A DNA stretch of 37,826 nt from Candidatus Polarisedimenticolia bacterium (GTDB taxonomy: Bacteria; Acidobacteriota; Polarisedimenticolia; Gp22-AA2; AA152). The notes beneath the pieces are model-generated. The model made no database searches and had not been told where the DNA came from. It saw nothing but the letters and a program-made list of their open reading frames with translations. The first letter of the stretch is position 1; each line of letters opens with the position of its first letter. Made by a program: the position numbers and the translations under genes. The DNA lies in the NCBI GenBank assembly GCA_035764505.1, contig DASTZC010000080.1, positions 1 to 37,826 on the forward strand, written 5' to 3'. Below are positions 1 to 37,826 of the stretch, in pieces.

Positions 1-681
1 GCGGATCGCCTCCAGGTCCACGACAGCCGGCAGATCCTCCACGTAAGGGGGGATGAAATCCTCGAGGTGCGTCGTCGAGGAGCGCAGTGCCGCCTCATAC
101 GCCATGCGTCGCACGCCGCGGTTCCCGGATTTCAGGAGGGAGTTGGCGCGCTCCTGGATCCACTGGGTCTCCTCGCTACCCGCGGGGCCGCCGTTCGGCG
201 GGTTGTACTTGATGCCGCCGTCTTCCGGCGGGTTGTGCGAAGGGGTGATGATGATGCCGTCGGCGAGGCCCGGCTCCCTGCCGCGGTTGCGAGTCAGGAT
301 GGCATGCGAGATGACCGGTGTCGGGGTTGCGCCGTCGTCGGCCTGAAGGATCGTCTCCACGCCGTTGGCCGCCAGGACCTCCAGGACCGTGCGCTGCGCC
401 GGGGCCGACAGGGCGTGCGTGTCCTTACCCAGCAGGAGCGGCCCGTCGGTGCCGCGGCTGCGCCTGAAATCGCAGATTGCCTGGGAGATCGCCAGAATGT
501 GGCCTTCGTTGAATGTGCCGCGCAGCGCCGAGCCCCGGTGCCCGCTCGTCCCGAACGAGACGCGCTGGGCGGGATCGTCGAAGTCGGGGCGACGCTCGTA
601 ATACTCCCGCTCCAGGCGCGAAGGGTCGATCAGCATCTCGGGGGGAGCGGGCTTGCCGGCCAAAGGTGAGAGAGGACTCAT
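1..681 (-). CDS. pgm: Phosphoglucomutase, alpha-D-glucose phosphate-specific (N-terminal part)
   Basis: Interconverts glucose-1-phosphate and glucose-6-phosphate in the cytoplasm. The reading frame starts at the ATG at 681 and stays open for exactly 227 codons to the window edge, so about 40% of a usual 545-residue protein is visible. It shows the family signatures FGTSGHRGS near residue 40, GKDTHALS, and ITPSHNPPEDGG, which contains the serine that is phosphorylated in catalysis, followed by IKYNPPNGGPA. The match to the E. coli Pgm type runs almost without gaps. It is divergent from the small exported protein genes starting at 1200. The ribosome binding site is weak. Its product feeds NDP-glucose synthesis, which links it to the trehalose operon at 4357-8532. 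The identification is firm; the 3' end lies outside the window. Confidence 0.95.
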   Translation of the reverse strand, partial: MSPLSPLAGKPAPPEMLIDPSRLEREYYERRPDFDDPAQRVSFGTSGHRGSALRGTFNEGHILAISQAICDFRRSRGTDGPLLLGKDTHALSAPAQRTVLEVLAANGVETILQADDGATPTPVISHAILTRNRGREPGLADGIIITPSHNPPEDGGIKYNPPNGGPAGSEETQWIQERANSLLKSGNRGVRRMAYEAALRSSTTHLEDFIPPYVEDLPAVVDLEAIR

Positions 682-1199
682 GCGCGCCGATCGCTTTCGC
701 CGGAAAGGGCCCGGGACGACGGCCCTGGACATGACACTCGAACTGGGCGCTCGATTCTGCTCCAGATAGGGTCGGGATCACAAGCCGCCGCTTCCGCAAT
801 GGCGATGCGCCGCTTTCCGCCTATCCTCCTGCATTGACAAGCCCATGAAGGGGTGATAGCTTGCGCGCCGCCGCTGAGATAATTGATTGGATTGGCTCTG
901 TTTCGAGCTCCTCACCTCCAGAGCCGGCCGCCGAACCCCCGAGGTCCAGCCGATGCTTCCCCCTGCCGCGACCGTGCCTCGCCGCATCGCCACGCAGCAG
1001 GGGTCTTCCTTCACACTCCTTGCCCTGAGGCCCTCCTGCCGTTACCGTTGCAGTGACCGCGAACAGGTGGAAGGCGCCTGTGGCGGGGCGTCGGCCGGCC
1101 CGGCGCCGTTGACCCGGTCCTTCGGCTTCGACGGAGCGCTCCCTGCCTGCGAGTCGGACAGGTCTGATTCCGAGCGCGCTCGGAGAAAAGGAGTTCCTC
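682..1199. other. 518-base divergent intergenic region
   Basis: No convincing gene lies between pgm and the exported protein at 1200. Open frames here on both strands have the Arg/Gly/Ala-rich composition of shadow frames and no ribosome binding site. It probably holds promoters for both flanking genes. A sigma70-like candidate is listed at 834-862. Confidence 0.5.
834..862 (+). promoter_or_regulatory. Candidate sigma70-type promoter
   Basis: A perfect -35 hexamer TTGACA (834-839) is followed after 17 bases by TAGCTT (857-862), which matches TATAAT at only three positions. It points toward the gene at 1200 but would give a leader of more than 320 bases, so its target is uncertain. Confidence 0.3.
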
Positions 1200-1709
1200 A
1201 TGAGCAGAATCATCAAGACGGCTCTGACGCTGGGACTGTTTCTGGCGGCCCTTGGTCTGACCTTCGGAGACGACGCCAAGAAGCCGATCGGAATGAACGA
1301 GAAGGTCGAGATGAAGGCGAGCGTCGTTGCCGTCGACAAGACGAACCGTATCTTGACCCTGAAGGGGGAGAAGAGCGCCGCCATGACCTACTACATCGAC
1401 GAGTCGGTCGGCGATCGCTTCGACAAGGTCAAGGTGGGAGACAAGATCACCGTGAAGTACTACGATTCGGTGGCGTTCGAGCTCAAGAAGCCGGACGAGG
1501 CTGGCGTCGCGGTTCCGGGCGCCAAGCCGGCGACGGCCCCCGTCACGGTCATGGCCATCGATCAGGACACTCCTTCGATCACGGTGAAGGCGGCCGACGG
1601 CACGGTGATCACGCGCCGTGTCCGGAACAAGAACAATCTTCAGAACGTCCAGGTCGGCGACACGATCATCATCGTCAAGACCGAGCCGCTCGTGGTGGAC
1701 CTCACCTAG
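1200..1709 (+). CDS. Exported protein with two repeated beta-rich halves (paralogue of the next gene)
   Basis: Protein of 169 residues of unknown function. Residues 1-23 form a signal peptide (MSRIIKTALTLGLFLAALGL then TFGDD), so it should be periplasmic or surface-located. The mature part contains two related units of about 60 residues. The first reads MKASVVAVDKTNRILTLKG and ends VKVGDKITVKYY; the second reads VTVMAIDQDTPSITVKAADG and ends VQVGDTIIIVKT. Each is therefore a strand-rich unit closing on a V-G-D turn, resembling small OB-like barrels. No catalytic motif is visible. A good AGGAG site sits about 10 bases before the ATG. The next gene is a clear tandem paralogue sharing signal peptide, mature repeats and leader. 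Function is not inferred. Confidence 0.85.
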   Translation: MSRIIKTALTLGLFLAALGLTFGDDAKKPIGMNEKVEMKASVVAVDKTNRILTLKGEKSAAMTYYIDESVGDRFDKVKVGDKITVKYYDSVAFELKKPDEAGVAVPGAKPATAPVTVMAIDQDTPSITVKAADGTVITRRVRNKNNLQNVQVGDTIIIVKTEPLVVDLT

Positions 1710-1734
1710 CGGAAGGGCGGGATTCGTGAACAGC

Positions 1735-1769
1735 GGGCCCGGCCTTCGGACGATCCGCAGGCCGGGCCC
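1735..1769 (+). terminator. Strong GC hairpin between the tandem paralogues
   Basis: A perfect 11-bp stem (GGGCCCGGCCT at 1735-1745, complement at 1759-1769) encloses a second 4-bp stem CGGA/TCCG around a CGA loop. One mismatch separates the two stems. Only two T's follow, so it is either a weak intrinsic terminator or an mRNA-end stabiliser. Confidence 0.7.
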
Positions 1770-1870
1770 TTCATGAAGCGCAGCACCGACGCCGCCTCCC
1801 CCCGGGCCGGCAACGGCGCATGGACCCACTCACCTCACGTTTCCGGGCGCGGCCCGGAGAAAGGAGCTCC

Positions 1871-2443
1871 ATGAGCAGGATGTTGAAGACGGCGCTGGTG
1901 CTGGGGTTGTTCCTGGCGGCGCTGAGCGTGACGCTCGCGGGCGACGACAAGAAGCCCGCCAAGCCGATCACCCTCAGCGACAAGGTGACGATCAAGGCGA
2001 CGGTCGAGTCGATCGACAAGACGAACCGGCTCGTAACCCTGAAGGGACCCAAGGGAAACGAGGTGACTTTCTATGTCGATGAGTCGGTCCAGCGCTTCGA
2101 CAACATGAAGGTCGGCGACAAGGTCACCGCGAAGTATTACGAAGAGGTGGCCTTCGAGCTGAAGAAGCCGGGCGAGGTCGTCCCCGCCGAGTCGCAGGCC
2201 GGCGTCACCGGCAGCATTCCGGGCGCCAAGCCGGGCGGCGTTGCCGGCACCCAGGACACGATGACCGTCACCGTGGTGTCCGTCGAGCCCGACACCCCGG
2301 CAATTACCGTGAAGACGACCGATGGCCGGATCATCAATCGCCGCGTGGCGAAGAAGAGCTATCTCAAGGACGTGGCGCCGGGCGACACCATCGTGATCAC
2401 CAAGACCCAGGCGCTGGCGATCGACGTCGCGGAAGACAAGTAA
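1871..2443 (+). CDS. Exported protein with two repeated beta-rich halves (second tandem copy)
   Basis: Protein of 190 residues, paralogue of the gene at 1200. The signal peptide (MSRMLKTALVLGLFLAALSV) differs from the first copy at a few positions. The first half, KATVESIDKTNRLVTLKGP to MKVGDKVTAKYYEEVAFELK, aligns directly with its neighbour. The second half, MTVTVVSVEPDTPAITVKTT to VAPGDTIVITKT, follows after a longer Gly/Pro/Ala-rich linker. A start at 1820 is possible but would put 17 residues before the signal peptide. The GAAAGGAG site at about 1859-1866, matching that of the first copy, decides for 1871. Unknown function; envelope location is inferred. Confidence 0.85.
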   Translation: MSRMLKTALVLGLFLAALSVTLAGDDKKPAKPITLSDKVTIKATVESIDKTNRLVTLKGPKGNEVTFYVDESVQRFDNMKVGDKVTAKYYEEVAFELKKPGEVVPAESQAGVTGSIPGAKPGGVAGTQDTMTVTVVSVEPDTPAITVKTTDGRIINRRVAKKSYLKDVAPGDTIVITKTQALAIDVAEDK

Positions 2444-2467
2444 GTAAGGAAGGATTCATCGTCGGCG

Positions 2468-2500
2468 GCCGGAGCTGCGGCGGCATCCCGCGGCTCCGGC
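2468..2500 (+). terminator. Strong GC hairpin after the second paralogue
   Basis: A 13-bp stem, GCCGGAGCTGCGG (2468-2480) against CCGCGGCTCCGGC (2488-2500), has one G-T wobble and a 7-base loop. It lies 25 bases after the stop codon. There is no T-run, so it may be a Rho-assisted terminator or an RNA-stabilising hairpin. Confidence 0.6.
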
Positions 2501-2692
2501 GCGCAGACTCGCCCGCAATATCCTCAACGTCCAGCCCGTCGTTCCCTTCTCCCGTCGACAAGGAGTGATCCCGGGATGCGACTTGCCGCAATCGACGGAC
2601 AAGAGGATCCTTTGGACACATCGCCCGAGTTCCGGCACGACCAGCCAAGGCCCTGCGCCGACGGATCGGGCTTCTCATCGAGGAGGATTGCC

Positions 2693-3112
2693 ATGTTGCG
2701 GAAGGCGTGGGTCGGGGTGGGGCTCTTCATGCTGCTCGGAGCGGCGCCGGCGCTGTGCGACAACCTCGCCGGAGCCGATCGCATGCTGTGCTCGGCTTCG
2801 ACCGTCATCAAGTGCGGGGAAACCGGGGATTGCGTCATCGGGTCTCCCATGGAGCTGAACATCCCGCAATTCATCGAAATCGATCTCAAGGGGAAGCGGC
2901 TGAGCACCACGCGAGCGAGCGGCGAGAACCGCAGCACCCCAATCGTCTCGATGACGCGCGAGGACGGCAACCTCGTCATGCAGGGATACGAGAAAGGAAG
3001 GGCCTTCAGCTTCGTGGTTTCCGAGGCGACGGGCCTGCTATCGGTCGCCGTGGCCCGGGAAGGGATCAGCGTCACCGTCTTCGGCGCCTGCACCCCGACC
3101 TCCACGCGCTGA
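2693..3112 (+). CDS. Small exported protein of unknown function
   Basis: Protein of 139 residues. The start is chosen at 2693 because an AGGAGGATTG site (2681-2690) lies directly upstream and because this start gives a clean signal peptide (MLRKAWVGVGLFMLLGAAPALC). An in-frame ATG at 2576 would add 39 residues of non-signal sequence. The mature part has three Cys near its N terminus (MLCSASTVIKCGETGDC) and one near its C terminus (FGACTP), so disulphides are possible. The centre is beta-like (FIEIDLKGKRLSTT, NLVMQGYEKGRAFSFVVSEA). I do not recognise a family. It sits 35 bases before the glycine-zipper gene and may be co-transcribed with it. Confidence 0.75.
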   Translation: MLRKAWVGVGLFMLLGAAPALCDNLAGADRMLCSASTVIKCGETGDCVIGSPMELNIPQFIEIDLKGKRLSTTRASGENRSTPIVSMTREDGNLVMQGYEKGRAFSFVVSEATGLLSVAVAREGISVTVFGACTPTSTR

Positions 3113-3147
3113 GTCATCCTGAAATGAAATCAACGGAGAAGCATCCC

Positions 3148-3717
3148 ATGAAGAGACAGATCGTCGCCGCACTCGTCCTGATCTCCGCCTCCGTGGCGCC
3201 GCTCGCTTTCGCCCAGAGCCAGCCCGCGCCGCCGTCGGGCCAGAAAACCCTGGCCGCCACGCTGAACGTCTACGCCTTCCCCAACAAGGGGCAGACTCCC
3301 AGCCAGCAGTCCGAGGACGAATCGGCCTGCTACCAGTACGCCGTCACCAACACAGGCACCGACCCGTTCCAGCTGCAAAAGCAGGCCCAGCAGCAACAGC
3401 AGCAATCCGCCGAGGCGCAGAAGCAGGCGCAGCAGGCGGGCAAAGGCGCCGGAGCGGCGGGAGCGGTCAAGGGCGCGGCTGCCGGAGCACTGATCGGCGA
3501 GATCGCCAGCGACGACGCCGGCGAGGGAGCCGCCTACGGCGCGGCGGCAGGCGTGGTCGCCGGCCGGCGCAAGGCGAAGAAGGGTCAGAAGCAGGCGACC
3601 GAGCAGGCCAAGGCCCAGGGAGAGCAGGCGCAGGCCGCCACCGCCGAGCAGATGGACAATTTCAAGAAGGCCTTCAGCGTCTGCCTGGAAGCCAAGAACT
3701 ACATGGTGAAGTACTAG
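3148..3717 (+). CDS. Exported glycine-zipper protein
   Basis: Protein of 189 residues. The signal peptide is MKRQIVAALVLISASVAPLAFA. After a short domain with YAFPNKGQ and SACYQYAV comes a Gln-rich stretch (KQAQQQQQQSAEAQKQAQQA, about residues 80-99). Then follows a glycine-zipper pair (GAAGAVKGAAAGALIGEIA and GEGAAYGAAAGVVAGRRK) of the kind found in Gly-zipper outer-membrane proteins. A second Gln/Ala-rich, probably coiled-coil stretch and the ending FSVCLEAKNYMVKY complete it. Glycine zippers pack helices in membranes, so an envelope location is likely; the precise role is unknown. The start at 3148 has GGAGAA seven bases upstream; an ATG at 3124 is possible but less well placed. Confidence 0.85.
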   Translation: MKRQIVAALVLISASVAPLAFAQSQPAPPSGQKTLAATLNVYAFPNKGQTPSQQSEDESACYQYAVTNTGTDPFQLQKQAQQQQQQSAEAQKQAQQAGKGAGAAGAVKGAAAGALIGEIASDDAGEGAAYGAAAGVVAGRRKAKKGQKQATEQAKAQGEQAQAATAEQMDNFKKAFSVCLEAKNYMVKY

Positions 3718-3736
3718 AGGAATTGACGGTCTCGGC

Positions 3737-4215
3737 ATGAGCTCCTTCGCTCCGGGGTTGCTGATCCCGGCGGCGGGCTTCCTCGCGGCGATCTTCGGCC
3801 TGCTGGAGGTGGGACGCTGCCTGGGGCTGCGGCGCATCTCGCGCGGCGAGTCGAAGTGGATTGGCGCGGTGGAAGGAGCGGTCTACGGGCTGCTCGGCCT
3901 GTTGCTGGCCTTCAGCTTCTCATTGCCGCCGAGCGATTCGAAGTCCGGCGGCACCTGATCGTGGGGGAAGCCAACACCATCGGCACGGCCTACTGAGGCT
4001 GGGTCTATACTGGCGCTGGCCAGCGCGCTGCTGGTCGGCTTCAGCATGGCCGGGAGCGGCCGCAGCTGGACCATACGCTGACTTTCGCGATCTTCATGAC
4101 CTCGACCCTCTACGTCCTCGCCGACCTCGAATTCCCCCGCCGCGGCTTCATCCGCGTCGATGCCTTCGACCAGGCCCTGGTGGATCTCCGCCGCAGCATC
4201 AACCCCGCCCGCTGA
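3737..4215 (+). pseudogene. Degraded membrane protein (DUF4239/bestrophin-like type)
   Basis: An intact start (MSSFAPGLLIPAAGFLAAIF) encodes two membrane segments and runs to an early stop at 3958. From about 3925 the family-like sequence continues in the next frame (AAERFEVRRHLIVGEANTIG then TAY) and hits TGA at about 3996. A further membrane segment (SILALASALLVGFSMAGSGR) and then, in yet another frame, LYVLADLEFPRRGFIRVDAF and DQALVDLRRS ending at TGA 4215 complete the family's C terminus. Pieces in three frames, and a total of about 160 codons against roughly 250 usually seen for this family, show at least two frameshifts and an internal deletion. Either the gene is decaying or the assembly has errors; two independent breaks plus a deletion favour decay. 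The family name is from memory. Confidence 0.75.
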
Positions 4216-4356
4216 ATCCGTCTTCAGTATTTTTTCTGAGGGATTCGGTTTCCCGAGAAGGCTGGTCTATCATGAGTTACCCGGTCAGAAGGTATGTCTG
4301 TCTGATTCACGTCACGGTTGGCCTCTTCAGCAGTATTCCGCCCTCGCGGGGAGGAC

Positions 4357-5028
4357 ATGACGAAGCGACCGGCCCCCTTCCGTTTCAAAGATTGCGCCCT
4401 CACGATTCTGTCGCTGGGACGCAGCGCCCATAATCTGCGGGAGCTGCGCGACTGGATCGCCGAGGTCCCGGCGCAGAGCATCGCGCACCACTGCTACGAG
4501 AGCCTGCTGCGGCCCGCCTTCGACGATCCCGAGTACCGCAACGATTTCGCGCTGTGGGCCCGCCGCCATCTGCACGACAACGTCCTGGCCGAGAGGCTGG
4601 GAGGGATCGATCTTCCGGGAACGGGCGACACCGAGCTGGTGCGGCAGCAGATTCTCGACATCATCGAGGACCGGCTGGCCGAGATCCCCTACGTCCCCTC
4701 GGTCCAGCCGGGGCACGAGTTCTTCTTCCTGCGCTCGCAGCGCGTAACGCTGGAGACCGGCATCGAGGCCGCCACGCCCGAAGAGCTGGCGGCGCGCGCT
4801 CCGCACCTTCCCTCGGGCAGCATCTTCGTCCACTTCGTCGACGCGCGCCTGCGCCCGCCGCTGCTGCAGGACGATTTCTCCGTCTGGCTGGAAGGGTGGG
4901 GCCCCGATTACGACATCTACCGCGAGCGTCTCGCGGGGATCGACTTCCACCTCTGGTCGCTCATGGAGCTGCGCCTGCGGCTCGGCCGGGCGCTGAAGGA
5001 TCTCACCGAGAAGGAGAAGCCGCGATGA
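4357..5028 (+). CDS. DUF5752-like protein, first gene of the trehalose operon
   Basis: Cytoplasmic protein of 223 residues without signal peptide or membrane segment. It begins MTKRPAPFRFKDCALTILSL and is rich in conserved-looking aromatic and acidic positions (HHCYESLLRPAFDDPEYRND, FFFLRSQRVTLETGIEAATP, GSIFVHFVDARLRPPLLQDD, FSVWLEGWGPDYDIY). I recall this kind of protein as DUF5752, commonly encoded beside TreT-like glycosyltransferases; that is recollection, not a search. Its stop overlaps the treT start (ATGA at 5025-5028), so translation is probably coupled and a partner or regulatory role in trehalose synthesis is a fair inference. The start at 4357 has GGGGAGG just upstream; a TTG at 4318 is an alternative. 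Confidence 0.8.
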   Translation: MTKRPAPFRFKDCALTILSLGRSAHNLRELRDWIAEVPAQSIAHHCYESLLRPAFDDPEYRNDFALWARRHLHDNVLAERLGGIDLPGTGDTELVRQQILDIIEDRLAEIPYVPSVQPGHEFFFLRSQRVTLETGIEAATPEELAARAPHLPSGSIFVHFVDARLRPPLLQDDFSVWLEGWGPDYDIYRERLAGIDFHLWSLMELRLRLGRALKDLTEKEKPR

Positions 5029-6263
5029 TGCCGCCTCTGGAAGCCTATGGCGAAGCGGCGGGCGCCGAGGTCATCCATCATCTGCGCCAGGTGGCCCGCC
5101 CCCTCAAGGGGGCCCGGGTGGTGCACGTGAACTCCACCGCGACCGGCGGCGGGGTGGCCGAGATCCTGAGCCGCCTGGTCCCCCTGAAGCGCGAGCTGGG
5201 GATCGACGCCTCCTGGGAGATCGTCGAAGGCAATCCGGAGTTCTTCTCGGTCACCAAGCGCTTCCACAACGGGCTGCAGGGCGCTCCGGTGGAGATCAAC
5301 TCGAAGCTCCTGGACGCCTATCTCGAGGTCAATCGCCGCAACGCCGAGAGGCTCGCCCCCAAGCTGAAAGAGGCCGATTTCGTGCTCATCCACGATCCGC
5401 AGCCCGCGGCCTTCATCCGCTTCTTCGAGGGGCGCAAGGGGAAGTGGATCTGGCGCTGCCACATCGACGTGAGCCGGCCCGACCGGGCCATCTGGAAATA
5501 CCTGCGCGAGTTCGTGCGGCTTTACGACGCCAGCGTCTTCTCGCTGGCCGCCTTCGCGCAGCCGCTGGGGCACCCGCAATACCTGATCCATCCCAGCATC
5601 GATCCGCTCAGCGAGAAGAACATGCCGCTGGAGCCGGCCGAGGTGGCCCTCACCGCGCAGAAGTTCAAGGTCGATCCCGAGCGGCCGATGGTCCTGCAGG
5701 TCTCGCGCTTCGACCGCTTCAAGGACCCGGTGGGCGTGGTACGCGCCTACCGGCTGACGCGCAAGCATGTCCCCATCCAGCTCGTCATGGCGGGAGGCAC
5801 CGCCGACGACGATCCGGAAGGGGAGGCGGTCCTGGCTGCGGTGCGCGAGGAGGCGGGCGGCGATCCCGACATCCACCTCCTGCTGCTCCCCTCCGACGCG
5901 CACCGCACCATCAACGCCCTGCAGCGCCGCGCCGACATCGTGCTGCAGAAATCAATCAAGGAAGGCTTCGGTCTCACGGTGACCGAGGCGCTATGGAAGG
6001 AGCGCCCGGTGATCGGCGGGGAGACCGGCGGCATCGTGCTGCAGGTGGTCAACGGCCACACCGGCTTCCTGGTGAACACGCCGGAAGGGGCGGCATTCCG
6101 CATCCGCTACCTGTTGAGCCGCCCGCGGCTGCGCGCCTCGATGGGGCTGAAGGGGCGGCGCTTCGTGCGCGAGAACTTCCTGCTCACCCGCCACCTGCGG
6201 GAATACCTGACGATGATGCTGGCCCTGCGAGCTGGCGCCCGCGATCAGATTGAGATCCAATGA
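5025..6263 (+). CDS. treT: Trehalose synthase, TreT-type GT4 glycosyltransferase
   Basis: Protein of 412 residues with GT-B fold. Family members join NDP-glucose and glucose to make trehalose in one reversible step. Seen here: the N-terminal VVHVNSTATGGGVAEIL loop, FVLIHDPQPAAFI, WIWRCHIDVSRPD, HPSIDPLSEKN, the C-terminal domain opening VLQVSRFDRFKDPVGVV, and the EX7E signature KEGFGLTVTEA with Glu313 and Glu321. Length is normal for TreT. AAGGAG lies about ten bases upstream. The gene overlaps the DUF5752-like gene by four bases at its start and otsB by four bases at its end. A plain GT4 enzyme of other specificity is the alternative, but the HIDVSRPD and SIDPLSEKN motifs and the otsBA neighbours favour TreT. 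Confidence 0.88.
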   Translation: MMPPLEAYGEAAGAEVIHHLRQVARPLKGARVVHVNSTATGGGVAEILSRLVPLKRELGIDASWEIVEGNPEFFSVTKRFHNGLQGAPVEINSKLLDAYLEVNRRNAERLAPKLKEADFVLIHDPQPAAFIRFFEGRKGKWIWRCHIDVSRPDRAIWKYLREFVRLYDASVFSLAAFAQPLGHPQYLIHPSIDPLSEKNMPLEPAEVALTAQKFKVDPERPMVLQVSRFDRFKDPVGVVRAYRLTRKHVPIQLVMAGGTADDDPEGEAVLAAVREEAGGDPDIHLLLLPSDAHRTINALQRRADIVLQKSIKEGFGLTVTEALWKERPVIGGETGGIVLQVVNGHTGFLVNTPEGAAFRIRYLLSRPRLRASMGLKGRRFVRENFLLTRHLREYLTMMLALRAGARDQIEIQ

Positions 6264-7084
6264 CGACGCCGGCGTCGCGCCCCACCTTCCTCCAGCTGCC
6301 TCCCGATTTCTGGGAGCGCGTCGTCTCGGCGGATTACCGGCTGCTGCTGCTCGACTACGACGGTACCCTCGCTCCTTTCCGTGTGGAGCGCGCATCCGCC
6401 GTCCCCATGCCCGGGATCGTGGAGCTCCTGAAGGAGCTTTCCTCGGCATCGCGCTGCCAGGTCGGGATTCTCTCGGGCAGGCCGATCGAGCAGCTCACCG
6501 GATTCCTCGGGGAGCTGCCGGTCCATCTGGTCGGGGAGAGCGGCTGGGAAACCCGCTACCGGGAAAGCACGACGATCCATCATCCCCTTCCTCCCGACAG
6601 CGAGGCGATGCTGCGTGAGGCCTTCACGGCGGCGGAATCCACTGGATTGTCGCGTTACCTGGAGCGCAAGCGCACCTCCCTGGTCCTGCACACGCGCGGG
6701 TTGGATGCTTCCAGGGCGCACGCGCTGGAGGCGTCGTGGCGGGAGCTGTGGAGCACACTGCCCGCCGCGCGATCCTTCTTGAGCTTCGCGCCGGTCAACG
6801 GGGGGCAGGAGGCGCGCGCCGCGGGTCGCGACAAGGGGACGGCCGTCCGTGAGATTCTGGCACTGTGCCCCACCGGGACCCTGGCCGTTCACGTGGGAGA
6901 CGACTGGACCGACGAGGACGCCTTCCGCGAGCTGTTCGGGAGCGGCTTCGGCGTGCGCGTCGGCTCCGCCGATCGTCCCTCCATGGCCACCGGCCGGATC
7001 CTCTCCTGCGAAGCGATCAGCGGCTTCCTCAGAATGTGGCGGCAGGCGATCGCCACGGATCCTCCCGTGGGAATCCGCTCATGA
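6260..7084 (+). CDS. otsB: Trehalose-6-phosphate phosphatase
   Basis: HAD-superfamily phosphatase of 274 residues that removes phosphate from trehalose-6-phosphate. All four HAD motifs are present: LDYDGTLAP with nucleophile Asp32 and Asp34, GILSGRP, the lysine in GRDKGTAV, and VGDDWTDEDAF. The order otsB before otsA, with ATGA overlaps to treT (6260-6263) and otsA (7081-7084), means all four proteins can be made from one message with coupled translation. No signal peptide; cytoplasmic. Confidence 0.93.
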   Translation: MTTPASRPTFLQLPPDFWERVVSADYRLLLLDYDGTLAPFRVERASAVPMPGIVELLKELSSASRCQVGILSGRPIEQLTGFLGELPVHLVGESGWETRYRESTTIHHPLPPDSEAMLREAFTAAESTGLSRYLERKRTSLVLHTRGLDASRAHALEASWRELWSTLPAARSFLSFAPVNGGQEARAAGRDKGTAVREILALCPTGTLAVHVGDDWTDEDAFRELFGSGFGVRVGSADRPSMATGRILSCEAISGFLRMWRQAIATDPPVGIRS

Positions 7085-8532
7085 GCCGCCTCGTCGTGGT
7101 CTCCAACCGCATCCCGATCCCGGTGCCCAGCGGCCAGATAGGGGAGCTCGATATCCCGGCGGGAGGGCTTGCCTCGGCCCTGTTCACGGCCCTGCGCTCG
7201 CGTCCCGGGAGCCTGTGGGTCGGCTGGAACGGCAGGATCGAGCCGCGCAAGCAGCTCGGCAACGTGTCGCGCTTCACCCTGCGCGATACCGAGCTGCTCG
7301 GCATCCCCTTCACGCAGGGGGAAGTGGACGATTACTACCACGGCTTCTGCAACATGGTGCTGTGGCCCCTGTTCCATTCCTTCCAGGATCGCGCGCGGAT
7401 CGAGGATCGCGAGCAGGAGGCCTACCGCCGTCTGCAGCACAGGCTGGCCCAGACGCTGCGGCCGCTTGTGCGCGATGACGACCGCGTCTGGGTGCACGAT
7501 TACCATCTCATCCCGCTGGGCAGGGAGCTGCGGCGCCTCGGATGGCGCGGCCGGTTGGGCTTCTTCCTGCACATCCCCTTCCCGGCGCTCGAGCTCTGGC
7601 AGGTGCTGCCGGACCCGCGCGGCTTCCTGGAGGCGCTGCTGGAGTACGACGTGATCGGGTTCCAGACGGAAGGGTACCGGGACAACTACCTCTACTGCTG
7701 CCGGCAGGAGCTGGGCGCCCGCTGGGACGAGCGCCACCTTTCCTTCGAGGGGCGCAGGCAGCGGGTCGGGGTCTACCCGGTGGGCATCAACGCGGACGAC
7801 TTCGCCCCGGCCTCCGGCCAGGCTTCCGGAGAGCGGCCGCGGCGCGGCGTGCTGGGAAAGGTGGTCCGCGGGCGCCGCCTGATCCTGGGCGTCGATCGGC
7901 TCGACTACACCAAAGGGATCCCGGATCGGGTCCGGGCCTACGAGAGGTTCCTGAAGGATTATCCGCAGTGGAAAAAGAAGGTCTCGTTCATCCAGATCGC
8001 CGCCCCGAGCCGGACGGCAGCAATGCAGTACCAGGAGGAGAAGCGCAAGATCGAGGCGCTGGTGGGACGGGTGAACGGCGAAATGGCCAGCCACGACTGG
8101 GTCCCGATCCGCTACTTGTACAAGACCTACCCCCGCCCGGAGCTGGCCCGGTTCTACCGCGAGGCGGACGTGGGACTGGTGACTCCCCTGCGCGACGGCA
8201 TGAACCTGGTGGCGATGGAATACGCCGCCGCGCAGAACCCCGAATCCCCTGGCGTCCTGATCCTGAGCCGCTGCGCCGGCGCGGCGCGCCAGCTCCCCGA
8301 GGCCCTCATCGTCAATCCCTTCGTTCCCAGCAGCGTGGCCGACGGCCTCGCGCAGGCGCTGTCGATGCCGCTGGAGGAGCGGCGCGAACGGCATCGCGCG
8401 CTGCTGACGCGCATCCGACAACACTCGGTCAGCGCCTGGGGCGACCGCTTCATCCGCGATCTGGACGGTCCTTCACGTCTCGATTCGTATAACCATCACC
8501 CTGCCCAGGCGGTCCAGCGCAGCACCAAGTAG
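7081..8532 (+). CDS. otsA: Alpha,alpha-trehalose-6-phosphate synthase (GT20)
   Basis: Protein of 483 residues that transfers glucose from NDP-glucose to glucose-6-phosphate. Recognised by LVVVSNRIPIP and PAGGLASAL at the N terminus, LWVGWNG, YYHGFCNMVLWPLFHSF, VWVHDYHLIPLGRELR, LGFFLHIPFPALE, VIGFQTEGYRDN, GVDRLDYTKGIPDRV (containing the conserved Arg and Lys of the donor site), and LVTPLRDGMNLVAMEY. The last 15 or so residues look like a nonconserved tail. It is the final gene of the ATGA-linked operon. Glucosylglycerol-phosphate synthases share this fold, but the adjacent otsB and treT make trehalose the likely product. Confidence 0.93.
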   Translation: MSRLVVVSNRIPIPVPSGQIGELDIPAGGLASALFTALRSRPGSLWVGWNGRIEPRKQLGNVSRFTLRDTELLGIPFTQGEVDDYYHGFCNMVLWPLFHSFQDRARIEDREQEAYRRLQHRLAQTLRPLVRDDDRVWVHDYHLIPLGRELRRLGWRGRLGFFLHIPFPALELWQVLPDPRGFLEALLEYDVIGFQTEGYRDNYLYCCRQELGARWDERHLSFEGRRQRVGVYPVGINADDFAPASGQASGERPRRGVLGKVVRGRRLILGVDRLDYTKGIPDRVRAYERFLKDYPQWKKKVSFIQIAAPSRTAAMQYQEEKRKIEALVGRVNGEMASHDWVPIRYLYKTYPRPELARFYREADVGLVTPLRDGMNLVAMEYAAAQNPESPGVLILSRCAGAARQLPEALIVNPFVPSSVADGLAQALSMPLEERRERHRALLTRIRQHSVSAWGDRFIRDLDGPSRLDSYNHHPAQAVQRSTK

Positions 8533-8720
8533 CGCAGCTCCAAGGAGCCGTCCGGTCCTCGACCCTCGTGTCCGCAAGGGCGCTTCCCCTCTTGTCACGC
8601 CCGCCGTCGCTTGACCGATGTCCTGCAACCCGCGCTTGCGACGGATCGGCCGACCTGAGACACTACGTCATTGTGCTTCAGTCCCGGCACTCCGTTTCCA
8701 CGACGCGTTCCCGGGAACTT

Positions 8721-10055
8721 ATGCCCGATCCCACACCTTCGAGATCCAGCCGGTCGGGAAGATGGATCGCCGGCGCGACGCTCGTGTCCGTCGCCGTCGC
8801 GGGCAGCGATGCCTGGGCATCGGCAGGCCACTCGGACCCCGTCGCCCCCGCACTCCTTCTCCTGGTCATCATCCTGGTGGCAGCCAAGCTGGCCGGCGAT
8901 CTCGCCGCGCGGGTCGGGCAGCCGGCCGTCCTTGGAGAGCTGGCAGTGGGCGTCCTCCTCGGGAATCTCTCCGGAATAGGCGTGACCCTGTTCGAGCCGA
9001 TCAAGACCAGCCCGGCCATCGAGCTGCTCGCCGGATTGGGAGTGCTCCTGCTGTTGTTCGAGGTGGGGCTGGAATCGACGGTCGGAGACATGATGAAGGT
9101 GGGGGCTTCCTCCTTGCTCGTCGCGGTGATCGGCGTGGTCACGCCGATGGCGCTGGGCTTCGGGGTGGGCAGGGTCTTTCTGCCGCAGGCGGGTCCCTAC
9201 GTCTGGGCGTTCCTGGGGGCGACGCTGTGCGCGACCAGCGTCGGGATCACCGCCCGGGTCCTGCAGGACATGAACCGGAGCCAGACCCCGGAGGCGCGCA
9301 TCATCCTGGGGGCCGCGGTCATCGACGACGTGCTCGGCCTGGTCATCCTGGCCGTGGTGACCGGGGTCATCACGGCGACCGATGCCGGCGGTACCCTTTC
9401 GGCGGGCTCGATAGGGCTGATCGTCCTGAAGGCGGCGGGCTTTCTCGTGGGCGCGCTGGTTCTCGGCTCGATGTTGGCGCCGCGCCTGTTTAATCTCGCC
9501 TCGAGGCTGAACGCGCGCGGCGTTCTGCTCGCAGTCGGCCTCGCGTTCTGCTTCCTACTTTCATGGCTGGCGAGCCTGGTGGGACTGGCCCCCATCGTCG
9601 GCGCCTTCGCGGCGGGGCTGGTCCTGGAGGAGCTGCACTATCGCGATTTCCGGAAGAAGGGAGAGCACTCCCTGGCCCAGCTGATCGAGCCGATCTCGTC
9701 GTTCCTGTCGCCGATCTTCTTCGTTCTGATGGGCATGAACACCGACCTGTCCGCCTTCGCCCGGCGGGAGGTCGTTCTCTTCGCCGCCGTGCTGACCCTG
9801 GCCGCCATCCTGGGCAAGCAGCTTTGCGGGCTGGGCGTGCTCGGCAAGGGTTACGATCGGCTGTCGGTCGGCATCGGGATGATCCCGCGGGGAGAGGTCG
9901 GGCTCATCTTCGCCAACATCGGAATGGGGTTGTCGATCGCGGGCAGCCGGATCATCGATGCGGCGGAGTATTCGGCGCTGGTCGTGATGGTGATCGTGAC
10001 CACCCTGGTCACGCCCCCTGCCCTGCAGTGGAGCATGAACCGCCGCCGCCCCTGA
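8721..10055 (+). CDS. Cation/proton antiporter, CPA2 family
   Basis: Integral inner-membrane protein of 444 residues with 12-13 hydrophobic segments, of the NapA/KefB-like type exchanging Na+ or K+ for H+. The ion-binding paired acids are seen in GAAVIDDVLGLVILAVVTGV. Other family signatures are GQPAVLGELAVGVLLGNLSG, LLLFEVGLES, and FFVLMGMNTDLSAF near the C terminus. No C-terminal TrkA-N or TrkA-C regulatory domain follows. The start is set at the ATG at 8721 (MPDPTPSRSS), because the 51 residues upstream are Arg/Ser-rich shadow-like sequence. It lies 188 bases after otsA. Coupling to the trehalose operon through osmotic or salt stress is only inferred. Confidence 0.88.
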   Translation: MPDPTPSRSSRSGRWIAGATLVSVAVAGSDAWASAGHSDPVAPALLLLVIILVAAKLAGDLAARVGQPAVLGELAVGVLLGNLSGIGVTLFEPIKTSPAIELLAGLGVLLLLFEVGLESTVGDMMKVGASSLLVAVIGVVTPMALGFGVGRVFLPQAGPYVWAFLGATLCATSVGITARVLQDMNRSQTPEARIILGAAVIDDVLGLVILAVVTGVITATDAGGTLSAGSIGLIVLKAAGFLVGALVLGSMLAPRLFNLASRLNARGVLLAVGLAFCFLLSWLASLVGLAPIVGAFAAGLVLEELHYRDFRKKGEHSLAQLIEPISSFLSPIFFVLMGMNTDLSAFARREVVLFAAVLTLAAILGKQLCGLGVLGKGYDRLSVGIGMIPRGEVGLIFANIGMGLSIAGSRIIDAAEYSALVVMVIVTTLVTPPALQWSMNRRRP

Positions 10056-10214
10056 TCCCCTGACACGTGGTCACCCATCAGATGTACTTATGATTGCCGG
10101 ATCGCAAGGCGCGTCGAAGCGCCGCGTACCCAGAGCGGTCCGCAAGCGAGACGCAACGCCGCGAGCCGGGATGCATCGACCGCCGAATGCCGTGACAGTT
10201 CTGAGACGCGACAC

Positions 10215-12503
10215 TCAGAAGCGGTCACCAATTACAAAGTAGACTTTGTGTTCGCCAGTTTCGGTCGTGCCCCAGGCGAAGAAGGCGGGGCCGAGCGGCG
10301 TCTGGGCCCCGAAGAAGAGCGAGCCTCCCATGGTCAGCGATTGCCAGGTGACCGGGTCGTCGCGGAAGTAGGCATTGCCTGCCTCGAACGAAATCCCGCC
10401 ATAGACGGCCGAGGTGAGCGGCCCGAGATCGAAGCGCGTCAGCTGCACATACGAGATGGCGCGGCCCACCACGCAGCGCTCCGCCCGCAGCTCGCCGAAC
10501 CCCAGCCCTGAAAGGTTCAGAAAGCCTCCCAGCGCGCAGGACGAGATGAACGAGACGGGTCCCGTGACCAGGGTCTGGCCGCTGAAGGAGGGCACCACGG
10601 TCACCCGCCCGAGGGTCAGGGCCAGGCTGGCGTCCAACCGTGCCAGGTCCCGGTCGGCATCCGCTCCCATCGACTCCGTCGAGTGGCGATAGAAGCCGTG
10701 GACCTCCGCCCCGTGGCGCGGGAAGACGGTGCTGTCGCGCGAGTCGACGTTGAGCTTGAACTGGCCTCCCCCATCGCGCTCGTCCTCATCGCCGACGAAG
10801 ATGTTCGGGCCGATAGAGGTGCTCGTCGTATTGTGAGCGTAGAAGGCGCCCAGGCGCACCTCCCAGTTGTCACCGATGACCCGGCCGACGTCCAGGCTCC
10901 CGCCCAGGGTGGAGATGCTCTCCTCGCTCACCCGATCGCCGTCCGCCCACAGGTAGACGTAATCGCGCTTCGTCTCCGCCGTGGGAGAGACGAACCAGCG
11001 CATCTTGTAATCGATCGGCTGGTAGAAAGAGGTGCGCAGCAGCCGCGTCTGACCGATCTGCGCGACGTTCTCCCATTCACCGCCTCGGCGATTGGCCGCA
11101 ATCAGCAGGTGGCGGAACGAAAAGGTGTAGTTGGCGTCGCCATGGAAGTCGTCCCAGAAGCTGGCGCCGAACTGCAGGCTGTTGCGACCGTAGGGCTTGG
11201 CGGGGATGTCCAGGTTGATGGTCCCTTTCCCATCCTGCCGGATGTAGGTGGGCCGGATGAGACCAAAGTAGTCGAGCCCGTAGAGACGCATCACCTCGTT
11301 GTTGAAATCGTCGATGTCGACCGACTTGCCCTCCGGGATCCTCAGGCGGCGGTCGATGATGCGGTCGTTGACCCAGCTGGAATTGGTGAAGGTCACCTCG
11401 TCCACCTTCACTTTCTCGACGTTGCGGCGCCGGTGGTGCTTCACGAACTCGTCCCACTCCGCCGGCGGCGCCGAGAAGCGCTTCAGGCCCTCCGTGACGG
11501 CACGGGCCGATTGCTCGCCGATGGCCATCGCATCGTTGACCTTGTCGAAGCTGATGAAGCCGATGTCCTTCAGTTCGGGGGTGATCAAAACGTCGCCGGG
11601 GCGCAGCTTCTTGATGTCGGCCACGCGGTTGGCCACGGCCGAGAAGCTGCTCCACTGGTTCATCACCGAGAACAGGGTGTCGATCTCCTCGCTGGTGATC
11701 AGCGGGCTGGTGATGTCGACGGCAATGATCGACTGCGCCCCGAGCGACTGGGCGATGCCGATCGGCAGGTTGGCCACCTCGCCGCCGTCCACCAGCAGCT
11801 TGCCGTCCAGCTTGACCGGCGAGAACATCCCGGGGACCGACATGCTGGCGCGCATCGCGGTGGCGAGGCTCCCCTTGTCGAGGATCACCGCCTCGCCGCT
11901 TCCCAGATCGAGCGCCACGGCACGGTACGGGATAGGGAAGTCGTCGAAGCTGGGCGACGTCTGGACGGCCATCTCCAGCGAGCGCAGGAGAAGCTCCAGC
12001 TGCTGCCCTCCGAAGATCGACGGCGGGATGTAGGGACGAAACCCTTTGAAGCGGAGCTTGCCGGGAATCAGGAAGGTTGCATCGTCCCCCTTGCGCCGGA
12101 AGGAGCGGTCGCGCCGCTCCACGGCATCGACGAAAACATCCTTCCAGTCGGTGGACTTGAGCAGCTCCTCGAGCTGGTCGGGGGAGTAGCCGGCGGCGTA
12201 GAGGCCGCCGATGATCGATCCCATGCTCGTCCCGACGATCAGGTCGGGATGGACGTGCAGCTCTTCCAGGACGCGCAGGACGCCGATGTGGGCGGCTCCC
12301 CGGGCTCCTCCTCCGCTCATGACCAGGGCGAGGCGGGGCCTGTTGGCACGCGCCCCCTTCGCCGCCGGAGCATCGCCGGCGGCTGCGCCGGCCGCGGTCG
12401 CTCCACCGCCGGAGGAATCCTGCGCCCGGACGGTCCCCATACCGGCGCACAGGAGCGCCATTGATACCGCGAGAGCCGTTGCGCCGCATCGCCGCCACAG
12501 CAT
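10215..12503 (-). CDS. Patatin-like phospholipase with POTRA and outer-membrane barrel (PlpD type)
   Basis: Protein of 762 residues. A signal peptide (MLWRRCGATALAVSMALLCA) is followed by a Gly/Ala-rich linker and a patatin domain (about 55-320). The oxyanion motif SGGGARG, nucleophile motif GTSMG with Ser93, and catalytic DGG with Asp239 are all intact. Around residues 355-410 is a POTRA-like unit (VKVDEVTFTNSSWVNDRIID and onward). The rest forms amphipathic strands of a 16-strand Omp85-type barrel, ending on the aromatic IGDRF. This architecture is type Vd secretion, in which the lipase passes through or stays on its own barrel. There is no long basic passenger linker, so it probably remains cell-attached. 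An SD-like GGAGG lies within a short inverted repeat upstream of the ATG. Confidence 0.9.
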   Translation of the reverse strand: MLWRRCGATALAVSMALLCAGMGTVRAQDSSGGGATAAGAAAGDAPAAKGARANRPRLALVMSGGGARGAAHIGVLRVLEELHVHPDLIVGTSMGSIIGGLYAAGYSPDQLEELLKSTDWKDVFVDAVERRDRSFRRKGDDATFLIPGKLRFKGFRPYIPPSIFGGQQLELLLRSLEMAVQTSPSFDDFPIPYRAVALDLGSGEAVILDKGSLATAMRASMSVPGMFSPVKLDGKLLVDGGEVANLPIGIAQSLGAQSIIAVDITSPLITSEEIDTLFSVMNQWSSFSAVANRVADIKKLRPGDVLITPELKDIGFISFDKVNDAMAIGEQSARAVTEGLKRFSAPPAEWDEFVKHHRRRNVEKVKVDEVTFTNSSWVNDRIIDRRLRIPEGKSVDIDDFNNEVMRLYGLDYFGLIRPTYIRQDGKGTINLDIPAKPYGRNSLQFGASFWDDFHGDANYTFSFRHLLIAANRRGGEWENVAQIGQTRLLRTSFYQPIDYKMRWFVSPTAETKRDYVYLWADGDRVSEESISTLGGSLDVGRVIGDNWEVRLGAFYAHNTTSTSIGPNIFVGDEDERDGGGQFKLNVDSRDSTVFPRHGAEVHGFYRHSTESMGADADRDLARLDASLALTLGRVTVVPSFSGQTLVTGPVSFISSCALGGFLNLSGLGFGELRAERCVVGRAISYVQLTRFDLGPLTSAVYGGISFEAGNAYFRDDPVTWQSLTMGGSLFFGAQTPLGPAFFAWGTTETGEHKVYFVIGDRF

Positions 12504-12662
12504 TCTCGAGGAGTCCTCCCGGAAAACGAGTCCGGTATCGGCTCGATCGGCTGAAAGCGCCAGGCCCCGGCCCGGCAGCGATCGGATGGGCGGGCAGTAT
12601 GATCGGCGAGTGAGGAGGGTGTCAAACGCGAGGACGGCGGCCGGCGGATCGCACCGCTGACG

Positions 12663-12701
12663 CGGCGGCCCGGCCCCCCGAGGAGGAGAGCCGGGCCGCC
12701 G
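12663..12701 (-). terminator. GC hairpin downstream of the multicopper oxidase gene
   Basis: A perfect 12-bp stem (12663-12674 with 12690-12701) surrounds a 15-base loop. It lies about 30 bases beyond the stop of the minus-strand oxidase gene. No T-run follows on the minus strand. Confidence 0.55.
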
Positions 12702-12732
12702 GATTCAGGACGATCCGCGCCTGCGCGTCGAT

Positions 12733-15700
12733 CTACGGGCAGGCCGCCGCGGCGGCGTCTATCTCCGCATCGCGCGATCCGACCAGACCGGCAGAGCCGT
12801 CGTCATAGCTGCCGGCATTGGAAACGGTGCCCGCCCGCAGGACGAACCACCACCCGGACCCGACGGCGGGCAGCGCCGCATGGCTGAAGGAAGTCCCGGC
12901 GGCATTGTTGGCCAGGCACTCCTGGGTCGCCGTGGTGAAATTCCCCGCCCCCGCCTGCAGCAGGGCGAGGTCACCACGCACCAGATCGTAGCGCGTGGCC
13001 CCCGGGACCGTCGTCCACCATAGCTGGCCGGCGGACGCACTTAGGAAGAACGGGGTGGTGAGTCCGGGGTCTCCCATCGTCACCTGGCCGATGCTGCCGT
13101 TCACGATGACCCTGCCACCGACGGCATACGCCTGGATCTTGAGGGCCTGGAGCGTTGGATCGGCGTTGATGGCCGCTGCCAGCGCGGCCGCCACATCCGC
13201 GGCCGTCTGTCCGGCCGCGGTGGGCACGGAGATCGTCCTTCCTTCCACGACCAACTGCGCCCCGCCCCCCTGCGGCGCTCCGGCCAGCATCAGATACTCC
13301 TCGAGATCGCAGCCGGCCGAGCAGCCGTCCCACGGCGCGGTGTCGCCCCGATCGCACTCCTCCGTCGGATCAAGCTCGCCGTCGCCGCACGAGACGGTCT
13401 GGAACTGTCGCATCATCTCGTGCTCTTCGTGCTCCAGGATGTGGCAGTGGTAGGCGTAGCGCCCCTTGTAGGTGTCGAATCGCGCGATGACCCGCAGGAT
13501 TTCTCCAGGGGCTACCATGGCGGTGTCTTTCCAGCCGTTTTCCTCCGCCGCGGGGGCTTGCGGCGAGCCGGTCGGGATGATCTCGCCGTTCGGTCCCTTG
13601 GTGAAGGCCTGGCGATCGAGAACCTGGAACATCACCAGATGCATGTGCATCGGATGGGAGACGCCCGAGTCGTTGATGTACCTCCAGATCTCAACCGTGC
13701 CGAGCTCTGGGTACTCGGTAATGTCGTGCCAGCCCAGCTCGTTGATCGCCCACATGGAGCGGCCGCAGCCGTCGGTGCCCGACTGCTTCAGGCGCAGGTC
13801 GCGGGTGATCACCGCCGAGGCGGGGTTGATGTGCGTGATGGGCCGCAGCGTAGCGGGGATCGGGTCGGTGTCGCCGGCGGCGGCGGTCACGCGGAACTTC
13901 ATCACCTGCGTCACGTCGACCGTCCCGTTGGGGAACGGCGCCGGCGCATCGTTGCGCAGCAAGATCTCTACGCCGGTGGCGAAACCGGCGAAATCGACGA
14001 CGACTTCGTAGCGTTCCCCCGGCCCCAAGGTGAGCGAGCCCACGCCGGTCGCCGGCGCTTCCAGCAGACCTCCTTCCGTGCCGATGACGGTGAAGTTCAA
14101 CGAGCCCGAAGGCGGCACCAGCGACAGGGTGTAGACGCGCGAGGTCGAGCCATTCAAGAGCTTGAAGCGGTACTTCCCCTTGGCGACGTCGAAGTAAGGC
14201 CAGATCTTCCCGTTGACCATGATCTTGTCGCCGAAGAAGTGGTCCACCCAGGCGCTGGGATACTTGAGCGAGCCGTCGGGATTCAGCTTCTTGTCCTGGA
14301 GCACCAGCGGCACCTCATAAGCTCCCGCCGGCAGGTTGATGGCGTCTTCCACCGAGTCGCGGATGAGGTAGGCTCCCGCCAGCCCCATGTAGACGTTCAG
14401 GCGCGTGATGCCCAGCGCATGATCGTGGAACCAGATGTATCCCGCCTGCTGGTCGTTCGGATAGGTATAGGAAACGGGAGGATCTCCCGGCAGGAAGGTC
14501 GATTCCGGGTAGCCGTCCACCGCGGCCGGGACATGGCCGCCGTGCAGGTGCGGCACCACCTTGGCCCGGTTCTCGGCGCCGTCGATGCAGACGTTGCCTT
14601 GCGCATCCTGCTGCACGTCGACGTCGAGGTAGTGATCGTCGCGCCGCGGCACGTTGGTCGCGAAGTCGCGGATGTCGTTGACCCAGTTGACGGTCACCGG
14701 GAAGCCGGTGCGCGCGACGATGATGGGGCCCGGGGTCCACAGCGGCGCGACCCCGTCGTGGTAGCCCCAGACCCGCGTCGGCGGCAGCTGGCTGTGCAGC
14801 TGCTGCTCGAACTCGCGCATCGTCAGGGTGTAGGTCGCCGCTCCCCCGATCGTCCCGGTGACCGGCGTGGCGATCGGCGGGATGGGCAGCGCATCCATGT
14901 AGGGGGTGAGCTGGATCGGGCAGTAGGTGGAGGCGCAGGTGGTGCCGTCGCCCTGGTAGCTCCCGCCGGCGCCCGTGCAGCTGCTCTGCGAAACCTCGCT
15001 GCAGGTGCCGTTGGGGGCGCAGCAGGCGCCGGTGGCGATGAAGCAGGGATTGGGGGAGCAGGAGGTGCCGTTCCCCTGAAAGAGGCCGCCGAGGGACAGG
15101 CAGCCCGTCTGCGTCTGCAGCGAGCAGGACGCGCCCTGGCAGCAGCCGCCGGTCGCTACCTGCGGCGTGTAGTCGATAATCAGGCGCGGCTTCCAGGTGA
15201 CGCCGCCGGTTGTTCCGGTGTTCTCACGCGTGGCGAAGCGCTTGCTGGTGTCGACGACCGACTCCGTGCCGATCACGATCCAGCCGTAGTTCTGGGACGG
15301 CGTATTCAACCACGATTGCACGTCGGCCACCATGCCTGAAGTGGAGCCCCAGGTGTAGAAGCCGACGTTGCCCACCGAGCGCGTAGCGCTGGCGGTCAGC
15401 GAGTAGTCTCCTCCGGGAAGCGACCAGAACTGCGTCGAGTAAAAAGTATGATGCCAGGTGGCATCGCCGGTGGTCGGCGGCTCGCCGCGCCCCTGCTGGG
15501 AGTTCCCGGTGTTGGAAGTCCCCTCGCCCCAGTTGGACAGCAGGCGGTTCAGGCTCACGTTGAAACTGGTGGTGAGCTTGACCTTGTCGGCGTAGAGGAT
15601 GAGCTGGGCGCTGTTGATGACCGAGCCCGCCGGGATGTTTCCCGCGACGTTGAAGGCGAGCACCCCCCGTCGGACGGCAATCCGCACTCCGGTGGTGCAA

Positions 15701-15909
15701 TCGGCGTCCGCATCGTGGACCTTGCCGGTGAAAAAAGTCGGGCCGGCTCCGTCGCTCTTGTCGGCGCACGCATCCTGGGCGATCGGCTCGTAGAGTGTAT
15801 TGTCCTTGACGGGATTCAGCGTGACAGTGTCGGCCGCCGCCGGCAGCGGCAGCAGCGCCGCCGCGATCGCAAGGCCAGCCAACTTGGTGAGCAGTTTTTG
15901 GATCCCCAT
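12733..15909 (-). CDS. Modular secreted multicopper oxidase with DNRLRE domain and '...CP' tail
   Basis: Protein of 1058 residues. The start is set at 15909 because GAGGGGGG lies just upstream and the signal peptide (MGIQKLLTKLAGLAIAAALL) starts there; the frame extends open to 15993. Order: DNRLRE domain (about 27-250, WGEGTS, GMVADVQSWL); two Cys-rich repeats of the CCxxxxxC...GGxxxGxGTxC type; a CotA/bilirubin-oxidase-like cupredoxin region with copper motifs HLHGGH (His454, His456), WFHDHALGI, HPMHMHL and YHCHILEHEEHEMM (His821, Cys822, His823, His827); a CGDGELDPTEECDRGD motif; and a C-terminal beta domain ending AAAACP. All ten His and the Cys of the copper sites appear present. It is divergent from another DNRLRE protein. 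Substrate (phenolics, bilirubin, Mn) cannot be told. Confidence 0.9.
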   Translation of the reverse strand: MGIQKLLTKLAGLAIAAALLPLPAAADTVTLNPVKDNTLYEPIAQDACADKSDGAGPTFFTGKVHDADADCTTGVRIAVRRGVLAFNVAGNIPAGSVINSAQLILYADKVKLTTSFNVSLNRLLSNWGEGTSNTGNSQQGRGEPPTTGDATWHHTFYSTQFWSLPGGDYSLTASATRSVGNVGFYTWGSTSGMVADVQSWLNTPSQNYGWIVIGTESVVDTSKRFATRENTGTTGGVTWKPRLIIDYTPQVATGGCCQGASCSLQTQTGCLSLGGLFQGNGTSCSPNPCFIATGACCAPNGTCSEVSQSSCTGAGGSYQGDGTTCASTYCPIQLTPYMDALPIPPIATPVTGTIGGAATYTLTMREFEQQLHSQLPPTRVWGYHDGVAPLWTPGPIIVARTGFPVTVNWVNDIRDFATNVPRRDDHYLDVDVQQDAQGNVCIDGAENRAKVVPHLHGGHVPAAVDGYPESTFLPGDPPVSYTYPNDQQAGYIWFHDHALGITRLNVYMGLAGAYLIRDSVEDAINLPAGAYEVPLVLQDKKLNPDGSLKYPSAWVDHFFGDKIMVNGKIWPYFDVAKGKYRFKLLNGSTSRVYTLSLVPPSGSLNFTVIGTEGGLLEAPATGVGSLTLGPGERYEVVVDFAGFATGVEILLRNDAPAPFPNGTVDVTQVMKFRVTAAAGDTDPIPATLRPITHINPASAVITRDLRLKQSGTDGCGRSMWAINELGWHDITEYPELGTVEIWRYINDSGVSHPMHMHLVMFQVLDRQAFTKGPNGEIIPTGSPQAPAAEENGWKDTAMVAPGEILRVIARFDTYKGRYAYHCHILEHEEHEMMRQFQTVSCGDGELDPTEECDRGDTAPWDGCSAGCDLEEYLMLAGAPQGGGAQLVVEGRTISVPTAAGQTAADVAAALAAAINADPTLQALKIQAYAVGGRVIVNGSIGQVTMGDPGLTTPFFLSASAGQLWWTTVPGATRYDLVRGDLALLQAGAGNFTTATQECLANNAAGTSFSHAALPAVGSGWWFVLRAGTVSNAGSYDDGSAGLVGSRDAEIDAAAAACP

Positions 15910-16147
15910 GTTCCCCCCCTCGCCAGATCCGGTGAGCGCGCCGGGCCCGGCAAAGTGTCGCTCTCGTATCGCCGCGACGGTCGCCGTGCGCATCCGCCGG
16001 CACCGTCATTTTCGTGTCGAGCAAGTTGGGTGCCACGGGGCACGGAACGTGCATTGATGGATTGGCGTGCGTATCGGAGATAACCGCGGGAGACGAAATT
16101 TGACCCGCGGCCGGACGGGGTGGAGATTGTTGAGGAGGAGCCAGGCG

Positions 16148-17266
16148 ATGAGCGACACTCAGAAGGCGCGAAGACGCAGCAACTTCCGGCGCGGAGTCGG
16201 CTGCGCCGCATTCCTCCTGGCCCAGTTTCTGGGGACGACGCCCGGCTTCTCCGAGATCATCCTGCTGCGGCCCAAGAAGGATGCCACGCTGATCCAGAAC
16301 GCAAACGGCGCGCTCGCCAATGGGGCGGGTCCCGCAATTTTTTCGGGGCGGATCGGCTCGAGCGCCGATTCGATTCGGCGCGCCCTTCTCGCCTTCGACG
16401 TCGCGCTGATTCCCCCCGGCTCCACCGTGAAGAAAGCCGTCCTGTCGCTGAACCTGTCGGCCACCAACTCAGGGCCGGCGGCCGTCAGCATCCGGCGCGT
16501 GATCGCCGACTGGGGCGAAGGAACGTCGGTCTCATCCGGCGGCGCCGGTGCGCCGTCGACCGACGGAGACGCCACCTGGCTGCACCGCTTCTACGAACAG
16601 ACTCTCTGGACCCAGCCGGGCGGCGACTTCGACGCGGCGATCATCGCGACCGCAACGGTGGACCAGCCGGGGCTCTATCTGTGGGAGACCAACGAGGCGA
16701 TGGTCGCCGAGGTGCAGTCATGGCTGGACCATCCTGACGCCAACTTCGGATGGATCCTGGTGGGCGACGAATCGCGCCCCACCACGGTGAAGCGCTTCGA
16801 TTCGCGCGAGACCGCCGACGAAGCGAACCGACCGGTGCTCTACGTCGAGTATTCGCCCCCCTGCTCTCCCGATCCGCTGGGGCCGGGCGCCTGGTCGCGC
16901 CAGTGCTCGATTCTTCTCGGCGACGCGCCGGAGCTTCCCGAGTCCGCGGCGGGAGGACCTGACGTCCCCGATTTCGCCGAAGCAGTGCTCCCCTGCGCGC
17001 AGTCGATGATGCTCGATCTGGGAATCGAGGACGGCAGCCCCTGCGAGGCGCTCGCTCCTGCCCCTCCGTCCGACTGCGGGAAGCGGACGTTGAAGACGCT
17101 GGCCGTGCTGGCCTTGAACGTCTGCGGCTCGCGCCTGCAGACCAGCTGCGAAGTAGCGGCAGGCATGGAATGCGCACCGGCGAGCGTGAGCGAGCTGATC
17201 CGGGATTTGGCCGAGTCCTACCTGAGCGGCGAGTGCCGCAGGATCTTCCCTTGCGGGACCGACTGA
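16148..17266 (+). CDS. Secreted DNRLRE-domain protein with Cys-rich C-terminal domain
   Basis: Protein of 372 residues. The ATG at 16148 is chosen because AGGAGGAG precedes it and a signal peptide follows (RRGVGCAAFLLAQFLGTTPG). Residues about 40-240 form a DNRLRE domain of all-beta, carbohydrate-binding-like type, strikingly like that of the divergent oxidase. Shared blocks are WGEGTS, DGDATWLHRFYE, QPGGDF, VAEVQSWL and GWILVGDES..TTVKRF. The last 130 residues contain ten Cys and helical stretches (QSMMLDLGIEDGSPCEA, TLKTLAVLALNVCGSRLQTS); I do not recognise this part. No enzyme motif is present, so a surface or matrix-binding role is inferred. Confidence 0.82.
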   Translation: MSDTQKARRRSNFRRGVGCAAFLLAQFLGTTPGFSEIILLRPKKDATLIQNANGALANGAGPAIFSGRIGSSADSIRRALLAFDVALIPPGSTVKKAVLSLNLSATNSGPAAVSIRRVIADWGEGTSVSSGGAGAPSTDGDATWLHRFYEQTLWTQPGGDFDAAIIATATVDQPGLYLWETNEAMVAEVQSWLDHPDANFGWILVGDESRPTTVKRFDSRETADEANRPVLYVEYSPPCSPDPLGPGAWSRQCSILLGDAPELPESAAGGPDVPDFAEAVLPCAQSMMLDLGIEDGSPCEALAPAPPSDCGKRTLKTLAVLALNVCGSRLQTSCEVAAGMECAPASVSELIRDLAESYLSGECRRIFPCGTD

Positions 17267-17307
17267 ATTAGCCGGACCGAACAGACTGCCGGCGACCACC
17301 ACGGCGC

Positions 17308-18321
17308 CTAACGGCGCGCCACCTCCAGCACGGCGCGGAAGCGCACCGTCCCCTTCATCATCGCCTCGACCGCCTTGCCCGCCTCGGGCAGCGGGAACTT
17401 CTCGATCATCGGCCGGATCTCATGCGCCTGCGCGAACGCCATCGCGTCGGCCGAGTCGGCCGCCGTTCCCGAGGCCCATCCCTGGATGCGCGCGTCGCGG
17501 CCGATCAGATCCAGCGCCGAGACCTGTATCGGCTCGAAGGGGGCCGCCACCACCAGCAGGCATCCATCGAGCCCGAGGGCGGGGACGAGCGCCGAGATCG
17601 CCTTGGCGTGGGGCGCGGTCGCCAGGATCACGCGGGCGCCGCCGAGCTTGCCCATGGCTTCCGCGAAATCGGCGCGATCCGAATCGAAGTAATGGGTCGC
17701 TCCCAGCTGCCGCGCGAAGTCTTCCTTGTCGCGGCCGCGGGAGATGGCGGCGGTCTCGAAGCCCATGGCGCGCGCATATTGCACGCCCAGGTGGCCCAGT
17801 CCGCCGAGCCCCTGGACCGCGACCAGATCGCCTGGCCGCGCGGGAGAATTCCGGAGCGCGTTGAAGGTGGTCACTCCGGCGCACAGGAGCGGGGCCGCCT
17901 CGGCCAGGTCCATGCCGTCGGGGATGGGCGCCACGGCCGGCTCCGGGACGACGATCTGCTCCTGGTAGCCGCCATCGAAAGAGATTCCCGTGATCCTGCC
18001 GTTCTGACAGTGAAGGAAGCGGCCCCGGCGGCAGGGATCACAGGTCCCGTCGTGGCCGCCGTACCAGCCGACCCCCACCCGGTCGCCCGGCTTGAACCGG
18101 ATAGCGCCTTCACCCACCGCGTCCACGATCCCGGCCACCTCATGGCCGGGAATCCTCGGGAAAGTGAGGCCGGGCCAGAGACCGTCGGTGACCAGCTGAT
18201 CGCTGTGACAGACGCCGCAGGCGTGCACCTTGATGCGAACCTGGCCGGGACCGGGACGAAGCGCTTCGCGCTCCTCGAGAACCAGAGGGTTTTTCGGCGA
18301 ACGGACCACCATTGCTTTCAT
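17308..18321 (-). CDS. Zinc-dependent alcohol dehydrogenase (MDR superfamily)
   Basis: Cytoplasmic NAD(P)-dependent oxidoreductase of 337 residues. Catalytic zinc ligands are present: Cys38 in GVCHSD, His60-Glu61 in PGHE, and Cys147 in LLCAGVT. The Rossmann glycines are in QGLGGLGHLGV. In the structural-zinc lobe, Cys94, Cys97 and Cys105 are present (GTCDPCRRGRFLHC), but the position where the first Cys normally stands is Asp91 (GGHDGTC), so the structural site may be altered. Length is typical of the AdhP-like group. A GAGGAG site precedes the ATG. It follows the GT39 gene after only 10 bases, so they are probably co-transcribed. Natural alcohol or aldehyde substrate unknown. Confidence 0.9.
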   Translation of the reverse strand: MKAMVVRSPKNPLVLEEREALRPGPGQVRIKVHACGVCHSDQLVTDGLWPGLTFPRIPGHEVAGIVDAVGEGAIRFKPGDRVGVGWYGGHDGTCDPCRRGRFLHCQNGRITGISFDGGYQEQIVVPEPAVAPIPDGMDLAEAAPLLCAGVTTFNALRNSPARPGDLVAVQGLGGLGHLGVQYARAMGFETAAISRGRDKEDFARQLGATHYFDSDRADFAEAMGKLGGARVILATAPHAKAISALVPALGLDGCLLVVAAPFEPIQVSALDLIGRDARIQGWASGTAADSADAMAFAQAHEIRPMIEKFPLPEAGKAVEAMMKGTVRFRAVLEVARR

Positions 18322-18331
18322 GGAAGGCTCC

Positions 18332-19918
18332 TCAGGGAAGTGCAGGGTTGCATAGCTCGTGGATCTCGACGAACGCGCGCCGTTCCCGCAGGCAGTAGCG
18401 CTCTCTCAGGAGTTTGTCGAAGAATGGCTCGGCGCTGTTGCATCCCAGGAGAGGGCCCCCGGGATCGGTAACGATCAGGCGCGGCGGCCGCTCCAGCAGC
18501 ATTCGCTGGCGCTCGGAGGCGACCCGCGGGTCATTGATGTGCTCGGGAAACATGTCGATGAACATGTAGATGCCGTTGCTCGAGAGACGCTGCGCGAGAT
18601 AGAAGACGTCGAGCCCGCGAAAGCGGTACAGGAAGATCCGGTCCTCGGGGCCGCTCATGGCGCGAACCAGCGCGGCGACATCGCGCGAATCCCGCACCCG
18701 TCGGGGCTCGCCCCGATCCTTGATCATCGTCCTTGCAAAGACGAATCCCGTCCCCCCAAGAATCATCACCAGCAAGAGGACCACCAGCGCCCTTTTCAGC
18801 GGCGAGCGCAGGCGGACCACCGGATAGGCGGCGAGCAGGGTCAGAGCAGGCAGGAGCTGGATCAGGTAGTGCGGGTAGAACTTTGCCACCGACACCAACC
18901 CGAGGAGGTCCGCGGCCAGCCAGATTCCGAGGACCCGGAGAAGCCGGCGCCGGGGATTCTGGTCCTCTTGTTCCTCAGGTTGTGCACGTCGCCGGCTGCG
19001 CCACGCGGCCCACGCCAGGATGGCAACGGCGAGCGCAGCCACGAGCAATGCCGCCACCCGTCGGTAGGGATCGCTCACCATCTCTGCCTGAGGCGATGGC
19101 AATGCCTCTCCGGCCGCCGCGGAGCGCACGTAATGGCCAGCGGGACCGAGGATCGTCTCGCGCATGGCAAGGAAGAAGATGCCGTGTCCCGCGAGCCAGA
19201 GAGCCACCGCTCCCGCGGCGGTGGCGGCACCCAGGATCATCCAGGAGGCGGCCCGTACCTTCCCGACGGGCTTTTCCCGATCGAAGAGAAAGAAGGCGAG
19301 CATCAGGCCGGCGGCGTCGAACAGCGCCATCTGCTTGATGAAGAAAGCCGTCGCCCACAGCGCACCGACTGCCGCGAGCGTCGTGCGCGACCGGGGCCTT
19401 AAAAACAGAAACCCTACGGTCGCCAGGATCGGAAGAAGGAAATAGAACTCCCCGTACGAGCTGAGGCCCCAGCGCCTTCCCAGGTACTGGGCCGCGAGCG
19501 ACGCCGCCAACAGCGACATCAGGGAATCGCCTGTCCAGCGGCGCCCTATCGCATAGATCGACACCACGACTCCCACGGCCAGGAGAAGATTGAAGAGCTT
19601 GATGGCGTGCGCCGCGGCGTCGGATGGAAGCAGCGCGAAAAAGGGGTAGAAGATGGCGAAATTGAGGATAGGGTGGATCTGGAAGGTGTCGCGATACAGG
19701 ACCTGTCCGCGCGTCATGGCCCAGGCCTGCGACATCATCGCCGCTTCGTCCCAGTCCTGGTAGTGATAGAAGAGATCCGGCACCCTGGCCAGGAGCACCA
19801 GCAGGAGCAGAAACGCGACATGCAGTCGATGCGAAGGCGATGGCTGCATCACGAAGAGGCCGGCGCGGCTCCATAGCAACCGGGACCGACCCGGCGCGAG
19901 CCGGCCGGGAAGCGGCAT
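18332..19918 (-). CDS. Membrane glycosyltransferase, GT39/ArnT-like
   Basis: Protein of up to 528 residues with about ten membrane segments. The first periplasmic loop carries YQDWDEAAM, matching the acidic catalytic pair used by GT39/ArnT/PMT-type enzymes that transfer sugars from polyprenyl-phosphate donors at the outer face of the inner membrane. The segment YPHYLIQLLPALTLLAAYPV is typical of the family. A soluble C-terminal part (about 430-528) follows, with LYRFRGLDVFYLAQRLSSNG and several Cys. The start is uncertain: ATG at 19918 adds 23 basic residues, while ATG at 19849 begins nearer the first membrane segment; neither has a clear SD. Acceptor unknown. Confidence 0.78.
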   Translation of the reverse strand: MPLPGRLAPGRSRLLWSRAGLFVMQPSPSHRLHVAFLLLLVLLARVPDLFYHYQDWDEAAMMSQAWAMTRGQVLYRDTFQIHPILNFAIFYPFFALLPSDAAAHAIKLFNLLLAVGVVVSIYAIGRRWTGDSLMSLLAASLAAQYLGRRWGLSSYGEFYFLLPILATVGFLFLRPRSRTTLAAVGALWATAFFIKQMALFDAAGLMLAFFLFDREKPVGKVRAASWMILGAATAAGAVALWLAGHGIFFLAMRETILGPAGHYVRSAAAGEALPSPQAEMVSDPYRRVAALLVAALAVAILAWAAWRSRRRAQPEEQEDQNPRRRLLRVLGIWLAADLLGLVSVAKFYPHYLIQLLPALTLLAAYPVVRLRSPLKRALVVLLLVMILGGTGFVFARTMIKDRGEPRRVRDSRDVAALVRAMSGPEDRIFLYRFRGLDVFYLAQRLSSNGIYMFIDMFPEHINDPRVASERQRMLLERPPRLIVTDPGGPLLGCNSAEPFFDKLLRERYCLRERRAFVEIHELCNPALP

Positions 19919-20026
19919 CCAACCGAGCGGGACGAGCGGCTTTCGACGGGCGCGTATCTACGCCGAAGCGCGGGAACTGTCAAGACGGCGCGATGCCTGA
20001 ATGGAGGGATGGCCTGCCGGGCGAGG

Positions 20027-20443
20027 CTACTCGGCAACCGGCTTCGGCTTGCCTCGGAAGCGCCCGGTGATCAAAAGGAGGCGATGGTTCCCGACCTCGA
20101 CCTCGTCCAGGGCCTTGAGACGTTGCGCCACGTTGGGAAGCAGGCGCCGTCCGTTCACGCAGGTGCCGTTGCGGCTGCCCGCGTCGACGATGGTGGCCAC
20201 CGATCCTTCCACCCGGATGCGGCAGTGGATCTTGCTGACCTGGTCGTCCGGAATCGAGAAGTCGCACTCGGTGTCCCGGCCGATGGTGGTCTCGGGCTTC
20301 ACGAGCCGGTGCGTGGCGTTGGAATCGTCGCCATCGACCATCACCAGCACGAAGACATGCGGCGCGCCGAAGGGAGGCTTCCTTCGGGTCCGGTCGGCCG
20401 TCCGGCTCGTGATGTCCTCATCATTTCTCAGCGGCTGTCCCAT
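20027..20443 (-). CDS. Stand-alone FHA-domain protein
   Basis: Protein of 138 residues if started at the ATG at 20443 (MGQPLRNDEDITSR); the frame is open up to 20560. After about 25 polar residues, one FHA domain fills the protein: TTIGRDTECDFSIPDDQVSK then IHC, followed by DAGSRNGTCVNGRRL and LDEVEVGNHRLLLITGR. The phosphothreonine-binding Arg, Ser, His and Asn-Gly-Thr positions are all kept. FHA domains bind phosphothreonine peptides, but no Ser/Thr kinase or phosphatase is encoded nearby, so the partner is unknown. Cytoplasmic. Confidence 0.85.
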   Translation of the reverse strand: MGQPLRNDEDITSRTADRTRRKPPFGAPHVFVLVMVDGDDSNATHRLVKPETTIGRDTECDFSIPDDQVSKIHCRIRVEGSVATIVDAGSRNGTCVNGRRLLPNVAQRLKALDEVEVGNHRLLLITGRFRGKPKPVAE

Positions 20444-20644
20444 ACCTGAAACAATGTTGGGGCCGTGGGCTGTCCTGTCAAGGAGTGTGAACGAGAATCG
20501 CACGGTTCGCGATGAGCCGTGAGCGGAACTCCCCCGCCCCTTACGTTCGCGAAATCTCACCGGCTTCCGCTGAATGGGGGCCGCTTGTGCGGCATCTGCA
20601 GCGTAGGATTACCGCGCCAGAGCTTTCAACAGGCTGTGCCGACC

Positions 20645-23600
20645 TCAGGGACAGGAAGGGATGCCGGAGTCGCGCAGGATTGTTCCGTAGGTTGCCGTCG
20701 CACATGAATTCCTGGCGCGCGAGAGGTACCAGAAAGCGAACCCGGAAGCCGGACCGGAACGCGAATCGAGGTAGGTTGTTGCCGTGGACGACTGCAGGCA
20801 GCTGGCTGCTGAAAAGATGATGCCCGTCGAGGGGCCCAGCGAGCCGGAAGCGAGATCGTAGAGCGTGCCCGGACCGGCGGATGTAGCTTGGCCTTGCCAC
20901 GAGGGGTTGGCGGGGCTGGAAGAGGTGAGATTCAAGCCGCTCACTTCCGCCGGAGACGCCCACACCGCTGGACTGGCGTCATTGCAGTCGTTGCCGCCGC
21001 ACAGGGCATCGGGATGTCCATCGGCATCGAGATCCCGGGGCACATGCAGGCAGCCCGACGCGCCGGCGCAGGCATCGGTCGTGCAGCCGTTGGCGTCGTC
21101 ACAGAGCAGGCCGCCGCCTTCGTCGGCCAGGGTGGAGCAGTCGTCGTCGAGGCCATTGCAGGTCTCGGTCGTGCCCGGGTGGATCGCTGCGGCCGAATCG
21201 TTGCAATCTCCGGCACACTCGCTGAAACCGTCTCCATCATCGTCAATAGACTGCCCGTAGATGAACCGTCCCCCGTTGTTGAGAAGGGCCGAGGTGCCCG
21301 CCGGTCCGACGCCGCCCCAGACGATCATGAAGGTGCCGGTCCATACGGCGGCATGCCCGTATCGGGGCGAGGCGGCGCCGTCGGTAGAGGTCGAAATCCA
21401 GGAGTTGCCGACCGGATCATAGATGGCACCCATGTTGAAGATAGGCTCTCCGAAATCGATGAGGATGCCGCCTCCCCAGACGATCATCCGTGATCCGGTC
21501 CAGATGACCGAAGTGCCAGCGACACCGTAAAGCGGCGGAGGGGCAACCGGGGCCAGCCACTGGTCCAGGCTGGGGTCGTATCGGCCACCGGTGAACGTGG
21601 TGGGCATGACGATCATGAGGCTTCCTGTCCATACGGCCGCCCCGATCGCGACGTCATGCACAACCGGCGCGTTGTTCATCGAGGTCGGAGTCCACGAATC
21701 GGTCGAGGGCGTGTAACGACCGCCGGTGTTCACGATGATGCTGCCGCTGGATCCGCCCCACACGATCATTTCAGTCCCCGTCCAGACGGCCATCGCATCC
21801 TGACGGGCCTCGGGAGCTGCGGTCAGGGAGGTCGGGGACCAGCTGTCCGCGGCCGGGTTGTAGGCCGCCCCCGTCCTGAGGCGCACGGTTCCGTTGAAGC
21901 CGCCCCAGACGATCATCCTCGTCCCGGTCCAGACGACCGAATGCCTGCCTCGCGCTTCGGGTGCGCCAACCGATGACGTGGTCGTCCATTGGTCGGAGAT
22001 CGGATCGTAGCGCGCCCCGTCGTTGAAGTAGGAAGCGTCCCTTCCTCCCCAAACGATCATCGAGCCCCCGGCCCAGACGGCCGAGTTGTCGCGGCGCGGC
22101 GCCGGGGCGTTGATGGTGGTCGTCGGGCTCCAATGGTCCAGGGCCGGATCGTAGCGCCCTCCCGAATTGAGGGGTCCGAAGTTCACAACGCCGCCCACGC
22201 CTCCCCAGACGATCATGAGATTCCCTGTCCAGACCGAGGAGAGCCGGTACCGGTACGTGGGGGCGCTCGATTCCGAAGTGGGAGTCCAGGAGTCGGTCGT
22301 CGGGTCGTACCTTCCGCCGCTCGCGACGTCCCAATAATTCAGGGCATCGTATCCTCCCCAGACCACCATGCGGCTGCCGGTCCAGACCGCGACGTGGAAG
22401 CTGCGAGGGCTGGGCGCATTGACTGTGGAAGTGAGCGTCCACGAGTCGGTGACCGGATCGTATTTCCCACCGGTATTCAAATCGGCGCCTGCCGACTGCC
22501 CTCCCCAGAGGATCAAGCGGTTACCTGCCCAGACGACAGTAGACCACGTCCGGTTCAACTCCGGGGCCCCGGTCCTGCTCATGGGAGTCCAGGCATCCAT
22601 GGAGGGATCGTAGCGCCGCCCCGCCGTCGTCGCATCGGGAGACAGCACCAGCATCAACGAGCCGGTCCAGACGGCCGGCCCGCTCGCGGGTGCGCCGGTG
22701 GTGGAGATGGGCGCCCAGCTGTCGGTCGAGGGGCTGTACCTCCCTCCGTTCGCGACACCGCCCCCCCAGACAATCATCTCGGCGCCAGTCCACACGGCGC
22801 TATGGTTGTACCTTGCCGATGGCGCACCGGTGGTCGAGATGGGCGCCCACGTGTCGGCCGATGGGTCATAAAAGGCACCCGTGTTGAAAACAGAGCTTCC
22901 CTGGCCGCCCCAGACGATCATCCTCGTCCCGGTCCATATGGCGGAGTGTTGCGATCGCGGGGCAGGGGCGCCACTCGAAGCCGTGGAAACCCAGGTGTCG
23001 GTCACGGGATTGTACTTCCCACCGTCGGACATCGAGCTGCCGCTCCTGCCTCCCCAGACAATCATGTCGGTTCCGGTCCATACGGCCGTGTGATTCATGC
23101 GCGGCGACGGGGCGTTGTGGAGAGACAGGGAGAGCCAGGTGTCGGTGGCGGGGTCGTAACGCCCGCCGCTGTCCGAGTAGCCCCAGAGCTCGCCCGCAAT
23201 CCCGCCCCAGACGATCATGACGCTCCCGGTCCAGACGGCCGTCGCTGAGTGACGTCCATGGGGGAAATCGTCCAGCGAGCCGTTGTCCCAGGTGTTGTCG
23301 GTAAGGCAGCTCTGGATGGAGGGGTCCTGCCGGCCTGGGATGACGTCTCCGGGTATGTCGTCGCCGACTCCATGCACCGACTCGATGCTCATGCTGTCTT
23401 CGATCCCTGCCCACCAGGCCTCCAGCCGAAGCTTCGGAAAGCTTCGCAAGGGTGGGGCACCGCCGTGGACAACCGCGGATCCGCGCTCACGGGGACTCTC
23501 CCGGAGCACGAAGTCCTCGCGCTCTTCGGTGACGGTCATGGCCCACGGTCCATGCGCATCGCGCGCTGCCTCCGCGAGACGTCGTGTTTCCGCATGAATG

Positions 23601-24073
23601 CGCTGATCGAAGGCGAAGAAGTTGCCGACGAGGCGCTCCGCCAGCGCCGGGCGGGCCAGGCATTCTTCGATGAGAAACGGATCGTTGTTCAGTGCGGAGA
23701 ACAGCTCTCGCAACCGCTCGGGCATGCGGCTCCCGTGTTGCATGCGGTCCAGCTCTGCCCGGAGCATCGTTGCAGTGATGGGAGTTTTCCAGAACTTATC
23801 GAGAGCGGCGCTGTGCCTCAGATACTTTCTGACCTTCGCTTCGACGAGGGCATGGGGAACCGCCTGCTCGAATGGGAACGTGCTGCCGATTTGATGGGAG
23901 TAGTAGACCCGCTCGATCGCCTCTTGCGCCCGGACGCGCTGCTCGAAAGTCAGATCGCGCGCCAGGATCCCAGGTGCGAACAGACCGGCGAAGGCCAGTA
24001 CAGCCCCGGTTCCGACGACCTGGCGCAGCCTGATCGAGCCGAGGCCATGGTTATTTCCCAGCAGGCTTTTCAT
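20645..24073 (-). CDS. Giant secreted kelch-repeat protein with MopI-like motifs and '...CP' tail
   Basis: Protein of 1142 residues. The ATG at 24073 opens a signal peptide (MKSLLGNNHGLGSIRLRQ then VVGTGAVLAFAGLF); the frame is open to a TTG at 24109. Residues about 40-170 form a helical domain (LTFEQRVRAQEAIERVYYSH ... LRELFSALNNDPFLIEE) resembling the N-terminal helices of SurA/parvulin-type proteins, a likeness noted by eye only. Next come 14 kelch-like repeats of about 48 residues (consensus AVWTGxxMIVWGG ... GGRYDPxTDSW), then DDDGDGFSECAGDCNDS and CNGLDDDC calcium-loop-like motifs, DLDADGHPDALC, and the tail WYLSRARNSC ... SGIPSCP. No catalytic residues are recognised; a surface adhesion or binding role is inferred. 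Divergent from the M36 protease gene. Confidence 0.88.
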   Translation of the reverse strand: MKSLLGNNHGLGSIRLRQVVGTGAVLAFAGLFAPGILARDLTFEQRVRAQEAIERVYYSHQIGSTFPFEQAVPHALVEAKVRKYLRHSAALDKFWKTPITATMLRAELDRMQHGSRMPERLRELFSALNNDPFLIEECLARPALAERLVGNFFAFDQRIHAETRRLAEAARDAHGPWAMTVTEEREDFVLRESPRERGSAVVHGGAPPLRSFPKLRLEAWWAGIEDSMSIESVHGVGDDIPGDVIPGRQDPSIQSCLTDNTWDNGSLDDFPHGRHSATAVWTGSVMIVWGGIAGELWGYSDSGGRYDPATDTWLSLSLHNAPSPRMNHTAVWTGTDMIVWGGRSGSSMSDGGKYNPVTDTWVSTASSGAPAPRSQHSAIWTGTRMIVWGGQGSSVFNTGAFYDPSADTWAPISTTGAPSARYNHSAVWTGAEMIVWGGGVANGGRYSPSTDSWAPISTTGAPASGPAVWTGSLMLVLSPDATTAGRRYDPSMDAWTPMSRTGAPELNRTWSTVVWAGNRLILWGGQSAGADLNTGGKYDPVTDSWTLTSTVNAPSPRSFHVAVWTGSRMVVWGGYDALNYWDVASGGRYDPTTDSWTPTSESSAPTYRYRLSSVWTGNLMIVWGGVGGVVNFGPLNSGGRYDPALDHWSPTTTINAPAPRRDNSAVWAGGSMIVWGGRDASYFNDGARYDPISDQWTTTSSVGAPEARGRHSVVWTGTRMIVWGGFNGTVRLRTGAAYNPAADSWSPTSLTAAPEARQDAMAVWTGTEMIVWGGSSGSIIVNTGGRYTPSTDSWTPTSMNNAPVVHDVAIGAAVWTGSLMIVMPTTFTGGRYDPSLDQWLAPVAPPPLYGVAGTSVIWTGSRMIVWGGGILIDFGEPIFNMGAIYDPVGNSWISTSTDGAASPRYGHAAVWTGTFMIVWGGVGPAGTSALLNNGGRFIYGQSIDDDGDGFSECAGDCNDSAAAIHPGTTETCNGLDDDCSTLADEGGGLLCDDANGCTTDACAGASGCLHVPRDLDADGHPDALCGGNDCNDASPAVWASPAEVSGLNLTSSSPANPSWQGQATSAGPGTLYDLASGSLGPSTGIIFSAASCLQSSTATTYLDSRSGPASGFAFWYLSRARNSCATATYGTILRDSGIPSCP
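21254..23254 (-). repeat. Fourteen tandem kelch repeats arranged as 7 + 7
   Basis: About 2 kb of imperfect tandem repeats, mean period near 143 bases. Repeats 1-7 and 8-14 align one to one. Repeats 5 and 12 both lose WGG (MLVLSP, MIVMPT). Repeats 3 and 10 both read TRMIVWGG with TGA.Y.P.AD, 4 and 11 share EMIVWGG and PSTDSW, and 1 and 8 share the longer loop ending SGGRYDPA. Confidence 0.85.
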
Positions 24074-24079
24074 GCGGGA

Positions 24080-24109
24080 ACAGTACGCCCCACGCCCCAG
24101 CTTGGTCAA
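24080..24109 (-). promoter_or_regulatory. Candidate promoter of the kelch gene, possibly leaderless
   Basis: On the minus strand TTGACC (24109-24104) is followed after 18 bases by TACTGT (24085-24080). The expected start site would fall on the A of the ATG at 24073, and no SD is seen there. The -10 match is weak. Confidence 0.35.
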
Positions 24110-24219
24110 TCAAATTCCTGGGCGCTCTCATCGATCCGCGTAGCGGCGGAAAGCGAGTGCATGGCGCGCTCGCGAACGATTCCGGTAATCGAAATGGCCT
24201 GGGGAGGCCCGGGACCCCA

Positions 24220-24228
24220 TGCTATTAT
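24220..24228 (+). promoter_or_regulatory. Candidate extended -10 for the M36 protease gene
   Basis: TGCTATTAT (TG plus one base, then TATTAT at 24223-24228) lies 36 bases before the ATG at 24265, giving a leader of about 30 bases. No clear -35 is seen, as is usual with extended -10 elements. Confidence 0.4.
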
Positions 24229-24264
24229 CGAAGGACGCTGGTCAAGAAATGAGAGGGAAATCTC

Positions 24265-27200
24265 ATGGGGGCGCGCGCCAGAGTCCCGATCCTGATCCTT
24301 TTGTCCGCTCTTGGATGCCCGATCCTGGGCGGCACCCCCCTGTTCGCCCGGGACCTTCCCAATATCGATGCCCTCTCCGCTAAAGGCAGAACCCGCAAGA
24401 GCTTCCAGTTTCCTCCCGGTCTGAGCAAGGACCTGGTCCGATCCGATCGCTCCCTGCAGACGCATGAAATCCTGGGGCTTCCAACCTTCTTATGGGTTTC
24501 CGAGGGGGCCCGCATGGGAGGCGCCGACTCGCCGCGGCGCCGCGGCCTGGGCCCCGAGGCGGCGGCACGGGAGCACCTTGGCCGGTTCGCCTCCCTCTAT
24601 GACCTCGAGCCGGGGGATGCCGCGAGCGTCGAGCTGGGATCGATTCACGACACCGGACGCGGCGCCGTCATCGTTTCTTTCCGGCAGCGCGTCAATGGTG
24701 TTCCGGTCTTTCGCGACGAGATCAAGATGATCATGGGGCGCGACCTGGACCTCCTGGCGATCTCGGGGTTCCTGGCGGGAGGGCCGGCACGCGCCGCCCG
24801 CGGCGCTCCTCCGCGGTTCGATCTCGAGGGGCGCGAGGCGGCGGCGCGTGCCTACCACGATCTGACCGGCGCGGCGGTCGGGCCGCTGGATTTCCTGCCG
24901 GTCGGGAGAGGCGGCTCCGATTACGAGCTGGTCCACCTGCGCGACGAGGTGGCGGCGATGCTGGACAAGCCGCTCCTGCAACCCGCCCGCCTGCGCAAGG
25001 TCTTTTTTCACCTTCCCGATCGGCTCGAGCCTGCCTACTACGTCGAGCTGGACGCCGGCAGTCCGGGCGCGAACGAATCCGATTACTACGCCTACGTCGT
25101 CTCCGCGGCGGACGGCTCCATTCTCTTCCGCAACAATCTCACGGTGCGCGACGCTTTCTCGTACCGCGTCTGGGCCCTGACCTCCACGCCGTTCCTCCCC
25201 GCCGACGGGCCGCAGGGGACGGTCGGCACGCCGCATCCCACCGGGACACTCGACGGCTACCAGGCCCCCTTCGTCGCCCCGTCGCTGGTGACGCTGCAGA
25301 ACGGTCCGATCAGCACCAACGATCCCTGGCTGCCGGCCGGCTCCACGGTGACCACCGGGAACAACACCGATGCCTATGCCGACCTGGCATCTCCCGACGG
25401 CTTCAGCGCCGGCGATCTGCGTGCGACGACTACCTCCACCAACACCTTCGACCGGACCTACAACACGGCGCTGGCGCCCGCATCCAGCGCCAACCAGCAG
25501 ATGGCCGCCATCACCCAGCTCTTCTTCGACGTGAATTTCTTCCACGATTGGTTCTATGACTCCGGCTTCAACGAGGTCGCGGGGGACGCGCAGACCAACA
25601 ACTTCGGGCGCGGCGGTCTGGGGAACGACAGCATCAAGGCGGAGGCGCAGGATTTCAGCGGACGCAACAACGCTAACATGTCGACGCCCGCGGACGGAGC
25701 GCGCCCGCGCATGCAGATGTATGTCTTCGACGGCATCGGCGCCCGGGCGCTGAACATCAATGCTCCCGCCGCAATCGCCGGGACCTACGCCGTCGGCGTG
25801 GCGGATTTCGGACCGCTTACCTTCAATCTCACCAACAGCGTCGTCCTGGTGAACGACGGCACGGCCCCGGCCACCGACGCCTGCACGACCCCCTTCGTCA
25901 ACGCCGGCGCCCTGTCGGGGAAGATCGCCTTCCTCGATCGGGGCAACTGCTCCTTCACGGTGAAGGTCAAGAACGCCCAGCTCAACGGGGCGATCGGGGC
26001 GATCGTAGCGAACAACTCCGCCGGGATCCTCGACATGGGAGGTACCGACGCGACCATCACCATTCCCAGCGTCCTCGTCTCGCTCGACGACGGCAACACG
26101 ATTCGGGCGCAGCTCGGCGTGGGGGTGACCGCCAACCTCTTCCGCGGCGCCGCGGTGGACCGCGACGGAACCATCGACAACGAAGTTGTGGCGCACGAGT
26201 GGGGGCACTACATCAGCAACCGCCTGATCGGAGATGCCAACGGCTTGTCGAACCAGCAGGGGGGCGGGATGGGCGAAGGGTGGGGCGATTTCCACGCGCT
26301 GCTGATGGCGGTGCGCAGCGAGGACGCGCTGATCCCGGCGAATGCCAACTTCAATGGCGTTTACGCCATGGGGGCCTACGTCAACAGCGGTGGAGACAAC
26401 GGCAACCAGGGGAACCAGGGGTATTACTTCGGGTTCCGGCGCGTCCCCTATTCGACCGACATGACCAAGAACCCGCTGACTTTCCACCACATCTCGAACG
26501 GGGTGCCGATCACCGGGGCCCCGGTGGACTTCGGCGCCGACGGCACGAACAACTCCGAGGTGCACAACACGGGAGAAGTGTGGGCGACGATGCTGTGGGA
26601 GTGCTACGCGTCGCTGTTGCGCGACACGGCACGTCTCACCTTCGACGAGGCGCGCGACCGGATGCGCGACTACCTGGTGGCAGCCTACAAGATGACGCCG
26701 TCGCAGCCCACCGTCCTGGAGGCGCGCGACGCGGTCCTGGCCGCGGCGCTGGCCGGGGACAACCAGGATTTCCTGCTGTTCGCGCAGGCTTTCGCGAAGC
26801 GCGGCGCCGGAATCCGGGCCGTGGCCCCGAGCCGCTACTCGCTGACGCAGCAAGGGGTGGTGGAGAGCTTCACGGCCGGCGGCGATCTTTCGTTCGTGAG
26901 CGCTACGGTGGACGACAATCAGATCTATTGCGATCGCGACCACGTCCTGGATGCCGGCGAGACCGGGACTCTGACGATCACGCTGCGCAACACCGGCAGC
27001 ACCGCGCTGAGCGCGACCACCGCCACCGTCAGCTCGTCGAACCCGTCGGTGGCCTTCTTCCCGGCGGGGCCAATCTCCTTCCCCTCCTCGCAGCCTTTCG
27101 GCAACACCACGGCGACCGTGGCGATACAGTTCGGCGCGGTTTCCGGAATCCAGTCGATTCCGCTGACGATCTCCTTCAACGATTCCGGCTTCGCCCTCCC

Positions 27201-28209
27201 CGGAGCGGTGAGCGTTCCCATGGCGCAGCGCGGCAATTACGACGACCGGCCGAACACCTCGGCCTCCGACGACGTCGAGAGCGGCACCCCGCGCTGGACG
27301 GTCTCGCACAACCTGTCGCTGGACGGCTCCGAGCCCTGGACGCGCCTCGAGGTGACCCCTTCGGATCACCGGTGGCTCGGGCCCGATTCAAATGAGCCTG
27401 CCGATCACTACCTCGTTTCGCCGTCGCTGAATGTCGCCGCCACCGGCAGCTTCAGCTTCACTTTCAGCCATCGTTACTCGTTCGAGGCCGATACCGTCCC
27501 CACCTTCTACGACGGCGGGGTCATCGAGATCAGCAACAACGGCGGGACGAGCTGGACCGACATCGGGGCCTCGGCTTCGCCCGGCTATACGGCCGTCCTG
27601 ACGAGCGGCGGCGGCAACCCCCTTTCCGGCCGGTCGGCGTACGCCGGCACCAGCCCGGGATATCCCGCATTCTCCACGGTGACGGTGAATCTCGGCACGG
27701 CTTATCAGGGGCAGATCGTCAAGGTACGCTTCCGCATCGGCACCGATGCCAGCGTCGGCGCTCCCGGATGGGAGATCGACAACCTGGCCTTCTCCAACAT
27801 CACCAATCTCCCATTCAATGCGCTGGTCCCCGACGGTCATGTCTGCATCGATACCGACACCGACGGGGTGCCCGACATCGACGACTGCTCTCCCGGAAAC
27901 TCGTCGCTCTGGGCGGCTCCCTCCGAGGCACTCAGCCTGACGCTGGATGCGCCGGGTGCGACGATCCTGAGCTGGCTGGTCCCGTCAAGCCCGGGAGGGA
28001 ACACGGTCCTCTATGACCTGCTGCGCAACACGACGGCTTCCTTTGTCTCTCCGACCTGCGTCGAGTCGGGAGATACCAACCTGTCTGCGGTCGATGCCAC
28101 GAATCCGGTCGCGGTGCTGTTCTACCTGGTCCGATCGCGGAATGCCTGCGGCAGCAATCTCGGGACGAGCTCCGCGGGAGCGCCCCGCGCCGCCCCGCCC
28201 TGCCCGTAG
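24265..28209 (+). CDS. Secreted M36 fungalysin-like metalloprotease with PA insert and '...CP' tail
   Basis: Protein of 1314 residues. A signal peptide (about 1-28) is followed by an FTP/PepSY-type propeptide region (to about 290). The M36 catalytic domain begins near QLFFDVNFFHDWFYDSGFNE, is interrupted by a PA domain (about 505-630, GKIAFLDRGNCSFTVKVKNA), and resumes with the zinc motif HEWGHY (His644, Glu645, His648) and GEGWGDF (Glu671, third ligand). Downstream are a CARDB-like beta domain (VLDAGETGTLTITLRNTGST), a MAM/jelly-roll-like domain ending GWEIDNLAFSNI, a DTDTDGVPDIDDC loop (from 1196), and the tail VLFYLVRSRNACG ... APPCP shared with the kelch and oxidase proteins. All zinc ligands are intact, so it should be active on extracellular protein. 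Confidence 0.93.
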   Translation: MGARARVPILILLSALGCPILGGTPLFARDLPNIDALSAKGRTRKSFQFPPGLSKDLVRSDRSLQTHEILGLPTFLWVSEGARMGGADSPRRRGLGPEAAAREHLGRFASLYDLEPGDAASVELGSIHDTGRGAVIVSFRQRVNGVPVFRDEIKMIMGRDLDLLAISGFLAGGPARAARGAPPRFDLEGREAAARAYHDLTGAAVGPLDFLPVGRGGSDYELVHLRDEVAAMLDKPLLQPARLRKVFFHLPDRLEPAYYVELDAGSPGANESDYYAYVVSAADGSILFRNNLTVRDAFSYRVWALTSTPFLPADGPQGTVGTPHPTGTLDGYQAPFVAPSLVTLQNGPISTNDPWLPAGSTVTTGNNTDAYADLASPDGFSAGDLRATTTSTNTFDRTYNTALAPASSANQQMAAITQLFFDVNFFHDWFYDSGFNEVAGDAQTNNFGRGGLGNDSIKAEAQDFSGRNNANMSTPADGARPRMQMYVFDGIGARALNINAPAAIAGTYAVGVADFGPLTFNLTNSVVLVNDGTAPATDACTTPFVNAGALSGKIAFLDRGNCSFTVKVKNAQLNGAIGAIVANNSAGILDMGGTDATITIPSVLVSLDDGNTIRAQLGVGVTANLFRGAAVDRDGTIDNEVVAHEWGHYISNRLIGDANGLSNQQGGGMGEGWGDFHALLMAVRSEDALIPANANFNGVYAMGAYVNSGGDNGNQGNQGYYFGFRRVPYSTDMTKNPLTFHHISNGVPITGAPVDFGADGTNNSEVHNTGEVWATMLWECYASLLRDTARLTFDEARDRMRDYLVAAYKMTPSQPTVLEARDAVLAAALAGDNQDFLLFAQAFAKRGAGIRAVAPSRYSLTQQGVVESFTAGGDLSFVSATVDDNQIYCDRDHVLDAGETGTLTITLRNTGSTALSATTATVSSSNPSVAFFPAGPISFPSSQPFGNTTATVAIQFGAVSGIQSIPLTISFNDSGFALPGAVSVPMAQRGNYDDRPNTSASDDVESGTPRWTVSHNLSLDGSEPWTRLEVTPSDHRWLGPDSNEPADHYLVSPSLNVAATGSFSFTFSHRYSFEADTVPTFYDGGVIEISNNGGTSWTDIGASASPGYTAVLTSGGGNPLSGRSAYAGTSPGYPAFSTVTVNLGTAYQGQIVKVRFRIGTDASVGAPGWEIDNLAFSNITNLPFNALVPDGHVCIDTDTDGVPDIDDCSPGNSSLWAAPSEALSLTLDAPGATILSWLVPSSPGGNTVLYDLLRNTTASFVSPTCVESGDTNLSAVDATNPVAVLFYLVRSRNACGSNLGTSSAGAPRAAPPCP

Positions 28210-28261
28210 AGACCTGGTTCGGCGATTCGAAATCGGCCCGGGGCGCGACACCTGAACAGCC

Positions 28262-28285
28262 GGTACTTGATCAGGTACTTGATCA
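28262..28285. repeat. Perfect 12-base tandem duplication
   Basis: GGTACTTGATCA occurs twice back to back, each copy carrying the palindrome TGATCA. It lies in the intergenic gap just before the shared terminator. Function unknown. Confidence 0.8.
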
Positions 28286-28320
28286 GGCGCCTTGCGTGAG
28301 CTGCAGGGAGTAAAGAAGAA

Positions 28321-28352
28321 GGGCGCGAGGCCGAGGCCCCGCGCCCTTTTTT
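28321..28352. terminator. Bidirectional intrinsic terminator
   Basis: GGGCGCG (28321-28327) pairs with CGCGCCC (28340-28346), with an inner GGCC/GGCC stem, followed by six T's (28347-28352) on the plus strand. The other side reads TTCTTCTTTA on the minus strand. It sits between the convergent M36 and M3 protease genes and can serve both. Confidence 0.88.
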
Positions 28353-28373
28353 CGACCGCTGCGTAGGCGGTAT

Positions 28374-30563
28374 CTACTTGGCGGCTGCCGGCGCCGCTGC
28401 CGAAGCCTCTTGCGGGAAGCCCCGCTCCTTCATCAAGGCGGCGGTCCCGGCGTCCCGGCCGCGGAAGGCACGGTAGGCTTCCGCCGGATCGACCGTGTTG
28501 CCCGCGGAGAAGACCTTGTCGTACAGACGCTTCGCCACCGCCTTGTCGTACGGCCCTCCCGCCTCGGTAAAGGCGGCCCAGGCGTCGGCGCTCAGCGTAT
28601 CGGCCCACAGGTAGCTGTAGTATCCGGCCGAATAGCCGTCGCCCGCGAAGATGTGGCTGAACTGGGGCGTCCGGTGCCGCATGCAGATCTCATCCGGCAT
28701 TCCCAGCTTCTTGAGCGCGTCCTTCTCGAACTGCGCGGGATCGATCTCCGTATCTTTCGTCGCCGCCAGGTGCAGCTCCATGTCCACCAGCGCGCCGGCC
28801 AGGTACTCGACCGTGATGAAGCCCTGGTTGAAGGTGGCCGCCTTCTGAATCTTCGCCACCAGCTCGGACGGAATCGACTTTCCCTGCGCGTTGACGGCGA
28901 ACTTGTTCAGGACCTCGGGCGTCTCCAGCCAGTGCTCCAGGAGCTGCGAGGGGAACTCGACGTAGTCGCGCGCCACGGCCGTGCCGGCGAGCGACGGATA
29001 GGTCACGTTGGAGTTGAGCCCGTGCAGCGCGTGCCCGAACTCGTGGAACAGCGCCCGGGCGTCATCCCAGCTGATCAGAATCGGCTCACCCGGCTTTCCC
29101 TTCACGAAGTTGGTGTTGTTGGAGACGATGACCGGAATGGGATGCTCGAAGCGCTCCTGCGGCCGGTACTCGTTCATCCAGGCGCCCGACTGCTTGCCGG
29201 TGCGAGCGTACGGATCGAAGTACCACATTCCCACATGCGCGCCTGACGCATTCTTGACTTCCCAGACGCGGATGTCCGGCAGCAGAACCGGCACGTCGGT
29301 GACCGGCGTGAACTTCAGGCCGAAGAGCTGTCCTGCCGTCCAGAAGAGCGCTTCACGCAGCTTCTCCAGCTGCAGGTACGGCTTGATCTGGTTCTCGTCG
29401 AGATCGTACTTCGCCGCGCGCACCTTCTCGGCGTAGTAGCGATAATCCCAGGGGGCGATCTTGAAGCCGGCGTTCTCCTTGTCGGCGAGCGCCTGCATGT
29501 CGGTGACTTCCTCGCGCACCCGCGCGACGGCCGGCGTCCAGACCGACTTCATCAAGGCCATGGCGTTCTCGGGGTTCTTCGCCATGGAATTCTCCAGCCG
29601 CCAATGGGCGTGCGTCGGATAGCCGAGCAAAACCGCCCGCTCGGCGCGCAGCTTCAGGATCTCGGTGATGATCTTCTTGGTGTCGTGGGCGTCGCCGTTA
29701 TCACCGCGGCTGTAGTAGGTGCGCCAGACCTTCTCGCGCAGGTCGCGCCGGGACGAATAGGTGAGGAACGGCTCCATGCTGGAGCGCGTATTGGTGATGG
29801 CCCACTGCCCCTTCTTCCCCTTCGCCTCGGCGGCGGCGGCCGCGCCGGAGATCACCGACGGCGGCAGGCCGGCGAGATCTACTTCTTTCGTGAGATAGGT
29901 TACGTAGTCGCTCTCGTCGGCCAGGACATCCTGCTGGAAATTGGTATACAGGGCCGCGAGGCGCTCGTTGATCTCGGCGACCCGCTTCTTGCCGGCGGGA
30001 TCGAGCTTGGCGCCGGCGCGGACGAAGCCGGTGTAGTCCAGCCAGACGAGCCGCTGCTGCTCCGGCGTCAGTCCCGACTTGTCGCGCGTCTGGTACACCG
30101 CCTCGATGCGCTTGAACAGCTTCTCGTTCTGCGTGATCTTGTCCTGGAAGGCCGCCAGCTTGGGAGCCATCTCGCGCTCCACCGCCTGGAAATCGGGGGT
30201 GCTCATGGTGGAGCTGAAGACCCCGTAGATGCTGACGGCCCGCGTCAGCCCACGGCCCGCACGCTCCAGCGCCGCGATGGTATTCTCGAAGTTGGGCGGT
30301 GCGGGGTTCGCCGCGATGGCGTCGATCTCCTTCAGGTTCTCGGCCATTCCCTCTTCGAGGGCCGGCTTGAACTGGTCGACCTTCACCTTGTCGAAGGGCG
30401 GCACACCCCCATGGGGGCCGGTCCACTGCGCGAGAAGCACGTTGGCCGGCGCCGCGGCGCCGGCCGCGGGTTTCGTCGGTTTCTGAGTCACGGCATCTCC
30501 CTGGGTCGCTCCCGCAGCGATCAGCGCGAGCATCCCCGCGCAGGCGAACTTGAACCACTTCAT
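28374..30563 (-). CDS. M3-family oligopeptidase (peptidyl-dipeptidase Dcp-like)
   Basis: Zinc metallopeptidase of 729 residues. The active site HEFGHALHG gives His507, Glu508 and His511, with the third ligand Glu536 in DYVEFPSQLLEHW; all are intact. Other M3 marks are WDDARALFHEFGH and FSHIFAGDGYSAGYYSYLWA near the C terminus. Dcp-type enzymes cut dipeptides from the C-terminal ends of short peptides. A hydrophobic leader (MKWFKFACAGMLALIAAGAT) suggests export to the periplasm, unlike cytoplasmic Dcp and OpdA of E. coli. GGGAGG lies 12 bases before the ATG. It is convergent with the M36 gene; together they could degrade protein outside and peptides in the periplasm. Confidence 0.94.
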   Translation of the reverse strand: MKWFKFACAGMLALIAAGATQGDAVTQKPTKPAAGAAAPANVLLAQWTGPHGGVPPFDKVKVDQFKPALEEGMAENLKEIDAIAANPAPPNFENTIAALERAGRGLTRAVSIYGVFSSTMSTPDFQAVEREMAPKLAAFQDKITQNEKLFKRIEAVYQTRDKSGLTPEQQRLVWLDYTGFVRAGAKLDPAGKKRVAEINERLAALYTNFQQDVLADESDYVTYLTKEVDLAGLPPSVISGAAAAAEAKGKKGQWAITNTRSSMEPFLTYSSRRDLREKVWRTYYSRGDNGDAHDTKKIITEILKLRAERAVLLGYPTHAHWRLENSMAKNPENAMALMKSVWTPAVARVREEVTDMQALADKENAGFKIAPWDYRYYAEKVRAAKYDLDENQIKPYLQLEKLREALFWTAGQLFGLKFTPVTDVPVLLPDIRVWEVKNASGAHVGMWYFDPYARTGKQSGAWMNEYRPQERFEHPIPVIVSNNTNFVKGKPGEPILISWDDARALFHEFGHALHGLNSNVTYPSLAGTAVARDYVEFPSQLLEHWLETPEVLNKFAVNAQGKSIPSELVAKIQKAATFNQGFITVEYLAGALVDMELHLAATKDTEIDPAQFEKDALKKLGMPDEICMRHRTPQFSHIFAGDGYSAGYYSYLWADTLSADAWAAFTEAGGPYDKAVAKRLYDKVFSAGNTVDPAEAYRAFRGRDAGTAALMKERGFPQEASAAAPAAAK

Positions 30564-30792
30564 CTTAAGAGGCCTCCCTGCCGGGCGCGCGCGCCCGCAA
30601 TACCGAACGTTTTCGCCCTCGCGTTTTCGGTCCCGCTCCCGGGGCGTCGGGAAGGGGTCGCGGGATGGGCCGTCCCGGACGCGGGAAGTCCCGCGGCGGT
30701 TCCATTGGCCCGAGTTGGACGTTTGCGGCCCGCATTATAGCCCGAGCCGCCCCCGGCGCCACCGCCCAGTTGATCAATCCCCATCAAGGGTC

Positions 30793-30822
30793 TTGTGCCT
30801 TCCCTCGGGGCTGGGGTATAAG
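30793..30822 (+). promoter_or_regulatory. Candidate promoter of the matrixin operon
   Basis: TTGTGC (30793-30798), an 18-base spacer, then TATAAG (30817-30822, five of six matches to the -10 consensus). The implied leader before the ATG at 30864 is about 35 bases. It lies in a gap between divergent genes. Confidence 0.5.
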
Positions 30823-30863
30823 GGCCTCCTGCGTCCAAACCTTTACTCCAAAGGGGGGCAAGC

Positions 30864-31448
30864 ATGAGACGAAAAGGCGTAATCGCGTTCGTCCTCGCGC
30901 TGGCGGCGGCATCCGCCTGGGCGAGCTCCGTGATCGGGCTGTCGGTGGAGGATCAGGCACGCCTCTCCCAGCTCGTCGTGGTGGGAGAGGTCCTGAACCA
31001 GCGGGGGGTCAATCATCCGGTGAACGGGCTGGAGACAGCGGTCACCCTCAAGGTGACCGACGTGCTCAAAGGCGAGGCGCGCAAGGGCCAGGCGATTACA
31101 TTCCATAGCCGCAGCGGCCAGAAAGATGGGGAGATCTCCGAGGCCATCGGCGAGGCGGTATTCCATAGCGGGCAGAAGGTCCTGGTCTTCATCGAGTCGG
31201 TCGATGGAAGACTGTACAACCTGGGGCTGTCGATGGGGGTCTGGAACGTCAACGAGGACAAGACCGGCGCGACCACCTTCACCCGGGCTCTCCAGGATGG
31301 TTTGTCGATCGTCGGCGAGCAGGCAGTGGAGATGGGTCCGGTCTCCTATGGTGACATGAAGGGGCGTGTCTCCTATGCCGGCCGGAATCCCCGATTCGAC
31401 AACGAGGTCCTGCGCGCCCAGGTCCACGGAAAGGCGGTGACACAATGA
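30864..31448 (+). CDS. Exported protein translationally coupled to a matrixin-like protease
   Basis: Protein of 194 residues of unrecognised family. The signal peptide (MRRKGVIAFVLALAAASAWA) is followed by a beta-rich domain: LSQLVVVGEVLNQRGVN, TAVTLKVTDVLKGEARKGQA then ITFHSRSGQ, and KVLVFIESVDGRLYNLG. The pattern 'VxGxV.......TxVTLKVxxVLKGE' resembles small secreted OB-like domains with no catalytic motif. AAGGGGGG lies just before the ATG. Its last bases overlap the next gene by ATGA (31445-31448). Being paired with a protease, it could be a chaperone, inhibitor or substrate-binding partner, but nothing in the sequence decides between these. Confidence 0.82.
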   Translation: MRRKGVIAFVLALAAASAWASSVIGLSVEDQARLSQLVVVGEVLNQRGVNHPVNGLETAVTLKVTDVLKGEARKGQAITFHSRSGQKDGEISEAIGEAVFHSGQKVLVFIESVDGRLYNLGLSMGVWNVNEDKTGATTFTRALQDGLSIVGEQAVEMGPVSYGDMKGRVSYAGRNPRFDNEVLRAQVHGKAVTQ

Positions 31449-32062
31449 TCCGGAAGATCGGCTCGAAAACCATCGTCCTGACGGCCGCCTGCCTGCTGCT
31501 CGCCACTTCTGGGGCCGCGGCCTATTGCCTCATCGGCGTGCGCTGGCCGAACGGCGCCGACATCCGTTACAACCCGAGCGGCAAGGTGACCACCGGACAA
31601 TGCATCAGCGCCTCGCAGATGGACAGCGCCGTCACCGGCGGCATCACTCCATGGCGCCCCCTGAGTTATGCGGGCACCACGACCAAGACCGCCAACAAGC
31701 GTGACGGCCAGAACACGGTCGGCTGGGCAAACCTGGGCGGCCAGACGCTCGGCGTGACGAATCTCCTCAAGTACGATCGACAGGCGACCTTCAACTGCCA
31801 GGGCAACCTGCTGGCCAATCTTTACGAGGCCGACGTCCGGCTGACGACTGCCTATCGCTGGACGTCAGGCGGCGGTCAGTGCCCCTGCGCGGCCGGACCG
31901 GCAATCTACCTCAACGGGGTGTCTGAGCATGAGTTCGGGCACGTCACCGGGCTCTGCCACACCAACGTTCCGTCCGATCTGATGTACCCGTCCTTCGGGA
32001 CCTGTGAGAACAAGAGCTCAGGACCCGATGAAAACGCGGGTGAAAACGCCCTCTGCTACTAG
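31445..32062 (+). CDS. Secreted matrixin-like (M10-type) metalloprotease
   Basis: Protein of 205 residues. A signal peptide (about 1-26, ending SGAAAYC) precedes the domain. The metzincin zinc motif is complete: HEFGHVTGLCH with His162, Glu163, His166 and His172, followed by SDLMYPSF, whose methionine is the Met-turn. The N-terminal VRWPNGADIRYNPSGKV is typical of the first strand of matrixin-like proteins. No propeptide cysteine switch (PRCGxPD) is visible, so latency, if any, must come from elsewhere, perhaps from the coupled upstream protein. Six or more Cys suggest disulphides. Identification as a metzincin is firm; the substrate is unknown. Confidence 0.9.
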   Translation: MIRKIGSKTIVLTAACLLLATSGAAAYCLIGVRWPNGADIRYNPSGKVTTGQCISASQMDSAVTGGITPWRPLSYAGTTTKTANKRDGQNTVGWANLGGQTLGVTNLLKYDRQATFNCQGNLLANLYEADVRLTTAYRWTSGGGQCPCAAGPAIYLNGVSEHEFGHVTGLCHTNVPSDLMYPSFGTCENKSSGPDENAGENALCY

Positions 32063-32082
32063 GTCGGCGTTTGCGGGCAACA

Positions 32083-32113
32083 AAAAAGCGGGGCCGTCTC
32101 GGCCCCGCTTTTT
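32083..32113. terminator. Bidirectional intrinsic terminator
   Basis: GCGGGGCCG (32088-32096) pairs with CGGCCCCGC (32100-32108) around a TCT loop. A's at 32083-32087 and T's at 32109-32113 flank it, giving a U-tract in either direction. It serves the convergent matrixin and YSC84 genes. Confidence 0.93.
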
Positions 32114-32132
32114 ATTTAAGGGAAAGTCTAGG

Positions 32133-32852
32133 CTAGGACTTTGCCCCGGTATAACCGCTGGCCGTCTTCACGAACGACTTGGCGGCCGCCGGCACCTCGA
32201 CGCTGTGCTCGACCAGGATCTGGCGCCCCGTGAGCGGCTTGCCATAGAACTCCTGGTTGGCGTCCTCCTTCGGCTTCACGACCATCCCTTCGAGGGACGC
32301 GCCCAGGAAGGCTCCGCGAGACCGTGACCAGCTCAGAATCTGAGCATGCAGCATCGCATCGGTCATCGCCTGGGTATTACGGCCCACCGGGCCGGCCACC
32401 GCGGCAGCCTCGGCACCCAGCGTGAACTTGTCCTTCAGGAGATAGTCCATTCCTTCCTTGTTCATGACGAGGAGAACAAGGTCGGTGGAGGAGCCGCCTA
32501 CCTGAAACCCTACGCTCGGCCCCCCAATCGAATAGAAGGCGGGAGGACTCATCGTCCCGTCTTCCGTCTTGCAGGTGAACAGACCCTTGCCGTACTCGCC
32601 GCCCACCACGAAGGCGCCCTTCTTCACTTTCGGGAAGACGCCGACGCACTCCGCCTTCTCCAGGAGCTCCTGCGGGATGCGCTTGTCGGGAGCCGACACG
32701 GCGTCACGCAGAACCTGCTCTGAATCGCTGACGATCTCAGTGCGCTTCGCCTTGTCGCTCTTGTCGTGATCATCGTCGTTGGCGATCGCTGGGGCGGCCA
32801 TCAGAAGAGCGGCCACCGACGCCATCAAAAGAGTTGCGAACCGTTTACGCAT
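32133..32852 (-). CDS. Exported YSC84/SYLF-domain lipid-binding protein
   Basis: Protein of 239 residues. The signal peptide (MRKRFATLLMASVAALLMAA) is followed by a short acidic/basic stretch (NDDDHDKSDKAKR) and one SYLF domain: LLEKAECVGVFPKVKKGAFV, GGEYGKGLFTC, FYSIGGPSVGFQVGGSSTDL, LVMNKEGMDYLLKDKFTLGA, and SRSRGAFLGASLEGMVVKPK near the C-terminal end. Eukaryotic members bind phosphoinositides; bacterial secreted members have no settled function, and an envelope lipid-binding role is inferred. The ribosome binding site sits in a small hairpin (32853-32867). Confidence 0.92.
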   Translation of the reverse strand: MRKRFATLLMASVAALLMAAPAIANDDDHDKSDKAKRTEIVSDSEQVLRDAVSAPDKRIPQELLEKAECVGVFPKVKKGAFVVGGEYGKGLFTCKTEDGTMSPPAFYSIGGPSVGFQVGGSSTDLVLLVMNKEGMDYLLKDKFTLGAEAAAVAGPVGRNTQAMTDAMLHAQILSWSRSRGAFLGASLEGMVVKPKEDANQEFYGKPLTGRQILVEHSVEVPAAAKSFVKTASGYTGAKS

Positions 32853-32867
32853 GAGAACCTCCTTCTC
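32853..32867 (-). promoter_or_regulatory. Ribosome binding site inside a 5-bp hairpin
   Basis: On the minus strand GAGAA-GGAGG-TTCTC abuts the ATG. The Shine-Dalgarno GGAGG is exactly the loop of a perfect 5-bp inverted repeat. It could modulate initiation, or simply be chance. Confidence 0.45.
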
Positions 32868-33332
32868 AGAATGCCGGCCGATACACGCCGGTCGTTCGCA
32901 ATTCCCCGCGCCGGGACGCTTGCGAACATTTGTCAGCAGAGCTGTCGCGAATCTCTACTCGTCGCACGCTTGTACGCCGGGCCGCCGCTCTGCCGACATA
33001 TGCGGCTCGGAACCTTTCTGCCGGACCGGAGCTATTGACGACATTGGACACGCTGCTGGGTCCGGTACGGAATGTTTTAGCAACGCCAGTGCCAAGACTG
33101 ACTGGATAGATTTAAGTCTCCGTAATACCAGTATTTCTGCATGCACCGATAAAGAACTCTCGGATGAGTTTTGTCCTCCGAGAAAATCCATTGATTGTGA
33201 ACCGACATTTTCCCATCCGTATTGACGCGTAAGGTCATCACCCCGCTCTGCTGGGGAATCCTTCCCGCCCGATTCTCTTTGCAGCATAATTGCTCCCGCT
33301 CTGCCGTCTTGGAGACCTCTCGAGGAGCACCC
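32868..33332. other. Intergenic region with a low-GC patch
   Basis: No gene is called here. From about 33065 to 33235 the sequence is clearly richer in A+T than its surroundings. On the minus strand it keeps an open frame (33238-33077) encoding 53 residues with unusual aromatic content (CMQKYWYYGDLN, SSQSWHWRC) and no ribosome binding site. It could be a gene remnant or an imported scrap. Confidence 0.4.
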
Positions 33333-33725
33333 ATGGCGAACCTCGTCTCGATCAACCCCTTCTTCATCGTCAAGGACCTGCAGACGTCCATCGCCTATTA
33401 CGTCGATCACCTTGGCTTCAAGCTCGACTTCCAGGGACCGGACGACGACCCCTACTACGCCCGGGTGAGCCGCGAAGGGCTCGGCATCATGCTCAAGGCC
33501 ATAACGCCCGAAGTACTTCCCTGTCCGAATCACACCCGGCACGAATGGGCCCGCTGGGACGCCTCGATCTACACCTCGGACCCTGACGTGCTTTTCGGCG
33601 AGCTCAGCCGGCGCGGTGCGAAGTTCCATAAGGACTTGTCGTTCATCGACTCCGGACTGTGGGGCTTCGAGGTGACCGATGCCGACGGGTACGTCCTTGC
33701 CTTCTTCAAGCTCCGCAACGAGTAG
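33333..33725 (+). CDS. VOC-superfamily (glyoxalase/bleomycin-resistance-like) protein
   Basis: Protein of 130 residues with the paired beta-alpha-beta-beta-beta fold. It opens SINPFFIVKDLQTSIAYYVD then HLGFKLDF, and closes LWGFEVTDADGYVLAFFKL, the usual ends of single-domain VOC proteins. Family members include dioxygenases, glyoxalases and antibiotic-binding proteins; the metal ligands here are not clear enough to say which. CGAGGAG lies eight bases before the chosen ATG; the frame is open back to 33222. The next gene starts 24 bases downstream, so co-transcription is possible. Confidence 0.87.
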   Translation: MANLVSINPFFIVKDLQTSIAYYVDHLGFKLDFQGPDDDPYYARVSREGLGIMLKAITPEVLPCPNHTRHEWARWDASIYTSDPDVLFGELSRRGAKFHKDLSFIDSGLWGFEVTDADGYVLAFFKLRNE

Positions 33726-33749
33726 GGATCTCCCATCGACCCGGCGCGG

Positions 33750-34706
33750 ATGAGACTCGGTTATCTGGTCTGGCCGCTTCTGATGGTTCTGCTGGCATGC
33801 ACCGCGGTGCCCCGGTTGTTCGCGACGCAGGCCGCCTGGCAGCCATCACCGGGACATGTCCAGGTGCCGATCTGGCCGGGAGCGGCGCCGGATGCGCGGA
33901 CGGTCGATGGCCCCGAAGTCGTCGGGACAGTTGTGGATAATCAAGGCAACAAGAGACTGGTCGGCGGCAGGCCGTGGCTCTACGTCGACAAAGTCACGCA
34001 ACCCACGATGACGGTCTATTCGCCTCGGGGACGCAACCGGGGCGTCGCCATCGTGGTGTTTCCGGGCGGGGGCTACAACATCCTGGCCATCGACCTCGAG
34101 GGGACGGAAATCTGTGATTGGCTGACCTCGCATGGGATCACGTGCGTCCTGTTGAAGTACCGCGTGCCGTGCGTGAAGGTGGGGCCGTACCGGGATTGTC
34201 CGACAGCGTTGGAGGATGCGCAGAGGACCGTGGGGCTGGTGCGCTTCCAGTCTTCGAAGTGGCATGTCGATCCGCGAAGGATCGGAGTGCTCGGCTTCTC
34301 GGCCGGCGGACACATGGTCGCGGAGCTCAGCACTCATTTCGAGAAGCGTCTGTACCCGGCCCTGGATGCAGCCGACCAGGAGAGCTGTCGTCCGGATTTC
34401 GCCGTGGCCGTCTATCCGGGACATCTGGCGGTCCGTGAAAAAGACTTCGTGCTGAACCCCGATATCCAGGTGACGGCCCGAACGCCGCCCACCCTCTTGA
34501 TTCACGCGGAAGACGATCCGGTGGACCCTGTCGAGAACTCGAGGGTCTATTATTCGGCGCTCAGGAAGGCTGGCGTTCCCGCCGAGCTGCACGCGTATCC
34601 CAAGGGCGGGCACGCGTTCGGGCTCCGGCCCACCGAATCGCCGATCACGCAATGGCCGCAGCGGGTGGAGACGTGGCTGACGGCGATAGGAATGTTCGCG
34701 AAGTAG
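33750..34706 (+). CDS. Exported alpha/beta hydrolase (esterase, BD-FAE/acetylxylan-esterase-like)
   Basis: Protein of 318 residues. The N terminus (MRLGYLVWPLLMVLLAC) is a signal with a possible lipobox ending at Cys17, so it may be a lipoprotein. Catalytic features are the oxyanion PGGGY (105-109), nucleophile Ser184 in GFSAGGH, an acid at Asp255 or Asp256 in HAEDDPVDP, and His288 in KGGHAFGL. This arrangement matches secreted carbohydrate esterases and lipase/esterase relatives. Activity on acetylated or feruloylated sugars is a family-based guess. No strong SD precedes the ATG. Confidence 0.88.
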   Translation: MRLGYLVWPLLMVLLACTAVPRLFATQAAWQPSPGHVQVPIWPGAAPDARTVDGPEVVGTVVDNQGNKRLVGGRPWLYVDKVTQPTMTVYSPRGRNRGVAIVVFPGGGYNILAIDLEGTEICDWLTSHGITCVLLKYRVPCVKVGPYRDCPTALEDAQRTVGLVRFQSSKWHVDPRRIGVLGFSAGGHMVAELSTHFEKRLYPALDAADQESCRPDFAVAVYPGHLAVREKDFVLNPDIQVTARTPPTLLIHAEDDPVDPVENSRVYYSALRKAGVPAELHAYPKGGHAFGLRPTESPITQWPQRVETWLTAIGMFAK

Positions 34707-34836
34707 AGGTGTGCCGTGTTCCACCTGACGCACCTCATGGGTCGCGGCACGGCGGACCGCGACGCCAGCTTCGATTCTTTATCCCAATTGCCTGGCTTCC
34801 GTGAAGTTCGTGGAGTACAGACAAGTATCAATCCGC

Positions 34837-35733
34837 ATGAATCGGGAGAAACACCTCGTTCTGTCCGATCGCCGCAGGCTGGCCTACGCCGAGTTTGGCA
34901 GGCCGGACGGCTCACCGGTCCTCTATTTTCATGGGGCGCCCTCATCGCGACTCGAGCCATTGCTGGTCGGGAATGACGTCTGGAGTCGCGCAGGGCTGCG
35001 CATTATCGCTCCCGACCGTCCCGGAATCGGACAATCCGACTTTCTGCCGGGCCGAGGGTTTTCCGACTGGCCCAGGGACGTGACTGCACTGGCAGACGCT
35101 CTGGGCTTGAAACGATTCGCCGTGCTGGGCAACTCGGGCGGCGGCCCTTACGCGGCGGTCTGCGCCGCGAAGATTCCCGAGCGTCTCAGCGCCGCCGTGA
35201 TCGTCTCCGGCGGCTGGCAGATGAACCTGCCGGAGGCGAAGGCCGGCATCCCCTTCGTCAATCGCCTCTTCCTGGGGCTGGCGGCCCATGCGCCTCCGCT
35301 CTGCCGTCTGATGCTCAAGGCGATGGGATCTTCCTCCGTCGACGACCCCGAGAAAGAGCTGGCCAAGCTGAAGGACAGGGTCCCGCCGGCGGACTACGCC
35401 GCCTTCGCGAAACCGGGCCGCATCCAGGCCCTCCACGAGGTGATGCGCGAGTGCGTGCGAGGTGGGACGAAGGGCGCCGCCTGGGACCTGCGCCTGTACA
35501 TGCGGCCCTTCGATTTCGAGCTCGAGGAGATCAGGATTCCGCTGAAGCTATATCACGGCGAGCGTGACGTGCAGGCTCCCATCGCTTTGGTGCGGCGAAT
35601 GGTCGCCCGACTACCGAGCGCACAGCTCGTGACCTATCCGGATGACTCGCATCTCTCGACGCTGTGCAACCACGTTGAACAGCTTGCGGAAGCGATCATT
35701 CACCCCGAAACAGGAGGAGGAACGCTGCGATGA
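34837..35733 (+). CDS. Alpha/beta hydrolase
   Basis: Cytoplasmic protein of 298 residues if started at the ATG at 34837; a GTG at 34801 would add 12 residues and neither start has a clear SD. The typical opening LSDRRRLAYAEFGRPDGSPV leads to the oxyanion motif YFHGAP, then DRPGIGQSD and the nucleophile Ser100 in LGNSGGGPYAA. The acid is probably in YHGERDVQAP and the base in PDDSHLS. These are marks of the epoxide-hydrolase/haloalkane/proline-iminopeptidase-like branch; the substrate cannot be told. It is convergent with the S46 gene, with only 13 bases between the stops. Confidence 0.88.
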   Translation: MNREKHLVLSDRRRLAYAEFGRPDGSPVLYFHGAPSSRLEPLLVGNDVWSRAGLRIIAPDRPGIGQSDFLPGRGFSDWPRDVTALADALGLKRFAVLGNSGGGPYAAVCAAKIPERLSAAVIVSGGWQMNLPEAKAGIPFVNRLFLGLAAHAPPLCRLMLKAMGSSSVDDPEKELAKLKDRVPPADYAAFAKPGRIQALHEVMRECVRGGTKGAAWDLRLYMRPFDFELEEIRIPLKLYHGERDVQAPIALVRRMVARLPSAQLVTYPDDSHLSTLCNHVEQLAEAIIHPETGGGTLR

Positions 35734-35746
35734 ACGGGAAGCGCGC

Positions 35747-37826
35747 TTACTTCGCCGTCAGACCCTTCGACTTGGCGCGCGGCCGGTTCGAGACGGCATT
35801 GGGCTTGATCTCATTCACGATTCGGGTGGCGTGGTAGACCTTGTCGAGCGCCTCGAGCAGTGCGGCGCTGTGCACCGCCACGGCTCGATTGATGGACGCG
35901 TCGTAGCCGTAGTCGCCCCCCAGCGAGTAGATGTTTCCGTCGAAAATGAGGCCGCTGACGCGCCCGTCCCGATCCACCACCGGCGATCCGGAGTTGCCGC
36001 CGATGATGTCGTTGGTGGTGCTGAAGTTCATCGGCGTGCTCAAGTCGACCGCGCCGCGGGCCTTGACCCAGCTCTCGGGCAGCACGAAGGGGTCCTCGCC
36101 CGTTGCCCGGTCGTACAGCCCGGCCATGCGCGTGAGAGGCGCGACCGGAACGCCGTCGGCGGCGAATCCCTTCACCGTGCCGTACGAAACCCGCGGCGTG
36201 AAGGTGGCGTCGGGATAGGTGCCGGTGCCGCTGATCTCGAAGCTGGCGCGGGCGATCAGCTCGTCGTTCTTCTTCAGCACCGATTCGATCTCGTCCTCGT
36301 ACTGCTTGCGGACGGCCCGGGTGTCCGCGTCGACCAGTCGGGCCATCTTGATCATCGCGTCGTCCGAGGCTTCCACCGCCGCCTTGCCCCCGTCGAACAG
36401 CCGCTTGCGGACGGCGACATCCTTGAGCTGGCTGCCGCTCACCAGAGAGGCGGCCAGCTCGCGCGCCGAGCTCTTGCCGAACATCTTCTTCAGCAGCGGA
36501 TCGTCCGGGCCGAGATCCTCGCGCAGCTTCGTGAGCGAGAAGGTCAGCGTCTGGATCTCCATCTCGTCGTAGATGGGCGCGGCGGAAAAGAGCTTTTGCT
36601 TCAGCGCCGGCAGCTTCGAATCGGCGAACTCGCGCAGGCGCAGCTCGTTGGGCTTCGGCAGCTCGTCGGCGGCGCGCACCAGCGTCCGGGCCTGGTCGAA
36701 CAGGGTGGATTGGAAGCCGGTGAGCCCCCCGGCGCCCTCCAGCATCGTGTAACGCTTCTGGATCTTGCGCTCCGCCTCCTTGGCGCCGGCGATGGCGTCC
36801 CAGGCGCCGCCGTAGGCCGCGCGCCTGGCTGGATCGCCATCGATTTGCGCGCGGAAGGCCTGCTCCCCGGCGATCTTGGCCTTGAAGAAATTCTTGTCCA
36901 GCAGCGCCTGGTAGCGCCCCCGGTACCCCTTGAAGGCGTTCTCGACCGTCAGCCGGCGGGTGGTGGAGATGCGGTCCTGCTCCACTCCGCGCCCGGCGAA
37001 ATCGACCAGCATGCCGCGCTCCTCGGCGAGGCGCATCAGCCGCTGCGGCAGCGCCACGTCGCGCTCGTATTCCAGCTCCGCCACCGTGAACAGGCGCCGG
37101 GTGCTCCCGGGATTGCCCGGCACGAAGGCGAGGTCGCCATCGTTCGGGCCGGTTGGTGACCACTTCAGGTAATGCTCCGTCTTGAGGGGCTGGTCTTTGT
37201 CGTACAGGCGCAGGAAGGAGACGTCGAGGCAGTAGCGCGGGAACATGAAGTTGTCGAGATCGCCGCCGAAGTGCGCGATGTCGGCTTCGGGAGCAAAGAC
37301 CAATCGTACATCCTGGAAGCGGCGGAACTTATAGAGATGATACCGGCCACCGTGGTAGAGCGTTACCACGTCGCAGCGGGTCTGGTCGTCGGTGGAGCAC
37401 TCCTTTTCGGCGCGCGACATCTCCGCCTTCAACGCATCGTTGTACGCCTTGTCGGCCAGGCCTTTGGTCGCGGCGTTCATGCGTTCGGTGATGTCGGTGA
37501 TGCTCAGCAGCTGGTTGACCTCGATTTCCGGGCACTTCAGCTCCTCGGCGGAGCTGGCTGCGAAGAAGCCCGAGGTCATGAGGTCCTTCTCCTTCGTCGA
37601 GTTCTGCTGGATGCAGCTGCGGGCGCAGTGGTGATTGGTCATCACCAGTCCGCTCTCCGAGACGATGCTGCCCGAGCAGCCGCCCGCCAGACGCACCGAG
37701 GCCAGCCGGACCTGCTCCAGCCATTGCTTGTCGGGCGCGAATCCGTACTTCTTCTGGACCTCGGCCGACGGGAAGTTGTCGAAGGTCCACATCCCCTCGT
37801 CGGCGCGCGCCGCGGCGGTGGCGCAG
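35747..37826 (-). CDS. S46-family dipeptidyl-peptidase, DPP7-like (5' end outside window)
   Basis: Serine peptidase removing dipeptides from the N termini of peptides, acting in the periplasm. About 692 residues are visible, lacking only the start of the signal peptide. The frame continues to the window edge, reading ATAAARADEG and then MWTFDNFPSA, the classic mature S46 N terminus; the internal ATG at 37792 is not the true start. The chymotrypsin-like triad is present: His in VMTNHHCA, Asp in FGGDLDNFMFPR, Ser in IIGGNSGSPV. Eighteen residues after that Ser is the Gly of IFDGN, the position that is Gly in DPP7 (hydrophobic P1) and Arg in DPP11 (acidic P1). The central helical domain (about 250-500) is also typical. 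Confidence 0.95.
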   Translation of the reverse strand, partial: CATAAARADEGMWTFDNFPSAEVQKKYGFAPDKQWLEQVRLASVRLAGGCSGSIVSESGLVMTNHHCARSCIQQNSTKEKDLMTSGFFAASSAEELKCPEIEVNQLLSITDITERMNAATKGLADKAYNDALKAEMSRAEKECSTDDQTRCDVVTLYHGGRYHLYKFRRFQDVRLVFAPEADIAHFGGDLDNFMFPRYCLDVSFLRLYDKDQPLKTEHYLKWSPTGPNDGDLAFVPGNPGSTRRLFTVAELEYERDVALPQRLMRLAEERGMLVDFAGRGVEQDRISTTRRLTVENAFKGYRGRYQALLDKNFFKAKIAGEQAFRAQIDGDPARRAAYGGAWDAIAGAKEAERKIQKRYTMLEGAGGLTGFQSTLFDQARTLVRAADELPKPNELRLREFADSKLPALKQKLFSAAPIYDEMEIQTLTFSLTKLREDLGPDDPLLKKMFGKSSARELAASLVSGSQLKDVAVRKRLFDGGKAAVEASDDAMIKMARLVDADTRAVRKQYEDEIESVLKKNDELIARASFEISGTGTYPDATFTPRVSYGTVKGFAADGVPVAPLTRMAGLYDRATGEDPFVLPESWVKARGAVDLSTPMNFSTTNDIIGGNSGSPVVDRDGRVSGLIFDGNIYSLGGDYGYDASINRAVAVHSAALLEALDKVYHATRIVNEIKPNAVSNRPRAKSKGLTAK

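Follow-up and report, generated by a model that had tools for sequence, protein, structure and literature searches.

Proteins in which 14 repeats form two rings are already known from the WD40 family: WRAP of Nostoc punctiforme (PDB 2ymu) has 14 WD40 repeats arranged in two rings (PMC8458387). Among the papers accessible to us, none on a 14-bladed propeller was found. A kelch-like ring has been described from Verrucomicrobia: in PYL67592.1, the first of the seven blades is split (Pereira and Lupas 2022, PMC9218822). This ring is single and disrupted, its blades are 76% identical, and the accessible part of that publication describes no two-ring form. PYL67592.1 is plausibly the single-ring form of the family described below.

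The kelch protein studied here is encoded within a stretch of 37,826 nucleotides (the window) from a Candidatus Polarisedimenticolia bacterium. Like WRAP it has 14 repeats, in two rings that are predicted in this case; the repeats of WRAP are nearly identical WD40 repeats, whereas those of the window protein are kelch blades with about 50% identity to each other. Recently amplified, near-identical repeats as in 2ymu, which are not needed for a double propeller, were not found in the window protein. WRAP is not known to have a chaperone-like N-terminal domain. The best structural match to the model of the window protein is galactose oxidase (AA5), an enzyme with a copper-radical site and a Tyr-Cys cross-link: it has a seven-blade kelch-class ring, the ring fold alone was compared and the identity is about 15%. 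The kelch domains of human BTB-kelch, KLHDC and LZTR1 proteins, which are eukaryotic ubiquitin-ligase adaptors, have the kelch motif and the ring fold in common with the window protein but are single rings in the matched structures, unlike the two predicted rings. New in the family presented here are single-ring relatives that share the N-terminal domain, the apparent insertion of ring 1 in the seam of ring 2 and a SurA/PrsA-like predicted fold of that domain.

Gene layout and the N-terminal domain

The kelch open reading frame lies at 20645..24073 on the minus strand and encodes 1142 amino acids. The presence of 14 kelch repeats, as stated in the initial annotation, is borne out by the translation, in which 14 W[TA]G..[ML] repeats can be read, by the blade model and by Pfam, where the scores place the protein among the kelch proteins (PF24681 with 292 bits at a cut-off of 50; PF01344 with 57.9 bits at a cut-off of 20.1). 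The features of the gene are:

23960..24073, minus strand: putative signal peptide (residues 1-38, MKSLL start); hydrophobic stretch AVLAFAGLFAPGILA read by eye, low pLDDT
23555..23959, minus strand: family-conserved N-terminal helical domain (residues 39-173) with SurA/PrsA-like predicted fold; from copies in its own and other genomes and the fold of the L110 domain
23366..23554, minus strand: residues 174-236, forming a shortened second part of the N-terminal domain with beta strands and a conserved WW helix; from the alignment
23276..23311, minus strand: strand D0, SCLTDNTWDNG (residues 255-266), with conserved Cys256, predicted to close ring 2; from the blade model and structural alignments
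22274..23269, minus strand: predicted ring 1, kelch blades 1-7 (about residues 269-600); from the blade HMM, with KLHDC2 and NS1-BP kelch chains aligning contiguously
22541..22678, minus strand: blade 5, without WGG; from the translation, with the same state in blade 5 of paralog C77/L035
21254..22273, minus strand: predicted ring 2, kelch blades 8-14 (about residues 601-940), blade 14 with strands A-C only; from the blade HMM, with KLHDC2 chains contiguous over 601-946
21512..21640, minus strand: blade 12, without WGG; from the translation, with WG retained in blade 12 of paralog C77 (WTGSEMLVWGEG)
21119..21208, minus strand: putative metal-binding motif of the MopE type (residues 956-985); Pfam PF11617, 40.5 bits at a cut-off of 27
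20648..21046, minus strand: C-terminal domain (residues 1010-1142) common to many proteins of the same genome; from own-genome matches on many contigs, pLDDT <40

Judged from its sequence, the protein is probably exported. The C-terminal domain has about 130 residues, ends in CP and is also found in the neighbouring M36 peptidase (27838-28170) and in many further proteins of the genome; this peptidase is encoded divergently and is named myxosortase-dependent by its NCBIfam model. The shared domain could have a role in sorting or attachment. Elsewhere in the window, the minus strand encodes a patatin-like protein with an Omp85-type domain (10215-12503) and a large multicopper oxidase (12733-15993).

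The second half of the N-terminal domain is about 50 residues short in the window protein when aligned with L110, L143 and other members. The domain of L110 was modelled with 17 homologs including the window protein (pLDDT 86.6). When this model was compared with known structures by VIA, the best 13 of 50 rows were SurA, PrsA and PPIase-type chaperones with Z scores of 5.0-6.8, followed by a Z of 3.3; each of these Z scores alone is in the chance range, and it is the uniformity of the list which suggests that the domain resembles the SurA/PrsA chaperone fold. Foldseek returned nothing under E 0.001 for the domain (best E 0.03), Pfam searches with 12 members found SurA_N in one member only (E 0.024, short of the cut-off) and no rotamase match, and profile searches of Pfam, NCBIfam and PDB gave no significant named family. 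The likeness to SurA and PrsA is one of predicted fold: no sequence match is significant, and the window protein has a shortened second half. Built into the protein, the domain might assist folding or docking during export.

The two predicted rings and their seam

The AlphaFold model of the window protein, built with 12 homologs, has a mean pLDDT of 70.5 and a pTM of 0.53; pLDDT is mostly 80-95 in the propellers and 48-65 in D0, and residues 942-1142 are unreliable. Two separate seven-blade rings are predicted, in agreement with what the initial annotation had expected of a structural model: in VIA alignments, kelch chains fit contiguously to residues 269-600 and to residues 601-946, and the 14 blades would accordingly be divided between two rings of seven. 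Ring membership was deduced from the first and last residues of the aligned ranges. Galactose oxidase, with its seven blades, aligned over 257..954 (Z 30.5, rmsd 3.5, 330 residues), and LZTR1 and others over 257..940 or up to 954; the alignments that begin at residue 257 have their last residue in ring 2, to which strand 257-263 is thus most simply assigned. Strand D0 is also indicated by the blade model, whose positions 30-48 match directly before blade 1 in many members. Blade 7 has a tight C7-D7 hairpin (GGRYDPTTDSWT) and is therefore complete, with no strand needed from outside. In the predicted arrangement, ring 1, with all seven blades complete, would sit inside the seam of ring 2, and D0 would provide blade 14 with the fourth strand that it lacks.

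The cysteines next to the seam differ between members. Of 14 single-ring forms, 13 have a Cys just before D0 (C..DTW) and a second one that follows strand C of their final blade (GGRYC). Among the double-ring forms, 27 have the D0 and the blade 14 Cys, 30 have the D0 Cys alone and six have neither; a Cys in blade 7 was found in L042 only. In many members the pair would staple the seam by a putative disulfide. The window protein has the D0 Cys (residue 256) and lacks the partner in blade 14.

In L042 (G000:C130:38500-45500), blade 7 is interrupted between its strands C and D by a MopE-rich insert of about 127 residues (ORF residues ~687-826), and a Cys follows strand C of this blade, as though ring 1 closed separately. 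No clear second case of such an insert was present among the matches listed; MopE motifs and blades were found elsewhere.

The L042 insert, which falls exactly where strand C of blade 7 would continue into strand D, and the blade 7 Cys of L042 beside its D0 Cys are what would be expected if the two rings stood in plain tandem, with D0 closing blade 7 and D7 closing blade 14. We regard this arrangement as unlikely: the C7-D7 turn of the window protein is tight, the alignments that begin in D0 finish in ring 2, and the D0 Cys is paired with blade 14 and not with blade 7 in 27 proteins. A single closed ring of 14 blades, which would equally require seam cysteines on D0 and blade 14, is hardly credible, as seven-bladed galactose oxidase, like further kelch chains, aligns with either half as a closed unit, the single-ring relatives have seven blades (twice eight) and the known natural range is 4 to 12 blades (PMC8458387). 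Nesting of ring 1 in the seam of ring 2, if true, would mean that a propeller was doubled without a new closing seam.

Likeness between the two halves and blades lacking WGG

Sequence matching the window protein was found in all 41 genomes searched (31 genera) and the N-terminal domain in 28 of these; the window's own genome has 13 copies of the N-terminal domain and 120 pieces that match the window protein. The blade model finds 14 blades in 50 near-complete ORFs of a set that was gathered by similarity to the window protein and is biased towards long members; of the two other near-complete ORFs, L058 is a degenerate member and L088 has a spurious extra blade match. Because the blade number is exactly 14 in nearly every complete member, across some 30 genera, the 14-blade plan is old and does not stem from a recent duplication in the window gene: the family is old and much expanded, and its two-ring plan predates the paralogs. 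The nearest paralog (C77/L035) is 55% identical to the window protein and appears to be split across contig ends of G000, with query residues 16-152 on C5 (L036) and 152-1142 on C77; several kelch genes stop at contig ends, probably because the repeats break the assembly.

The initial annotation described the repeats as standing in exact i/i+7 register. Among the 14 blades of the window protein, the mean pairwise score is indeed 115 at offset 7 and 93-99 at offsets 1-6 (permutation p = 1.5e-4; p = 2e-4 when corrected for any offset; p = 0.002 without pair 5/12), and this excess ranks first in 51 family members (0.082, next 0.030). It is carried by five pairs: residual similarity is 0.08-0.19 for 1/8, 2/9, 3/10, 4/11 and 5/12, while pairs 6/13 (0.025) and 7/14 (-0.042) carry no signal and are not part of the register; only in pairs 1/8 and 2/9 does i+7 rank as the best partner from either side. 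Loop lengths, which the pairs were said to share, show no significant agreement (p = 0.22), and repeat lengths differ between repeats 4 and 11 (41 and 51 residues) and between 6 and 13 (49 and 53 residues). The maximum-likelihood tree of the 14 blades does not support this pairing either: no i/i+7 pair has meaningful bootstrap support, although 49 columns are weak evidence in either direction. Silent codons are shared at about 0.43 between blades, with no excess at offset 7 (0.427, compared with 0.428 overall).

The extra likeness of blades 1-5 to blades 8-12 would most likely reflect old intragenic copying between the rings, by conversion or unequal exchange; it is read as such an event because the nearest paralog has no such likeness (p = 0.32 for the offset-7 signal). 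A block tree joins blades 1-5 of the window protein with blades 8-12 (86/76 support), and alternative topologies are not rejected. Copying of blades 1-5 into blades 8-12 is favoured by these sequence comparisons of one protein but not proven. If the two rings bound similar partners, selection acting on their equivalent positions could also leave an offset-7 excess in the protein and none at silent sites; we consider it improbable as the source of the likeness, since same-position blades across the family are no more alike than different-position blades, and saturated silent sites would also be compatible with old copying.

WGG is missing from repeats 5 (WTGSLMLVLSPD) and 12 (WTGSLMIVMPTT) and from no others, and the translation thus confirms the earlier observation of two such repeats seven apart; both read WTGSLM. 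Two random blades of 14 have a 7.7% chance of being seven apart. Among the 714 blades of 51 proteins, 98 are without WGG; these losses are distributed evenly among positions 1-13 (chi-square p = 0.27) and are not coupled at offset 7 (10 pairs, against an expectation of 9.8). Blade 5 of paralog C77 also lacks WGG and groups with blade 5 of the window protein (95/93) and not with blade 12, indicating that the loss in blade 5 is older than the split of the two genes, and blade 12 of C77 reads VWGEG, with WG retained. The proposal that a WGG-less blade was kept as a functional site is not supported by this lack of preferred position and of pairing, nor by the WG in blade 12 of C77, and was rejected on the counts from the 51 proteins. 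Both blades would be products of ordinary blade drift.

The initial annotation had combined these observations into a tandem duplication of an entire propeller of seven blades, with the deviant fifth blade kept in both copies as a functional site. Such a duplication, taken as one recent event in the window gene, would be consistent with the strongest offset-7 excess among 51 proteins, with the common WTGSLM and missing WGG of blades 5 and 12 and with the two predicted rings. It is very unlikely nevertheless, and was rejected on the family-wide count of 14 blades, the absence of offset-7 signal in C77, the silent sites and the trees, including the grouping of blade 5 with its C77 counterpart; the pairs 6/13 and 7/14, which carry no signal, and the WGG losses, with neither preferred position nor pairing, also speak against it.

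Overall, we hold it to be rather probable that the product of the window gene is exported and belongs to an old kelch family, with two rings of which ring 1 is nested in the seam of ring 2, old copying between the rings and WGG-less blades that have drifted, serving as a recognition scaffold. Such a scaffold would be at the surface or in the periplasm, with variable blade loops binding partners. The roughly 13 copies in this one genome suggest that uncultured Acidobacteriota have a large set of exported scaffolds for binding.

Single-ring relatives and the gain or loss of rings

A scan of named genomes for the N-terminal domain identified members in Verrucomicrobiota, including Chthoniobacterales, and in Acidobacteriaceae. 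The single-ring forms of these groups consist of D0, six full blades and a last blade with strands A-C, which makes seven blades; two single-ring relatives have eight blades instead. In the tree of the N-terminal domain, both main branches contain 14-blade forms, and midpoint rooting suggests that, as far as this tree goes, 14 blades may be ancestral to seven. The 14-blade L111 is sister to the 7-blade L129 (99/97), indicating that whole rings were gained or lost. L111 was tried as a positive control for a recently duplicated ring and showed no offset-7 excess (p = 0.13). Since forms with 7 and with 14 blades coexist behind a common N-terminal domain, the gain and loss of whole rings is directly testable. 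For the family as a whole, we propose only tentatively a propeller inserted in the seam of another, a Cys pair that replaces the C-D turn, gain and loss of whole rings, blade exchange between rings and a built-in SurA/PrsA-like domain.

In L125 (Verrucomicrobia), a single-ring form with eight blades, blades 3 and 4 as listed are nearly identical, indicating that single blades are gained too. L119 and L121 are near-identical kelch genes in metagenome-assembled genomes labelled Verrucomicrobia and Acidobacteria gp2, respectively, which reflects either a recent transfer or a binning error.
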